DNA from: Hyphomonas chukchiensis
Lineage (GTDB): Bacteria > Pseudomonadota > Alphaproteobacteria > Caulobacterales > Hyphomonadaceae
Assembly (NCBI RefSeq): GCF_000682695.1
Contig: NZ_AWFG01000013.1
Span: forward strand, 1 to 64,000
Direction: 5' to 3'
DNA: 64,000 bases
The translations under genes were made by a program, and so were the position numbers. The stretch's first letter is position 1. Each line of letters opens with the position of its first letter. Shown one piece after another: positions 1 to 64,000 of this stretch. Under the pieces are notes generated by a model. It had not been told where the DNA came from. It made no database searches and saw nothing but the letters and a program-made list of their open reading frames with translations.

Positions 1-107
1 TCGCCTCGAAAAAGCTGATCATGTCGGGGGCCAAGCTTGCGCCCGCCACGCTTGGCGATACATCAGTTTCGATGAAAGACATTGCCGCGGCAGCCACTGC
101 CGCTTGA
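1..107 (+). CDS. C-terminal end of a probable NAD(P)H-dependent ferredoxin reductase (partial)
   Basis: An open frame runs in from the left edge and stops at TGA 105-107, leaving about 34 residues, including [17 protein letters not shown] and then SMKDIAAA. This resembles the extreme C-terminus of FAD-dependent ferredoxin/rubredoxin reductases, which end in an 'AKKLI..G..v.p..L.D..v.lk.l' pattern. The family call therefore rests on a short tail only. The [2Fe-2S] ferredoxin starting 17 bases downstream is the expected electron partner, which supports the call. The gene body lies outside the window, so FAD and NAD motifs cannot be checked. An unrelated protein with a similar tail remains possible. 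Confidence 0.45.
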
Positions 108-124
108 AGGAGACAATACAGCCC

Positions 125-445
125 ATGGCAAAGATCACTTACGTAGACAATGACGGCACAGAACGCGTCGTCGAGGCCACCAATGGCGAATCCGTGATGG
201 AAGCCGCCGTGAAAAACGGCATTCCCGGCATTGATGCCGATTGCGGCGGCGCCTGCGCCTGCGCCACCTGCCATGTCTATGTCGACAAAGCCTTCATGGA
301 CAAAGTCGGCGAGCAGCAGGAAATGGAAAAGTCCATGCTCGACTTCGCTGAAAACGTTCAGGAAAACTCGCGCCTGTCCTGCCAGATCACCGTGTCTGAT
401 GCGCTGGATGGCCTGCGCGTCACGACGCCGGAAAGCCAGCACTAG
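125..445 (+). CDS. [2Fe-2S] ferredoxin, adrenodoxin/putidaredoxin type
   Basis: 106-residue electron carrier. The cluster ligands fit C40-x5-C46-x2-C49-x36-C86, the adrenodoxin-type spacing; C44 is an extra cysteine inside the first loop. The acidic segments around residues 55-70 are typical of the surface that docks to a reductase or P450. ATG 125 was chosen because AAGGAG at 107-112 sits 12 bases upstream; a TTG at 104 would place that Shine-Dalgarno sequence inside the gene. It follows a probable ferredoxin reductase, so the two probably form one electron-transfer unit. Such ferredoxins feed cytochromes P450 or Fe-S assembly; the partner cannot be told from this window. Confidence 0.93.
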
Positions 446-448
446 GTC

Positions 449-1240
449 TTGGCTGCCTATACCGAACTGCTCGCAGGCATCCAACGCGATGCCGCGAACA
501 CCACCAAAGTGGTGCTGCCCGACGCATGGATGCAGGGCCGCACCACCTATGGCGGCCTGACGGCAGCACTCTGCCTCGAAGCAGCCATGCCGCTGGCCCC
601 CGGCATGCCGATCCGCTCCGCGCAGGTCGCCTTTGTCGGCCCCGTGGGCGGCGAGGTGACGTGCACGCCTACCCTGCTGCGGCAGGGCAAGAACACGGTC
701 TTCGTCTCGGTCCGCATGATGGGCAGCGATGGCGTGGCCGCCGAAGCCATCTTTGCCTTCGGTGCCGCCCGGGAATCAGCGCTCGACTTCGCCAACATGC
801 CGGCACCTGACGTTACCTCGCCCGAGGACACGGCCAGCTATTTCGGCGATAATCCCAACCGCCCCAACTTCACGCGCAATTTCAACATGCGCATGGCGGC
901 GGGCGAGCGCCCCATTTCCGGTGCTGACAAGGGCGACGTCACGATCTGGATGCGCCATGTCGATCCGGCCGTCGTTCCGGATGCCATCGCCGTGCTCGCC
1001 ATCGCCGATGCGCCGCCGCCTGCCGCCATGTCCATGTTCAAGGCGCCCGCCCGGATCAGCTCCATGACCTGGATGGCTGAATTCCTGACTGACGAGATCA
1101 CCACGCGCGACGGCTGGTTCCTCGCGCGTCACGTGGCCGAGACGGCCCGCCACGGCTATTCCAGCCAGGCCATGACCCTCTGGAACGCAAACGGCCAACC
1201 TGTGATGGTTGGCCGTCAGACAATTGCAATTTTTGGCTAG
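449..1240 (+). CDS. Acyl-CoA thioesterase family protein (double hot-dog, TesB-like)
   Basis: 263 residues. The motif GRTTYGGL near residues 30-37 and the two-part layout (about 15-110 and 130-260) match the thioesterase families with two fused hot-dog folds, which hydrolyse acyl-CoA to free acid and CoA. The most likely start is TTG at 449, three bases after the ferredoxin stop, giving MAAYTELLAG. No in-frame ATG precedes the conserved region, and no strong Shine-Dalgarno is seen, so translation may depend on the upstream gene. The substrate cannot be inferred. It ends 15 bases before the convergent atpC. Confidence 0.8.
   Translation: MAAYTELLAGIQRDAANTTKVVLPDAWMQGRTTYGGLTAALCLEAAMPLAPGMPIRSAQVAFVGPVGGEVTCTPTLLRQGKNTVFVSVRMMGSDGVAAEAIFAFGAARESALDFANMPAPDVTSPEDTASYFGDNPNRPNFTRNFNMRMAAGERPISGADKGDVTIWMRHVDPAVVPDAIAVLAIADAPPPAAMSMFKAPARISSMTWMAEFLTDEITTRDGWFLARHVAETARHGYSSQAMTLWNANGQPVMVGRQTIAIFG
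1191..1216. terminator. Hairpin inside the 3' end of the thioesterase gene
   Basis: ACGGCCAACC (1191-1200) and GGTTGGCCGT (1207-1216) form a perfect 10-bp stem with a 6-base loop, lying within the last codons of the thioesterase. A T-run (ATTTTT) follows after about 15 bases, which is far for a classical intrinsic terminator. The site lies just before the convergent junction with atpC and is the only strong stem there, so it may act for one or both directions. Confidence 0.4.
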
Positions 1241-1255
1241 GGCCAGACTGGTCCC

Positions 1256-1663
1256 TTAGTGGACCAGCGCGGCTTTCAGGCTTTCGAGATAGTCGAAGTG
1301 CGCCTGCAGGGCGCCCTTGGCGGTATCATCCTTGTCCAGCGCCTGGATCTTCAGAAGCGTCGCTTCCATCTCGGCCTGAACCTCTTCGACTTTCACGCCG
1401 TCAAGATTGCGGGCCTCTTCCGCGAGGATGGTCAGACCGTCCGGCGTCACGTCGGCAAAGCCGCCGCGCACGAAGATGCGCATCTTCACGCTGTCGCCTT
1501 CGAGCACGCGCACGACACCATTCTTCAGCGTCGTCATGAACGGCGCATGGTTCACCAGCACGCCGAACTCACCCTCGGTTCCAGGCGCGATCACCTGATC
1601 GACCTCACCGGAGAAGAGTTCCTTGGCAGGTGAAACAAGCGCAAAGTGAAGTTTGTCGGCCAT
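1256..1663 (-). CDS. atpC: F1 ATP synthase epsilon subunit
   Basis: 135 residues, the usual length for alphaproteobacterial epsilon. The N-terminal beta-sandwich is clear (LHFALVSPAKELFSGEVDQV, then GEFGVLVNHAPFMTTL), followed by a C-terminal helical part rich in E, K and A. Epsilon belongs to the central rotor stalk with gamma and can inhibit ATP hydrolysis. It is the last gene of atpHAGDC, 17 bases after atpD. Confidence 0.97.
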   Translation of the reverse strand: MADKLHFALVSPAKELFSGEVDQVIAPGTEGEFGVLVNHAPFMTTLKNGVVRVLEGDSVKMRIFVRGGFADVTPDGLTILAEEARNLDGVKVEEVQAEMEATLLKIQALDKDDTAKGALQAHFDYLESLKAALVH

Positions 1664-1680
1664 AAGGCTGATCCTGTATC

Positions 1681-4036
<2,356 letters not shown>

Positions 4037-4081
4037 GTCAGGCCTTCTGGTTGTTCAAACTATGCGTCAGGACGGGCGGGA

Positions 4082-5617
4082 TCAGGCGAACTTCGACGTG
4101 AAGGATTCGAGCGCTGCTTTGAGCTCGGCTTCTGTCTTGTCCGACACGGCTTTTTCGTCGCGGATCGTGGCGAGAAGCTCTTTCTTGGAACCACGCAGGT
4201 GGGCCAGAAGCTCTTTCTCGTAACGGGTCACGTCAGCAACCGGCACTTTATCCACATAACCGCGCGTACCGGCGTAGATCACGCAGACCTGCTCTTCCAT
4301 CAGCAGCGGCGAGTATTGCGGCTGTTTCAGGAGTTCGGTCAGGCGGGCACCACGGTTCAGCAGGCGCTGGGTGGCGGCATCAAGGTCGGAGCCGAATTTC
4401 GCAAAGGCGGCCATCTCGCGATACTGGGCGAGTTCACCCTTCATCGAGCCGGCAACCTTCTTCATCGCTTTCGTCTGGGCAGCAGAGCCCACACGCGACA
4501 CCGAGAGACCGACGTTCACGGCAGGGCGGATACCCTGGTAGAACAGGTCGGTTTCAAGGAAGATCTGGCCGTCGGTGATCGAGATCACGTTCGTCGGAAT
4601 GTAGGCCGACACGTCGTTTGCCTGCGTTTCAATGATCGGCAGGGCGGTCATCGAACCGGCACCAGCGGCATCACCCATTTTCGCAGCGCGCTCGAGGAGA
4701 CGCGAGTGAAGGTAGAACACGTCGCCCGGATAGGCTTCACGACCTGGTGGACGGCGAAGCAGAAGCGACATCTGGCGATACGCAACAGCCTGCTTGGAAA
4801 GGTCATCATAGATGATGAGGGCGTGCATGCCGTTGTCGCGGAACCATTCGCCCATCGTGCAGCCGGTGAACGGTGCAAGGTACTGGAGGGGAGCGGGCTC
4901 GGACGCCGTAGCGGACACAACGATCGTGTAGTCCAGGGCGCCGCGCTCTTCGAGCGTCTTCACAACCTGGGCAACCGTCGAACGCTTCTGGCCGATGGCA
5001 ACATAGATACAGAACAGCTTGTCCTTGTCGGACTTGGCAGCGTCGTTCGTCGCTTTCTGGTTCAGGATCGTGTCGATGCAGACAGCGGTCTTGCCGGTCT
5101 GACGGTCACCGATGACCAGCTCGCGCTGGCCGCGGCCGACCGGGATCATGGCGTCGATCGCCTTGATGCCTGTCATCATTGGCTCGTGAACGCCTTTACG
5201 CGGGATAATGCCCGGTGCCTTCACGTCAACGCGGTTACGCGAAGCGATGTCTGTCAGCGGGCCCTTGCCGTCGATTGGCTCGCCCAGCGGATCAACAACG
5301 CGGCCGAGAAGGCCTTTGCCGACGGGTGCGGAAACGATCTCGCCCGAACGCTTGACGGTGTCGCCTTCCTTGATCGAGCTGTCGCTACCGAAGATCACGA
5401 CGCCGACATTGTCGCTTTCAAGGTTCAGGGCCATGCCCTTGATGCCGCCATCGAACTCGACGAGTTCGCCAGCCTGCACGCTGTCGAGACCATAGATACG
5501 GGCAATACCGTCACCTACTGAAAGCACCTGGCCAACATCGGAGACTTCAGCGTCGACGCCAAAGTTTTCGATCTGGGACTTCAGGATGCCCGAAATTTCT
5601 GCTGCGCTGATATCCAT
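4082..5617 (-). CDS. atpA: F1 ATP synthase alpha subunit
   Basis: 511 residues, full length. The Walker A-type motif [20 protein letters not shown] and the signature [20 protein letters not shown] are present. Alpha binds nucleotide non-catalytically and forms the head with beta. The start [19 protein letters not shown] is the expected alphaproteobacterial N-terminus. It begins 8 bases after atpH ends, consistent with one transcript. Confidence 0.99.
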
Positions 5618-5625
5618 CGAGCTGA

Positions 5626-6186
5626 CTATGCTCCCTTCATGGCGGTGTTCATGCGTTCAAGTTTGGCGGCAATGCTCGCATCGACCAGTTTCGATCCGAT
5701 GCGCAGCTGGATGCCGCCGATGAGCGAGGGATCAACCTCGCTTGTCAGTTCCACCTCGCCGCCAACGGCTTTTGCGAGGATCGATTCGATGCGGGCGCGT
5801 TCGGCGCCTGTCATGTCTTTTGCAGTGCGAACAACAGCGCGCTGAACGCCGCGTTGCTTCGCATAAAGCTCATCAAAGGCGCTCTGGGCCGGCACAATGT
5901 CTGCCGTGCGGCCATTCGTGGCCATCACGCCGACGAAGTTCGCCAGCAGCGTGCCAAGGCCCGATTTCTTCATCACTTCGGCCAGCGACTTCACCTTCTC
6001 GTCGCGCGAAAACGCGGGCGAATCGAGCAGGATGGTCAGGTCTTTCGAGCCCTTCGCCATTTCGACGAAAGCTTTGTAATCATTATGAACATCGGCCAAT
6101 TGGCCCGTGTCCTGCGCCAGTTCAAACAGTGCCCGCGCATAGCGCCGGGCAGCTTCACTCGCATGTGTACGTGTCGATGCCGCCAA
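5626..6186 (-). CDS. atpH: F1 ATP synthase delta subunit
   Basis: 186 residues. The [15 protein letters not shown] motif near the N-terminus and the C-terminal [20 protein letters not shown] motif are diagnostic of delta (OSCP), the connector between the F1 head and the peripheral b/b' stalk. The start appears to be TTG at 6186, since no in-frame ATG lies before the conserved region. It is the first gene of the F1 operon, so the operon promoter should lie in 6187-6444, where no strong -35/-10 pair was recognised. Confidence 0.95.
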
Positions 6187-6444
6187 GGGTCCAGGATCCG
6201 TTGCTTGTCGGGGCGGGTAAGGCCCGGAATTATGTTAAAGAGACAGCGTGCCCGACACGCGCGCCCCATTGATCTGTGCGCCGCTTAGCACCAGAAAATC
6301 ACCCTGACAACATAGCCGCCGCGCCAATTTCTGCGGCGAAATGGCAAGGCGGATAGCTTGGGACCGGCCCTTCCGGAATCAGGCAGGATCAATATCGACC
6401 CAAAGCCGCGCAGTTGGTGGCAATTTGAGGTGTCGGGGCGGTGT

Positions 6445-6978
6445 TTATTTGGTCGTCTCTACTGACGTGAAGCCCAGCCGCGCCAACCGCTCAACCATCT
6501 CACGCTCGGCGGTGTCACTGTAGGGTATGATGTAGGGTCTAGTGCATCCCGAATTGTATATCCGGTGGTCCACACCGAATGGGCGAAAATAGAGCTGATT
6601 GTCATGCACATATTCGTCAAAAAAAGGCGGAAAGATTTTGGCAGCGATGATCACGTCATCCGGGATAGATTCCCTTGGAGTCGCCCAGGCCGTCGAATTA
6701 TCGATGTCAAAACACCATTCGCTGCGTGCTTCCCCCAAGTATGTTTCCACGGTTTTGACACAAACGATCCCATCACTCAGAACGTAATGTTGTGGGGTCA
6801 GGAATAAATTTTTGGCGAGTTCTCTTGGATTCGCGTATGCCGTCACGTGCCCCCTAATAACCACATCAGCTTGAAGTTTTTCTGGATCAAACGGCTTATT
6901 GAACCGGCAAGCATGGCTTTGTTCGGAATAAGCAAGCGCAACCAAAGCAATCGAGGCGACCTTAAGCCAATTGATCAT
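6445..6978 (-). CDS. Hypothetical secreted protein
   Basis: 177 residues, not recognised. ATG 6978 was chosen over an upstream TTG because GGAG lies 7 bases before it. The N-terminus MINWLKVASIALVALAYSEQ followed by SHA is a signal peptide, so export is expected. The mature part has four cysteines (in HACR, GIVC, EWC and SGC) that could pair as disulfides. Base composition is visibly AT-richer than the flanking atpH and priA, hinting at later acquisition. It sits between priA and the F1 operon and shares their strand, but nothing suggests a functional link. Confidence 0.6.
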   Translation of the reverse strand: MINWLKVASIALVALAYSEQSHACRFNKPFDPEKLQADVVIRGHVTAYANPRELAKNLFLTPQHYVLSDGIVCVKTVETYLGEARSEWCFDIDNSTAWATPRESIPDDVIIAAKIFPPFFDEYVHDNQLYFRPFGVDHRIYNSGCTRPYIIPYSDTAEREMVERLARLGFTSVETTK

Positions 6979-7054
6979 AAGCAATCTCCGGTCTCCCTAC
7001 CCCAGATTATGACTTGATAACCTTACGATTGCGTTGGCAACACACGCACGCGGC

Positions 7055-9223
7055 CTACATGAACGAGTATGGGTCGATATCCACCGAAATCCTGACAGGG
7101 CGGGGCGGTTTCAGCCGCGCCAGCCAGGCCGCCATATAGGCCGAAAGATCAACGTTCCGGGGCGATTTCACAAGGAATCGCCGCCTGTGCCGCCCGCGCA
7201 GCACGGTGATTGGCGCCGGGGCCGGCCCGAACAGTTCGATTCCCGCCCCGTTTGGCGCCGCCAGCGATATCTCGCGGCAGGCCTCCTCCACCATTTCCGC
7301 ACTTGGCGCCGACACGATCATCGCCGCCAGCCGCCCGAATGGCGGCAGGCCCAGTTCCGCCCGCACATCCCGCTCGATCTGCAGAAAGCCGTCCCGGTCG
7401 CCGTCCGCCAGCGCCAGCATGGCCGGATTGTCCGGCGCATAGGTCTGCACCAGCGCCCGCCCCGGCCGCTCGGCGCGCCCGGCCCGGCCCGCCACCTGGC
7501 TCAGCAACTGGTAGGTCCGCTCCCCGGCCCGCAGGTCGCCGCCCTTCATGCCCGAATCGGCATCCACCACGCCCACCAGCGTCAGGTTCGGGAAATTGTG
7601 CCCCTTGGCCACGATCTGGGTGCCGATCAGCACATCAATGTCGCCCGTCTCCATCCGCTCGATAATGCCGCGCGTCGCGTCGCCGCCCATGGCCGTGTCC
7701 GACGAGAATATCTCGATCCGCGCCTCCGGCATCAGCACGCGCACCTCTTCGGCCACCCGCTCCACGCCCGGCCCCACGCCCATCAGCGAATCCTTCGCCC
7801 CGCAGGCCGGGCAGACGCTCGGCTTGGGAATCGAATAGCCCGTCACATGGCAGACCAGCCGCCCGCTATACCTATGCTCGGTCAGCCAGTTCTCGGTGCC
7901 CGGCGTCTTCAGCCGCTCGCCGCACGCCTTGCAGATCACCAGTGGCGCATAGCCCCTGCGGTTCAGGAACAGCAGCGACTGCTCGCCCGCCGCCAGCGTC
8001 TCCTTCAGCGCCTGGATCAGCCAGGGCGACAGCCAGTGATTCTTCTCCGGCGGCGCCCTGCGCAGGTCCACCAGCTCCACATCCGGCAGCCGCGACGCTC
8101 CCGGCCGCGCCGCCAGCATCAGCCGCGTGTACCGCCCGGCCTCGGCATTCACCATTGTCTCCAGCGCAGGCGTCGCCGAGGCCAGCACGACGGCCGCGCC
8201 CTCCAGCTTCGCCCGCATCACCGCCATGTCGCGCGCATGATAGGTCACGCCGTCTTCCTGCTTGTAGCTGCCGTCATGCTCTTCATCGACGATGACCAGC
8301 TTCAGGTTCGCATAGGGCAGGAACAGCGCCGAGCGCGCGCCGATCACGATCCTTGCCCGGCCATGCGCCGCCTCGCGCCATGTCCGCCGGCGCTCCTTGT
8401 CCGAAAGCCCCGAATGCCACGGCGCGGGCGCTGCCCCGAACCGCGCCTCGAACCGCGAGAGAATCGCCTGCGTCAGCGCAATCTCGGGCAGCAGCACCAG
8501 TATCTGCGCGTCAGGGTCCACGCGCAGCGCTTCCGCGATCGCCTCGAAATACACTTCCGTCTTGCCGGAGCCCGTCACGCCATCGAGCAGGAAGGCCGCA
8601 AAGCCCCCCGTCCGCATGGATGCCTTCATCACCGCGGCGGCCTCGGCCTGCTCACCCGTCAGCTGTGCGCCCGGCAGGTCCGGTTGCGGCAAGGCAAAGG
8701 GCAGGTCCGCCGCCATCTCCTCGGCCCGCAGCGCGCCCGCCTTCTCCAGCCCCTTCACCACGCCGCTCGACACGCCCGCCGCCGCCGCCAGCGTCGCCGC
8801 GTTCACCGCGCCCACCTCCTCCGCCGCGTCCAGCACCCGCCGCCGCGCGCCGGTCAGCTTAGGTGGCACATCGCCCGTCAGGTGGAACACGGTCTCCGTC
8901 GGCGAAGGCGACAGCCCGCCCCGCGCCCTGAGTGTCATGCCCAGAACATGGCCCGGATGCGACACCGTATATTTCGCGCCCCAGCTGATGAATTCGCGCA
9001 TCGCGTCCCGCATCGGCGGCACGTCATAGACAGAAAGCACAGGCTTCAGCGTGCGCCCCGCCACCGCCTCGTTGCCCAGCAATTCCCACACAACGCCCAG
9101 CCGCTCGGTCTGCCCCAGCGGCGCGGTCACATAGGAACCGACGCGCACATCCATCCCTTCCGGCACCGCGTAATCGAACGGTTCCGGCAGGGGCAGGACA
9201 AAGAGAATCCGCGCGACAGCCAT
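7055..9223 (-). CDS. priA: Primosomal protein N' (PriA replication-restart helicase)
   Basis: 722 residues, close to the normal length. PriA recognises stalled forks and reloads the replicative helicase. Walker A is DGVTGSGKTEVYF (about 214-226), the DEAH-type Walker B is VDEEHD (312-317), and motif III is LASATPALET. The cysteine region is unusual. C431/C434 and C471/C474 are kept, but the usual CPxC pair reads T440-P-G-T443 and the CHxC pair reads C458-H-V-T461, so three of the eight expected zinc cysteines are threonine. Placement beside atpHAGDC is common in alphaproteobacteria. Confidence 0.97.
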   Translation of the reverse strand: MAVARILFVLPLPEPFDYAVPEGMDVRVGSYVTAPLGQTERLGVVWELLGNEAVAGRTLKPVLSVYDVPPMRDAMREFISWGAKYTVSHPGHVLGMTLRARGGLSPSPTETVFHLTGDVPPKLTGARRRVLDAAEEVGAVNAATLAAAAGVSSGVVKGLEKAGALRAEEMAADLPFALPQPDLPGAQLTGEQAEAAAVMKASMRTGGFAAFLLDGVTGSGKTEVYFEAIAEALRVDPDAQILVLLPEIALTQAILSRFEARFGAAPAPWHSGLSDKERRRTWREAAHGRARIVIGARSALFLPYANLKLVIVDEEHDGSYKQEDGVTYHARDMAVMRAKLEGAAVVLASATPALETMVNAEAGRYTRLMLAARPGASRLPDVELVDLRRAPPEKNHWLSPWLIQALKETLAAGEQSLLFLNRRGYAPLVICKACGERLKTPGTENWLTEHRYSGRLVCHVTGYSIPKPSVCPACGAKDSLMGVGPGVERVAEEVRVLMPEARIEIFSSDTAMGGDATRGIIERMETGDIDVLIGTQIVAKGHNFPNLTLVGVVDADSGMKGGDLRAGERTYQLLSQVAGRAGRAERPGRALVQTYAPDNPAMLALADGDRDGFLQIERDVRAELGLPPFGRLAAMIVSAPSAEMVEEACREISLAAPNGAGIELFGPAPAPITVLRGRHRRRFLVKSPRNVDLSAYMAAWLARLKPPRPVRISVDIDPYSFM

Positions 9224-9279
9224 GACCTTGGCTTAGCGCCGTTAAGCCAAGGCGTCATCCCGCCGAGGCAGGGCCCTTG

Positions 9280-9774
9280 CTACTCCGCCTTCTGCAATGA
9301 CAGGACAATCCGCCGATAGCCGCTCGCATCATCCTGTATCTGGATCGAACTTACCCCCGCCCAGCCGCCGCCGGACACTTCCAGCACACGCGTCGCGCCC
9401 ACTTCCCTGCCCGCCAAAGCATCCGTGACCGAGATGCCCTGGTCCTCGCCCCACCGGATCATGTCCGCGAACAGCTTGTCGCCGTCTGCCAGGGTCCGCG
9501 CCTGCAGCTGGTAAGCCGCCGGCGTCACGTTGGGCTTGGTCACGCTATAGATGTGCGCATCACCCGGCAGCGGGAAGCCCTTCGGCAGCCAGTCGGGCTT
9601 CGGCAGGTTCACCGCTCCGAGCAGACGGTCCGCCTCTCCCCCGGCAACCTTCTTTCCCTGCGCTGCCTCGGCCGTGCCATCGGTCTCCGGCGACGCACTT
9701 CCCGAACAGGCCGCGCAAAGGGCCATCGCCCCCACCAAACCTGCCAGAACAAGTCTTGAGCCACTAAATGCCAT
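9280..9774 (-). CDS. Putative lipoprotein of unknown function
   Basis: 164 residues. The N-terminus has a basic residue, a hydrophobic stretch and ALCAAC, a plausible lipobox ending at about Cys23, so a membrane-anchored lipoprotein is likely. After a low-complexity linker, the rest (GFPLPGDAHIYSVTKPNV..., ending in SIQIQDDASGYRRIVLSLQ) suggests a small alpha/beta domain that I cannot name. It is monocistronic and divergent from the DUF2188 gene. Confidence 0.65.
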   Translation of the reverse strand: MAFSGSRLVLAGLVGAMALCAACSGSASPETDGTAEAAQGKKVAGGEADRLLGAVNLPKPDWLPKGFPLPGDAHIYSVTKPNVTPAAYQLQARTLADGDKLFADMIRWGEDQGISVTDALAGREVGATRVLEVSGGGWAGVSSIQIQDDASGYRRIVLSLQKAE

Positions 9775-9950
9775 ATCAGATCCCCTTCCGGTCTGCGGGC
9801 AAACACCCCGTTTGCAAGGAGAAACGCAAAGACGTGCCCAAGTCCGCCAGCATCACCTCTCGGCGCCATAGCCTGATTTCACTTGTGAGCCGCCGCGCGC
9901 AGCCCAATATACAGGGTCAGGTTCGCAGACATTCCGGAAAGAGACACAGA

Positions 9951-10190
9951 ATGGAAAAGATCGTCTATCACGTCGTCAAACACGGTGACGGCTGGGCCTA
10001 CAAGCTCGGCGACACCATCTCCGAAGAGTTCCGCACCCATGACGCGGCCCGCGCCGCCGCCCTCTCGGCTGCCCGCCGTCAGAACCTGCCCGGCAAGGAC
10101 GCCCATATCACCTGGGAAGACGAAGCCGGCAAATGGCATACCGAATACGCCCATGGTGATGACCGCCCGCAGACGGACGTCGAAGGCTAG
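9951..10190 (+). CDS. DUF2188 domain protein
   Basis: 79 residues. The pattern YHVVKHGDGWAYKLGD ... F.THDAARAAALSAARRQ ... GKWHTEYAHGDDRPQ matches the small DUF2188 family, whose function is unknown. ATG 9951 was chosen because a purine-rich GGAAAGAGA lies just upstream and the conserved domain starts at once; the longer open frame upstream lacks family similarity. Its TAG overlaps the stop of the convergent SDR gene on CTAG. Confidence 0.8.
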   Translation: MEKIVYHVVKHGDGWAYKLGDTISEEFRTHDAARAAALSAARRQNLPGKDAHITWEDEAGKWHTEYAHGDDRPQTDVEG

Positions 10191-11020
10191 CCACTCGTCC
10201 GCCGCCCCCGGCCCGGCACTTTATATGTGTCCATTATGATCCGCTCGAACAGGGCAGCTGGCAGCATGCGCTTTAACGCCAGCCCTAGCCGCTCCATGCG
10301 GTTCGCCTGAACATAGCGCGCCTTCGGCTTCTTCAGCCCCGCGATCTTCACCACTAGCCGCGCGACATCGCTCGCCGGCGCACCCGCCAGCTCGCTCGTC
10401 TCCATGATCGCCACCGCGCGCTGCGCCTGCGGCTGGTAGGCGCTCTCCGGCCCGCTGTCAGAGAGGGGACGCGCCGCCCCGAACGCGGTCTTGTGATCGC
10501 CCGGCTCCACCACCGTTACATCCACGCCGAATGCCGCCACTTCCATGCGCAGCGCAGCCGCATAGGATGCAACCGCCGCCTTTGACGCGCTGTAGAAGGC
10601 TTGGAACGGCACCGGGATCTGCGCTGCCACCGAACCGATCACGATCAGCCGCCCACTGCCCTGCGCCCGCAGCGCCGGCAGCAGCGCCCCCACCATGCGG
10701 TGCACGCCAAAGAAATTCGTATTGAACTGCGCCATCGCCGCCTCGACCGGCGTGTCCTCGATGGCGCCCGATATGCCGTACCCGGCATTCAGCACCACCA
10801 CGTCCGGCACGATCCCCGCGCCGTCCAACCGCGACGCCAGCGCAGCTACAGACGCCTCGTCCCGCACATCCAGCTGCGCCATGGTCAGCCCCGTCGCCGC
10901 AATAGCACCGTTCCGCGGCGCCAACCGGCTCGTGCCGATCACACGCTCTCCCTGCGCCAAGAACGCTTCGGCAATCGCTGCCCCAAACCCCGTCGACGCC
11001 CCCACAACCAGAACCACCAT
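10187..11020 (-). CDS. Short-chain dehydrogenase/reductase (SDR)
   Basis: 277 residues. The nucleotide-binding motif VVGASTGFG at the N-terminus, NAGYG in the middle, the catalytic Ser in IVIGSVAAQ and the YSASK catalytic Tyr/Lys pair are all present, so it should be an active classical SDR using NAD(P)H. Substrate unknown. ATG 11020 was chosen because GGGAG lies 8 bases upstream; a GTG two codons earlier is less well placed. Confidence 0.9.
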   Translation of the reverse strand: MVVLVVGASTGFGAAIAEAFLAQGERVIGTSRLAPRNGAIAATGLTMAQLDVRDEASVAALASRLDGAGIVPDVVVLNAGYGISGAIEDTPVEAAMAQFNTNFFGVHRMVGALLPALRAQGSGRLIVIGSVAAQIPVPFQAFYSASKAAVASYAAALRMEVAAFGVDVTVVEPGDHKTAFGAARPLSDSGPESAYQPQAQRAVAIMETSELAGAPASDVARLVVKIAGLKKPKARYVQANRMERLGLALKRMLPAALFERIIMDTYKVPGRGRRTSG

Positions 11021-11322
11021 GACCACACTCCCACCAACCCGGCCTCAACGTTGATCCCGCCCCAGCGAACCGTCAACCGCCCCGTCCCGGCGACGATTGC
11101 CCTCTGAAGTAATTGGAGGGCATAGCCAGCCACACGCTCCCTCTCTCCCTCTGCGCTTGTGAGGACCAGCAATCGCCCCGCGATTGCCCGAGCAAGGGCC
11201 GGAGAAGCCGGAGAAGAAGGGCGTTTCCGGATAAGTGCGCACACCGCCAAGAACGGCCCCACAGCACCCTGCCCTAGCGATATGCCTTGCCAGCCTTTCG
11301 CCCGCCCCCTACCCCTTTTGCC
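11021..11322. other. Intergenic region with two inverted repeats
   Basis: 302 bases between the divergent SDR and MoxR genes with no convincing gene. Two inverted repeats are visible: TGCCCTC (11098-11104) with GAGGGCA (11116-11122), and GCAATCG (11169-11175) with CGATTGC (11181-11187). The flanking DNA is C-rich and may be a dispersed intergenic element or old gene debris. No second copy was noticed in this window. Confidence 0.4.
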
Positions 11323-12315
11323 ATGGCAAAAGACATTTCCACCGGCTACGAGCCGCTTACTTCGATCGAGGCGGTCACATCCGGGCTCGCAACCGTCGGC
11401 TATATTTCGACCCGCGAAATTTCGACCTCTGTTTTCCTTGCCCATGGCCTGCGCAAGCCGATCCTGATCGAAGGCCCGGCGGGCGTGGGCAAAACCGATC
11501 TTGCCCAGTCGCTCGCCAAATGGCTCGACCTGCCGGTCCTGCGCCTGCAATGCTATGAGGGCCTCGACGAGGGCAAGGCGCTGTATGAATGGAAATACGG
11601 CAAGCAGCTGCTCTACACGCAGATCCTGAAAGAGAAGCTCAACGAGCTGATCGGCTCGGCCGACAATCTCTCCCAGTCGCTGGGCAAGCTGTCCTCGTTT
11701 GAAGACCTGTTCTTTTCCGAGCAATTCCTCGAATCGCGTCCCCTACTCACCGCCATGCAGCAGCCGGCTGGCTCAGTCCTGCTGATCGACGAGATCGACA
11801 AGTCGGACGAGGAATTCGAGGCCTTCCTGCTGGAAGTCCTGTCGGACTACCAGGTCACGGTTCCCGAGATCGGCACGATCCGCGCCAATGTCCCGCCCAT
11901 CGTGATCCTCACCTCGAACAATGTCCGCGAGCTGGGCGACGCCCTGAAACGCCGCTGCCTGCACCTCCATATCGGCTTCCCCGATGCCGCCCGCGAACGG
12001 ATGATCGTCCAGGCCCGCGTGCCGGATGTCACCGAGAGCCTGCTGAAACAGCTGGTCAGCTTCGTTCAGGGCGTGCGCGAAACCGACGTCAAGAAACGCC
12101 CGTCCATCTCCGAAACGGTGGACTGGGCCCGCACGCTCCTCCTGATGCACGCCAATGCGCTCGACGAGAACTTTGTGCGCTCCACGCTCAATGTGCTGCT
12201 CAAGCATGAGAGCGACATCGCTGCGGTCTCCAAGGAAGTCCCACGGCTCGTCCGCGAGGCCGCCGGGCCGGACAAGGCAGGCCGCACCTCCTCCGGCTAT
12301 CCTGATCTCGGATAG
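11323..12315 (+). CDS. MoxR-type AAA+ ATPase
   Basis: 330 residues. Walker A is GPAGVGKTDL (51-60), Walker B is VLLIDEIDKSDEE near residue 150, and ILTSNNVRELGDALKRRC carries sensor 1 and the arginine-finger region. It belongs to the MoxR/NorQ/CbbQ clade, chaperone-like ATPases that remodel or metallate a partner with a VWA protein. ATG 11323 (MAKDISTGYE) opens the conserved region; upstream in-frame ATGs lie in proline-rich sequence. The VWA gene follows 5 bases later, so the two surely act together. Confidence 0.9.
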   Translation: MAKDISTGYEPLTSIEAVTSGLATVGYISTREISTSVFLAHGLRKPILIEGPAGVGKTDLAQSLAKWLDLPVLRLQCYEGLDEGKALYEWKYGKQLLYTQILKEKLNELIGSADNLSQSLGKLSSFEDLFFSEQFLESRPLLTAMQQPAGSVLLIDEIDKSDEEFEAFLLEVLSDYQVTVPEIGTIRANVPPIVILTSNNVRELGDALKRRCLHLHIGFPDAARERMIVQARVPDVTESLLKQLVSFVQGVRETDVKKRPSISETVDWARTLLLMHANALDENFVRSTLNVLLKHESDIAAVSKEVPRLVREAAGPDKAGRTSSGYPDLG

Positions 12316-12320
12316 CGGAG

Positions 12321-13664
12321 ATGGAGCGCACGCTCACCAATTTCATCCGGGCCCTGCGTTCCTCCGAAGTACGCGTGTCCACAGGCGAAGCCCTCGACGC
12401 GACCCGCGCGGTTGCCCTGATCGGCTATGGTGACCGCACCCTGCTGAAGGAATCCCTCGGCTGCGTGCTCGCGAAATCCGAACAGGAGAAACAGGTCCAC
12501 GACCGCCTTTTCGACCTCTACTTCTCCCATTCCGAATCCAAGTCGAAATCGGACTCCAACAACGAGGAGTTCCAACCGGAAGACGGCGAAAGCCAGCCAG
12601 CCCCCGAAAACCTCATCGAACTCATGCAGTCCGGCGACGAAGCCGCCATTTCCACAGCCATGGAACGCGCAGCTGAAGCGGCCGGTATCGACGATATCCG
12701 CTTCTCCACGCAAGTCGCGTATTACGCCCAGCAGATCGTCAAGCAGATGGGCGGCGAAGGCCTGCAGGAGCGCCTGCTCGAAGCCCTCCAGGGCCGCGAA
12801 CCGCAGGACGAAGCCGACGCGCAGGAACTGATCGACATTCGCCGCGACCTGACAATGCGCGCCCGCGAACGCGCCGAGCGCGCCTTTGACGTGTTCGGCG
12901 CCGGCGAGACCCAGCAGTTCCGTGACGACTTCGCCGCCGAGAAACGCCTCAACGCCCTCGACCGCTATGACATGGAGCGGATGAAGATCCTTATCGCCAA
13001 GATCGCCAAACGCCTCGCGGTGAAACATTCCCGCCGCCGCAAGAAGCGTAATCGCGGCCAGCTTGATGTGCGCCGCACGATGCGCGCGAATGCAGGGCTC
13101 GACGGCGTGCCCTTCAACGTGATCTGGCGCCAGAAGAAGAAGGACCGGCCGAAGATCGTCGCCATCTGCGACGTGTCGGGCTCAGTCGCCCAATATGTCC
13201 GCTTCCTGCTTCTGCTGCTCTACTCGCTGGCAGACGCCGTGCCGGACATTCATGCGTTCGCCTTTTCGCATCGGCTCAAACCCGTCGACGACATCCTCGC
13301 CGACAATGAGTTCGAGCAGGCCATGACCAAGATCATCCGCGAGATGGGCATGGGCTCAACCGATTACGGTCAGGCCTGGTCAGACCTGAAGGTGGGTCAC
13401 GAGAGCATTATCGACCGGCGCACGACCGTGATCGTCCTCGGCGATGGCCGCTCGAACTATGGCGACCCGCGCGCCGATCTCTTCCGCGAGTTTGCCCAGC
13501 GCGCCAAAAGCATGATCTGGCTGAATCCCGAAGGCCGCCCCCTCTGGGGAACCGGCGACAGCGCCATTCCGCGTTACCTGCCCTTCTGCTCACAGATGAG
13601 TCATGTGGCAACGCTGAAGGACCTGGAACGGGCTGTGGATGAAGTGCTCGCTGCCTACGGCTAG
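12321..13664 (+). CDS. VWA-domain protein, CoxE-like partner of the MoxR ATPase
   Basis: 447 residues. The C-terminal von Willebrand A-like domain has the MIDAS signature AICDVSGSV near residue 280 and a threonine in MGMGSTDYG near 345. The N-terminal part is helical and charged, and a very basic run HSRRRKKRNRG precedes the domain. The layout matches CoxE/YehP-type proteins paired with MoxR ATPases, which insert metals into or mature other enzymes. No client enzyme is visible nearby. Its stop overlaps the convergent DUF1294 gene on CTAG. Confidence 0.88.
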   Translation: MERTLTNFIRALRSSEVRVSTGEALDATRAVALIGYGDRTLLKESLGCVLAKSEQEKQVHDRLFDLYFSHSESKSKSDSNNEEFQPEDGESQPAPENLIELMQSGDEAAISTAMERAAEAAGIDDIRFSTQVAYYAQQIVKQMGGEGLQERLLEALQGREPQDEADAQELIDIRRDLTMRARERAERAFDVFGAGETQQFRDDFAAEKRLNALDRYDMERMKILIAKIAKRLAVKHSRRRKKRNRGQLDVRRTMRANAGLDGVPFNVIWRQKKKDRPKIVAICDVSGSVAQYVRFLLLLLYSLADAVPDIHAFAFSHRLKPVDDILADNEFEQAMTKIIREMGMGSTDYGQAWSDLKVGHESIIDRRTTVIVLGDGRSNYGDPRADLFREFAQRAKSMIWLNPEGRPLWGTGDSAIPRYLPFCSQMSHVATLKDLERAVDEVLAAYG

Positions 13665-14287
13665 AGCGACGTAAACACGTTGATCTGCACGAAGGCCGCC
13701 ATGTTGATTGCAACCGTCATCCAGAACAGGTAGCGGAACGTGCCCTTGCGGGTTTTGTGGCGGAAAACTTCCTGCGCCACGATCGCCCCCGGCCAGCCGC
13801 CGACGAGGCCGATCAGAAGCAGAATCGTTTCCGATACACGCCAGTTCTTCTGGATCGCTGCATTCTTGTCGATCCAGTAGCCGACCAGGCAGGCAAAACT
13901 CGCCTCGCCATAGATGATGTACCAATTGCTCGAGACGTCAGTCACAAGCGAAACGCTGGCAAAAATACCCGCAAAAGCAATAATCACCAGGAAAGGCGGC
14001 AAGTGCTCCAGCAGCCGCCAGCGGCTGCGTTTCGGCTTCTCCGGCTCGAGCTGCGGCGCAACTGGCTTGTCGAGCGGCACCACATTGTCAGCCCGCTCCC
14101 GGCCGTCCGGCGAAAGGACGGCGTCAAACGCATAGGGTTGACCGATTTCAAGCCGCTTGTCGTTCTTCGGCAGGGCGCGAATGTGCAGGAAGACGTTGGG
14201 TCCGCCGTCATCGGGAGCGATGAAGCCAAATCCCCTGTCCGCATGCCACTCAACAAGGCGGCCTTCACGCCGCATCATCGTCTCCAT
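13661..14287 (-). CDS. Cold-shock domain fused to DUF1294 membrane domain
   Basis: 208 residues. Residues 5-70 form a cold-shock (OB-fold) nucleic-acid binding domain: [18 protein letters not shown] and NVFLHIRAL are the RNP-like motifs. The C-terminal half has several hydrophobic helices with AWKRR-like DUF1294 features ([18 protein letters not shown] ... [10 protein letters not shown]). The fusion is known but its role is not. The start overlaps the end of prfB by about 20 bases; ATG 14287 and the ATGATG pair at 14278/14275 (preceded by GGAG) are all possible. Co-transcription with prfB is likely. Confidence 0.85.
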
Positions 14288-15384
14288 TCTCGCTTTTCAC
14301 TGCAGCCGCCAGAGCAGCGCTGAGGAACCGGTCGATGTCGCCATCCAGTACACCCTGCGTGTCAGACGTTTCAACTTCGGTGCGCAGATCCTTCACCATC
14401 TGATAGGGCTGAAGCACATAGGAGCGGATCTGGTGGCCAAAGCCGATTTCACTCTTTCCGGCATAGCTGGCGTCCGCAACGGCCCGCCGCTTCTGCATTT
14501 CCAGTTCGTAGAGCTTCGACCGCAGCATTTGCCAGGCCTGGTCGCGGTTCCGGTGCTGCGACCGGTCGTTCTGGCACTGGACCACGATATTTGTCGGAAT
14601 GTGCGTGAGTCGAACGGCTGAATCGGTCCGGTTCACGTGCTGGCCGCCCGCGCCGGAGGCCCGATATGTGTCCGTGCGAACGTCTCCCGGATTGATATCG
14701 ATCTCGATCTTGTCATCGATGACAGGAGAGACGCTGACAGACGCAAAACTCGTGTGCCGCCGCGCCGAACTGTCGAACGGGGAAATGCGCACGAGGCGAT
14801 GCACGCCCTGCTCCGATTTCAGCCAGCCATAGGCATTCTCGCCTTTCACTTGGATGGTCGCCGACTTGATGCCCGCTTCCTCACCCTCGCGCTCGTCGAG
14901 TTCCTCGACCTGCATGCCATGTGCATCGGCCCAGCGCATATACATGCGGCGCAGGATATTCGCCCAGTCCTGGCTTTCCGTGCCGCCTTCGCCTGCGTTG
15001 ACCTGCACGAAGGCATCGTTCGCATCGACCTCGCCGGAGAGCAGCGCGGCCAGTTCGGCCTTCTCTGCTCGCTCCGCGGCTTTCGAGAGCGTCCGCTCAA
15101 TATCGGCAATCATCGAGGCATCGCCATCGGCCAGCTCCAGGAGCTCTTCGGCATCGGATGATTCCTGCTGCAGGGCTTCGACCGTGGCAATTCCGTCGGC
15201 AAGGCGCTGGCGCTCGCGCATCATCGCCTGGGCCTCCTGAGGATCGTCCCAGAAATCGGGACGCTCGGACAGGGCCGTCAGTTCATCGAGGCGTTTTGTG
15301 GCTGTATCCCAGTCAAAGACGCCTCCGTAGCAGGTCTGACGACTGGCGGATCTGGTCGATCAGGGATTTGATTTCTGCGGACAT
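14265..15384 (-). CDS. prfB: Peptide chain release factor 2 (programmed +1 frameshift)
   Basis: RF2 releases finished chains at UGA and UAA. Frame 1 starts at ATG 15384 ([20 protein letters not shown]) and meets an in-frame UGA at 15315-15313 after 23 codons. A +1 shift at CTT-TGA-C continues as [12 protein letters not shown] to the stop at 14265, giving about 372 residues, the normal size. The anticodon-like SPF motif (RISPFDSS) and the catalytic GGQ ([14 protein letters not shown]) are present. A conventional gene call starting near 15224 would lose about 50 N-terminal residues. Confidence 0.95.
15313..15326 (-). promoter_or_regulatory. prfB programmed +1 frameshift site
   Basis: Read on the minus strand the site is GGAGGCGTCTTTGAC: an internal Shine-Dalgarno-like GGAGG, a three-base spacer, the slippery CUU codon, and the UGA stop followed by C. 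This is the classical RF2 autoregulatory layout, in which low RF2 lets the ribosome pause at UGA and slip +1. Confidence 0.93.
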
Positions 15385-15471
15385 TGAACGGGCCTCTTGG
15401 GGCTGAAGTACGTAACTTGATTGGCTGGGCACGGGATAGCCGAGCCCTCGCCTTGCGTCAAAAGACCTGGG

Positions 15472-18096
15472 TCAGAAAATCCCGTCGAGATTGCCGCCGG
15501 ATGTGGCCTCGGGCGCCTTGGCCGGCTGGCCGTCCTCCGGCACAGGCTGCTCGCCCGTGCGCGGGTCAAACGTCCCGTAGGTGCCCGTGCCAGCGCCCGG
15601 ACCGCAATTGCCGGAAATCGACAGGCAGTCATCGGAGCCATTGAAGGCCGCCATGCCTGGCTCGGTGCCGGGCCGGAATGCCTCATCGATGATGACCGAT
15701 GTATTCGGGCCGGGCAGTTCGCCCGTGCGGGCATCGATTTTCACGAGCCGCACGCCGGGAGGAATCCGGAACGGAATGGCGGGCGTGCCTTCGAGCGCCT
15801 TTTCCATGAAGTCGGTAAAGATCGGTGCCGCAACGGAACCACCGGCTTCACCTTCGCCAAGCGAACGGTTGTCATCAAAGCCAACGCGGATGCCGACGAC
15901 AATATCGGGCGAGAAGCCCATGAAGACGGCATCGCGATAGTCATCCGTCGTACCGGTCTTGCCGGCGAGTGGCTTGCCGACGCGCAGGGCCCGGCGGCCT
16001 GTGCCGCGCTCGACAACGCCTTCCAGCATGTGGGTGACCTGATAGGCGATGATCGGATCCAGCACCTGCTCCCCTGTTTCCGGCAGTTCAGGTGGCTCCT
16101 GCCCGTTCCATTCCTCGGCCTCGCAGCCCTCGCAAGGGCGCTGGTCGTGGCGGAACAGGGTGCGGCCATGACGGTCCTGCACGCGGTCGAGCAGGGTTGG
16201 CGTGATCTTCTTGCCGCCATTGACGAAAGCCGCATAGCCCTTCGCCATATCGATCAGGTAGGCATCACCAGCGCCCAGCGACATGGCCGCATAGGGCGGC
16301 AGCTTGTCATAGACGCCAAGGCGTTCCGACAGTTCGGAAACGGCTTCCATGCCAATATCCTGTGCCACGCGCGCAGTGACCTGGTTGAGGGATTTCTCAA
16401 GCGCGATGCGCAGCGTGACCATGCCGTAGGACCTGCCTTCGGTATAGTTGGCCGGGCGCCAATAGTCGCCGGTCGACACATCGAACGACACGAAAGGCGC
16501 GTCCAGCATGCGCGTCGCAGGCGTGTATCCCTTCTCAAGGGCGGCGGCATAAACGAACGGCTTGAAGCTCGAACCCGGTTGGCGCTTGGACTGGGTGACG
16601 CGGTTGTAGCTGCTCTTGAAGAAGGAATAGCCGCCCTGCATGGCCAGGATCCTGCCGGTGTGCGGGTCCAGCGCGACAAGCGAACCGTCGACCGCAGGCA
16701 CCTGGCGCAGGGTCGCATTGCCAACCGGCAGCAGCATGGGCTGGGCGACCGGCTTGGCAACAGGGTTGCCTTCTTCGTCCAGCTCCTCTTTCAGCTCGGG
16801 CGCCGATGCTTCCTTCGCATTGAGCACCTGACGCTTCAGTTCTGCGAGCACGACATCGCCGACCTGAAGACCCGGCTTGCCGTCCTTGGGCTTGTAGGTC
16901 CTGGCCCATTCGACTTCCTCGGCGGGCAGCTTGATCTTGGCCCCGTCGATCAGCAGCAATTGGGCGCCCTTGTCATTGATGGAGGTGACAAGGCCAGCTT
17001 CCCACGTGCCATAGCCGCCGGGCAGCTCGACCGCGTTCAGCGCTTCCAGCATGCCATCGCCGATGGGCAGATTGGTCACCGGTCCGCGATAGCCATGACG
17101 GCGGTCATAGGCGATCAGCCCATTCTGAAGCGCATCCTGCGCGGCGAGCTGCATGCGCGTATCGATTGTCGAGCGGATCGAGAGGCCGCCCTGCTCCAGC
17201 GTTTCCTCGCCATAGGTCTTTATCAGGTCGCGGCGCAGTTCCTGTACGAAATAGGTCGCAGCGGCATATTCCGGTCCGCGCAGGCGCTTGGTCGTGGTGA
17301 GCGGCATCGCGATGGCCTCATCGGCCTGTTCGCGCGTGATATACTTGTCCTCGACCATGCGGTTGAGCACGTAGTTGCGGCGCGCCAGAAGTTTTTCCGG
17401 GTTCGTGTATGGGTTCACCGCCGAAGGGGCCTTGGCGAGCGAAGCCAGCACGGCCGCTTCTGAAAGGTTCAGCTCAGGCAGCGACTTGTTGAAATAGTTC
17501 AGCGCCGCAGAGCCAACGCCATAGGAGCGTCCGCCGAGATAAATCTCGTTCAGGTACAGTTCGAGGATCTGACCCTTGGAGAATTCCTTCTCCATGCGTT
17601 GGGCGACGATCGCTTCCTTGGCCTTGCGGGTCAGGTTCTGGTCACGCGTGAGTAGCATGTTCTTGGCGACCTGCTGGGTGATGGTCGAGCCACCCTGAAG
17701 CCCGCCAGAACCGGTCAGCTTGTTCTTCGCCGAATTAACGGCGCCCCTGGCGATGCCCTGATAGTCGAGCCCGTCATGGGTGAAGAAATTCTTGTCTTCG
17801 GCGGCCACGAAGGCATCGATCACATGCTTGGGCATGGACTCGTACGGAACGAAGACCCGATGCTCATCAGCGAATTCCGCGATGAGTGTTCCGTCGCCTG
17901 CGTGAACACGCGACGTGATCGGCGGCTCATACTGCTTGAGCTTGGAAATGCTGGGCACATCGCGGCCAAGCGCCAGGAAGTACATCCAGATCGCAATGAA
18001 TCCAATGATTGCCAGGACAAAGCCGACAATGACGGTCCACTTTGCTACCGGCCAAACCCAGGCCGGAACGCGGGGTTTCTCGTAGGCATCAGCCAT
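15472..18096 (-). CDS. mrcA: Penicillin-binding protein 1A (bifunctional transglycosylase/transpeptidase)
   Basis: 874 residues. One N-terminal membrane helix (about 14-40) anchors it in the inner membrane. The GT51 transglycosylase follows, with its catalytic glutamate in AAEDKNFFTHDG near residue 100 and GGSTITQQVAKN. The transpeptidase has the active-site Ser in PGSSFKP (about 510) and the KTG box in AGKTGTTDD (about 710). It polymerises and cross-links peptidoglycan. It lies upstream of prfB on the same strand, 87 bases apart. Confidence 0.96.
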   Translation of the reverse strand: MADAYEKPRVPAWVWPVAKWTVIVGFVLAIIGFIAIWMYFLALGRDVPSISKLKQYEPPITSRVHAGDGTLIAEFADEHRVFVPYESMPKHVIDAFVAAEDKNFFTHDGLDYQGIARGAVNSAKNKLTGSGGLQGGSTITQQVAKNMLLTRDQNLTRKAKEAIVAQRMEKEFSKGQILELYLNEIYLGGRSYGVGSAALNYFNKSLPELNLSEAAVLASLAKAPSAVNPYTNPEKLLARRNYVLNRMVEDKYITREQADEAIAMPLTTTKRLRGPEYAAATYFVQELRRDLIKTYGEETLEQGGLSIRSTIDTRMQLAAQDALQNGLIAYDRRHGYRGPVTNLPIGDGMLEALNAVELPGGYGTWEAGLVTSINDKGAQLLLIDGAKIKLPAEEVEWARTYKPKDGKPGLQVGDVVLAELKRQVLNAKEASAPELKEELDEEGNPVAKPVAQPMLLPVGNATLRQVPAVDGSLVALDPHTGRILAMQGGYSFFKSSYNRVTQSKRQPGSSFKPFVYAAALEKGYTPATRMLDAPFVSFDVSTGDYWRPANYTEGRSYGMVTLRIALEKSLNQVTARVAQDIGMEAVSELSERLGVYDKLPPYAAMSLGAGDAYLIDMAKGYAAFVNGGKKITPTLLDRVQDRHGRTLFRHDQRPCEGCEAEEWNGQEPPELPETGEQVLDPIIAYQVTHMLEGVVERGTGRRALRVGKPLAGKTGTTDDYRDAVFMGFSPDIVVGIRVGFDDNRSLGEGEAGGSVAAPIFTDFMEKALEGTPAIPFRIPPGVRLVKIDARTGELPGPNTSVIIDEAFRPGTEPGMAAFNGSDDCLSISGNCGPGAGTGTYGTFDPRTGEQPVPEDGQPAKAPEATSGGNLDGIF

Positions 18097-18203
18097 GTAC
18101 TTGTCCTGTTACAAGGGCCAGCCATTCCTGGCGCCGCGCGCTGGAATCGCATCCGTTTCCGGCGATAGTAAGGCGCGTCGGCGGCGCGTTAAAGGGTGCA
18201 GTG

Positions 18204-20117
18204 TCAGATGTCCTGCCTATCGACTTCTCCGTCGGTCAGCGAAACATCCGGCAAGGGCCGCTTCTCGGGCGCCGGCGCTGTCAGGCCGGAGGCCAGCTTG
18301 GCCTCAAGCTGCTTGCGTTCAACCGCCGGCGGGCGGTTGTCGAGCGCGTACTGCCAGGCTTCGCGGGCCTCGTCCTTGCGGTCGAGATACCAATAGATAT
18401 CGCCGAGATGGTTCTCGATTTCCCAGTGACGGTGCGGCTGCAGCTCCTGACGCGATGACTCGATCATCCGGCGGGCGGCCTCAAGGTCGCCCATCTTGAA
18501 CAGGGCCCAGCCAAAGGAGTCCGAAATGTAGGGATCGTGCTGGGCGAGCGCGCGGGCCCGGGCGAGGACGCGATAGCCTTCCTCATACTTGTCGGTATTC
18601 ACGATCAGGAAATACCCGAGCGAATTCAGCGTGTAGGGATCATTCGGTCGGGCCAGCCGCTCCGTGCGCAGCAGGATGATCGCCTCATTGACCTTGCCGA
18701 CCTTGCCCAGCGCATCGGCCATGGCGAGACGGCGATCATGCGTATCGTCCAGATTGCGCGCCTCTTCGGCATTCGTCGCGGCCTTCTCGTAATTGCCGAA
18801 CTGGCCATAGATCTCGGCGGCGAGGCCATGGGCGGATGCGCGTTCTGCTGGGCTCTCGGCCGTCTTCAGCAACTCATCGAGCAGCTTGTCGGAACGCGCT
18901 TCATCATCCAGCAAGGTCGTCAGCTGGAGGGCGCCATAGAGCGTTGGCAGGCGGTCATCATCTGTCGCCAGCGAAAGTGCCTTGTCGATGGCCTCGCGGG
19001 CCTCATCCACCTTGCCGCCCATCAGCAGGGCCTGACCGGCCGCCAGTTCAAGCGACGCCGTCGGCTTGGGGCTGACCGAGACCATGTGCGCAGCCGAATC
19101 GTAAAGCGCATTATCGTAGAAATCATCGATGATGGCCGAGCGCAGGCCGTCATCTTCCGGATTGATCAGCAGCGCCACCTGATCCATCGCAGAGCGCTGA
19201 TCGTCAAACCCGTCGGGCCGTCCGCCCATCATGATCTTGCGAATGATCCGCTGTTCCTGCAGCGTGCGCGACACATCGGACAGTGACTGGGCAAAGGCTG
19301 CACGGACCGTGAGGGGCTTGTTCTTGAGGTTCTTGCCCGTCTCGAGACTGTCGAGCGCGGCCGCATAGCTGATGGCTTCCTCGGGCTCTGCATCGGCAAG
19401 GCGCTGGTAGACGGCCTTGGCCTCTTCGATGCGTCCGAGCCGCTGAAGCAGCAGTGCATGGCGCGAGATCACCGTCTTGATATGCGAGTAAAGCAGGCCG
19501 CGCGGGTCGAACTGGTGTTCCGGCGCCTCGATCTTGGAAGGCGTGAGGGACTCGTAGACCGCAAGGGCCTGGTCCGGCCGGCCAACGGCCTCGAGCATGG
19601 CCGCCAGCGACAGCTCTCCCGTCAGGCCCGGCATGCCGGCGGAGGCGCTGCGGTGACGCTCAATCGCCGCATCCGGCTGGCCGTCCATCGCCAGAAACCA
19701 GGCATCGAGATAGGCATAAAGGTTGGAACCAGCGTCGGCTGCGTCGGCATCATCCTGAATATTCAGGATCGTCCGGGCGCCCGCAGTGTCGCCGGCTGCG
19801 GCACGGTCGAGGGCGAGGAAAGCGTTGAAAAAGGGATTGGAGTTCCTGTCCTCGGCGTCGAGGCCCTGCGTCATCACGAGGAAGGCAGCCATGTCGCCAG
19901 CCTTCACCGCATCAATGGGGGCCGGATAGGCAGAGATTCCGATCGGCTTGCCATTATCGCCCAGAACAGCGGTCGAGCGCGCTGCGGGGGACAATGCCTC
20001 ATCGGCATAGGCGTTGGCTGTCGCGCCAGCCATTCCGGCGGACTGTGTGGAAGCGCACCCGCCGAGTGCAAAGGCGAGGACAAGAGCAGAGGCGGCAAGG
20101 GCTGGCTTGAGGCGCAT
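18204..20117 (-). CDS. TPR-repeat lipoprotein
   Basis: 637 residues. The signal peptide ends in the lipobox FALGGC (Cys about 22), so it is a lipoprotein. The rest is helical with multiple tetratricopeptide-like units, clearest toward the C-terminus (RLARPNDPYTLNSLGYFLI, DPYISDSFGWALFKMGDL, HWEIENHLGDIYWYLDRKDE). TPR lipoproteins usually scaffold envelope complexes; the partner here is not known. Confidence 0.88.
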   Translation of the reverse strand: MRLKPALAASALVLAFALGGCASTQSAGMAGATANAYADEALSPAARSTAVLGDNGKPIGISAYPAPIDAVKAGDMAAFLVMTQGLDAEDRNSNPFFNAFLALDRAAAGDTAGARTILNIQDDADAADAGSNLYAYLDAWFLAMDGQPDAAIERHRSASAGMPGLTGELSLAAMLEAVGRPDQALAVYESLTPSKIEAPEHQFDPRGLLYSHIKTVISRHALLLQRLGRIEEAKAVYQRLADAEPEEAISYAAALDSLETGKNLKNKPLTVRAAFAQSLSDVSRTLQEQRIIRKIMMGGRPDGFDDQRSAMDQVALLINPEDDGLRSAIIDDFYDNALYDSAAHMVSVSPKPTASLELAAGQALLMGGKVDEAREAIDKALSLATDDDRLPTLYGALQLTTLLDDEARSDKLLDELLKTAESPAERASAHGLAAEIYGQFGNYEKAATNAEEARNLDDTHDRRLAMADALGKVGKVNEAIILLRTERLARPNDPYTLNSLGYFLIVNTDKYEEGYRVLARARALAQHDPYISDSFGWALFKMGDLEAARRMIESSRQELQPHRHWEIENHLGDIYWYLDRKDEAREAWQYALDNRPPAVERKQLEAKLASGLTAPAPEKRPLPDVSLTDGEVDRQDI

Positions 20118-20194
20118 GGGCGTCAGGTATCTCCGTTTTCGCGTGTGCGAAGAGTGAAGCAGCCCCTTGCGGCAAGAGCAAGGCGGCAGATGGT

Positions 20195-20225
20195 AAAAGC
20201 GCGGACAGGTTTCCCTGCCCGCGCT
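20195..20225 (-). terminator. Intrinsic terminator after the ETF-QO gene
   Basis: On the minus strand a stem AGCGCGG...CAGG / CCTG...CCGCGCT (plus coordinates 20198-20225, one internal mismatch, 4-base loop) is followed by CTTTTACC, a short T-run at 20195-20198. It lies between the ETF-QO stop and the TPR lipoprotein start. Confidence 0.6.
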
Positions 20226-20251
20226 CTTGTCACGCCTTTGTGTAGCCGTTG

Positions 20252-21934
20252 CTACATATTCGGGTAGGCAGGGCCGCCGCCGCCTTCAGGCACGGTCCAG
20301 GTAATGTTCTGGTTCGGGTCCTTGATATCGCACGTCTTGCAGTGAATGCAGTTCTGCGCGTTGATCTGGAACTTGAGGTCAGCCCCCTCCCCGATCCACT
20401 CGTAGACACCTGCCGGGCAGTAGCGCGCCGAAGGCCCGGCATAGACGTCATGCTCGGACGCTTTCTGCAGTGCCATGTCCTTGACGATCAGGTGGCACGG
20501 CTGGTCCTCGCCATGGAATGTGTTGGTGAAGGAGACGTTCGTGAGTTTGTCGAAGCTGAGCACACCATCGGGTTTTGGATAGGCGATTGGCTTGTAATCC
20601 TTGGCAGGCTTCAGCGACGCCGCATCCGTCTTGCCGTGTTTCAGCGTTGGCAGGAAACCGAACCCCATCAGCGAGCGCAGCCACATGTCCGGCACACCGA
20701 TCATGGCGCCGATCATGGTGCCGAAGCGCGACATCAGCGGCTTCATGTTGCGCACCGTCGAGAGATCCTTCTGCACCCAGCTGGAGTGCATCGCATCATC
20801 ATATTCGGTCATCTCGTCGCCCGAACGGCCAGCCTGCAGGGCAGCAAACACCGACTCGGCGCCGAGCATGCCGGTCTTCATGGCATTGTGCGTTCCCTTG
20901 ATGCGCGGCAGGTTCACGAAACCGGCACAGCAACCAATCAGCGCGCCGCCCGGGAAGCTGAGCTTCGGAATGGACTGCAGGCCGCCCGAAGTGATCGCAC
21001 GGGCGCCATAGGCCACGCGCTTGCCGCCTTCGAGATAGCGGCGGATGTCGGGGTGGTGCTTGTAGCGCTGGAATTCCTGGTAAGGCGCCAGATAGGGGTT
21101 CTTGTAATTCAGGTGGACAACATAGCCGACCGAGACGAAGGGCTCGCCATTGTCGCGGAAGTGGTAGAGGAAGCCGCCGCCATTGCCGTCCTTGTCCTGG
21201 ACAGGCCAGCCAAACGAGTGCTGGACGAGACCGTCGACGAAAATCTCTTCCGGCACGGACCACACTTCCTTGAGGCCGATGCCGAATTTCTGCGGGTCGC
21301 AATCGGCCTGCAGGTTGAACTGGTTCATGATCTGCTTGGTCAGCGAGCCGCGCGCGCCTTCGGCGAACAGCACATATTTCCCAAGCAGTTCCATGCCGGG
21401 CTCATAATCGGCCTTCTTCTGGCCGTCTGCACCGATGCCCATGACACCGGCCACGACACCGCGCACGACGCCTTCGGCGTCATAGACGACTTCAGAAGCG
21501 GCAAAGCCCGGATAGATTTCCACGCCCAGCGCTTCGGCCTCACGGCCCAGCCAGCGGCAGACATTCGCGAGCGAGCCAGCATAGCAGCCATGGTTGCTCA
21601 TCAGCGGCGGGAAAGGCAGCCAGCCGAGCTCGGCCGAGCCATTCTCGCCGAGCAGCTTGTAGCGGTCGATCTTCACCTCTGTCTTCAGCGGACAATCGCT
21701 ATTGTTGCGCCAGTCAGGCAGCAACTCGTCGAGCGCCTTCGGGTCGAGCACGATGCCCGACAGGATGTGCGCGCCGATCTCGCCGCCTTTTTCCAGAACG
21801 ACGACCGAAAGGTCCTCGCCTTTCTCATTGGCAAGCTGCTTGAATCGGATCGCTGCCGAGAGCCCGGCCGGGCCGCCGCCGACGATGACCAGATCATATT
21901 CCATCGACTCGCGCTGCGGGGCGTCATCAGCCAT
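20252..21934 (-). CDS. Electron transfer flavoprotein-ubiquinone oxidoreductase
   Basis: 560 residues, the standard ETF-QO length. The FAD-binding motif VIVGGGPAGLSAA sits near residues 16-28, and the C-terminal ferredoxin-like domain carries the four [4Fe-4S] cysteines (YCPAGVYEW, then NCIHCKTCDIKDP). The enzyme passes electrons from reduced ETF (fatty-acid and amino-acid dehydrogenases) to ubiquinone at the inner membrane. It is monocistronic with its own terminator and divergent from the UDG gene. Confidence 0.97.
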   Translation of the reverse strand: MADDAPQRESMEYDLVIVGGGPAGLSAAIRFKQLANEKGEDLSVVVLEKGGEIGAHILSGIVLDPKALDELLPDWRNNSDCPLKTEVKIDRYKLLGENGSAELGWLPFPPLMSNHGCYAGSLANVCRWLGREAEALGVEIYPGFAASEVVYDAEGVVRGVVAGVMGIGADGQKKADYEPGMELLGKYVLFAEGARGSLTKQIMNQFNLQADCDPQKFGIGLKEVWSVPEEIFVDGLVQHSFGWPVQDKDGNGGGFLYHFRDNGEPFVSVGYVVHLNYKNPYLAPYQEFQRYKHHPDIRRYLEGGKRVAYGARAITSGGLQSIPKLSFPGGALIGCCAGFVNLPRIKGTHNAMKTGMLGAESVFAALQAGRSGDEMTEYDDAMHSSWVQKDLSTVRNMKPLMSRFGTMIGAMIGVPDMWLRSLMGFGFLPTLKHGKTDAASLKPAKDYKPIAYPKPDGVLSFDKLTNVSFTNTFHGEDQPCHLIVKDMALQKASEHDVYAGPSARYCPAGVYEWIGEGADLKFQINAQNCIHCKTCDIKDPNQNITWTVPEGGGGPAYPNM

Positions 21935-22026
21935 TGGTAACTCCTCATTTTGGCGTGTAGGATACCGCCGTATATTTCAAACATTAAGCAATTACAGCCT
22001 GTTTCAAGAAGGTCCAGAGCGTCGCA

Positions 22027-22830
22027 ATGTCCGCCCCTACGTCAACCGCAGCCCTTCAGGCCCTGACCGAGTGGTGGCAGGACATGGGCGTGGAAGTCGA
22101 TTCGGCCCGCATTGACGCGCTGATGCGCGAGATAAAGCCACGCCAAAACCCGTCAAACACCCCCGCCAAACCCGACACTCCCCAAGCGAAACCCATGCAG
22201 CGCCGCTCTCGCGCACCCAGGAATTGGGTCACGGAAGCCGAAACAGCTGCTGCCGCCGCCGATTCGCTCGACGCGCTGAAGGCGGCCATCGAGGCTTTCG
22301 AGGGCTGCCCCCTGAAATCTTCCTGTGAAAACACGGTCGTATTTGACGGCGTGCAGGGCGCAGACCTGATGGTGATTGGCGAAGGCCCGGGAGCCGAAGA
22401 GGACCGACGCGGCCTGCCTTTCATCGGCAAGGCCGGGCAGCTGCTCGACAAGATGCTGGCGGCCATCAATCGCTCGCGGGCCGAGAACACGTTCATCACC
22501 AATGTCACCTACTGGCGCCCGCCGGGGAACCGGAACCCGGAAGACGAGGAACTCGACGTATGCCGCCCCTTCGTCGAACGGATGATCGTGCTGGGCAAGC
22601 CCAAGCTGATCATCGCAGCGGGCGGTGTTCCGGCCAAGGCCTTGCTGGGCAAGAGCGATGGCATCATGCGCCTGCGCGGCACCGAACATGTCTTTCAAAC
22701 GCAAGACGGGACCAGCATTCCGCTGATCCCGATCCTGCACCCGGCCTATTTGCTCCGCCGCCCCCAGGACAAGTCCCGCGCCTGGCGGGACCTGTTGCTG
22801 GTGGAGCAGCGGCTCAAAGAGCTCGCCTGA
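22027..22830 (+). CDS. Uracil-DNA glycosylase, family 4 (Fe-S type)
   Basis: 267 residues. Motif A GEGPGAEEDRRGLPFIGKAG and the C-terminal ILHPAYLLRRP motif are those of family 4 UDGs, which remove uracil from DNA. GCPLKSSC and later cysteines could ligate the [4Fe-4S] cluster. About 85 N-terminal residues form a proline-rich extension before the catalytic domain, as in many alphaproteobacterial members. No LexA box was seen upstream. The stop TGA abuts the stop of the convergent hemerythrin gene. Confidence 0.9.
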   Translation: MSAPTSTAALQALTEWWQDMGVEVDSARIDALMREIKPRQNPSNTPAKPDTPQAKPMQRRSRAPRNWVTEAETAAAAADSLDALKAAIEAFEGCPLKSSCENTVVFDGVQGADLMVIGEGPGAEEDRRGLPFIGKAGQLLDKMLAAINRSRAENTFITNVTYWRPPGNRNPEDEELDVCRPFVERMIVLGKPKLIIAAGGVPAKALLGKSDGIMRLRGTEHVFQTQDGTSIPLIPILHPAYLLRRPQDKSRAWRDLLLVEQRLKELA

Positions 22831-23307
22831 CTATTCCTCCATTTCCTCTTCGACTTTCTTGTCGACGAGGCCGCGTTCTTTCTTCTTACGCGTGTCGAAC
22901 TTGTCCGCCATTTCACCTGAGGAATCCGCGCCCAGCACCTTGCGGGCGGTCGCAAAGATCTCTTCTTCTTCCTCTTTCATGTGGTGCTCATAGCGTTCGC
23001 GCATCGTCTTGAAGCGCGTCAGCCAGCCCGGCGAACTGAAATCCATGTCTTCGATATCCTGAATCATCTCGTCGACTTCATGGTGCTCTGAAACGGAGTG
23101 GCGTGCCTTGGGCTGGCCTTTCGAGTCTTCCATCAACGGGGCGTAGAAGGCTTCCTCTTCGGCAGCAGCGTGCGCGCCGATATCATAGTAGAATGTCTTC
23201 CAGAGTTTCCGGCGCTCGTCGCTGTCGCCGGACGTCTCGGCGAGGCTCGCGAGCATGTCGCGCTGGCGGTCATGGTCAGATTTGAGACGGTCATAGATGC
23301 TGGTCAT
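22831..23307 (-). CDS. Hemerythrin HHE-domain protein
   Basis: 158 residues. Histidines and acidic residues occur in the expected four-helix pattern: DHDRQRDML, IGAHAAAEEEAFY, SEHHEVDEMI and EHHMKEEEEEIF, which ligate a di-iron centre. Such proteins bind oxygen, NO or iron. ATG 23307 was chosen because AAGGAAA lies 7 bases upstream. The lysine- and glutamate-rich C-terminal tail (DTRKKKERGLVDKK) lies outside the fold. Confidence 0.88.
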   Translation of the reverse strand: MTSIYDRLKSDHDRQRDMLASLAETSGDSDERRKLWKTFYYDIGAHAAAEEEAFYAPLMEDSKGQPKARHSVSEHHEVDEMIQDIEDMDFSSPGWLTRFKTMRERYEHHMKEEEEEIFATARKVLGADSSGEMADKFDTRKKKERGLVDKKVEEEMEE

Positions 23308-23398
23308 GTGCGTTTTCCTTGTGCATTGGGGATTGGACATGGAACGCAGCTGACCCAAGAGAGTTCCTGATATCACAAGCGCCTGCTAGGGATTTCCA

Positions 23399-24082
23399 AT
23401 GCCCGCTCCCCTTTCCGTCATTATTCCCACACTGAACGCCGCCTATGACCTGCCGCTATGTCTCGAAAGCCTGATGCCAGGGCTTGAGTCCGGGCTGATC
23501 CGCGAGGTCATTGTGTGCGATGCCTTTTCCGAAGACGGAACAGAGGCCATAGCTCAGGCGTCCGGGGCCACCTATATCGCGACAGCAAAGGGCCGAGGCC
23601 GGCAGCTGATTGCCGGAACCGAAGCCGCACGCGGCGACTGGTTCCTGTTCCTCCATGCCGACACCATCCTGTCGCGCGAGTGGGCCGAGCGCGTTTCTGA
23701 CCATATTCGTGATCGTCCCGGTCATGCTGGCGCCTTCCGTCTCAAGTATCGCTCCGACGACAAGCGTGCGCGCTGGCTGGAATCGCGCGCCAACCGCCGC
23801 GCGCGGTGGCTCGGCTTGCCCTATGGCGATCAGGGCCTGCTGATCTCGCGCGAGCTTTATGACGATGTGGGCGGCTTCCCGGATGTGCGCCTGATGGAAG
23901 ACGTCATGATCGTGCGGGCTGTCGGCAAGAACAGGCTGAGCTTCCTAGACGCAGAAGCGCGCACTTCGGCCGTGAAGTATGAGCGCGATGGCTGGCGCCG
24001 CCGCGCGTGGAAGAATTCCTGGATGCTGGCGCGTTTCCTTCTGGGCGTCAGCCCGGACAAGCTCGCCAAGGAATATACCTAG
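23399..24082 (+). CDS. Family 2 glycosyltransferase (TIGR04283-like)
   Basis: 227 residues. The GT-A start PLSVIIPTLNAAYDLPLCLE and the metal-binding FLFLHADT are typical of family 2. The short length and the second gene 600 bases downstream (DUF2064) match the TIGR04283/TIGR04282 pair, often annotated as arsenosugar-biosynthesis glycosyltransferases. That name is transferred from a family and not evidence of arsenic chemistry here. Its TAG shares CTAG with the convergent lipoprotein. Confidence 0.85.
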   Translation: MPAPLSVIIPTLNAAYDLPLCLESLMPGLESGLIREVIVCDAFSEDGTEAIAQASGATYIATAKGRGRQLIAGTEAARGDWFLFLHADTILSREWAERVSDHIRDRPGHAGAFRLKYRSDDKRARWLESRANRRARWLGLPYGDQGLLISRELYDDVGGFPDVRLMEDVMIVRAVGKNRLSFLDAEARTSAVKYERDGWRRRAWKNSWMLARFLLGVSPDKLAKEYT

Positions 24083-24615
24083 TCTTCGGTCCAGAATGCT
24101 TCCGTGCCGAAATCCTCGCCATGGGCAGCGATCAGATAGGCCTTGAAGGCGGCAAGGTCGCTCACGCGGCAGGAATAGTTGTCCACGCGTTCGAGCCCAT
24201 ATTTCGTCAACATCTCAGCCTCGGTGTCATTGCACGCGGGCATCGCGAACTCGTAGGTTGGCACATGTGTGGCTGCGCCCGCGCGAATATGGGCGACGAG
24301 ATAGTGGTAACTGACCTCCGGCTCATCACGCATCTCGACCTCGGCGAGATAGACCGGGTTCGTGTCCTCCGCTCTCAGCACCTGGAAGCGCACGCGCAGC
24401 GGCTTTTCCTCGGCCTCTTCCCGTGGCGGGGTTATCTCATAGACGCCGTCTTCACCGACCATCACATTGCGACAATCGTCAGCGAGGCAGAGGACAACGC
24501 CATCATACGGCAAATTGACTTGCTCGCCGGGCGGGATCAGCGGCACTTCGCTGTAAAAGCAGGCAGAGAGCGCTGCGAGACTCGCCAGAGCTGTCAGGAT
24601 ACGAAACGGGACCAT
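24079..24615 (-). CDS. Putative lipoprotein of unknown function
   Basis: 178 residues. MVPFRILTALASLAALSAC is a signal peptide with lipobox LSAC. The mature protein contains YDGVVLCLADDCRNVMVGE and C-terminal cysteines (MPACND, NYSCRV), and no family was recognised. ATG 24615 is preceded by GGAGGGAGAAAG. An open frame extends upstream but would put the signal peptide in the middle of the protein. Confidence 0.72.
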   Translation of the reverse strand: MVPFRILTALASLAALSACFYSEVPLIPPGEQVNLPYDGVVLCLADDCRNVMVGEDGVYEITPPREEAEEKPLRVRFQVLRAEDTNPVYLAEVEMRDEPEVSYHYLVAHIRAGAATHVPTYEFAMPACNDTEAEMLTKYGLERVDNYSCRVSDLAAFKAYLIAAHGEDFGTEAFWTED

Positions 24616-24678
24616 GAACTTTCTCCCTCCACTGAATTCCAGCTTTCCTCTGGTTAGGGTCGAAAGTAAGGCCAAGCG

Positions 24679-25278
24679 ATGACAAAAGCGACCCTGCTCA
24701 TCTATGCTAAACCGCCCCGCATGGGCCTTGCCAAGACGCGGCTGGCTGCCGGCCTCGGCCTCACCGAAGCGCGCCGTGTGGCGCACTTTACCCTCGCACG
24801 TACGATGCGGACTGCGCGCAGCGGATACTGGACACCCCTTCTCTACACCGCACCTGATAGCGCCCTGGACGATAGCATTGGCGGTCTCTGGCCAGCCACC
24901 CTGACACGTCGTAGCCAGGGGCATGGCGGGCTGACCGAGCGCCTCGACAAGGGGCTTGCCGAAGCGCGGTCTGGCCCGGTCCTGTTCATCGGCGCCGACG
25001 CTCCGGACCTGTCACCAGCCCTCTTGCGAGCTGCCATCCGCACGCTGCAGACCCACGATGCTGTATTCGGCCCGGCGCGGGATGGCGGCTTCTGGCTGTT
25101 CGGCCTCAACAAGGGCCCGCGTACCCGGTCGCCGTTCGGCAAGGTGCGCTGGTCAGGGCCGCACGCGATGGAAGACGTGTGGGGAAACCTTCCACCGCAT
25201 GCGCGTGTCGGTCTTCTGCCCATGCTGATTGATATTGATGAGGCAAATGACTGGCATGCGTGGAATGCAGTCCGCTGA
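24679..25278 (+). CDS. DUF2064 / TIGR04282-type nucleotidyltransferase-like protein
   Basis: 199 residues. The N-terminus LLIYAKPPRMGLAKTRLAAG and the central VLFIGADAPDLSPALL are the hallmarks of DUF2064, a GT-A/CofC-like fold. It probably forms a functional pair with the family 2 glycosyltransferase just upstream, despite the intervening antisense lipoprotein. Substrate unknown. Confidence 0.85.
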   Translation: MTKATLLIYAKPPRMGLAKTRLAAGLGLTEARRVAHFTLARTMRTARSGYWTPLLYTAPDSALDDSIGGLWPATLTRRSQGHGGLTERLDKGLAEARSGPVLFIGADAPDLSPALLRAAIRTLQTHDAVFGPARDGGFWLFGLNKGPRTRSPFGKVRWSGPHAMEDVWGNLPPHARVGLLPMLIDIDEANDWHAWNAVR

Positions 25279-25359
25279 GCAGTGAAATTAATTTATGTTA
25301 TCGCTTGAGCGCGTGAATGCCTGTGGATTAACCTCTGATTTCACACGTTAGGGGACAGC

Positions 25360-25764
25360 ATGTACCGGCTTATCTATATCAGCTCCGCGTCCGAAGATAT
25401 TTCCGCAACGGACATTCGGGATATCCTTACAACCGCTGTGTCCAATAACCGGGATATGGAGATCACAGGCCTGTTGATGTACAACGGACTGAACTTCATG
25501 CAGGTGCTTGAAGGCAAGCGGGACGATATCGAACCCCTCTTCGAGAAGATCTCCAATGATAAGCGGCATGTGTCTGTCGCCTCCATTCTTCAGGGCGATG
25601 CCGACACGCGGATTTTTGCGCCATGGGCCATGCTGTTCAAGAAGGTGAAACCTGAAACGGCTGAAGATGATGTGCCTGAGGTGACCATGTCCGAAATCAT
25701 GGCGCTCGACATGCCGGACAACGTGCGCACGATCATCAAGAATTTCGACAACCTGTTGGGCTGA
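25360..25764 (+). CDS. BLUF-domain blue-light photoreceptor (stand-alone)
   Basis: 134 residues: a complete BLUF domain (about 1-95) plus a helical C-terminal cap, with no output domain. The flavin-site residues are all present: Tyr6 (LIYIS), Asn30 (NN), Gln48 (FMQVLEG), Trp89 and Met91 (PWAM). It should bind FAD and undergo the light-induced hydrogen-bond switch. Short BLUF proteins signal by protein-protein contact. AGGGGACAGC lies before ATG 25360. A second BLUF gene lies at 61785-62213. Confidence 0.93.
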   Translation: MYRLIYISSASEDISATDIRDILTTAVSNNRDMEITGLLMYNGLNFMQVLEGKRDDIEPLFEKISNDKRHVSVASILQGDADTRIFAPWAMLFKKVKPETAEDDVPEVTMSEIMALDMPDNVRTIIKNFDNLLG

Positions 25765-25810
25765 TGACACCAGCCTGAATCCACAGGTTCTACGCATTAC
25801 CTCCAAATAT

Positions 25811-25825
25811 GTTCTTGTTTTGTTC
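25811..25825 (+). promoter_or_regulatory. Alphaproteobacterial LexA (SOS) box
   Basis: GTTC-N7-GTTC is exact here (GTTCTTGTTTTGTTC), the direct-repeat LexA operator of alphaproteobacteria. It lies 25 bases before the chosen start of the radical SAM gene, a normal place for an SOS operator overlapping a promoter. Confidence 0.75.
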
Positions 25826-25850
25826 TTGCTCTTGTGGGCACATGAGCCCC

Positions 25851-26984
25851 ATGAGGACAGGACAGAAACTCAAGCCTACGGGCCGCGTGACGCTGATCGA
25901 CACGCAGCAGGCCGTCGAACGGTCTGACCAGCGCGGGCGCGGCGCAGTGTCCAACCAGACTGGCCGGTTCGAGCCCGAAACGCGTCACACCTTCGATGAC
26001 GGCTGGGATACTGTCGAAGAGGCAGCCGCCCGTATCGACACGACGCTGACGCGTGAAGCGGCCAAGACGATCATCACCTTCAACAAGTCACCCGACATTT
26101 CGTTTGACCGTTCGATCAACCCCTACCGGGGCTGTGAGCATGGATGCATCTATTGTTTCGCCCGGCCCAGCCATGCCTATGGCGGCCTCTCTGCCGGGCT
26201 TGATTTCGAAAGCAGGCTCTTCTTCAAACCGAACGCGCCGGAATTGCTGAAGCGGGAATTGTCCCGCCCCGGCTATCGCCCTCGCTCAATCGCGCTGGGC
26301 ATCAACACCGATGCCTTCCAGCCGGTGGAACGCGAATTGGGACTGACGCGCGAACTGCTGAAAATCCTGTCGGACTATCGCCACCCCGTCAGCCTCCTTA
26401 CCAAATCCTCCCTGATAGAACGTGATATCGACCTGATGGCGCCCATGGCAGAAGCAGGGCTGCTGCGCGTCGGCGTCTCGATCACCACGCTGGATCGCAC
26501 CCTCGCGCGCAAGATGGAGCCGCGCGCGGCAACGCCCTCACGGCGGCTGCAGACCATCCGCGCGCTTTCGGACGCGGGCATACCGGTAACGGTCATGACC
26601 GCCCCCATCATTCCCGGGCTGACCGACCATGAGATCGAGCACCTCCTGGAGGCCGCCGCTGAACATGGGGCCACAGGCGCCGGCTATGTTCTGCTGCGCC
26701 TGCCGCATGAGATAAAGGACCTCTTCCATGAATGGCTGGTGACCCACGTGCCTGATCGCGCGGCGAAAGTGATCAACACGATCCGCGAAATGCGGGGCGG
26801 CAAGGATTATGATGCCCGCTGGTTTGAGCGCGGCAGCGGGCGTGGTCCCGTTGCGCAGATAATTTCGCAGCGCTTTGCCCGGGAGACCCGGCGGCTTGGC
26901 CTCGACACGCCCCGCCCCGCGTTGCGAACAGACCTGTTCCAGCCACCGGTCGCTCCAAATGGCCAGCTGCGGTTTGGTTTTTGA
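25851..26984 (+). CDS. SplB-like radical SAM protein (PA0069 family)
   Basis: 377 residues. The radical SAM cluster motif CEHGCIYC (C-x3-C-x2-C) occurs in NPYRGCEHGCIYCFARP, the pattern of the PA0069/spore-photoproduct-lyase-like family. The upstream RGRGAVSNQTGRFEP segment is family-typical. The exact reaction is unknown for this family, though relatives repair or process DNA. ATG 25851 was chosen because the frame upstream is cysteine-rich and overlaps the LexA box; ATG 25842 is an alternative. Confidence 0.9.
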   Translation: MRTGQKLKPTGRVTLIDTQQAVERSDQRGRGAVSNQTGRFEPETRHTFDDGWDTVEEAAARIDTTLTREAAKTIITFNKSPDISFDRSINPYRGCEHGCIYCFARPSHAYGGLSAGLDFESRLFFKPNAPELLKRELSRPGYRPRSIALGINTDAFQPVERELGLTRELLKILSDYRHPVSLLTKSSLIERDIDLMAPMAEAGLLRVGVSITTLDRTLARKMEPRAATPSRRLQTIRALSDAGIPVTVMTAPIIPGLTDHEIEHLLEAAAEHGATGAGYVLLRLPHEIKDLFHEWLVTHVPDRAAKVINTIREMRGGKDYDARWFERGSGRGPVAQIISQRFARETRRLGLDTPRPALRTDLFQPPVAPNGQLRFGF

Positions 26985-29302
<2,318 letters not shown>

Positions 29303-29344
29303 GTGTGCCTTTTCCTCGCCACCAAGCCGTGCTTGTCTTGGGGA

Positions 29345-29917
29345 ATGGTAACAAGATCAACCCTGGACCCCATTGAAGAGGCACGCGCCCGAGTTCGGCT
29401 GCGCTATCTGCGCGCCCGCAAGGTCCATCCCGGCATCTCGCAGATCGGCCTGGCCGCCGAGCGCCTGACGCGCAAGTCAGGGGCAAAGAAACTGCCCGCC
29501 GTGCAGATCCTGCAGCGCCGCTGGCGGGAAATCGTCGGCGAGAAGCTCTATCCCTTCTGCCGCCCGGAGAGGATTACCGGCGGCAAGGACGGCCGCGTGC
29601 TGACTCTGCGCGTCATTCCGCAGGCCGCACCTCTGGTGCAGCACCAGGCCGAGACGATCCGCCAGCGCGTCTCGGTATCGGCAGGCGGCGACATCGTTGC
29701 GATCAAGATCGTGCAGGGCGCCCTGACGACCAGCGAGCCCGCCGCGCCGCGCCGCAAGAAGCGCCCCCTTACCGCAGCAGAGCGGCAGGCCCTCGAAGCG
29801 CGGACCGCCGGCATTCAGGATTCCAGCCTGCGCGCAGCGATTGTTGCGCTGGGCGCAGCTGTGCTAACCGCAGACGACTCCGATACTTCCACCCCGGACT
29901 CGCGTCCGGCCACGTAG
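29345..29917 (+). CDS. DciA-like protein (DUF721)
   Basis: 190 residues. The core VQILQRRWREIVGEKLYPFC and RVLTLRVIPQAAPLVQHQ match the DUF721/DciA fold, whose members help load the replicative helicase DnaB in bacteria lacking DnaC. The C-terminus is a charged, probably disordered tail. ATG 29345 has GGGG close upstream and is the first ATG after the mutY promoter space. Neighbours (mutY, smc, ccrM) fit a role in DNA maintenance. Confidence 0.8.
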   Translation: MVTRSTLDPIEEARARVRLRYLRARKVHPGISQIGLAAERLTRKSGAKKLPAVQILQRRWREIVGEKLYPFCRPERITGGKDGRVLTLRVIPQAAPLVQHQAETIRQRVSVSAGGDIVAIKIVQGALTTSEPAAPRRKKRPLTAAERQALEARTAGIQDSSLRAAIVALGAAVLTADDSDTSTPDSRPAT

Positions 29918-29943
29918 ACCTCCTGTCCTGAAGGCCCGTTTCA

Positions 29944-30609
29944 ATGTCTCTGATTCCTCGCCCGTCCGCACTTGTCACGGCTCTTGCTTTCCTTATCGCC
30001 GCCTGCGGCAATGCAACCGGAGATGCCGCAAAGCCAGCGCCCACTGAAGCGCCTGCCGCGCCAGCCATACTGGGGCACATCAAGGGCGCCGCCGACGCGC
30101 CGCTGACCGTCATCGAATATGCCTCGCCGACCTGCTCGCACTGCAAGCATTTCCACGACGATGTCATGCCGACGGTCGAAGAAAAGTTCATCGCCACGGG
30201 CAAAGTAAAGTTCATCTTCCGGGAATATCCGCTGAACGATATCGACGTTGTTGCCTATGCGATGGCCAACTGCGCCGGCGAGGACAAATTTTTTGACGTG
30301 CTGGATGACCTGTTTGAGCACCAGCAGGACATCTTCGATGCCTCCAAGTCCGGGACGATCAAGCAAATCCTCCTCGATATCGCTGCGCGACACGGCATCG
30401 CGGACGAAAAAGCCTTTGATGCCTGCACGGTAAACCGGGCAATCCGCCAGCGCATTGCAGACACGATCATGACCGGCGACACTTTCGGCGTGCACGCTAC
30501 GCCGACGTTTGTGGTCAACGGACAGGTCAAACCAGCTGATCAGGACGCCCGCTCCGGCGAAACATTCGAGGCCTATCTGAACGGCGAACTGGCCAAGCTG
30601 TCTGAATAG
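29944..30609 (+). CDS. DsbA-family thioredoxin-fold lipoprotein, copy 1
   Basis: 221 residues. A hydrophobic N-terminus ends in the lipobox FLIAAC (Cys about 20). The thioredoxin-like DsbA fold has active site CSHC in YASPTCSHCKHFH and the cis-proline loop in HATPTFVVNG. It should be a periplasmic thiol-disulfide oxidoreductase anchored to a membrane. It is a paralogue of the next gene, in tandem, and both precede smc. Confidence 0.88.
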   Translation: MSLIPRPSALVTALAFLIAACGNATGDAAKPAPTEAPAAPAILGHIKGAADAPLTVIEYASPTCSHCKHFHDDVMPTVEEKFIATGKVKFIFREYPLNDIDVVAYAMANCAGEDKFFDVLDDLFEHQQDIFDASKSGTIKQILLDIAARHGIADEKAFDACTVNRAIRQRIADTIMTGDTFGVHATPTFVVNGQVKPADQDARSGETFEAYLNGELAKLSE

Positions 30610-30673
30610 GCGGCTCGGCACACAGCATTAACGATTTGGCAACCAACCCGACTCAATTCTTAACGCGAAGGTT

Positions 30674-31345
30674 ATGATGATGGAACGCATCTCCAGACGA
30701 ACCGCTTTGGCCGCCGTTTCGGCGTTGGCTCTTGCTGCCTGTGGCGGCAGCGACGATAGCGCAACGAGCCCCAAGAAGACCGGAAACGACCCGGCCGCGA
30801 TCGGACACGTTGTCGGTTCGGCTGATGCGCCCGTGACATTTATCGAATACGCTTCACCCACCTGCCCGGCCTGCAAGTATTTCCACGACTCTGTCCTGCC
30901 GGAGATCACCGAGAAATACATCTCCACAGGTAAAGTCCGCATGGTCTACCGGGAATATCCGGTTCACGACATCGACGTGCCCGCCTACGCGATGGCGCTG
31001 TGCGCAGGCGACGACAAGTTCTTTGCCGTGCTGGACGACATGTTTGAACACCAGTCCGGCATCACCGATGCGGCCCGCAATGGCGTGCTGAAAGCGGCGC
31101 TGGTCGCGATTGGCGAGCGCCACGGGATCGCCGACGAAGCCGCTTTCGATGCTTGTATGGCGGATGAGACCATTCGGAACCGCCTGAAGGCGACATATGA
31201 CGAAGCCCAGAAAGACGGCGTCGACAGCACCCCGACATTCATTTTCAACGGCCAGGTGTCTCGCTTCGAAGGTGACATCCGCACGGTCGAAGGCTTTTCA
31301 GCGAAGCTTGATTCCTTGCTCGCTGGCGACACGGCAGGACAATAA
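30674..31345 (+). CDS. DsbA-family thioredoxin-fold lipoprotein, copy 2
   Basis: 223 residues. Active site CPAC in YASPTCPACKYFH and cis-Pro in TPTFIFNG. The N-terminus ISRRTALAAVSALALAAC has twin arginines and a lipobox, so Tat-type export of a lipoprotein is possible. Three ATGs occur in a row (30674, 30677, 30680); GAAGG spacing favours the third. It arose by tandem duplication with copy 1, but the active-site dipeptide differs (PA against SH), which changes redox potential in this family. Confidence 0.88.
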   Translation: MMMERISRRTALAAVSALALAACGGSDDSATSPKKTGNDPAAIGHVVGSADAPVTFIEYASPTCPACKYFHDSVLPEITEKYISTGKVRMVYREYPVHDIDVPAYAMALCAGDDKFFAVLDDMFEHQSGITDAARNGVLKAALVAIGERHGIADEAAFDACMADETIRNRLKATYDEAQKDGVDSTPTFIFNGQVSRFEGDIRTVEGFSAKLDSLLAGDTAGQ

Positions 31346-31360
31346 GGATATGAGGCCGGC

Positions 31361-34300
31361 ATGCAGATAACCGAACTCCGCATCGCCGGCTTCAAGTCGT
31401 TCGTCGACCCGCAAACCGTGCCCGTAGAACCGGGGCTCACGGGGATTGTGGGTCCGAACGGCTGTGGCAAGTCGAACCTTCTTGAGGCCCTTCGCTGGGC
31501 CATGGGCGCCAGCTCGGCCAAGGCCATGCGCGGCGGCGAGATGGACGATCTGATCTTCTCCGGCGCGCAGGGCAGGCCCGCGCGCGAGACGGCTGAAGTC
31601 ACGCTCGTCCTCGACAATTCCAAACGAACTGCACCGCCCGAGTTCAATTCCTCCGATACGCTGGAAATCGTGCGAAAGCTGCGCCGCGGCGCGGGCACAT
31701 CCTACAAGCTCAACGGCCGGACAGTGCGCGGCAAGGACATCCAGCTCCTGTTCGCCGATGCCTCGACGGGCGCCAACTCCCCTGCCCTCGTGCGCCAGGG
31801 CCAGATTTCGGAACTGATCGGCTCCAAGCCGCAGAACCGCCGCCGGATTCTCGAAGAGGCTGCCGGTATCGCTGGCCTCAACACACGCCGCCATGAAGCC
31901 GAACTGAAGCTCAATGGCGCCGAAGCGAACCTTGAACGCCTGACAGAAGTGTCCGCCGAGGTGGAGCGCCAGCTGGCCAGTCTCAAGCGTCAGGCTGGCA
32001 AGGCCCGCAAGTACAAGCGCCTGTCGGATGAAATCCACGCGCTGGACGCCCTTGTCGCCCATTTGCGCTGGAGCGAAGCCAAGCTCGCCTGCGACATTGC
32101 CCGTGAAAAACTGGAAGAATCGCGCCGGGCTGTTGAAGACCTGACGCGTCGGGACGCGATCTGCGAGCGTGAGCGTATCGAAGCCAGCGAAGGCCTTGGC
32201 CCGCTGCGCGAGGCCGAAAGTGGCGCCTCCGCCAAACTCGGCCAGGCCCGTATAGCGCTCGCCAGACTGGAAACCGAGCGCAAGGTCGCTGCTGACGCCC
32301 ATGCACGTCTGGAAGCAGAGGCTGCCCGCCTCGTTGAAGACCTTGAGCGCGAACAAGCCGCAAAGGCCGAAGCCGAAGCGGCCACCGAAAACGCCCGGAA
32401 TGAACTGTCCGCGCTGCCCGTCATGGACGAAGCGCGCAATGACGAAATCGAGGCAGAGATTCGCGCCCGTCTCGAAACAGCGCGAAACCAGCTCTCCGCC
32501 GCTGAGGAAGCCGCCGACAACGCACAGGCACAGCTCTCTGAAGTGCGTGCCCGCCGCAAGGCATCGGAAGAGAATGTCGGCGCGCAGACACGTCGCCGCG
32601 ACCAGATCACGGCGGATATCAACCGGCTGACCGCCGAGATGGCGGGCCTCGAAGATGCCGTGTCGCTCGTGCGCAAGCTGAAGGATGCCAAGGACGCCGA
32701 GGCGCAAGCCGAGCAGGCATTGCAGGATGCAGAGAAAGCCGTCGAAGCCGCTGAAGCAAGGCTGACCGAGACACGCGCAGCGGAAGCCGACGCCCAGCCC
32801 CCGCGCGACGCCGCCGACAAGGACGTGCGCGCGCTAGAAGGCGAGATTGCGGGACTGCAAAAACTCCTGCGCAAGGCCGATGGCCCCAGCGCGCCCCCTG
32901 TTATCGACCGCATCCGCACACATGACGGCTACGAGAAGGCCGTTGCTGCCGCGCTTGGGGACGATATCGAGGCACCAACGGACCGTTCTGCGGCCATGTT
33001 CTGGAGCGGCGCTGGAGCTGCCATCCAGTCCCTGCCTGCGGGCGCAACACCATTGAGCGAATTCGTTGAAGCGCCTTCCGAGCTGGCGGCTCGCCTCTCT
33101 CAATGCGGCGTTGCGGCGGCAGCAGACGGCGCGCGCCTGATGGCTGAATTGAAACCGGGCCAGCGCCTCGTTTCACGGGAGGGACATCTGTGGCGCTGGG
33201 ATGGTTTCACACGCACACCGGATGCACCGGTGTCAGCTGCTGCCCGACTTGAACAGCAGGCCAGGCTTGAAGCTGCGCAAAAAGAGATCGAGCCGCTTCA
33301 GGCCGAACTCGCGCACCTCACCACCAAACTGACAGAAGCCCGCGATGCGCGCTTGGCCGCCGAGGAGGCCCTGCGCGGTCTGCGCCAAACCATCGCACCG
33401 GCTCAGCGTAGCCTCAGCGAGGCCCGCACAAGGGTCACGGAAGCCTCCCAGGCCTCCGAACGGGCCGCGATGAAGCGCGACACGGCCGGAGAAGCCCTCG
33501 CCCGCGCCAATGCCGATCTGGCTGTGGTCAAGGAAGCCCTGTCGCTGATGTCGCCACAGTCTTCCGCCGAAGAGGAATCAACGCTTGAGGCAAGGCTGAC
33601 AGAAGCACGCATGGGCGTCACAAAGGCCCGCGATGCCGAAATCGAGGCGCGCGGCCAACTCACAGACATTACACGCGGCCGGGAACAGGCCGCCAACCGT
33701 CGCGCGGGCCTTGAGCGCGACGTGGAAACCTGGACCACCCGCGCGATCGCCGCAGGTGACCGTGTCGAACGGCTCGTCCAGCGCCGCGCCAGTGCCGCGT
33801 CCGAAGCCATCGCCGCCAAGTCTCGTCCCGAGGAACTCGCCACCGAGATCGAGTCCATGGCGGCCGATGTCGAACGGCTTGAGACAGAGCGCAAGCGCAT
33901 CGCAGACCAGCTTTCGGAAAAGGAAGCTGCAGCGCGGGAAGCCGAGACCGCCGCACGCCAGGCTGCCGTCGCCGCATCTGAATCCCGCGAGACACTGGCG
34001 GGTTGGAGCGTGAAGCTGGAAACGGCTGAAGGTCGCCTCGAAGAAAGCGTCGAGATTGCCCGCAACTCGTTCCAGCGTACGCCCGAAGGCCTGTTGGCAA
34101 TTGCCGAGTCAGGCCTCGACGAAGCGGAGATGGGCGAATTCACGCCGCGCGACGCGGAACGCAAGGTCGAAGACCTGCGCCGCGAACGCGACCAGCTCGG
34201 CGGCGTCAACATGAATGCCGAGGAAGAGGCCGAGGAACTCGAAACCCGCCTTGGCAGCCAGGTTCATGAGAAAGAAGACCTGACGGCCGCCATCGCCAAG

Positions 34301-34822
34301 CTGCGGGAAGGCGTCGATGCGCTCAATGCAGAGGGGCGCGAACGCCTGTTGGCCGCCTTCGAGACCGTCAATGAGCATTTCAAGGCCCTGTTCACGGCCC
34401 TCTTCCGGGGCGGACAGGCGGAACTTCGCCTTGTCGATGCCGAAGACCCGCTGAACGCCGGCCTCGAAATCTTCGCCCAACCGCCCGGCAAGAAGCTCGG
34501 CACGCTGAACCTGATGTCAGGCGGCGAGCAGGCGCTGACAGCAGCCGCCCTGATCTTCGCCGTGTTCCTGTCGCGCCCTGCACCGATTTGCGTGCTGGAC
34601 GAGGTGGACGCGCCGCTGGATGACGCCAACGTGGACCGTTTCTGCAACATGCTGAACGAAATGCGCCAGCGCACCGACACACGCTTCGTGGTGATCACCC
34701 ATAACCCGGTCACCATGAGCCGGATGGACCGTCTTTTCGGCGTCACCATGCGCGAACAGGGCGTTTCAAAACTCGTTTCTGTGGACCTTGAAGCCGCCGA
34801 ACAGCTTGTTGCGGCGGAGTAG
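31361..34822 (+). CDS. smc: Chromosome segregation protein SMC
   Basis: 1153 residues. Walker A GPNGCGKSNLLEAL at 31-44, two long coiled-coil stretches rich in A, E, R and K, a hinge around residues 520-610, the ABC signature LMSGGEQAL near 1050 and Walker B ICVLDEVDAPLDD at the end. SMC dimers extrude DNA loops and organise the chromosome. The partners ScpA and ScpB are not in this window. Confidence 0.98.
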   Translation: MQITELRIAGFKSFVDPQTVPVEPGLTGIVGPNGCGKSNLLEALRWAMGASSAKAMRGGEMDDLIFSGAQGRPARETAEVTLVLDNSKRTAPPEFNSSDTLEIVRKLRRGAGTSYKLNGRTVRGKDIQLLFADASTGANSPALVRQGQISELIGSKPQNRRRILEEAAGIAGLNTRRHEAELKLNGAEANLERLTEVSAEVERQLASLKRQAGKARKYKRLSDEIHALDALVAHLRWSEAKLACDIAREKLEESRRAVEDLTRRDAICERERIEASEGLGPLREAESGASAKLGQARIALARLETERKVAADAHARLEAEAARLVEDLEREQAAKAEAEAATENARNELSALPVMDEARNDEIEAEIRARLETARNQLSAAEEAADNAQAQLSEVRARRKASEENVGAQTRRRDQITADINRLTAEMAGLEDAVSLVRKLKDAKDAEAQAEQALQDAEKAVEAAEARLTETRAAEADAQPPRDAADKDVRALEGEIAGLQKLLRKADGPSAPPVIDRIRTHDGYEKAVAAALGDDIEAPTDRSAAMFWSGAGAAIQSLPAGATPLSEFVEAPSELAARLSQCGVAAAADGARLMAELKPGQRLVSREGHLWRWDGFTRTPDAPVSAAARLEQQARLEAAQKEIEPLQAELAHLTTKLTEARDARLAAEEALRGLRQTIAPAQRSLSEARTRVTEASQASERAAMKRDTAGEALARANADLAVVKEALSLMSPQSSAEEESTLEARLTEARMGVTKARDAEIEARGQLTDITRGREQAANRRAGLERDVETWTTRAIAAGDRVERLVQRRASAASEAIAAKSRPEELATEIESMAADVERLETERKRIADQLSEKEAAAREAETAARQAAVAASESRETLAGWSVKLETAEGRLEESVEIARNSFQRTPEGLLAIAESGLDEAEMGEFTPRDAERKVEDLRRERDQLGGVNMNAEEEAEELETRLGSQVHEKEDLTAAIAKLREGVDALNAEGRERLLAAFETVNEHFKALFTALFRGGQAELRLVDAEDPLNAGLEIFAQPPGKKLGTLNLMSGGEQALTAAALIFAVFLSRPAPICVLDEVDAPLDDANVDRFCNMLNEMRQRTDTRFVVITHNPVTMSRMDRLFGVTMREQGVSKLVSVDLEAAEQLVAAE

Positions 34823-34881
34823 CGCAGACGCACAGTCAGGAATTACAATAAAAACAAGGAATTGTGTTTCTGTAATCGCGG

Positions 34882-34910
34882 TTGACTTGGCAGAGCCCCC
34901 CTCATAGTTT
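34882..34910 (+). promoter_or_regulatory. Putative promoter of the Fo operon
   Basis: TTGACT (34882-34887), a 17-base spacer and TAGTTT (34905-34910) form a reasonable housekeeping promoter 62 bases before the atpI start. The -10 is weak, as is common in alphaproteobacteria. Confidence 0.5.
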
Positions 34911-34971
34911 GCGCCGAAATCCGGGGGTCTCCCGATCAGCAAGGATTCGCGGCTGCGGAGCGCTTTAAAAC

Positions 34972-35322
34972 ATGTCCAGTGAGGGTCCAGACGGCCTTGG
35001 TGAGGAAATCGCCAAAGCAAGGGCGGCCCGCGCTGAACGGGAAGCGACGAAGCAAGCGCAAACCAAGGCTGACGAAGGAAATCATTCGGCCGGGGCTTAT
35101 GCCCTGCGATATGGCGCGGAATTCGGCGCCAGCATCTTTGTCGGTGGCTTCATGGGCTACTGGATCGATGTTTTCGCAGGAACGAAGCCCTGGGGCTTGC
35201 TGATCATGGGGTCTTTTGGCTTCGCAGCGGGCATTCGGGCCATATTACGCGCCTATAAAGAGCTGAATGCTCAGGCGCTGAAACATACAGAGGGGCCGCA
35301 GGCCTCCGAAGACGGGAATTGA
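34972..35322 (+). CDS. atpI: ATP synthase protein I (AtpI/AtpZ family)
   Basis: 116 residues. A charged N-terminus (about 1-40) is followed by two hydrophobic helices (YGAEFGASIFVGGFMGYWID and WGLLIMGSFGFAAGIRAIL). AtpI is an assembly factor for the c-ring and not a structural subunit. It is the first gene of the Fo operon, and its TGA lies 5 bases before atpB. Confidence 0.9.
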   Translation: MSSEGPDGLGEEIAKARAARAEREATKQAQTKADEGNHSAGAYALRYGAEFGASIFVGGFMGYWIDVFAGTKPWGLLIMGSFGFAAGIRAILRAYKELNAQALKHTEGPQASEDGN

Positions 35323-35327
35323 TACGG

Positions 35328-36098
35328 ATGAACCTGTTTATGCCGAGCGTTGCGCTGGATCCCATCCACCAGTTCAAGGTCACCAAGTGGCTCGACTTCA
35401 ATGTCGGCGGCATCGACCTGTCGTTTACCAACGCATCCGGCTTCATGGCGCTGGGCGTCATCCTGACGATCGCTTTCTTCGGCGTGGCCGCCTCGAAAGG
35501 CCAGCTCGTGCCTTCGCGCCTCCAGTCGCTCGCTGAAATCGGTTACGGCTTCGTGGCCGACATGGTGCGCGGCGCCGCTGGCGAGGAAGGCCTCAAGTTC
35601 TTCCCGTTCGTCTTCACACTCTTCTTCTTCCTGTTCTTCGCGAACATGATCGGCATGGTGCCTTACGCCTTCACCACCACGAGCCATATCATCGTGACCG
35701 GCGCCTTGGCCCTCCTCGTGATTTCCATCGTGATCGGCTTCGGCTTCTACAAGAACGGCTTCAAGTTCCTGAAGCTCTTCGCCCCGTCGGGCGCACCATG
35801 GCCAATCTATATCATTCTGATCCCGATTGAGATCATTTCCTTCTTTGCCCGCCCGCTGACCCTGTCGCTGCGTCTGTTCGCCAACATGCTGGCCGGACAC
35901 ATCATGCTGAAACTGTTCGCCGGTTTCGCTGTCGGCCTGATCGCAGCAGGCGGCGCCTATATCATCATCGCGCCATTCGCTTTTGCCATGGGCGTTGCGC
36001 TCAACGCACTTGAGCTTCTGGTCGCTGGCCTGCAGGCTTACGTCTTCGCCATTCTGACCTGTGTGTACCTTAACGACGCGTTCCACCCCGCACACTAG
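35328..36098 (+). CDS. atpB: ATP synthase Fo subunit a
   Basis: 256 residues with five to six membrane helices. The conserved LTLSLRLFANMLAGHIML segment holds the essential arginine that faces the c-ring, and subunit a provides the two proton half-channels. ATG 35328 gives MNLFMPSVALDPIHQF, the expected start. Confidence 0.97.
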   Translation: MNLFMPSVALDPIHQFKVTKWLDFNVGGIDLSFTNASGFMALGVILTIAFFGVAASKGQLVPSRLQSLAEIGYGFVADMVRGAAGEEGLKFFPFVFTLFFFLFFANMIGMVPYAFTTTSHIIVTGALALLVISIVIGFGFYKNGFKFLKLFAPSGAPWPIYIILIPIEIISFFARPLTLSLRLFANMLAGHIMLKLFAGFAVGLIAAGGAYIIIAPFAFAMGVALNALELLVAGLQAYVFAILTCVYLNDAFHPAH

Positions 36099-36213
36099 TT
36101 ACCCTTTCGCCGGTGCGGCCACATGGTCACACCAAACCGCTTGACGCCGCACACGGAACACGCTTCACGGGCGGCACTTTGTAGAACAACAGCATTCCCA
36201 TAAGGAGATCCCC

Positions 36214-36450
36214 ATGGAAGGCGATATCACCCTCGGCCTCAAATATGTTGGCGCAGGCCTCGCAACACTCGGCATGATCGGTGCCGCTATCGGTGTGGGC
36301 AACATCTTCGGCTCGTTCCTCGACGCCGCAATGCGCAACCCATCGGCTGCCCCGCAGCAGACCGGCAACCTCTTCATCGGTATGGCCCTCTCCGAAGCGC
36401 TCGGCATTCTGTCGTTCCTCGTGGCCATCCTGATCCTGTTCGTCGTCTAG
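36214..36450 (+). CDS. atpE: ATP synthase Fo subunit c
   Basis: 78 residues, two helices with the polar loop RNP (41-43). The proton-carrying carboxylate is Glu61 in [12 protein letters not shown], with no extra sodium-ligand pattern obvious, so a proton-driven ring is expected. AAGGAG lies 6 bases before the ATG, a strong site fitting the high copy number of c. It is preceded by 115 bases without a gene. Confidence 0.98.
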
Positions 36451-36525
36451 GAAGCTTTCCGGCTTCGGGCTGGCGACATTTGCGTCTCCAGCCCTGACGA
36501 CTGACATGAAACCGAGGATATTTTG

Positions 36526-37077
36526 ATGCTGATCGCATTGCTTGCAGAAACTGCGGCCCACGGGTCCGAACATCTTGCGGAAGACACACCGCCGCCGTTT
36601 CCGCCGTTCGAAACATGGCACATGCCATCCCAGCTGTTCTGGCTGGCGATCCTGTTTGGCATCCTCTACCTCACCATGTCGCGGGTCATCCTGCCGAAAC
36701 TGTCGGATACGCTCGAAAAGCGTTCTGACCGGATCGCATCCGACCTCGACCAGGCGGCCCGCCTGAACGACCAGGCAACGGAAGCCCAGCAGGCTCTTGA
36801 GCTGCGCATTGCGCAGGCCAAGAACAAGGCCCGCGAAACGGCTGACAAGGCTCGCGCCAAGATGGATGCCGAAATGGCCGCCGAAACGGCACGCGTCGAC
36901 GCCGAAATTGAAAAGAAGCTGGATGCGGCTGACGAGCGGATCGCAAGTCTTCGCGTTGAAGCCATGAAGAATGTCGAGCAGATCGCCATTGAGACCGCAG
37001 ACACGATTGTTGGTCGGTTCGGCGTATCGGCTTCGAAATCCGAGCTGAAAAAAGCCGTTACTGCGGCGCTGGAGTAG
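36526..37077 (+). CDS. ATP synthase Fo subunit b' (peripheral stalk)
   Basis: 183 residues. A single membrane helix (QLFWLAILFGILYLTMS, about 33-50) is followed by a long A/E/K/R-rich helix forming the stator. Having b and b' as separate genes is characteristic of alphaproteobacteria and phototrophs. GAGG lies upstream of ATG 36526. Confidence 0.93.
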   Translation: MLIALLAETAAHGSEHLAEDTPPPFPPFETWHMPSQLFWLAILFGILYLTMSRVILPKLSDTLEKRSDRIASDLDQAARLNDQATEAQQALELRIAQAKNKARETADKARAKMDAEMAAETARVDAEIEKKLDAADERIASLRVEAMKNVEQIAIETADTIVGRFGVSASKSELKKAVTAALE

Positions 37078-37081
37078 TCAC

Positions 37082-37684
37082 ATGCGGACGATGAAATATC
37101 TCATCCCGATGAGCGTACTGGCTGCAAGCGCAGCCCTGCCAGCCTTGGCGGCGGAAGAAGGCCACGCTGCCGGTCATGGTGAGGGCTTCATTGGCGGACT
37201 GGCCTATGCGTTCACCGACCCGGTGACATTCACCGCCTTCCTGGCATTTGTTGTCTTCCTCCTGATCGCGGCACGTATGGGCGCCTTCAAGACCATTCTT
37301 GGTGGCCTGGACAATCGCGCCAGCGCCATCTCTGCCGAACTGGAAGAGGCCCGCAACCTGCGTGAACGCGCTGCCGAGGCGCTTGCCCTGGCTGAACGTC
37401 GCCAGCAGGACGCTGACAAGGAAGCCGAGGCCATGATCGACCAGGCTAAGGCTGACGCGAAACAGATCATGGCAGAGGCCCGCAAGGACATTGCCGACCG
37501 TCTCGTTCGCCGTGAAGCGCTTGCCGAGGCGCGTATCTACCGCGCGGAAGCCGAAGCGACCGAACAGGTGCGCCGCGCAGCAGCGGATGCCGCCATCTCG
37601 GCCGCACGCCGCGTCCTCAGCGAGGATAACGGCGTTGACCAGTTCGAGGCAGCTGCCCGCGAGATCGACCGCGCCCTGAGCTAG
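37082..37684 (+). CDS. atpF: ATP synthase Fo subunit b
   Basis: 200 residues. An N-terminal hydrophobic stretch ending in ALAAEE looks like a signal peptide, then comes a second membrane helix (TFTAFLAFVVFLLIAARMG) and a long coiled coil. It pairs with b' to make the stator that holds alpha3beta3. GGAG lies 8 bases before the ATG, and the gene begins 4 bases after b'. Confidence 0.95.
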   Translation: MRTMKYLIPMSVLAASAALPALAAEEGHAAGHGEGFIGGLAYAFTDPVTFTAFLAFVVFLLIAARMGAFKTILGGLDNRASAISAELEEARNLRERAAEALALAERRQQDADKEAEAMIDQAKADAKQIMAEARKDIADRLVRREALAEARIYRAEAEATEQVRRAAADAAISAARRVLSEDNGVDQFEAAAREIDRALS

Positions 37685-37704
37685 CAGCGCAGGCTCGAGC
37701 TCAT

Positions 37705-37746
37705 AAAGAAAAGCGCCGCTGGAGAGATCCGGCGGCGCTTTTCTTT
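37705..37746. terminator. Bidirectional terminator between atpF and the TIR gene
   Basis: AAAGAAAAGCGCCGC (37705-37719) and GCGGCGCTTTTCTTT (37732-37746) form a perfect 15-bp stem with a 12-base loop. T-rich arms follow the GC stem on both strands, so it can end atpF from one side and the TIR gene from the other. Confidence 0.88.
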
Positions 37747-37763
37747 TGACCGTGGAGGAATGC

Positions 37764-38672
37764 CTACTCGGCGGTGTCGTCCACGATGGCGCCCGGCTGA
37801 AGCACCTGGTTCATGAGCGAGCGTGGCACCTGACCGGCAGGGCATGTCAGGGCCACTGCCGTACCATTGCTGATCGCTGGCATGGAGGCCCGCATTTCAG
37901 GTGTGAGAGGTTGGGAGCGGAAGACCCATGCAAGGATCAGCATGGCCGCGATTGCGACCATGATGCCGCCAATCGTGCCCCAGCCAATGCCCATGTCGGC
38001 ATCCGCCTGACGAATGGTGGCGGCTGTCGGCCGAGCCGCTTCGGCAATCTTGACCCCGGCGACCGGACGATGGCCGTTACCATTCGCGCCCTTGAGTGAT
38101 GCCGCAGCGAGCGCTGCAGCGCCTTGTGCCTCAGGGGCAGGCGCTGGCTTCTTGCCAAGCTCTTTTTCACGCTGTGTCTTCGCGTGGAGCGCCAGAGGGT
38201 CTTCGGGGTGGGCGGCGAGCCAGTCTGCCCGCTCATCCTCATCCTTCGAACCATAACCCATCCACTCGCGCAGGTCGGTGCGACCATCACGGCTGCCAAG
38301 CTCGTCCACGGCCTGGTAAAAGCCCTCAGGCGTCTTGCGGGATGTCATGCCAACAATCGAGAAACGCTTGTTGGTCCGGAATGGCTCATAAGGAATGGTC
38401 TTGTCGAGGCCCATCTGGACAAGCGTGCCAGGACGGGAATGGCCCACCGAAGCGGCGGCCCTGACCCAGTCGCTCTTGACCGCGTTCTCGGACCACAGGA
38501 CGAGCATGGACGTGGAGTTCATCGCATTACGCGCGTCCTTGGCGTCAAAGGTCTCGTCGACCTGCTTCTGGTCAAACCAGACCTTGAATTTGAGGGCGCG
38601 AAGCCGCCTTGCGATCAGCTTCGCCGTGTCGCGATCTTCGTTCGCGGATACCAGAAAGACGTCATATGCCAT
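37764..38672 (-). CDS. TIR-domain membrane protein
   Basis: 302 residues. Residues 1-110 form a TIR domain (YDVFLVSANEDRDTAKLIAR, VLWSENAVKSDWV), then a proline/alanine linker with HPEDPLALHAKTQ, then one membrane helix near 227-249 and a short C-terminal part with one cysteine. TIR domains either bind other TIR domains or cleave NAD+. The position of the catalytic Glu appears to be Asp39 (or is shifted to Glu40), and the usual Glu after SxWV is Ala, so NADase activity is doubtful. ATG 38672 is preceded by AGGA. Not part of a recognisable defence locus. Confidence 0.8.
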   Translation of the reverse strand: MAYDVFLVSANEDRDTAKLIARRLRALKFKVWFDQKQVDETFDAKDARNAMNSTSMLVLWSENAVKSDWVRAAASVGHSRPGTLVQMGLDKTIPYEPFRTNKRFSIVGMTSRKTPEGFYQAVDELGSRDGRTDLREWMGYGSKDEDERADWLAAHPEDPLALHAKTQREKELGKKPAPAPEAQGAAALAAASLKGANGNGHRPVAGVKIAEAARPTAATIRQADADMGIGWGTIGGIMVAIAAMLILAWVFRSQPLTPEMRASMPAISNGTAVALTCPAGQVPRSLMNQVLQPGAIVDDTAE

Positions 38673-38819
38673 GGGGTCATTCCTGCAACTCTTGTGCCGA
38701 GCATAGCAATACTGCCCCCCTTGGCCACCCAATTCCGCTTTCAGGCGACAAAACTGCCTGTTTTTCGTGGCGAAATAGCGCTAAGGCCCCCGTCAGACAG
38801 TCAGAAAAAGGAGGCCGGA

Positions 38820-39917
38820 ATGGGCTTCAAATGTGGAATTGTGGGCCTGCCCAATGTCGGCAAGTCGACCCTCTTCAACGCGCTCACGCAGACCGCCGCC
38901 GCACAGGCCGCCAATTATCCGTTCTGCACGATCGAGCCGAACGTTGGTGAAGTCGCGGTGCCGGAACCCCGGCTCAACGAACTGGCCCGGATTGCAGGTT
39001 CGAAGGAGATCATTCCGGCGCGCATGAACTTCGTCGATATCGCCGGCCTCGTTGAGGGGGCCTCCAAGGGCGAAGGTCTCGGCAACCAGTTCTTGGCCAA
39101 TATCCGCGAAACCGACGCAGTCATCTATGTCCTGCGCTGCTTCGAGAACGATGACATCACGCACGTCCGCGGCACGGTCGACCCGATCGCAGACTTCGAG
39201 GTGGTCGAGACCGAGCTTATGCTGGCCGACCTGGAAAGTCTCGACAAGCGCAAAGCCGGCGTCGAGAAGAAGGCCAAATCCGGTGACAAGGATGCCAAGG
39301 CGCAAGTTGCGCTGATCGACCTCGCCCTTGCTGAACTCAACGAAGGCCGCCCTGCCCGCAAGGCCGCTGTGCCCAAAGACGAGACGCGCGCCTGGAACAT
39401 GCTCCAGTTGCTGACCTCCAAGCCTGTTCTGTTCGTGGCCAATGTCGATGAAGACAGTGCTGCCACCGGCAATGCCCATTCCGAACGTGTGGTGGCGCGC
39501 GCCAAGGAAGAAGGCGCCGGATGCGTGGTGTTCTCGGCCCAGATCGAGAGCGAGCTGGCCTTGCTCGATGATGCCGACCGCGCCGAATATCTGGAAACGC
39601 TCGGTCTGGAAGAGCCGGGCCTGACCCGCCTGATCCATTCCGGCTATGACCTGCTCAACCTCCAGACCTATTTCACGGTCGGCCCAAAAGAGGCGCGCGC
39701 CTGGACCATCCGGCGCGGCTGGACGGCCCCGAAGGCCGCAGGCGTCATCCATGGAGATTTCGAAAAAGGTTTCATCCGGGCCGAGACCATCGCCTATTCA
39801 GACTTCGTTGCCAATGGCGGCGAAGCCGGTGCGAAGGAAGCCGGCAAAATGCGCGCAGAGGGCAAGGAATACGTCGTCCAGGATGGTGACGTACTCCACT
39901 TCCGATTCAACGTTTGA
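38820..39917 (+). CDS. ychF: Redox-regulated ATPase YchF (OLA1 family)
   Basis: 365 residues, full length. The P-loop [15 protein letters not shown], the switch [16 protein letters not shown] and the atypical G4 element NVDED indicate an OLA1/YchF-type P-loop protein that prefers ATP over GTP. The C-terminal TGS domain follows ([17 protein letters not shown]). It binds ribosomes and affects stress responses. AAGGAGG precedes ATG 38820. Confidence 0.97.
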
Positions 39918-39964
39918 GGAGGGGTTCGCAGAGCTCATTTTATGAGTGTGGATATAAGTAAGGA

Positions 39965-39980
39965 TTAACTATCGCGTAAC
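39965..39980 (+). promoter_or_regulatory. CtrA-box-like sequence upstream of the Csu pilus operon
   Basis: TTAACTATCGCGTAAC fits TTAA-N7-TTAAC with one mismatch (G for the fifth fixed T). It lies 83 bases before the first pilin gene, where an activator would bind. CtrA is the cell-cycle regulator of the order inferred here. Confidence 0.35.
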
Positions 39981-40047
39981 GTATACATATCATTCTACCT
40001 CCCGGAGAGACATCCCCTTCCATGGGGACGCAGCTTGGGAAGGCGCG

Positions 40048-40557
40048 ATGCAAAAAGTACCGTTTAACTACACACCATGCATCATCCTTGCGATTGCAGG
40101 GGTGCTGCTTCCATTGGGGACGTCAAGCGCTGCAACCGATACAGATACCTTCGATGTGACTGTAACAGTTATTGCAGCATGCGAGATATCCGCTACCGAC
40201 CACGACTTCGGAACCTATGACGCACTATCGCCAAGCCCACTCGACTCGACGTCGACAATCTCAGTTACTTGCACGTCAGGCGCCAGCTATTCAGTTGCGC
40301 TGAATGCCGGAACCACAGGGGGCGGCACCATACCCGCACGCCTCATGACTGATGGCTCCAATACACTCTCGTACAACCTCTACACGAACTCGGGCTACGG
40401 TACAGTCTGGGGTGATGGTACTGGCGGCTCTTCTGACGTTACCGGCACAGGCAGTGGCAGTGTTCAGGATCTGACAGTTTATGGACGCATGCCTGCAGGC
40501 CAGGGGGAACCCGCCGGCGACTATTCCGACACAGTGACGGCGACGATAACCTACTAG
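40048..40557 (+). CDS. Csu-type major pilin (spore coat U domain)
   Basis: 169 residues with a signal peptide ending near SSA-AT. The mature SCPU domain has ACEISATDHDFGTYDALSP and the C-terminal YGRMPAGQG ... GDYSDTVTATITY pattern of archaic (Csu) pilins that complete each other's fold by donor strand exchange. It is the first gene of the pilus operon. Confidence 0.9.
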   Translation: MQKVPFNYTPCIILAIAGVLLPLGTSSAATDTDTFDVTVTVIAACEISATDHDFGTYDALSPSPLDSTSTISVTCTSGASYSVALNAGTTGGGTIPARLMTDGSNTLSYNLYTNSGYGTVWGDGTGGSSDVTGTGSGSVQDLTVYGRMPAGQGEPAGDYSDTVTATITY

Positions 40558-40577
40558 CGGCAAGAGGCGATTTTTCA

Positions 40578-41315
40578 ATGTTGAACAAGGTGAAATTAAT
40601 CGTCTTCGGGGCCGCGGTTTCAATCCTGCTCCCGTCGTCAAGCGCTCTTGAACTTGCCCCCACGATGATCACGCTGGAGCGCGACCATCCGATCGCCACT
40701 TTGAGACTGGTAAACGATGGTGCGACAGACAAGACATATGAGTTGACAGGGTTCTCCTGGAAGCAAGCCGATGGCAGTGACCAACTCTCTAGCGCGCCAG
40801 CCCTGATCATCACCCCTCCTGTGGCGTCGCTCGCGCCTGGCACGGAAACCCTCGTCCGTATCGGTCTCGCCTCCCCGTCTGTAAATGGCGACGCCGAAGA
40901 GACATTTCGGATACGTGTCCGTGACATCACGCCGACCGGCCCGAATACCGCGAACGCGCTACGTATCCGCATGGAGTTTCTGTTGCCGGTTATCGTACCG
41001 GCAAATGCGCCGCAGTCTAAACTTCGGCTCGCCGATGCGCGTGAACAGGATGGCGCCCTGTGCATCCGCCTGCGCAATGAGGGCAGCTCCTACCAGAAGA
41101 TTGTCGGCCTTGGGGGCCACAAAGGCACGGCGGAGATGATCTCAGTCCAGCAATATATCCTGCCGGCATCGGAGGCGACCATATGTTCGGAAGCGCTCGC
41201 AGGCGTTCCGCGCGACCGGATCATGGCCGATCTGGCGCCAACATATGCCTCAAATGCACAAACGCTTTACCTGGTGGCGGGCAATGCAAGTGTTCCGCAC
41301 CAGACTGACGATTAG
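40578..41315 (+). CDS. Periplasmic pilus chaperone (CsuC-like)
   Basis: 245 residues. A signal peptide (ending SSSA) is followed by two immunoglobulin-like domains. ATLRLVNDGATDKTYEL and RIRMEFLLPVIVPANAPQ are the conserved strands that cap pilin subunits until they reach the usher. Its 3' end overlaps the usher start by 32 bases. Confidence 0.9.
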   Translation: MLNKVKLIVFGAAVSILLPSSSALELAPTMITLERDHPIATLRLVNDGATDKTYELTGFSWKQADGSDQLSSAPALIITPPVASLAPGTETLVRIGLASPSVNGDAEETFRIRVRDITPTGPNTANALRIRMEFLLPVIVPANAPQSKLRLADAREQDGALCIRLRNEGSSYQKIVGLGGHKGTAEMISVQQYILPASEATICSEALAGVPRDRIMADLAPTYASNAQTLYLVAGNASVPHQTDD

Positions 41316-43671
41316 TCTTATTTTACCGGGCGTCGTCGCTGGCGGCCTGGTCTACGCAGACACGCCCGCCGCCAGGGAGGGAGGCCGCATGGTGGCTGCA
41401 TCCCTTTCCCGCACGCTCGGACTGAGAGGTTTCTTGTCGTCCACGACTGACGCGTATCACATAGTTGAGACGCGCCTGAACGGCCAGGCGTCGCCAGCCC
41501 CCCTGATGATTATGGAACGCGATGGAATAATCTGGCTCCCGAAGGCCTATCTTGGGCAGGTTGGGCTGAGGATCCCTGACGGCTTTGAGACAGTACGCGG
41601 CCAGGACTATGTGCCGATCAGCACCATTGGCGATGCGCAAGTGCGTTTTTCGGCCGACCATACCCGTCTCGACATTACCTGCAGCACTCAGTGCTATGAG
41701 CCCAACAGATTGAATTTCAATACTGTGACGCAACCGGCCTTCTCGGCCGTAACGCCTGGCCTGTTCATCAACTATGATCTTTACTCCCAGTTCGGCGACA
41801 CGGGCGAGTCAGTCGCCGGTTTTGCCGAGACAGGCCTGTTCACACCCTGGGGCACAGGCCTCACAGACTTGTTCTGCATTTCAAAGCCTCCGAGCGAATG
41901 CATACGGCTTGAATCAAACTGGACGATAGACGACCCGGGCTCGACGCGTCGTCTGCGACTGGGCGATACGGTCAGCGATGCCGGAACATGGGGCATGCCG
42001 GTGCGCTTCGGGGGGGTGCGCTGGGGCACAGACTTCAGCCTCAATCCCGACATCCTGACCTTCCCGACCCCATCACTCTCCGGCGACGCGACCGTGCCGG
42101 GAACAGTGTCTGTCCTGATCAATGCTACGGAACGTTTCCAGGGCAATCTCAAGCCGGGACCGTTCACGATCACTGACCTACCCGTTGTCACAGGCGCCGG
42201 CACGGCACAGGCGGTCGTCACGGATGTGCTCGGGCGGGAGACGATTGTCGCCACCCAATTCTATGCGGCGCCTCAATTGCTGCGCCCCGGCCTTGCGGAC
42301 TATTCTCTGGAAGCCGGCTGGCTAAGAGAAGATTTCGGCTTGGAGTCCAACCACTATAGCGATCCTTTCCTCGCGGGTGGCTATGCGCGCGGATTGAGCG
42401 ACACGCTGACCATGGGCGCCCGGACTGAAATCTCAGATGGCGTTTATATCGCAGGCCTATCGGCAACAAAGTCAGGCACGCACTTCGGCGTCATTGAAAC
42501 CTCGGCAGCGCTCTCAGATAGCGAAGGGCATACCGGCAGCCAGTTTCAGGTAAGCCATGAATATCGCAGCCGGTCCCTCACCCTGGGATCGACAGTGACT
42601 TACGCTTCGGAAGCCTACAGGCGCATTGGGGAAGAGGGCGCCCTGCCCCGCACAACAGCGCGCGCCTTTCTCGGGTGGAATATCGACGCCGTTGGTACCG
42701 CAACGCTCAACTGGGTTAAACAGGACGAACGCACGGGTGAGGACTATTCAGCCGTGGGCTTTGGTCTCAACAGCCGATGGCGGCGCGCGTCCATCGCTGT
42801 CTCTGCCCTGAAAGCCACCGAGCCTGACGATAAATTGTTGGCGAGCCTGCGCGTCTCCATTCCATTCGGCCCCGATGGAACGGCAGCAACGGGCGTGGAC
42901 TACCGAAACAACAGAACGGGCGTAGAAGCCCGCTTCCGCAGGAGCGCGCCGCGCAGTGGTGGGCTGGGTTATAATGTCGAATTGGAACGGGACAGCCTTG
43001 AGCGGTTCGCGGGGGGCGTGATCTATCGCGGCTCTGTCGGCGAGGCATCGGCCGACTTCAGCGATGTTGAAGGCCGCCGCGCCGGCCGCCTGGGCCTGCG
43101 CGGCGGGCTGGCCTATTTCGGCAGTGAGCTTGTCGTGGCTCCCGCCATAACTGACAGCATGGCCCTGGTAGAACTGGACGGGGAACCCGGCGTCCGCGTC
43201 TATCATGACAGGCAGCTCGTTGGCGTGACCGACAAGAGAGGCAGATTGGTCATCTCGGATATCAGGAACCATGAAACAAATGTGGTTGCCTTCGAACCGA
43301 CGGACCTGCCCCTCACAGCCGATTTCTCGAGGACCCAAGTCGCACTCGTACCGGGGTTCCGAACCGGGCATCGGGTGGATTTCGGCATTTCCCATCATGC
43401 GGATGTCATTGCTTATGTCGTCCAGCCTGATGGTCGTCCGCTTCAGACGGGCACACGACTGCGGGATACTGCAACGGGGAAATCCTATGTTGTCGGAAGT
43501 GACGGTCGCGTCTTTGTTCCGGATGCCGGCTCATTGGTCCGCCTGATGCAGGAATCAGACACAGACGCCTGCATGGCAAGCCTCCACGGCCCCGCCGGTC
43601 GAGCGGATGTTGCAGTCACCGATCTCGGCACAATCACCTGTCACCCGGCCAGCGAAGGGGCACCTGCATGA
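41284..43671 (+). CDS. Outer-membrane usher (CsuD-like, FimD/PapC family)
   Basis: 795 residues. The signal peptide runs MQVFRTRLTISLILPGVVAG and probably ends at YAD. The protein has the N-terminal chaperone-binding domain, a long beta-barrel region with the PapC-type VRFGGVRWGTDFSLNPD, and C-terminal domains. ATG 41284 was chosen because it starts the signal peptide. It exports and assembles pilin-chaperone complexes. Confidence 0.9.
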   Translation: MQVFRTRLTISLILPGVVAGGLVYADTPAAREGGRMVAASLSRTLGLRGFLSSTTDAYHIVETRLNGQASPAPLMIMERDGIIWLPKAYLGQVGLRIPDGFETVRGQDYVPISTIGDAQVRFSADHTRLDITCSTQCYEPNRLNFNTVTQPAFSAVTPGLFINYDLYSQFGDTGESVAGFAETGLFTPWGTGLTDLFCISKPPSECIRLESNWTIDDPGSTRRLRLGDTVSDAGTWGMPVRFGGVRWGTDFSLNPDILTFPTPSLSGDATVPGTVSVLINATERFQGNLKPGPFTITDLPVVTGAGTAQAVVTDVLGRETIVATQFYAAPQLLRPGLADYSLEAGWLREDFGLESNHYSDPFLAGGYARGLSDTLTMGARTEISDGVYIAGLSATKSGTHFGVIETSAALSDSEGHTGSQFQVSHEYRSRSLTLGSTVTYASEAYRRIGEEGALPRTTARAFLGWNIDAVGTATLNWVKQDERTGEDYSAVGFGLNSRWRRASIAVSALKATEPDDKLLASLRVSIPFGPDGTAATGVDYRNNRTGVEARFRRSAPRSGGLGYNVELERDSLERFAGGVIYRGSVGEASADFSDVEGRRAGRLGLRGGLAYFGSELVVAPAITDSMALVELDGEPGVRVYHDRQLVGVTDKRGRLVISDIRNHETNVVAFEPTDLPLTADFSRTQVALVPGFRTGHRVDFGISHHADVIAYVVQPDGRPLQTGTRLRDTATGKSYVVGSDGRVFVPDAGSLVRLMQESDTDACMASLHGPAGRADVAVTDLGTITCHPASEGAPA

Positions 43672-44165
43672 GACCCGCCCTCATCCCGCTTAGCCTCTTG
43701 ATGGTGCCGGTCATTATCTTCTGCGAACGCGCGGAAGCCACTTGCACCGGCCTCGGGTGCAGCTGCTCGATCAGCTCAGATGATGTGTCCTTTGGCACCT
43801 ATGATCCACTGAGCGGCTCCAATCATGATGCGACCGGCGAGGTACGCGTGACATGCGGGGCGCTCGTCGCCAGCGTGGGCGTTTCCTATACGATCTCTCT
43901 CAGCAGCGGCAGCAGTGGCACAGCCCTGTCGCGCTCCATGGCCAATGGCGGCTCGACCCTCGCCTATAACCTCTACACAAACCCGTCCCGCACCAGCGTC
44001 TGGGGAAATGGCGCCGGAGGAACAGTCACGCTGGGCAACAGCTATACGCTCAGCCTTCTGTTTCCCAAGACCGACGCTTTCCCGGTCTATGGCCGTATTC
44101 CGCCTGGCCAGACCGTGGGCGCAGGCAGTTATGCGGACTCCCTTGTTGCGACCGTGACTTTCTGA
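43668..44165 (+). CDS. Second SCPU-domain pilin, probable tip subunit
   Basis: 165 residues with a signal peptide ending at AEA. The mature part (CSCSISSDDVSFGTYDPLSG, PVYGRIPPGQTVGAGSY) is a single SCPU domain. Its last place in the operon, ATGA-coupled to the usher, matches the CsuE tip position, but canonical tips have two domains, so it may be a minor pilin. It carries more cysteines at its N-terminus than the first pilin. Confidence 0.82.
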   Translation: MRPALIPLSLLMVPVIIFCERAEATCTGLGCSCSISSDDVSFGTYDPLSGSNHDATGEVRVTCGALVASVGVSYTISLSSGSSGTALSRSMANGGSTLAYNLYTNPSRTSVWGNGAGGTVTLGNSYTLSLLFPKTDAFPVYGRIPPGQTVGAGSYADSLVATVTF

Positions 44166-44265
44166 TCGGCGATCACCACATGTGCCTGAAAGGGCCGGTA
44201 TGTGTTTTCACGCGAAGCAGGACTTGCGGTTACGCTCCGGTTTCAATAGACGACTAGGTTCGTGT

Positions 44266-44355
44266 GGAGAGGTGGCCGAGCGGCTGAAGGCGCGCCCCTG
44301 CTAAGGGCGTATACGTTAACGCGTATCGAGGGTTCGAATCCCTTCCTCTCCGCCA
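44266..44355 (+). tRNA. tRNA-Ser (GCU)
   Basis: The acceptor arms GGAGAGG (44266-44272) and CCTCTCC (44345-44351) pair, the anticodon GCT is at 44300-44302, a long variable arm typical of serine tRNA follows, and the T-loop is GGTTCGAATC. The CCA end is encoded (44353-44355). Confidence 0.97.
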
Positions 44356-44488
44356 GCAACTATTTTCGGCAGTAATATACAATAAAATCAGAGCACTAGT
44401 CTGGCGGCACATTGCAAGTGTAGGACGAGTGTGGCCGGAATTGTAGGCCAGCAAGGACATCACGTTCCGATAGCCGCAGATGTCTGAC

Positions 44489-44659
44489 CTATTCTAAGAA
44501 ACTCCGGTTTCGTAGACGCTCGCACACACTGTCCAACACTCCGGGAAATAAGTGCTCAGCTGTGATGTTCATCTTATCTAAACTTCGGAGAGCGCGAGTT
44601 CGCTCGCTAGCATCGATATCGACCGCAAACAGGAGCTGCTTGTTCAACTGCTGCTCCTG
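44489..44659 (-). pseudogene. C-terminal remnant of an FRG-domain protein, cut by the IS
   Basis: Reading leftward from the IS edge, an open frame of 56 codons ends in TAG at 44489. It contains FAVDIDASERTRALRSLDKM, then NITAEHLFPGVLDSVCERLR. The 'L..mnI....LFP.l' pattern is the end of FRG domains, found in toxin-like and defence-associated proteins. The start of the gene is not present on the other side of the IS, so it was deleted and the remnant has no start. Confidence 0.65.
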
Positions 44660-44722
44660 TGGTCTGCCCCACTGAGGTGGTCCATCGCCTTTGTTAGTCC
44701 GGCGGTTTCCATGTAGCGGCGT

Positions 44723-45598
44723 TCATGCTGCTACACCCCCATAGTAAGGCGGTATGAACGCCGCGGGCAAGACGGCTTCTGGCGCGGGTGGTTTGTAACC
44801 AAGCGATGAGTGTGGTCGGGCTGTATTGTAGTGGTGTCGCCAGCCTTCGATGAGGACCTTCGCTTCTCGTAGACCATAGAAGATTTCGCGGGCGAGAAGT
44901 TCGTCCCGCAGTTTGCTGTTGAAGCTTTCGCAGTAACCGTTCTCCCAAGGGCTCGCCGGTGTGATGTAGAGCGTCTTCACACCGATGTTGCCGAGCCATT
45001 CCCGAAGCGCAATCGCGATAAACTCAGAACCATTGTCTGATCGGATGTGCTCAGGTGCGCCGTGTGTGACGAACAGTTCGCCCAACACATCCAGGACATC
45101 GCGAGAGTTCAACCGCCGCTCAACGCGGATAGCGAGGCACTCGCGCGTGTACTCATCGATAACACACAACATGCGGAAGACCTTTCCCTCATGGGTGCGA
45201 TCCTGGACAAAGTCGTACGACCAGACATGGCCCTTGTGCGCAGGCCTCAGCCGCAGGCACGAGCCGTCATTCAGCCATAACCGACTGCGTTTTGGCTGCT
45301 TCATTGGGACCTTGAGCCCTTCACGTCGCCAGATACGGTAGACGCGCTTCTCATTCACATGCCAGCCATCGCGCCTCAGCAATGCGGTGATCCGGCGATA
45401 GCCATATCGTCCGAACCGAGAGGCGAGGTTGATGATGGCTGTCGTCAGAGCCTCCTCATCATCACGAAGTGAACATGGCTTGCGTTGTGTCGAGCGATGC
45501 TGGCCGATCACGCGGCAGGCCCGGCGCTCTGATACGCCTAACCCTTCCACCACGTGATCGACTGCAATGCGTTTGCGTGAAGGGCTTAGAACTTTCCC
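44723..45598 (-). CDS. IS3 transposase OrfB (DDE integrase core), made by -1 frameshift
   Basis: About 291 residues from the frameshift point. The integrase core has Asp in HVWSYDFVQDRTHEG, Asp in HIRSDNGSEF and Glu in WENGYCESFNSKL, completing the DDE triad. An HTH_21-like segment (DDEEALTTAIINLASRFGRY) comes before. It is translated as an OrfAB fusion after slippage in orfA and has no convincing start of its own. Confidence 0.92.
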   Translation of the reverse strand, partial: GKVLSPSRKRIAVDHVVEGLGVSERRACRVIGQHRSTQRKPCSLRDDEEALTTAIINLASRFGRYGYRRITALLRRDGWHVNEKRVYRIWRREGLKVPMKQPKRSRLWLNDGSCLRLRPAHKGHVWSYDFVQDRTHEGKVFRMLCVIDEYTRECLAIRVERRLNSRDVLDVLGELFVTHGAPEHIRSDNGSEFIAIALREWLGNIGVKTLYITPASPWENGYCESFNSKLRDELLAREIFYGLREAKVLIEGWRHHYNTARPHSSLGYKPPAPEAVLPAAFIPPYYGGVAA

Positions 45599-45861
45599 CG
45601 CACAACTTCCTGAAGGATCTGGTTGTCGAGCGTGAGATCGGACACAGCTCGGCGCAACCGGACATTCTCTTTTTCCATGTCCTTCATGCGTTTTGCCTGG
45701 CCAACCTGAAGGCCGCCATACTCCTTGCGCCATCGATAGTAACTCTGCTCCGTCACGCCGATGGCGCGCGCTGCCGCCGCTGCTGTCTCACCGCGAGCGA
45801 GGCGAACCTCAACTTCCCGCAGCTTCGCGATGATCTCTTCAGGCTTCAATCTCTTGCCCAT
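45586..45861 (-). CDS. IS3 OrfA (helix-turn-helix)
   Basis: 91 residues. The HTH region AAAAARAIGVTEQSYYRWRK is followed by a leucine-zipper-like helix (MEKENVRLRRAVSDLTLDN). It binds the IS ends and, when the ribosome slips at GGGAAAG near its end, becomes the N-terminus of the OrfAB transposase. Confidence 0.93.
   Translation of the reverse strand: MGKRLKPEEIIAKLREVEVRLARGETAAAAARAIGVTEQSYYRWRKEYGGLQVGQAKRMKDMEKENVRLRRAVSDLTLDNQILQEVVRGKF
45592..45598 (-). promoter_or_regulatory. -1 frameshift slippery heptamer in the IS
   Basis: On the minus strand GGGAAAG has the X XXY YYZ form and sits just before the orfA stop. In the orfA frame it reads GGA AAG, and after a -1 slip GGG AAA, which continues as the OrfB frame. 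Confidence 0.8.
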
Positions 45862-46025
45862 GTCTCAGCTCCATATCTGAAGCCGGGGCTAACTCAAATA
45901 ATGGACCACTTTGCTGGGGGCAGACCAAAATCTGCTAATCTCGAGGCGCCAAGCATACCTTACTTTGGCCTACAGGCCGTTTGCGCGAAAGCCCTCTAGC
46001 GAATGCCTGGAGCATTAATATTGCG

Positions 46026-46604
46026 CTAAATAGCGGCGGCACTTGTCGCATAAGGCATTTCGCTACGCATGCGCTCGAGCCCACGCCGGATCCAGCTCTT
46101 CACAGTATGGGGAGACTGGTTCAGCTGGTCGCCGATTTCACGGCACGTATAACCATGAACGACCTGTAGCATGATCGCGGCCTCCATGTTGGGCGGCAAA
46201 TTTCCGATCATTTCGGTCAGTAACCTACCCACTTGCTCAAACCGGGCAGACGCTTCAGGCCGCAACCCATCGTCCTCAACGGCCTCGTCCAGTTCTTCCG
46301 TGACGTGGAAGCGTGCGCGGGCCCGCAGCGCATCGATAGCCCGGTTTCGCATGATGACGAGCATCCAGGTAAAAGGGTTCGCCTGTTGGGCGTCATACTT
46401 TCCCGCGTTCTGCCAGATAGAAAGATACGCCCGCTGAAGCACATCACTCGTCGTTTCTTCGCAGCATACGATACTCATTACGATCGCCGACAATCGGGGC
46501 GCCGTAAGCTCATAGACTCTTGAGAATGCCTGTTTGTCCCCCTCGGCCGAACGCAATAATGCGTTCTTGAGGACTTCGTTTTCACGTTCGCGCTCGGCGT
46601 CCAT
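46026..46604 (-). CDS. ECF-type RNA polymerase sigma factor
   Basis: 192 residues. Sigma-2 is marked by VYELTAPRLSAIVMSIV and DVLQRAYLSIWQNAGKY, then NPFTWMLVIMRNRAIDALR. Sigma-4 holds the HTH YTCREIGDQLNQSPHTVKSW. ATG 46604 is the clearest start; GTG codons occur upstream. No anti-sigma gene is next to it: an IS lies 98 bases after its stop. Downstream targets are unknown. Confidence 0.9.
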   Translation of the reverse strand: MDAERERENEVLKNALLRSAEGDKQAFSRVYELTAPRLSAIVMSIVCCEETTSDVLQRAYLSIWQNAGKYDAQQANPFTWMLVIMRNRAIDALRARARFHVTEELDEAVEDDGLRPEASARFEQVGRLLTEMIGNLPPNMEAAIMLQVVHGYTCREIGDQLNQSPHTVKSWIRRGLERMRSEMPYATSAAAI

Positions 46605-46723
46605 CTCCACAATTCCCACTATATTTTATTCTATGTGGTATACTCTACGAGCAGGGTGGCCGACTGGATGACTGAAACTCGAAATTTCTCCCATTTCGTA
46701 ACGAAAAAGGGTGCGTGACGTCC

Positions 46724-48763
46724 CTAATAAATCTTGTCGACGCCGATCACGCGAGGCGATTTGTTCCCGCTTATCATGAGGCTTTCGCGATTTTCCAGTG
46801 AGGCTGATGCCTTGTTTAAATCCTCAATCCGATCAGCGGCCAATTGGTCGAGTTCCTCGCGGCTACGGATGATCGTCGGCCGCAAAAACACGAACAGCGT
46901 TCGGCGGGTCCCACTTTCGGTCGTATTCTTGAACAGGTTGCCGACGAGGGGAACGTCACCTAGCAAAGGCACCTTGCTTTCGGCCGAGATCCTGTCGTCC
47001 GTTATCAACCCACCGAGCACGACCACACTGCCATTATCTGCAAGAACGGTCGTCTGGATACTACGCCGGTTGGTAATCAGGTCAGAAGCGCCCGGGACCA
47101 CAGAATTAACAAGGGATGAGACTTCCTGGCTGACATCAAGGCGCACGACATCTCCATCATAGATTCGTGGAGAAACCCGCAATGTGATGCCGACATCTTC
47201 CCGCTCAATTGTGGTGAATGGGTTTGTCGAGTTGCCCGTCGTGGTGAAAGAGCCGGTGCGGAATGGAACATTCTGTCCGACGACAATCTCTGCAGGCTGG
47301 TTGTCCAGGGTTGTAATGCTAGGGGTCGAAAGGAGGTTCGCCTTGGTTGACGATCCAAACGCCTGAACGAGAAGACCGAAATCATCGTTCACGCCGATCC
47401 CGGCGCTCAACCCGTCTTCCGTCAAGCCGGTCGCAACCGGGGCACCCAGAATGGACAGAATCCGTCTAAGGGACAGTCCCTGATCAGAGAATGAAACAGC
47501 CGCAGCACCGCCTCCGGGCGCAGCGTCGCCTATGCCCAGCTGTACGCCAAACTGTTCAGCTGCATCCCCGGTGATTTCGACAATGGCTGCCTCGATCACG
47601 ACCTGTGGGCGCCGAACATCTAGGTCCTCGACTAGCCCTTCTACTTCGGCAATTTGTCCGGATGTGCCGCGCACCACGATTGCGTTTATATCTGTTGCGG
47701 CCTGCAGGCTGAGTTCGCTGTCGCCACGCCCGATGCCAAACCCGATTGCCGTTTGGTTTGCTTCGGAACCGAAACGGCTTGGAGTCTGTGCGCCGCCAGT
47801 TGCGGGATTGGACGCGAGCGTCGCATAGCCAGATCCAATGGCCGGTTTATCATTGTCCACGAGGCTTCGGGCTACAGGGTTAGTGACCGGCGCGCCTGCA
47901 CCCACTGCGCCACGCAGAACCTCGACCACTGCTTCTGCGTCAGTGTTGCTGAGACGGAAAACACGCGTGGTAATGGCCGCGCCGCCTCCTTTGTCCAGAT
48001 CCGCTGCCAGTCGGCGTGCCTCTTCGAGCTCTTTCTGATTGCCCCGTACGAACAACTGGTTGCTCCGGACGTCAGCAGCAATGCTTGGTCCCTTCCCGGC
48101 TCCACCGAGCAGGCGTTCAAGCATCGCGGCCGCATCAGGTGCGCTGGCGTTCGACAATTGGATAACCGCCATGGAATCGCTTGCACCGCCATCGAGTTGC
48201 CTGACCAGCGCTTCAACGCGCGAAATATCATCGGCATATCCCGTTATGATTAGCGAATTGGGCCGACTGAAAGGCTCAACAGAGCCCGAAGCCGACAGGA
48301 ATGGCTTCAGCGCTGTCGCGGCCTCTGTCGCGGCAAGATTATCCAGACGGATCAGGCGCGTTACGAGGTCAGCATCACGCGCGCCCGCAGAACCCGCAAT
48401 AGGCCCCCCTTGCCGTGCCTCTGCCTGCGGTATGATCCGCCATGAATCACCAGACCGAATGGCGGCAAACCCCTGTACGCGCAGAACAGACTGAAACAGC
48501 GTCCACACGCCGTCTGCATCTAGTGGTTCCTGCGAAATGACCGTGACCTTACCACGAACAGCCGGGTCAAGGATCAGAGTCCGACCGGTGACCGTCGCCA
48601 CGTCATCGGCAAAGACTGCGATGTCCACGTCGCGCGCATTCAGAAGAAATGTAGATCCCGGGCCGGTCTCAACCTTGGCCTGTTGCAGCAGGTCTTCCGC
48701 ATGCGCCGCTGCGATAGGCACCAGAAGCATCACAAATATCAAAAGGGTCAGTCGACGGCTCAT
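46724..48763 (-). CDS. gspD: Type II secretion secretin GspD
   Basis: 679 residues. The signal peptide ends at AHA-ED. N0 and N1-type domains follow (DVDIAVFADDVATVTGRTLI, LIITGYADDISRVEALVRQL), and the secretin core ends with VVVLGGLITDDR ... VPLLGDVPLVGNLFK. It forms the outer-membrane pore. ATG 48763 is preceded by AGGGATAA. Last gene of the gspG-I-C-D operon. Confidence 0.95.
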   Translation of the reverse strand: MSRRLTLLIFVMLLVPIAAAHAEDLLQQAKVETGPGSTFLLNARDVDIAVFADDVATVTGRTLILDPAVRGKVTVISQEPLDADGVWTLFQSVLRVQGFAAIRSGDSWRIIPQAEARQGGPIAGSAGARDADLVTRLIRLDNLAATEAATALKPFLSASGSVEPFSRPNSLIITGYADDISRVEALVRQLDGGASDSMAVIQLSNASAPDAAAMLERLLGGAGKGPSIAADVRSNQLFVRGNQKELEEARRLAADLDKGGGAAITTRVFRLSNTDAEAVVEVLRGAVGAGAPVTNPVARSLVDNDKPAIGSGYATLASNPATGGAQTPSRFGSEANQTAIGFGIGRGDSELSLQAATDINAIVVRGTSGQIAEVEGLVEDLDVRRPQVVIEAAIVEITGDAAEQFGVQLGIGDAAPGGGAAAVSFSDQGLSLRRILSILGAPVATGLTEDGLSAGIGVNDDFGLLVQAFGSSTKANLLSTPSITTLDNQPAEIVVGQNVPFRTGSFTTTGNSTNPFTTIEREDVGITLRVSPRIYDGDVVRLDVSQEVSSLVNSVVPGASDLITNRRSIQTTVLADNGSVVVLGGLITDDRISAESKVPLLGDVPLVGNLFKNTTESGTRRTLFVFLRPTIIRSREELDQLAADRIEDLNKASASLENRESLMISGNKSPRVIGVDKIY

Positions 48764-48773
48764 CAGATTATCC

Positions 48774-49616
48774 CTATTGAAGCGGAAAGGTAAGAATGAT
48801 TGCTCGACCGTTCCGGTCGATCTCGACGCGCGCACGGCCCGATGCAATCACGGTTTCAAACAGGCGACTGTCAGACGACACGTTTCCAACGGGCGCCCCG
48901 TTCACCCGCGTTACCCGGTCGCCCGGCTGCAGTCCGGCTGCGAGCAGAATTACCGGGGGATTTTCCCCGACGACATAGCCTTGAGGTGATGGCTGCAAGC
49001 TGAAACGGCGCACTAGGCCTGCCGGATCAGACGCAATCTGCTGACGGTATGCATCGATGATCTCTTCCGGCGCAGGTGCGGGTGAAATTGTTCTTTGGAG
49101 CCGTTGCCCTGAGGCATCAGCATCGACCTGCAGGATGTTGGCACGCTCGGCACCCCCTATCATCTCGAAACCGAGATCTGCGGATTTTCCGTTTACGTCG
49201 AGCACCACACCGCGCTGCATGACCTGATCGAGACGGATGCCAGGGCTCACAGCGTCACCGGACCGAAAAATTTCTGCCGGGCGCCCTTCCACCGATATCG
49301 TAGCGGTTGACTGGAACGCGCCTTCAGACACACGGACGGCAAGCAATTTCAGAGACTTGATATTGAGGCTTGTCTGTGACGCCCCGCTGCTGGCGAGTTC
49401 GACACGTCGCCCGAAAGGTGCCCAGGCCAATATCGGCGCAATATCGGGCGTCTCATGCGACGAGCTGTATGGACCTGCAGCGATCATAGCTTTGCTTGCA
49501 GGCAGGTTGACGTAACCCAAGGCGTGCCATGTCAACTCGGATAGGTTGTAGAGCGCAAACATCATGCCCGCTCCGCCTGCCATCCATATAGCCCAAAGAA
49601 ATGGCGAGGGTTTCAT
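48774..49616 (-). CDS. gspC: Type II secretion inner-membrane protein GspC
   Basis: 280 residues. One membrane helix at the N-terminus (AIWMAGGAGMMFALYNL), the HR domain in the middle (SLKLLAVRVSEGAFQSTATI) and a C-terminal PDZ-like domain (GYVVGENPPVILLAAGLQPG). GspC links the secretin to the inner-membrane platform. ATGA overlap with gspI shows translational coupling. Confidence 0.9.
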   Translation of the reverse strand: MKPSPFLWAIWMAGGAGMMFALYNLSELTWHALGYVNLPASKAMIAAGPYSSSHETPDIAPILAWAPFGRRVELASSGASQTSLNIKSLKLLAVRVSEGAFQSTATISVEGRPAEIFRSGDAVSPGIRLDQVMQRGVVLDVNGKSADLGFEMIGGAERANILQVDADASGQRLQRTISPAPAPEEIIDAYRQQIASDPAGLVRRFSLQPSPQGYVVGENPPVILLAAGLQPGDRVTRVNGAPVGNVSSDSRLFETVIASGRARVEIDRNGRAIILTFPLQ

Positions 49617-50011
49617 GACGGACCGGCCGTGTCGACGAATGCATCGAGTAGCGATGCCGCGCCGGTTCCCCCGTCTTCGGAGACCGAGATACTGACTTCG
49701 GCGAGATCGGGATCGCTGGAGCCTTTGGATTTGACCGTTACGCGCCAGCTGCGATCAGCCATATGCACAAGCGATGGCGCAGCGGTTATGCGTGAAGGAT
49801 CTAGCCGAAGTTCCACGAGCGTATTCTGCGCCACGATATCAGAGATCATTCGCACTTCGAGACGATCCACCGTTTCGATGTGATTTTGCGCGACACGAAT
49901 GAAGGCGCCACCGGCGATTGAGAGCACTGTCAATGCGATCAACACTTCGATGAGGCTGAACCCAGCATTCGCAGGTACATCAACTGGTGCAGGGGACAGT
50001 CGGTACCGCAC
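49613..50011 (-). CDS. gspI: Minor pseudopilin GspI
   Basis: 132 residues. The prepilin site NAG-FSLIEVLIALTVL and the AQNTLVELRL pattern after the helix are typical of GspI. The pseudopilus tip is built from I, J and K. The start is GTG at 50011, directly after the gspG stop. Confidence 0.83.
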   Translation of the reverse strand: MRYRLSPAPVDVPANAGFSLIEVLIALTVLSIAGGAFIRVAQNHIETVDRLEVRMISDIVAQNTLVELRLDPSRITAAPSLVHMADRSWRVTVKSKGSSDPDLAEVSISVSEDGGTGAASLLDAFVDTAGPS

Positions 50012-50013
50012 GG

Positions 50014-50493
50014 CTATCGCGCCCCATCCTGAATAAGGATATCGGCGTTTTGGCCATCGCCGCCCACTTTTCCATCTGCCCCGAACGAGAGAAGATCAAA
50101 GCCCCCTTTTTCGCCAGGCGACCTGTACTCGTAAAAGTTCCCCCAAGGGTCTTTAGGGGCCTCGTCCAAGTACCCTTCCGGGTGCCAGTTGGCAGGCTGA
50201 GGGGAACCCGAGGGACGCTGGACCAGCGCTGACAACCCCTGGGCTGTTGATGGATAAGCGCGGTTGTCGAGCCGATACATTTTCAAGGCTGATGCAATGA
50301 CCGCGATATCGTTGCGCGCGACGGTTATCCGGGCTTCGTCCGGCCGGCCAATTACTTTGGGCACGATCATCGCCGACACGAGTCCGATGATGACCAATAC
50401 GATCAATGTCTCAATGAGGGACAGCCCCGCATCCTTCGGAGGCAGCGTCTGTACATGGGTCGCTTGGGGTCGCATCGTTACGCTGATCTCCAT
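50014..50493 (-). CDS. gspG: Major pseudopilin GspG
   Basis: 159 residues. The cleavage site KDAG-LSLIETLIVLVIIGL is followed by YPSTAQGLSALVQRP and the calcium-site region PKDPWGNFYEYRSPGEKGG, all diagnostic of GspG. The residue after the cleavage Gly is Leu instead of the usual Phe. The leader before cleavage is longer than average (about 22 residues from the first ATG, 16 from the second). Confidence 0.94.
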   Translation of the reverse strand: MEISVTMRPQATHVQTLPPKDAGLSLIETLIVLVIIGLVSAMIVPKVIGRPDEARITVARNDIAVIASALKMYRLDNRAYPSTAQGLSALVQRPSGSPQPANWHPEGYLDEAPKDPWGNFYEYRSPGEKGGFDLLSFGADGKVGGDGQNADILIQDGAR

Positions 50494-50531
50494 CGTATCT
50501 GGTCTGAAATCCTCTTGATGGAACAGATACG
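50494..50531. promoter_or_regulatory. Inverted repeat in the gspG/gspL divergent promoter
   Basis: CGTATCTG (50494-50501) and CAGATACG (50524-50531) form an 8-bp dyad with a 22-base spacer. It fills the gap between the divergent gspG and gspL starts, so one regulator could control both T2SS operons. Confidence 0.5.
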
Positions 50532-50549
50532 GTGGAAGGTCAGCTCAGG

Positions 50550-51662
50550 ATGCAAAGCTCGGACATCGTTGCAAGACCAACGGACCACAGCGAGTTCGCA
50601 GAGCTTGCGGGTTTACGGTCATACGAATTGAATCTCGCGATCATGTCCGATCCCGATATCGTCTTCGTCCCGACCGAGCGCGTGAGGCTTACGGCCGTTG
50701 CCCTTCCACTAAAGCGCGCTGAGCAACGGAAAGCCAGCCTGCCGTTTGCGATGGAGCCTTTGCTGGGCGAACCGATTGAGCAGACTCATTTCGCGCTTGG
50801 AAGCAGGCTCGAAGACGGGCGATACCTCGCCTGCGCGGTCAATGCCGAGCGCGTGGCAGAATGGGTTTCGACCTACGCAAGTGCGCGTCAGGTGATGATA
50901 GTTCCTGATGTCCTGATCCTACCAATCCCCCCCCAGGATGTCTGGCACGTCGCGAGCCTCGCCGATCGCGTGCTTGTTCGCCTCCCCGATGGCTCCGGAT
51001 TTGCCACGGCAAAAGGGCTGTTGCCTGTCTTTGCGCTGGCGGAGGGTTCGCCGGAATGCCGGATCATTATCGACGATAGCGGCCGGGCTGACGCGCTCAC
51101 CTCCGCTGAGAGTTTAGTTTGGCCAGACCGCAGCACTCTTCTTGACCTGCGGCAGGGAGCGTTTGCGCCTGACGCTAGCAACACGGTTCGAACCATCCGC
51201 GCAGCGACAGCGCTGACACTCGCAATCGTCTCCGCCACTACAGCCATCTCCGGTGCAGATGCGCTCGCGCTGCAACATGTTGCTCACACAAGAGAAGCCA
51301 GACTGATTGACGACTTTCGAATCCGGTTTCCCAATGCGCCAGCTGGAACAGCCCTGATGGGGACGATCGATTCACTGAGCAGCAATGCCCTTGGCCGACC
51401 AGTGGATACATTCATCTCGACCCTGTCTGCCACAAGCATGACGCTCAAGAACGAAACAACGATGTCTGTCCAGGACATGGCCTTTGAGCAGGCTGGGAAC
51501 CGCCTCGATCTCCATGTCGAGACAGATAGTCTCGACACGTTTCAGTCGCTTAGTTCCCGGCTCGCCCAATCAGGCATCACGGCAGAACTGGGTGCGGCGA
51601 CCGTTGTACCTGGTGGCGCCGAAGGCCTCCTTTCCATCATGGCAAAAGACGGAATCCAATGA
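50550..51662 (+). CDS. gspL: Type II secretion protein GspL
   Basis: 370 residues. The N-terminal actin-like cytoplasmic part (about 1-220) precedes a hydrophobic segment (ALTLAIVSATTAISGADALAL) and a periplasmic domain. GspL recruits the ATPase GspE to the membrane. The family is weakly conserved; the call rests on size, layout and its place before gspM. ATG 50550 has GGAAGG 10 bases upstream. Confidence 0.8.
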   Translation: MQSSDIVARPTDHSEFAELAGLRSYELNLAIMSDPDIVFVPTERVRLTAVALPLKRAEQRKASLPFAMEPLLGEPIEQTHFALGSRLEDGRYLACAVNAERVAEWVSTYASARQVMIVPDVLILPIPPQDVWHVASLADRVLVRLPDGSGFATAKGLLPVFALAEGSPECRIIIDDSGRADALTSAESLVWPDRSTLLDLRQGAFAPDASNTVRTIRAATALTLAIVSATTAISGADALALQHVAHTREARLIDDFRIRFPNAPAGTALMGTIDSLSSNALGRPVDTFISTLSATSMTLKNETTMSVQDMAFEQAGNRLDLHVETDSLDTFQSLSSRLAQSGITAELGAATVVPGGAEGLLSIMAKDGIQ

Positions 51663-52144
51663 GCGTGAACACTAGCCTCTCTCAAATGACGGCCTGGTGG
51701 CGCACGAAGTCGACCAGAGACCAATGGCTGCTCGCGTCTGCTGTCGGTCTTTTGGTTGTTGTAACTTGGTGGACCCTTGTCTGGTCACCCCTGCAGACTG
51801 CACGAGCCGATACGATCACACGCATCGCCCGCATTGAATCTGCCCGCTCAACGCTCTCCGCTCTTCCCGTCGAAATTGGTCTTCCTTCTGCCGGTGGTGT
51901 CCATACCTCAAGCCTGCGCGAGATCGTTTCCGCGACGGCGTCGGCGCGAAAACTGCCCATTCAGAGGATCGAGCAGTCCGCCAATCAAGTCGTCGTCGAA
52001 TTTGAGCTGGCAGATTTCGCACCGTTGATGTCCTGGCTGGAAACCCTTTCACGTGACCATTCTATCAGGGTCATTGACGCCGAAATCTCACGCCTGCCGG
52101 AGCCTGGCACGGTCTCAGCGCAAATGACTCTGGAGGGCCCATGA
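51659..52144 (+). CDS. gspM: Type II secretion protein GspM
   Basis: 161 residues. One membrane helix (WLLASAVGLLVVVTWWTLVW) and a periplasmic ferredoxin-like domain with RIEQSANQVVVEFELADF. GspM partners GspL. ATGA overlaps with both neighbours indicate a single coupled operon. Confidence 0.85.
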   Translation: MSVNTSLSQMTAWWRTKSTRDQWLLASAVGLLVVVTWWTLVWSPLQTARADTITRIARIESARSTLSALPVEIGLPSAGGVHTSSLREIVSATASARKLPIQRIEQSANQVVVEFELADFAPLMSWLETLSRDHSIRVIDAEISRLPEPGTVSAQMTLEGP

Positions 52145-53622
52145 CGCAAGAATGTACGCGCCTTCCCTATGCTTTTGCGCTCCAGTCTGGTGCCATTCTC
52201 TCAGGTGATCGGACTTCTGGCATTACATTGCTTCACCGCGACAAGATGAGTCTGGCAACATTGCTCGAATGCCAGAGGCTATCTGGGCGGATCGATGCTT
52301 TCAAGCAGCTGAGCGCTTCAGATTTCGAGCAGGCTCTTGCAGAAACCTACAAATCAAGCGCCAGCCGGGCGGCAGACCTTGCCGCAGAATCCAACTCCGA
52401 TCTCGCAGCGCTCGCCGATGATGCGGCTGCGTCTGAAGATATTCTGGATGACCGAGCGAATGCCCCTGTTGTGCAGCTCATAAATGCGCTCCTCTCCGAA
52501 GCGATCCGCGAGAAGGCATCCGACATTCATATCGAGCCGCACGAGACACGGCTTGTCATACGCTTCAGGATAGACGGTGTGCTTCGCGACCGTATCGAAC
52601 CGAAGCGCAACCTGGCGCCCATGCTCGTGAGCCGCATCAAGGTAATGGCCGGTCTGGATATCGCGGAGAAGCGCAAGCCTCATGATGGCCGCGTAACCCT
52701 GAATGTCGGCGGACACGAAGTTGATGTACGCGTTTCCACAATTCCCTCCCAGTACGGGGAACGTGTGGTTTTGCGATTACTCGACAGGACCACGGCAAAG
52801 TTCAATCTTACCCAATTAGGAATGACGCATCGCGATCACTCCGTCACAGAACGCCTTCTGGCGAAGCCAGGCGGCATGATACTTGTGACTGGGCCGACCG
52901 GATCAGGCAAGACGACAACGCTCTATTCGGCAATCACATACCTCAATGATCGCTCACGAAATATCATGACGGTCGAAGATCCGATTGAGTATGCCTTTGA
53001 TGGCATCGGCCAGATGCAGGTCAATCCTCACAAGGGAGTGACTTTCGCGGAAGGCGTTCGCGTTCTTATGCGACAGGATCCTAACGTTATCCTGATCGGT
53101 GAGATCCGGGATCCCGAAACCGCATCCGCGGCCGTCAGGGCGACGACATCCGGTCACCTTGTCTTGTCCACGCTGCACACGACAAGCGCGATCGCTAGTA
53201 TCACGCGTCTCGTCGATATGGGTGTCGATCGATACCTTCTCGCCACGATTTTGTCAGGCCTTATTGCCCAAAGGCTCGTGAGACGGCTTTGCGATACCTG
53301 CAAGCTCGCCGATGAACTTACTGAATCCGAGGCGTCGCGACTTGGAAAAGGTGCAGAGATTGGCATGCCGGTATTTCGCGCCGCTGGCTGCCCTGCCTGT
53401 GCGGGTCACGGATATCGGGGCAGGACTGCTATCTACGAGGTGGTCGAGGTCGACGGCGAACTTGAGAAACTCATTCACTCAGGTGCGGCGGAATCCGAAC
53501 TGACCGCACTTGCACGGCTGAGCGGACCTAGCCTGTCCATGGACGGCGCCGCTCGCATCCGGGAAGGCATCACGACTGTCGAGGAAATCCTGAGCGCAGC
53601 CGACGTCGGAAAAGCGCCATGA
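52141..53622 (+). CDS. gspE: Type II secretion ATPase GspE
   Basis: 493 residues. Walker A GPTGSGKTTTLY near 250, the Asp box SDIHIEPHETRLVIRFRIDG, Walker B ILIGEIRDPET near 318 and His box HLVLSTLHTT. A C4-type metal site (CDTC ... CPAC) lies near 385-418. It powers pseudopilus extension. Confidence 0.97.
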   Translation: MTQECTRLPYAFALQSGAILSGDRTSGITLLHRDKMSLATLLECQRLSGRIDAFKQLSASDFEQALAETYKSSASRAADLAAESNSDLAALADDAAASEDILDDRANAPVVQLINALLSEAIREKASDIHIEPHETRLVIRFRIDGVLRDRIEPKRNLAPMLVSRIKVMAGLDIAEKRKPHDGRVTLNVGGHEVDVRVSTIPSQYGERVVLRLLDRTTAKFNLTQLGMTHRDHSVTERLLAKPGGMILVTGPTGSGKTTTLYSAITYLNDRSRNIMTVEDPIEYAFDGIGQMQVNPHKGVTFAEGVRVLMRQDPNVILIGEIRDPETASAAVRATTSGHLVLSTLHTTSAIASITRLVDMGVDRYLLATILSGLIAQRLVRRLCDTCKLADELTESEASRLGKGAEIGMPVFRAAGCPACAGHGYRGRTAIYEVVEVDGELEKLIHSGAAESELTALARLSGPSLSMDGAARIREGITTVEEILSAADVGKAP

Positions 53623-54845
53623 TGCAATTTCGTTACAATGCCGTCGACAGCACCGGAAAGGCCTGTAGCGGAACCCTGACTGCCGGAACCCTTGTCGAAG
53701 CGCGGCAAGTATTGAGAAGCAAGGCGCTTTTACCAGTGCAGATCACACTCGCATCCGGAAAAGCGTCTGCGCCCACAAGCAAGAAACGGAACCGAACATT
53801 CCGGAGCGCTATCACCAGCAAGACATTGACGCTGATCACACGACAGCTCGCCTCGCTGATTGCAAACTCGATCCGGATCGAGGAAGCGCTGGCTGCCATC
53901 GCCCGGCAGGACTTGCCTGCCCGCGCGAAGACGGTCCTTATAGAAATCCGCCATCAAATCATCGACGGCAGCAGCCTGGCGAAAGCCTTGTCCGCACAAG
54001 GCAACGTTTTTCCCAGACAGTATATTTCCTCCGTCGCCGCTGGAGAGTCCTCCGGACGCCTGGATATCGTTCTGGAGCACTTGGCCGACTATACAGAGAC
54101 ACGGCAGGAAAACCGCCAGACCCTGCAGCTCGCCCTCATTTACCCGGCGTTTCTTGCGCTTGTTTCAGGCGCGGTGATTGTCCTTCTTCTCACGAAAGTC
54201 GTTCCAGACGTCGTCTCGGTCTACCAGAGGAGAGGCGCGGACCTGCCGCTCTCTACCGACTTGCTGATTGCCGTTTCGGATTTCCTCAGGCAGTTCGGAG
54301 TAGGTATTCTTTTTGCGCTTACGCTGCTCTATGCGGCGCTGGCGTGGGCTATGCGACGACAAGCAGGCCGCCAGGCCTGGGGGAGATGGTCTTTGAAGGC
54401 ACCCTTGTTTGGGCCGTTCAATCTCCGCCGTCAGGCTGCTGAAATATCGGGCACCCTCGCCATACTTATCCAATCCGGCGTTCCCCTGGTTGAGGCGCTG
54501 AAAACCGCCGCCGGTGTGGCGAGCAACGACTATGTCAGCAATCGCATGCATATGGCAGCAAATGACGTTGGCGAAGGCACTGCGCTTGATCTGGCGCTTT
54601 CAAGAACCGGCGTCATGCCGCCCATGATGCTGGCAATTGTTGCCAGCGCGATACGATCCGGCGAACTTGGACCAGCCTTGGCGCGGACAGCCAGGGATCA
54701 ACAGAAAGAACTCGGGGCCCAGACCAAGGCGTTGGTTGCGCTGATGGAACCTATGGTCCTTCTGGTCATGGGCGGCATTGTACTGTTCATCGTCCTCGCG
54801 ATCCTGACTCCAATCGTCAACCTGAATACATTGTCAGGAGTTTGA
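53619..54845 (+). CDS. gspF: Type II secretion platform protein GspF
   Basis: 408 residues. Two repeated T2SSF domains with three membrane helices; the first repeat shows ISSVAAGESSGRLDIVLEHL and the second MMLAIVASAIRSGELGPAL. It is the inner-membrane platform for pseudopilus assembly. The gene is ATGA-coupled to gspE, and its stop overlaps the convergent gspN by 12 bases. Confidence 0.96.
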   Translation: MMQFRYNAVDSTGKACSGTLTAGTLVEARQVLRSKALLPVQITLASGKASAPTSKKRNRTFRSAITSKTLTLITRQLASLIANSIRIEEALAAIARQDLPARAKTVLIEIRHQIIDGSSLAKALSAQGNVFPRQYISSVAAGESSGRLDIVLEHLADYTETRQENRQTLQLALIYPAFLALVSGAVIVLLLTKVVPDVVSVYQRRGADLPLSTDLLIAVSDFLRQFGVGILFALTLLYAALAWAMRRQAGRQAWGRWSLKAPLFGPFNLRRQAAEISGTLAILIQSGVPLVEALKTAAGVASNDYVSNRMHMAANDVGEGTALDLALSRTGVMPPMMLAIVASAIRSGELGPALARTARDQQKELGAQTKALVALMEPMVLLVMGGIVLFIVLAILTPIVNLNTLSGV

Positions 54846-55589
54846 TGGCATGAGACGCGGGCCAAATTCCAAAACTGTATCTGACGTCGTTATACGATCG
54901 AGGAAGAGCACTGAACCTGCCGGCGAGACGGTCAAGACGGTGCGGCCTTCTTTGTCGAGCGTTACGCGTGCGAGCTGGGCGTTCCCTCCAGCGTCGGCAG
55001 CATTGACCACGATCTCACTCGACCCGCCGATCGGCTCGGATACAACCTGCAAGTCAGGTACATCACGTCCGGAGCATCTGCCTTCGCCAATCATCGCTTT
55101 CCCTTCCAGCAAGAGCGCTTGGTTTCTTAGCGACAGGCGGACCGATGAAAGCCGCGCAGACAGGTCACAAGGCCCAAAGTCGGTATTTGCGAAGTGGCTC
55201 AATTCTGCAATCGAGACAACGCCATCAACATCATCAAGCTCAACACCACTGGTCAATCGCATCCTGCCCTTCAGGCTCGAATCCACGCCTTCCAGAGTCC
55301 AATCTGCCGCGAGACTTGCCGTCATCAGCGAGCGCATTGGAGACAGCGTCCAGTCAGCATTCAATCCCTGCGGAAACATGGCCACGCCTTTCCAGACGGA
55401 CCCAGAGACATGCGCCTCGCGCATCCCGGGCACGAAAGCCTTGAGGATTTCCGCCGGAGCGGTGGCTAGCAGCATCGCGGCGAGAGCGATGCCGGCAACG
55501 CCCGCGAAAAGCCCCTGCAGCATCCAGCAGCGAGGGGATGATGATGATGCGTAAAGTGGCCCGCCATGAGCCTCACGGGTTTGCGACAT
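54834..55589 (-). CDS. gspN: Type II secretion protein GspN
   Basis: 251 residues. One membrane helix (MLQGLFAGVAGIALAAMLLA) precedes a beta-rich periplasmic part (SVWKGVAMFPQGLNADWTLS ... DWTLEGVDSSLKGRMRL), the GspN layout with its GxW-like and 'W.L' motifs. ATG 55589 has GGAG 8 bases upstream. It runs opposite to its neighbours, with both ends overlapping them. Confidence 0.8.
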   Translation of the reverse strand: MSQTREAHGGPLYASSSSPRCWMLQGLFAGVAGIALAAMLLATAPAEILKAFVPGMREAHVSGSVWKGVAMFPQGLNADWTLSPMRSLMTASLAADWTLEGVDSSLKGRMRLTSGVELDDVDGVVSIAELSHFANTDFGPCDLSARLSSVRLSLRNQALLLEGKAMIGEGRCSGRDVPDLQVVSEPIGGSSEIVVNAADAGGNAQLARVTLDKEGRTVLTVSPAGSVLFLDRITTSDTVLEFGPRLMPSNS

Positions 55590-56179
55590 GGTTCCGTCTC
55601 CGTCGTCTGAGTCCAGATACGCAGCCGAGATGCCCTTCAGGTGCAGCGACGCTGTCGCGCGATGATGAAAGTGGCTTCTCATTAATCGAAGTTATCGTCT
55701 CGCTGGCCATCATCAGCCTTGTGAGCCTTGCGGGATTTACGCTTGTAGACACATTGGCGAGTCTGCAATCGCGGATTGATGCTCGGTATGACGCCATTCA
55801 AGAACTTCAACTGTTGCTGTCGGACCTGTCTGACGATTTCGCCCAGGCTGACCCGGCATCCTTGACGCTTGCTTCGGGCACACTGAAAATGCGGACACAA
55901 GTGTGCAATGCGTCTGGAACGGTAAGCCTGAGTGTTGTGGACCGCTCGTTCCGCCGGACTTCAGGCGAGTGCATAAGTGGCACGTCCAGTTATTCAGAAA
56001 TAGAGACCGCCCGTTTCACAGTGATCGACTCCGAGAGGGCCGAATGGGATACATGGCCGACTGATGAAGCGCTTCACGCCCAGGCCGTGCGCGTCGATAT
56101 ACGCATGCCAGATCAACCGGGCGCCCTTACCGGGTCGATCGAGGGACTGTTCGACATGCCGGACACGTACGCCAAATGA
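55547..56179 (+). CDS. gspJ: Minor pseudopilin GspJ
   Basis: 210 residues. Prepilin site DESG-FSLIEVIVSLAIISL, then a long globular domain with cysteines (VCNASG, GECISG). Four ATGs occur in a row from 55538; GAGGGG just before them favours the third or fourth (55544/55547). The leader before cleavage is about 44 residues, unusually long. The start region lies inside the beginning of gspN on the opposite strand. Confidence 0.83.
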   Translation: MRKVARHEPHGFATWFRLRRLSPDTQPRCPSGAATLSRDDESGFSLIEVIVSLAIISLVSLAGFTLVDTLASLQSRIDARYDAIQELQLLLSDLSDDFAQADPASLTLASGTLKMRTQVCNASGTVSLSVVDRSFRRTSGECISGTSSYSEIETARFTVIDSERAEWDTWPTDEALHAQAVRVDIRMPDQPGALTGSIEGLFDMPDTYAK

Positions 56180-57006
56180 AACAGTCTGAATCAGGAATTG
56201 TCCTTGTCCAGGTGCTTGTCATTGTCGCCTTCGCCAGCGCCATGACGCTGACACTCATGATTGTTCAGGATCAGGCGGTCGCCTTCGAGCGGAAGTCAGG
56301 GGACCGGTTGCAGGCGCAAGCTCTCTTGCGCGGCGCTGAATCATCCGTCGTGTCCGCTTTCAGGCGTGACGGCCAGTTGGGATCAAGCGTCGATCACTAT
56401 GGCGAAGCGTGGTACCTGGCGTCTCAGGTCCCAATCGATCTGCCGCAGGGAGCGTTCTCGGTATCTGTTCGCGACGAGCAATCCAGGTTCAACATCAATA
56501 ATCTGGCAAATGGTAATCTCGCGGCCAAAGCGATGTTCGCCAGAATCGTCGCTGCCGCAAAGGGCGACGCCTCGTGGAATGATAGGCTGGTCGCCGCCAT
56601 CGCCCTCGGCGGGCCTGTTAGCGATATGTCGGACCTCGCCGCCTTCGGCTTCGACGAAACGGAAATCACCGCGCTGACATCAATTGGTTGCACATTACCT
56701 GACACGACCACGATCAATCTCAATACAGCAAGTGATACGCTCGTTCGCGCTCTGTTCGACAACCCTCTCTCGGCCGGGAAGTTGCTCGCCTTGCGGAGCC
56801 GCGGGGGCTACGTGACCCGTGAGGATCTCAGCGATGCTTCCCTGCTGGCCCCAGCGGGGACGGGCCTGACCACCCAGTTCATCAGTGTCGAAGCAAATAT
56901 AAACTGGAGCAGCGCCGACATGTATTCCAGAACCCTTCTCGCGCGGCACACATATGGCGGCGGAGTAAACGTTCAGACGATTCGCCGAGTCACCCACAAA
57001 CAGTAA
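56176..57006 (+). CDS. gspK: Minor pseudopilin GspK
   Basis: 276 residues. Prepilin site SESG-IVLVQVLVIVAFASAMTL, the N-terminal motif DEQSRFNINNLANGN and the INLNTAS segment of the helical domain are typical of GspK, the tip cap of the pseudopilus. ATGA-coupled to gspJ. No gspH gene was found in the cluster. Confidence 0.9.
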   Translation: MKQSESGIVLVQVLVIVAFASAMTLTLMIVQDQAVAFERKSGDRLQAQALLRGAESSVVSAFRRDGQLGSSVDHYGEAWYLASQVPIDLPQGAFSVSVRDEQSRFNINNLANGNLAAKAMFARIVAAAKGDASWNDRLVAAIALGGPVSDMSDLAAFGFDETEITALTSIGCTLPDTTTINLNTASDTLVRALFDNPLSAGKLLALRSRGGYVTREDLSDASLLAPAGTGLTTQFISVEANINWSSADMYSRTLLARHTYGGGVNVQTIRRVTHKQ

Positions 57007-57037
57007 CGGCGGCGAACCCGAGAGGTTCGCCGCCGTT
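57005..57037. terminator. Terminator between gspK and the DUF4331 cluster
   Basis: AACGGCGGCGAACC (57005-57018) and GGTTCGCCGCCGTT (57024-57037) make a perfect 14-bp stem with a 5-base loop, followed by GTTTTG. It ends gspK and may also act on the convergent lipoprotein. Confidence 0.8.
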
Positions 57038-57059
57038 GTTTTGAGATGGGCTGTCGTGC

Positions 57060-57341
57060 TCAGGAAGGGTCGGGCACATCCACCGGATCTGCCGTCTTGT
57101 CGACGTCAATCACATCTCCTGCAGCAACAGGATTTGGATCATCGGTTGTCATCTTTCCGAAAGCAGCGGCAAATCCTGCTCCGAATTGGTCCTCAATATT
57201 GGCCGGTGCTGGTGGTGGCGGAGGCGGTGGTGGCATGAAGACGTCATTGCCGCCTCCGCCTTTTCCGCAGGCGACCAGTACTGTGCTGGCCGCGCCAGCT
57301 ATCATCACCAACCGCAAAGGTTTCCATATGTTCTTGGTCAT
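57060..57341 (-). CDS. Small proline-rich lipoprotein
   Basis: 93 residues. Signal peptide with lipobox VLVAC, then a glycine run, FMPPPPPPPPAPAN and an acidic tail (VDKTADPVDVPDP). No known family. It starts 11 bases after the DUF4331 gene and so is probably the last gene of that operon. Confidence 0.65.
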   Translation of the reverse strand: MTKNIWKPLRLVMIAGAASTVLVACGKGGGGNDVFMPPPPPPPPAPANIEDQFGAGFAAAFGKMTTDDPNPVAAGDVIDVDKTADPVDVPDPS

Positions 57342-57352
57342 ATATTTTATCC

Positions 57353-58936
57353 TCAGTTGTTTGGCGAACCTGCAAGCGGGTCGTTCAGGTATGGGAACGC
57401 ATTCTTCAGCTCAGTCGCGCTGATCGGCGCCCCGTCAGTGAAGGCAACATTACCAACTGGTGCGTCATCCGACGTGCAAAAGCCCAGATCCGTCGGTGTC
57501 CCATTGATCGGCACCGGATAGCAAAGGGCTCCCATGACAACGCGCAACGCGATATCAACCGTGTCGTCACCCGGACGACGTCCGTTCGGGAAGCCGGCAA
57601 GATCATCACCCGCAACGCCAAAGGTGCTTTGAGTTGCGCGCGGCGTCGGAGCAATCCCGGTATTCAACCGCATCATTTCAGACGGAGTCACAATCGACTG
57701 CTGGTTCAGCGTCGGGATCCCGGTGAGGAAGGCCGCAACAAGATCATCCCGCGGAATATTTGTGGGAGCGAGATTGGCGATACTCGTACCGAGCGTCTGG
57801 TTGACTGCATCACGAAACAAGAGGTCCAGGATGGCGGGCAAAGTAGGGTTGGTAACATAATCAGCCAATGCACCGTCTTGAGTTGGCTCGGCCGCATTGA
57901 ACAGGTCCTTTTGCGGCAAACCGATCACCACTTCGTTTACCAATGGCGCAGAGAGACGCGACTGCTGCACGTAGGCGCCGCCATAAAGAGACGTTTGCTT
58001 GTATGTTGGCAGCGGGTCTTCGATGTTTGCCTGAGGCAGGCTTGCTGTCGTCCACGCACCGATGGTTCCGTTGCCGGCACCAACAAGGCAGTCCACCGGA
58101 ACTTCGATTGCCAACGACGTCACATTGGCCTTGCCGACGAGATCATCATTTGCTCGGTCTTGGGTGATGCCGCCGGGAAATCCACCGCCGTCACCCGCTC
58201 CAGGGGCGCTGTCACCTTCAATAGGGACTAAATTCACCAGATCGAATATCTCGCCCAGATTGACGGCAAAGGCTTCCGCGCGCTGACCGACAAAGACACG
58301 ACCAGGCGTCGAGCAATTCGGGATCGTAATGTCATAAACGAACTGTCCCGCGTAAGTCGGATAGTCCGAGATAGTCTTGTTGCCAACATTATCCAGAGGC
58401 TTGACGAATTCCGCCGAGCCATCAGCAGCATTCGTGATGGCGTCGCGCGTTCCCGACCTGCGATCGCCCGACACGAGCGTAAGCGAATAGTATTCGTTTT
58501 CGCCAAGTGCCGCATCTTCAGGCGCACTGACTGGTCCCGCCGCGCGCAACGCAATCGGGATATCCTTGCCGGCAATGTCCAACGTCACGCCGGTGTCGTT
58601 GACGAGGCGATTGTCGAAGTCGAATTGGAACGTCAGATCTTCCACCGCGTCGCCGTCGCTGTCGACGTGGATTTCATAGAGCGCATCAGGATCCATCGTG
58701 AAATAGTTGGGGCCGCCGTATGGGTCCTGCAGGGGTTGATAGTTGGCGATAAAGGTCACGAACTGGTCACGGCCCGGCTCATAACTTTTGAACATATAAA
58801 AGTCTGTTCCATCGATCTTGGGCTGTTCGGTGGTGCCAGGCGCTTCGCGGTGACTGGACGCCCAGCTCGGAATGGCCACAGCGCAAAGGGCACCGATAGC
58901 CGCGCTTGATATCAGTAGGGAGCGCTTCAATTGCAT
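57353..58936 (-). CDS. DUF4331 family exported protein
   Basis: 527 residues. Signal peptide ending WAS, then SSHREAPGTTEQPKIDGTDF and FYMFKSYEPGRDQFVTFIAN, the DUF4331 hallmark. Acidic repeats such as HVDSDGDAVEDLTFQF may bind calcium. Function unknown. ATG 58936 is preceded by GGAG. It belongs to a cluster with the membrane proteins upstream. Confidence 0.9.
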   Translation of the reverse strand: MQLKRSLLISSAAIGALCAVAIPSWASSHREAPGTTEQPKIDGTDFYMFKSYEPGRDQFVTFIANYQPLQDPYGGPNYFTMDPDALYEIHVDSDGDAVEDLTFQFDFDNRLVNDTGVTLDIAGKDIPIALRAAGPVSAPEDAALGENEYYSLTLVSGDRRSGTRDAITNAADGSAEFVKPLDNVGNKTISDYPTYAGQFVYDITIPNCSTPGRVFVGQRAEAFAVNLGEIFDLVNLVPIEGDSAPGAGDGGGFPGGITQDRANDDLVGKANVTSLAIEVPVDCLVGAGNGTIGAWTTASLPQANIEDPLPTYKQTSLYGGAYVQQSRLSAPLVNEVVIGLPQKDLFNAAEPTQDGALADYVTNPTLPAILDLLFRDAVNQTLGTSIANLAPTNIPRDDLVAAFLTGIPTLNQQSIVTPSEMMRLNTGIAPTPRATQSTFGVAGDDLAGFPNGRRPGDDTVDIALRVVMGALCYPVPINGTPTDLGFCTSDDAPVGNVAFTDGAPISATELKNAFPYLNDPLAGSPNN

Positions 58937-59105
58937 TGGTAATCTCCAGATTGGCCTACCGCTCAAAGCCCCTCATGAGTGTTGTAAGGACGCTGGTAGC
59001 GTAAAAAGGCGGGTTGTAACTGCGCCATTGAAGGATCAGACGCATCAGAGATACGTAGCGCTGGCATCGTATGGTGCAGGCAATCCAAAACAATCGGCGT
59101 GTCGG

Positions 59106-59675
59106 TTAGAAAAGGTTAGTCTGCGAACTAACTGCGATGATCAGAACTGATATCGCAACGATCCAGGATCCCGCTATTCGAACCGCGATTGACCGCCACG
59201 CTGGCGCGCGTTCTGGATTTATAATCACCACAAGCTGCGAAAGGCATATGATGGCGCCGGCGCCTGCGATCACGTTTACAGCCATAAGACTGAAAGCCTG
59301 TGGGAATTCCCCATTTGCCGGAACACTCGCTACCGTTAACGCAGAGCCAATCAGGAAAATGATGATGGAAGCAGTCGCAGTATTTGCGCTAAACCGCATC
59401 GCAGTGAGTACGCCCAGCACGACTGCAAAGCCAATCACGATTGCAGGCGGACCGTTCAGCTGCCCGAAATGCAATATAGCAACAGTTCCCAAGGCAACGC
59501 CCCCGCAGAATGCGACAGATGCCCGTTTGATACCCGCTTTGGCCAGACAGCGAATCGACAAGCCTGCAGCGACAACCAGTATCACCTGCGCAACTTTCAG
59601 ATCAGCAGGAATGTACCCTGCCCGGACATCTCCAAATTGCGAAAGAACAGCGGCAAGCAGATATAGTGAGTTCAT
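59106..59675 (-). CDS. Membrane protein of unknown family
   Basis: 189 residues with about five or six hydrophobic helices and few charges (for example KVAQVILVVAAGLSI, PPAIVIGFAVVLGVLTAM, GSWIVAISVLIIAVSS). Length and placement resemble a partner of the HupE-like gene 16 bases upstream, but the HupE motif is absent. AAAGGG precedes ATG 59675. Confidence 0.7.
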   Translation of the reverse strand: MNSLYLLAAVLSQFGDVRAGYIPADLKVAQVILVVAAGLSIRCLAKAGIKRASVAFCGGVALGTVAILHFGQLNGPPAIVIGFAVVLGVLTAMRFSANTATASIIIFLIGSALTVASVPANGEFPQAFSLMAVNVIAGAGAIICLSQLVVIINPERAPAWRSIAVRIAGSWIVAISVLIIAVSSQTNLF

Positions 59676-59691
59676 TGGGCGCCCTTTCCTA

Positions 59692-60294
59692 TCAGATTAT
59701 GCCTAGCAGAAATCCAGCGCCAGCCGCCGTGATCAATCCTCCAACAGCGCGGACAAAGACCTCTCCTCTCGGTCGCGTTGTGACCAGTCCAAGCGCTATA
59801 CCAGCGAGATGGAGCAGACCCGTCGCCACAACGAACCCGACCGCGAATGAAACCGGATTGGCCGCTGTTGGTAATTCAATACCGTGTGCGTAGCCGTGAA
59901 AGATCGCAAATACTCCGACAATGATCGCCGCGCCCCACAATGGCATGCGAACCTTCCCCAAAATCAATGCCCCAAGGACGACTGACGAGAGCGCAATGCC
60001 TGTCTCCACACCTGGCAAAGGCAGACCCAGTACCCCCACCGCGCCGCCCAATGCCATTACGAGGGGAAACACGACTGGGAGAACCCATATGGCTGGTCGG
60101 CCAAGAAAGGTGCCCCATAATCCAACGGCGACCATGGCCGCGACGTGGTCCCAACCACGAACTGGATGGACGAACCCGCTCAATAATCCTCCACTGAGCC
60201 CCTCGCCTGTATGGGCTATCGCCGCAGGTGCAGCCACAAGCAGAAAGCTGAATAATATTAGGGCTTTGCGGGTTTGTGGCGATGTAAAAATCAA
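59692..60294 (-). CDS. HupE/UreJ-like membrane protein
   Basis: 200 residues with six to seven helices and a signal-like N-terminus ending AIAHTGEG. The motif FVHPVRGWDHVAAM and later FHGYAHGIELP place it in the HupE/UreJ family, linked to nickel or metal uptake in other bacteria. It starts with TTG at 60294, overlapping the TPR gene's TGA (TTGA), so translation is coupled. Confidence 0.85.
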   Translation of the reverse strand: MIFTSPQTRKALILFSFLLVAAPAAIAHTGEGLSGGLLSGFVHPVRGWDHVAAMVAVGLWGTFLGRPAIWVLPVVFPLVMALGGAVGVLGLPLPGVETGIALSSVVLGALILGKVRMPLWGAAIIVGVFAIFHGYAHGIELPTAANPVSFAVGFVVATGLLHLAGIALGLVTTRPRGEVFVRAVGGLITAAGAGFLLGII

Positions 60295-61487
60295 AGCGCA
60301 GGTCCTCTTCCTGGTATCGTCTCAGCACTGGCGTGTGGATGTAAACCGAGTTCAACCGACAGAGCGGGGATGGATAACCCATTCTCGGCCACCCACGACT
60401 TGACCATTTGTTCGGCCGCTATGTCTCCAGCCGCTCTCCCTGCCCGAAGCAAGATATCAGCATCTTCAAACTCTCGCTGCAGCGTCCAGTTCAGCCGTGC
60501 CCGTTCCACCGCCTCAGAGGGTTTGCCTTCGACGTCCAGCAGATAGCGCGCTTCTTCTCGCGCATGAGCGAAGCTTCCGATTTTTTTCTCTGCAAGAAGG
60601 TGCGCTTGGAGGGTCCTGCGCGATCTGAGAAGGCAGCCGAATTTCTTCAGCTGACTGCAGACAATGGCCCTTCGAACCAGCACCGCGTCGGTTGGCGGTT
60701 TACCCTGCAGCGCTTTGAGAGCTGCTTCGTACTCTGAACGACTTATGAGGAAATCAGCGTAGAGCGCTGCAGACCGAATGCTCGCCGGATCTGCCTTGAT
60801 GGCCTGGACAAAATGTCCGGCGGCCAGATCTGTCCAGTCATGATACATTGCAATTTCTGCCAAAACGCTGTGTGCATATCCACGCAATGCAGGCTCCATG
60901 ACCGGCTTCAACTCCATATAGCGGCTCAGTTTCGCGTAAGCTGCATCAGCGTCAGGCGAGAGCATATCGGTCGTGGCGGCGCAAATCAGCGCGAGGTCGA
61001 ACGCGCCAGCTTTTGCAAGGCCCCGGCATTCCGGACGCGCTTTTAGTGTATGACCCTGAACAACAAGAATATTCGCGCGCGTAAGCAGCAGAGTCGGGTT
61101 CCGCGGCTGTAGGGTTTCCGCCTGGCCGAGCAATTCCAGTGCGCCATCAAAATCGTGAAGGTATTGCTTGCCGACTGCGGCGAGTATGAGCGGACGCGCA
61201 TCAGGCCGGCTATTAAGGGCGGGCTGCAATGCAGAGAGGCCAGATTTAACCAGGCTTGCATCACCAATCCTGCGTCCAGTGTTGATGAACAAGCGTGCCG
61301 CCTGAATCGCGATTTCCTGATCATCCGGATCTGCGATGATCTGCGACGCGGCGACCTGTACCACTTCAGGATAACACGCTGCTTTCGGGCCCAGCAGACC
61401 CGGATTGCCGCGCAGTGAAGATGACATAAGGATCGCCACACACAGCGCAAAGCCTGTCGCCAAGCACAGAGTTAGAAAACGGTTCAT
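60291..61487 (-). CDS. TPR-repeat protein of the DUF4331 cluster
   Basis: 398 residues. A short N-terminal hydrophobic segment (LTLCLATGFALCVAILMSSS) acts as signal or anchor. The rest is helical repeats, for example YLHDFDGALELLGQAETLQP and WTDLAAGHFVQAIKADPAS. It is the first gene of the cluster; an inverted repeat lies at its start codon. Confidence 0.8.
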   Translation of the reverse strand: MNRFLTLCLATGFALCVAILMSSSLRGNPGLLGPKAACYPEVVQVAASQIIADPDDQEIAIQAARLFINTGRRIGDASLVKSGLSALQPALNSRPDARPLILAAVGKQYLHDFDGALELLGQAETLQPRNPTLLLTRANILVVQGHTLKARPECRGLAKAGAFDLALICAATTDMLSPDADAAYAKLSRYMELKPVMEPALRGYAHSVLAEIAMYHDWTDLAAGHFVQAIKADPASIRSAALYADFLISRSEYEAALKALQGKPPTDAVLVRRAIVCSQLKKFGCLLRSRRTLQAHLLAEKKIGSFAHAREEARYLLDVEGKPSEAVERARLNWTLQREFEDADILLRAGRAAGDIAAEQMVKSWVAENGLSIPALSVELGLHPHASAETIPGRGPAL

Positions 61488-61518
61488 TTGACACTAACTG
61501 TATAAACGTGATGTCAAA
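61487..61518. promoter_or_regulatory. Inverted repeat at the start of the TPR-HupE operon
   Basis: TTTGACA (61487-61493) and TGTCAAA (61512-61518) form a 7-bp dyad with an 18-base spacer abutting the TPR start codon. It may be an operator. The rest of the 297-base gap to the BLUF gene shows no convincing feature. Confidence 0.35.
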
Positions 61519-61784
61519 GATACGTATCCTCCACCGAAATTGATGCAGTTGTCTTCAGCAGTGTATGCAATGGGAACTCAAACACAAACGAGCCGCCGCG
61601 TATGCCTTCAATGAACGAAACAGTCTCATTCGAACTATTTCTGGCACATCGGGCGCGCCGTGAGGGCGAGCCCGTGCTTCTCGATACCGATAGGGGGGGC
61701 CGAAATGAATGCCCGATGGATGCGGTTTTCCACTAGCTCGCAATGGTTCTTGCCGTCAGCCATCCTGCACAGGCAGCGTTTGGA

Positions 61785-62213
61785 TCAATCGCCGCGGCGA
61801 ACGATGGATCCGGTCGCGACCAGGTCAGACAGGAGCGCCAGCGTCGCCTTGCCGGACGTTTCGAACGGGTCGAGAGTCGGGCGCTTGAAATATTTCAGAA
61901 GCATGCCCGGATTGAGCTTGGCGATGCTGACGTGCCCCATGGTCCAGTTTCCGAACATGCGCTCGTCAATCTCCGCATAGTCCAGAAGGCGGACATGGGT
62001 GTGGCGTGAATCACGGACAATTGCGTTGAACAATTCACAGACCTCATCGCGACCGCCCTCCAGGACCTGAATGAACAGATCGTCCGACACGCACAGCAGT
62101 CCTGTAATGCCGAGCGCAGGATTGTTTGTCCGCGACTGGTTGAGGATATTATCAAGAAACGTACCCTTCAGGGCGTCGGCAGGTCGGCTCGCGTACAGGC
62201 ACCTAACAATCAT
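61785..62213 (-). CDS. BLUF-domain blue-light photoreceptor, coupled to folE
   Basis: 142 residues: a BLUF domain with Tyr7, Asn31, Gln49, Trp90 and Met92, all flavin-contact residues, and a C-terminal extension (LLKYFKRPTLDPFETSGKAT) with no known output domain. Its ATG follows the folE stop by one base (TGA-G-ATG), so both come from one transcript with coupled translation. Confidence 0.92.
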   Translation of the reverse strand: MIVRCLYASRPADALKGTFLDNILNQSRTNNPALGITGLLCVSDDLFIQVLEGGRDEVCELFNAIVRDSRHTHVRLLDYAEIDERMFGNWTMGHVSIAKLNPGMLLKYFKRPTLDPFETSGKATLALLSDLVATGSIVRRGD

Positions 62214-62214
62214 C

Positions 62215-62931
62215 TCAATCTCGCTTTCTCAAGTTAAGCAGCGCCAGGAACTCACTACGAAGGGTATGATCCTTGAGGAATGAGCCGCGCATTGCGCTAT
62301 TGATCATGACCGCCTCGTCCTTCACGCCGCGCCAATGCATGCAGAAATGGTCGGCCTCCATGACGACGGCGAGGCCGTCAGGACTGACCTTGCTCATCAG
62401 TATTTCCGCTATTTGGGCAATCGCTTCTTCCTGTATCTGCGGCCGCGACATGATCCATTCGGCAAGCCGGGCATACTTTGACAAGCCGATCAGGTTAGAG
62501 TGCTCATTAGGCATGAGCCCGATCCATAGCCGTCCCATGATCGGACAAAAGTGATGGCTGCACGCGCTCCGAACCGTGATCGGGCCGACAATCATCAACT
62601 CATTGAGGGATTCCGCGTTTGGAAATTCGGTCACCGCCGGCGGCGCGACATAGCGGCCGGCAAAAACTTCGGTAAGATACATCTTCGCAACCCGGCGCGC
62701 CGTGTCACGAGTGTTGTGATCATTGTCGATATCGATCACCAGGCTTTGAAGGACCGTCCTCATCCCCTCTTCAACTTCAGCCAACAGCGCATCGAGATCA
62801 CCCGGTTCAAGGAAATCAGCAATATTGTCATTAGCATGAAAACGTTTCCGCGCGCGCTCGATGCGCTGACGGATCCGGACAGATGCCGGCGCGTGCTCGG
62901 CGGGAATCGCATTGTCTTCTTTGTCAGCCAT
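62215..62931 (-). CDS. folE: GTP cyclohydrolase I
   Basis: 238 residues. Converts GTP to dihydroneopterin triphosphate, the first step to folate and pterins. Zinc ligands are C124 and H126/H127 in VRSACSHHFCP and C197 in ADHFCMHWRGV, with catalytic H195. The core differs from common FolE (RPQIQEEAI for RLQVQE, NSAMRGSF for TS.m.G.F), so this may be a specialised copy. It leads the folE-BLUF operon. Confidence 0.9.
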   Translation of the reverse strand: MADKEDNAIPAEHAPASVRIRQRIERARKRFHANDNIADFLEPGDLDALLAEVEEGMRTVLQSLVIDIDNDHNTRDTARRVAKMYLTEVFAGRYVAPPAVTEFPNAESLNELMIVGPITVRSACSHHFCPIMGRLWIGLMPNEHSNLIGLSKYARLAEWIMSRPQIQEEAIAQIAEILMSKVSPDGLAVVMEADHFCMHWRGVKDEAVMINSAMRGSFLKDHTLRSEFLALLNLRKRD

Positions 62932-63538
62932 CTTCCGTATTTCTGCTCTTCAATTTGATTGCGTTAGCACACTTAAGGCAATCAGGGCATGTTATCCCAT
63001 CTGGGAGCGGGTGCAGTCCCCAAGGTCGACAGTGTTGAGTTTTGTGGATCAGGAGAGCCGTAGCCCTCAGTTAGACACGAAATGAACTAGACGCGCGCCC
63101 ATGCAGTTCAAGACTTCACCTGAAATCTTCTCGCCCCGCCATCAGACTGAGGCCAAGGCTTTCGATAAAGCGAGATGTGATGAAGGCTCATCCGGCTCGA
63201 AAGGCACATCAACTGCCAAATAAGGTTCAAACAGAAACGAGATGCGGCGCTTCGCGAGTAGCGCGACCTCCTCGTTGCCAAATACCTGTTCGTCCGCAAA
63301 TAATAGAGATGGGATCGCATTAGACTGACACACCGCCGCACACGCTACATAATACATTGTTCTATAATGAGATAATGCACTTTGGACTACATGATCCCAC
63401 GATTTACACCGCTGCATACCACTTCCACTTGGACGTCGCGGCTCAGGGCATGCTTCCGATGACACTACTTGCCCCGGCGCCATGTGTTCCCCTCGGTGAG
63501 CTTGCGTGTATGATCGTTCAAAATCATTGGGAAGAAAC
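62932..63538. other. 607-bp region without a clear gene
   Basis: Between folE and the acyl-CoA synthetase. It presumably contains the promoters for both divergent genes. Only one weak open frame is seen on the minus strand (listed separately). No tRNA, repeat or terminator was recognised. Confidence 0.5.
63142..63357 (-). CDS. Possible small unknown protein
   Basis: 71 residues from ATG 63357, including SNAIPSLLFADEQVFGNEEV then ALLAKRRISFLFEPYLAVD. No family, signal peptide or membrane helix recognised, and no strong ribosome-binding site. Codon use is not clearly gene-like. It may be a remnant or chance frame. Confidence 0.25.
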   Translation of the reverse strand: MYYVACAAVCQSNAIPSLLFADEQVFGNEEVALLAKRRISFLFEPYLAVDVPFEPDEPSSHLALSKALASV

Positions 63539-64000
63539 ATGCATTACGCCGAATTGTTGAAAGCTCGTGAAGAGCTGACCGGGCCGGGTGGCGACTTTGA
63601 AATCATTGAAGCCGAGGTGCTTGGCAACCGGATCCGGACCTACAAGAATGCCCCTCCTAGCGTGCGGGAATTCTGGCTGTCGACCGCTGAGTTCGCTGAC
63701 CGCCCCTATCTCGTCTATGGCGACGAGCGACTCACATATGCTCAATCACATGAGCAGGTGAACGCCGTCGCGGCCTGGCTCGCAGACCAAGGCGTCACGG
63801 CTGGCGACCGCGTCGCCATTGCCATGCGCAACTATCCCGAATGGATGCTGATATACTGGGCCTGCGCCTGCAGCGGGATTGCCGTTGTCGGCATGAACGC
63901 CTGGTGGACCGCCGAAGAGATGGCCTATGCCCTGACCGACTCGGCGCCCAAGGTGTTATTTCTCGATGCGGAACGCCTTGATCGACTACGTGAACGCCCC
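63539..64000 (+). CDS. Acyl-CoA synthetase / AMP-binding enzyme (N-terminal part)
   Basis: 154 codons to the window edge. MHYAELLKAREELTGPGG leads to RPYLVYGDERLTYAQSHEQV, GVTAGDRVAIAMRNYPEWML and GMNAWWTAEEMAYALTDSAP, the opening of class I adenylate-forming enzymes that activate fatty or aryl acids with ATP and CoA. GGAAGAAAC precedes ATG 63539. The AMP-binding core lies beyond the window. Confidence 0.88.
   Translation, partial: MHYAELLKAREELTGPGGDFEIIEAEVLGNRIRTYKNAPPSVREFWLSTAEFADRPYLVYGDERLTYAQSHEQVNAVAAWLADQGVTAGDRVAIAMRNYPEWMLIYWACACSGIAVVGMNAWWTAEEMAYALTDSAPKVLFLDAERLDRLRERP

Follow-up and report, generated by a model that had tools for sequence, protein, structure and literature searches.

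BLUF proteins bind flavin, which is not a product of the FolE route, and in the BLUF-enzyme fusions (photoactivated adenylyl cyclases, BlrP1) the BLUF domain controls an enzyme. Stand-alone BLUF proteins are, to our knowledge, common, and few of them have a known partner; nor do we know of any relation between BLUF proteins and GFRP, the small regulatory protein of animal GTP cyclohydrolase I. FolE2, which appears below, is an enzyme family different from FolE. Human GTP cyclohydrolase I is described as a D5 decamer whose five-fold axis is capped by two GFRP pentamers (PMC7750480). The short BLUF protein PixD was observed as two stacked pentameric rings in crystals and also as a dimer in solution, and in one view its partner PixE binds the dimer rather than the decamer (PMC5899715). 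In Pseudomonas mendocina, folM-folE-folX lies near PmSB-LOV and the LitR protein PmlR2, and light induces these genes, folE by 1.6 to 3.3 fold (PMC9758184). The RpoE singlet-oxygen response of Rhodobacter includes folE2 (PMC7074977), and cyanobacterial UV-A responses involve pterins (PMC3546692).

Here we describe a folE gene directly followed by a BLUF gene in a window of 64,000 nucleotides, the whole stretch of DNA analysed, from Hyphomonas chukchiensis (genome of 3.86 Mb in 106 contigs, 99.96% complete). The features of the region are as follows:

57353-58966, minus strand: DUF4331 protein, downstream of the pair
59106-59675, minus strand: protein without Pfam match, downstream of the pair
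59692-60294, minus strand: HupE/UreJ-like protein, downstream of the pair
60291-61487, minus strand: TPR protein, the next downstream gene, 297 bp past the end of the BLUF gene
61785..62213, minus strand: predicted PixD-type BLUF photoreceptor, short and stand-alone, 142 aa (PF04940, profile match, Foldseek)
62214..62214, minus strand: the one base that separates the stop codon of folE from the start codon of BLUF (sequence)
62215..62931, minus strand: folE of the BLUF-linked subfamily, a divergent GTP cyclohydrolase I paralogue, 238 aa (PF01227, motifs, predicted fold)
62932..63505, minus strand: stretch upstream of folE, the expected promoter location, including part of the 132-aa ORF
63142-63540, minus strand: 132-aa ORF between the pair and the AMP-binding enzyme gene (ORF list)
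from 63506, divergently oriented: AMP-binding enzyme gene upstream of the pair

The junction of the two genes reads ...ATTGAGATG..., i.e. TGA, one base and ATG, so that the one-base spacing given in the earlier note stands. At E <= 0.001 each protein matched a single Pfam family, PF01227 for FolE (E 2e-42) and PF04940 for BLUF (E 2.8e-28). We read folE and the BLUF gene as a two-gene unit, and since the same order and strand recur across relatives as detailed below, the pairing in the window is not due to chance. Four genes on the same strand, including the TPR protein gene, follow 3' of the pair (57353-61487).

Compared with the described systems, the pair shares with animal GCH1-GFRP a small protein that may regulate GTP cyclohydrolase I, in a complex that is putative here, but GFRP answers phenylalanine and BH4, not light (PMC7750480). 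With Synechocystis PixD-PixE it shares the short BLUF architecture, PixD being the best sequence and fold match of the window BLUF; PixE, however, is response regulator-like and serves phototaxis, whereas the constant partner gene here encodes a biosynthetic enzyme. Chains of the photoactivated adenylyl cyclase and BlrP1 type were among the profile and Foldseek matches of the window BLUF, but these fusions are single chains acting on cyclic nucleotides, while two separate proteins and a cofactor pathway are concerned here. In the P. mendocina region, too, a light-induced gene for GTP cyclohydrolase I lies near that of a blue-light receptor, but the receptor is LOV instead of BLUF and works via a transcription factor (PMC9758184). 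Similarly, the Rhodobacter RpoE/ChrR regulon holds a GTP cyclohydrolase in a photo-oxidative response together with photolyase, SDR and fatty-acid genes, but the text consulted names no paired photoreceptor for folE2 (PMC7074977).

With 145.1 bits, the window FolE lies well above the PF01227 gathering score of 27, and its AlphaFold2 model (single chain, pLDDT 90.8) returned GTP cyclohydrolase I for all 50 Foldseek matches listed. The core motifs had been called divergent, correctly so: the protein carries CSHH and HFCMHWRG in place of the CEHH and HECMSTRG of the canonical FolE from the same genome, and it scores below the cut-offs of four NCBIfam FolE models (TIGR00063, 146.8 vs 181.6 bits; NF006824, 138.9 vs 202; NF006825, 129.1 vs 174; NF006826, 146.8 vs 162), three of which the canonical protein passes. 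Ser125 was found in 114/114 clade members at a column that is Glu in the genome's canonical FolE, and two further marks of the clade are HFCMHWRG and, towards the N-terminus, a region around ANDNI. The presumed metal and catalytic residues C124, H126, H127, S151, K152, R155, Q167, E168, H195, C197 and R201, whose roles and equivalents we take to be those of E. coli FolE, are identical in all 114. Identity is 31-40% to housekeeping FolE (among the matches listed) vs at least 61% within the divergent clade, and a quick tree set the divergent proteins apart from five canonical FolE with an SH-aLRT of 100; the separation from housekeeping FolE that the earlier note had left to be checked is thus borne out. 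By these sequence comparisons, the divergent FolE is a distinct subfamily in which the presumed metal and catalytic residues are complete.

The window BLUF scored 98.3 bits against PF04940. Tyr7, Asn31, Gln49 and Trp90, previously listed as retained flavin contacts, are indeed present together with Met92, and all five are identical in 97/97 distinct pairs. Its best PDB profile match was Slr1694/PixD (2hfn), with Tll0078 also among the best; the PixD and Tll0078 matches reach residue 131-133 of 142, and that of BlsA reaches 134 at a lower score. All 23 profile matches were BLUF proteins apart from one dynein light chain. The predicted fold (single chain, pLDDT 84.5) gave Foldseek TM scores of 0.84-0.87 to PixD-type chains, which occupy all of the 24 best rows, vs 0.75-0.78 to BlrB/BlsA and 0.62-0.70 to AppA, and GFRP was absent among the 50 matches listed of 1435. 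The C-terminal part is PixD-like and a fused effector domain is absent; on profile and model comparison, then, the protein is a PixD-type short photoreceptor. A pterin as chromophore of the BLUF protein itself, which had also been suggested, is unlikely because the flavin that BLUF proteins bind is not made via FolE.

To follow the pairing across relatives, the window FolE was searched against an order sample of 299 genomes, the window genome included. The identities fell into two groups, one of 66-100% (25 copies in 23 genomes) and one of 31-40% formed by housekeeping FolE (among the matches listed). A BLUF gene lay directly downstream of the 17 copies at 75% identity or more and behind none of the eight copies at 66-71%. 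The reverse search with the BLUF protein in the same 299 genomes returned 17 close relatives (59-100%), every one of them behind a divergent FolE, and the next best BLUFs shared 31-51% identity. The gap measured 1-10 nt in 16 of the 17 pairs; in the 17th (L056 of genome G259, 8857-9592) the folE frame is broken near its 3' end while the downstream BLUF gene is intact, the result of either young decay or an assembly error.

When 84,980 species were scanned with the FolE profile, at least 527 relatives were found, not all of which necessarily belong to the divergent clade. The 80 loci examined are the best 80 of these at least 527, which biases them towards the pair, and some of their genomes are also in the order sample. 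In 79 of these best 80, a BLUF gene encoding 135-144 aa followed 1-19 nt downstream on the same strand; the contig of the 80th ends at the folE stop codon. The exact one-base gap of the window was rare (2/79 of the best 80 of at least 527, plus genome G539 in the phylum sample), the usual gap being 2-11 nt with a mode of 7-8 among these 79 and up to 63 nt in the phylum sample. By record title the best 80 were mostly Alpha- or Betaproteobacteria with one Gammaproteobacteria, and named isolates include Uliginosibacterium, Vogesella, Caldimonas, Aquabacterium, Sapientia and Aestuariivirga. Four titles of metagenome bins (Acidobacteria, Sulfopaludibacter, Chitinophaga and Deltaproteobacteria) are unsafe as taxonomy, and at least one looks mislabelled.

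The phylum sample of 398 genomes contained 24 divergent FolE copies in 22 genomes, two of which are also in the order sample. A BLUF gene stood beside 14 of the 24 copies and was absent from the fetched flank of the other ten, so the enzyme can do without the sensor in some settings. Each of the 14 BLUFs with at least 47% identity lay behind a divergent FolE, and the six other BLUF matches (34-41%) came from five genomes, all without a FolE match at E 1e-60. No close relative of the BLUF was therefore found without a divergent FolE in the 299 order and 398 phylum genomes. Ten plasmid records carry a divergent FolE, and among the three looked at, BLUF was present in one (L230) and absent in two. 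The earlier note had asked for a genome search for such adjacency and would have been weakened by a pairing confined to close strains; the search instead found 17/17 in the order sample, 14/14 in the phylum sample and 79/80 among the best of at least 527 relatives, extending over Alpha-, Beta- and Gammaproteobacteria by record title as well as the 14 genomes of the phylum sample. Because FolE occurs without BLUF but BLUF was not found without FolE, the sensor looks, from these distributions, like an accessory of the divergent FolE, with the enzyme or its product as the probable target, and its dependence on this FolE would fit control of either.

The evolutionary analyses started from 127 loci, which became 115 after identical pairs were merged and L056 was taken out; 114 were thinned to 73. 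L056, with its broken frame, was left out of the tree set as short, and L121, whose contig ends at the folE stop codon, was left out of the BLUF counts and the tree. Sets A1 and A3 contain 14 of the 17 order-sample pair FolE proteins (L044, which is cut by a contig end, L052 and L056 are out), and A4 and A5 contain 53 and 28 of the 56 thinned pairs, respectively, plus others. On the FolE tree, BLUF presence required four changes vs 19.6 with shuffled labels. Seven FolE positions (143, 144, 157, 173, 181, 187 and 220), candidates for an interface with BLUF, were at least 94% conserved in the 97 BLUF-linked copies and changed in at least eight of the 17 unlinked copies. The median root-to-tip distance was 3.35 in 13 BLUF-less rows, seven of which form one clade, vs 2.02 in 56 BLUF-linked rows, where rows are not independent and four BLUF-less rows beside which the root falls (0.03-0.14) were left out; this gives only a hint that BLUF-less FolE may change faster, as if released from constraint. 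The distances of FolE and BLUF correlated with r 0.71 over 56 non-redundant pairs against a maximum of 0.27 in 2000 permutations, a correlation that would follow from shared descent alone.

The window genome encodes three FolE proteins: a canonical FolE with 237 bits on contig C1, the copy in the window with 146 bits and, on contig C30, a copy (148 bits; C30:31140-31829, L006:9129-9830) that belongs to the divergent clade and has no BLUF neighbour. The C30 folE ends a cluster of P450-, CoA-transferase-, aldehyde dehydrogenase- and ligase-type genes, kinds judged from sequence, and a similar arrangement was seen at L060. A canonical FolE was likewise present in 23/23 order-sample genomes with a divergent one, which is thus an extra copy beside the housekeeping enzyme and not, as would have spoken against the proposal, the sole FolE of the genome. 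Both BLUF genes of this genome lie inside the window. The second (25360-25764, plus strand) encodes a stand-alone protein of 134 aa with 32% identity to the folE-linked BLUF and is followed by a gene likely of the radical-SAM type (25809-26984, kind judged from sequence). Two ChrR-cupin matches were found elsewhere in the genome.

Around pairs in other genomes, where neighbours were identified for chosen genes only, genes of the light-stress type were often observed, including photolyase together with a photolyase-like gene (L046), DPRP (L047 and L145), ChrR with an ECF sigma factor (L043), and MerR and B12-binding CarH-like regulators (L159 and L128). Further neighbours encoded PRK09009-like SDR, FAD oxidoreductase, DCC1-like, SOUL, lipocalin and CMAS/Cfa-like proteins. 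By gene kind these neighbours resemble the light-response regions of P. mendocina, which hold photolyase, SDR, FAD oxidoreductase, fatty-acid synthase and cryB (PMC9758184). Sixteen marker families were counted at the order-sample loci and at the best 80 of at least 527. At least one was present at eight of the 17 order pair loci and at least two at four of the 17, vs none at 17 canonical folE loci of the same genomes and none at eight BLUF-less divergent folE loci, a contrast that is partly circular because the choice of families drew on the pair loci themselves; in addition, two of the eight positives depend on one broad family each (L041, ECF sigma; L056, DCC1). Looser clustering placed an ECF-sigma-cluster gene next to folE at one of the eight BLUF-less loci (L063). 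Among the best 80 of at least 527, at least one marker family occurred at 31 loci and at least two at 18. The pair locus of the window itself (L008, 19 kb fetched) had none of the 16.

Plasmid-borne relatives without BLUF have neighbours similar to those of pair loci. On a plasmid of Caballeronia sp. SBC1 (L231, 4965-7492), a MerR gene overlaps a BLUF-less clade folE that is followed by an SDR gene, possibly a pterin operon for light or stress that lacks a photoreceptor of its own. On a Roseibium aggregatum plasmid (L232, 5410-7473), a DUF2231 gene, a BLUF-less clade folE and a gene annotated as RNA polymerase sigma factor stand in a row with cbb3 oxidase genes upstream, an order comparable to that at L063.

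Neither a minus-strand sigma-70-like site nor a terminator-like site was detected in 61400-63600, and word and dyad counts gave no trusted shared motif upstream of 72 non-redundant pairs. A TGAT-N17-19-CGT(A/T) dyad occurred in 9/72 pairs vs 0.87 in shuffles and in 1/17 canonical folE regions; we do not claim it, since it was chosen from the very sequences in which it was then counted, four of its nine occurrences fall in a single homologous stretch, and its spacing from the start codon varies between 48 and 200 nt. Preset patterns in the 72 pairs gave four ECF11-like TGATC sites (1.53 in shuffles), no EcfG-like site (0.7), four sigma-70-like sites (0.57) and 0-1 for three LitR-like dyads (0.17-0.47). 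Control by CarH is unsupported in the window genome, where one CarH-like query found no CarH and matched at best a 64-residue stretch of an 897-aa frame (E 6.8e-4). Dependence on FeS-BCP (DPRP) was likewise set aside, as the window genome has no PF04244 match while 154/269 order genomes have one.

The reading to which we give an even chance is that of a two-gene unit in which a second GTP cyclohydrolase I, kept next to the housekeeping enzyme for light and photo-oxidative stress, is tuned to blue light by a PixD-type BLUF protein of its own. It builds on the conserved adjacency, the dependence of BLUF on FolE, the residue-complete clade, the PixD-type fold and the light-stress genes around many other members, and the failure to find BLUF without FolE suggests that light tunes the pterin/folate pathway directly. 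We infer a shared transcript, a contact, a direction of the light effect and a use of the product along the following lines. The two genes would probably share a transcript and be translated in a coupled manner. Bound to the FolE oligomer in the dark, the BLUF protein would keep the enzyme in one state of activity; blue light would shift the flavin hydrogen-bond network, the BLUF assembly would loosen or change shape, and FolE activity would change with it. Extra dihydroneopterin triphosphate could then be turned into reduced pterins or folates for a photolyase antenna, an antioxidant pterin or the repair of light-damaged one-carbon metabolism.

In a bolder version, which we put forward tentatively, the BLUF protein is a GFRP equivalent gated by light. 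Its PixD-type pentameric rings would bind the FolE decamer at the five-fold faces and, under blue light, either release or clamp the enzyme. Light would thus act post-translationally on the first pterin/folate step, through a two-gene unit that Proteobacteria inherit and transfer as a whole. Its basis is the five-fold symmetry common to the animal GTP cyclohydrolase I decamer and the PixD rings, an argument weakened by the dimeric form of PixD and by the possibility that PixE binds this dimer.

Alternatively, the two genes may merely be co-regulated as parts of one light or singlet-oxygen regulon, in which the BLUF protein signals to another partner, a transcription factor or response regulator, while FolE simultaneously supplies pterin or folate. 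Known BLUF proteins use very different partners, which leaves room for one other than FolE, and the short BLUF protein PixD acts on the response regulator-like PixE (PMC5899715). Regulator genes do occur near pairs, with CarH-like genes at four and class II MerR genes at six of the best 80 of at least 527, ChrR at 1/17 order loci and 1/80 of these best, ECF sigma factors at 2/17 and 3/80, and a response regulator gene directly behind one pair (L043); BLUF-less FolE is accompanied by MerR and SDR genes on the Caballeronia plasmid and by the RNA polymerase sigma factor gene on the Roseibium plasmid. However, a BLUF protein that had a separate partner would be expected to turn up without FolE now and then, which none of the close relatives did in either sample; moreover, the next commonest neighbour, a DCC1-like gene, was present at 11/80 (clustering) or 15/80 (phmmer) of the best of at least 527, vs 79/80 for BLUF. 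On balance we consider co-regulation without contact somewhat unlikely.

It is less probable still, and in our view improbable, that FolE is a stress back-up, i.e. an isozyme whose greater robustness or different tuning suits it to oxidative stress, with BLUF as a minor modulator or a flavin/redox buffer and not a light switch. The status of the divergent FolE as an extra copy in the 23/23 genomes checked agrees with such a role, as do the induction of FolE2 by singlet oxygen in Rhodobacter (PMC7074977) and the existence of BLUF-less members, one of them in the P450/acyl-CoA-type cluster of the window genome. A buffer role, however, would not demand the invariance of Tyr7, Asn31, Gln49, Trp90 and Met92 in 97/97 pairs, and the presumed metal ligands of FolE are the usual ones and thus give no sign of a metal-free enzyme. 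That FolE feeds folate to the MTHF antenna of a photolyase or cryptochrome in the same island, with BLUF reporting light for the repair programme, is very improbable: a photolyase and a photolyase-like FAD-domain gene lie near one pair (L046), DPRP near another (L047) and an aminodeoxychorismate-synthase-type gene (Chorismate_bind and Aminotran_4) near two (L045 and L047), but photolyase was found near only 1/17 order pairs and 1/80 of the best of at least 527, DPRP near 1/17 and 4/80, and PF04244, present in 154/269 order genomes, is absent from the window genome.

No published description of a folE-BLUF pair was found among the matches listed from the open full-text literature, and the pair would give a short BLUF protein a partner of a new kind. 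In many bacteria of soil and water a spare FolE is joined to a BLUF gene, and where a BLUF family is so closely tied to one enzyme, that enzyme is the partner to test. Should FolE be under direct control by light, the photoreceptor would act on a pathway for vitamins and cofactors without any step of transcription. The pair would then also be a possible bacterial analogue of GCH1-GFRP control in animals and an optogenetic tool of two proteins with which to set the supply of pterin and folate, and it would explain why an extra GTP cyclohydrolase is kept in light-stress islands.
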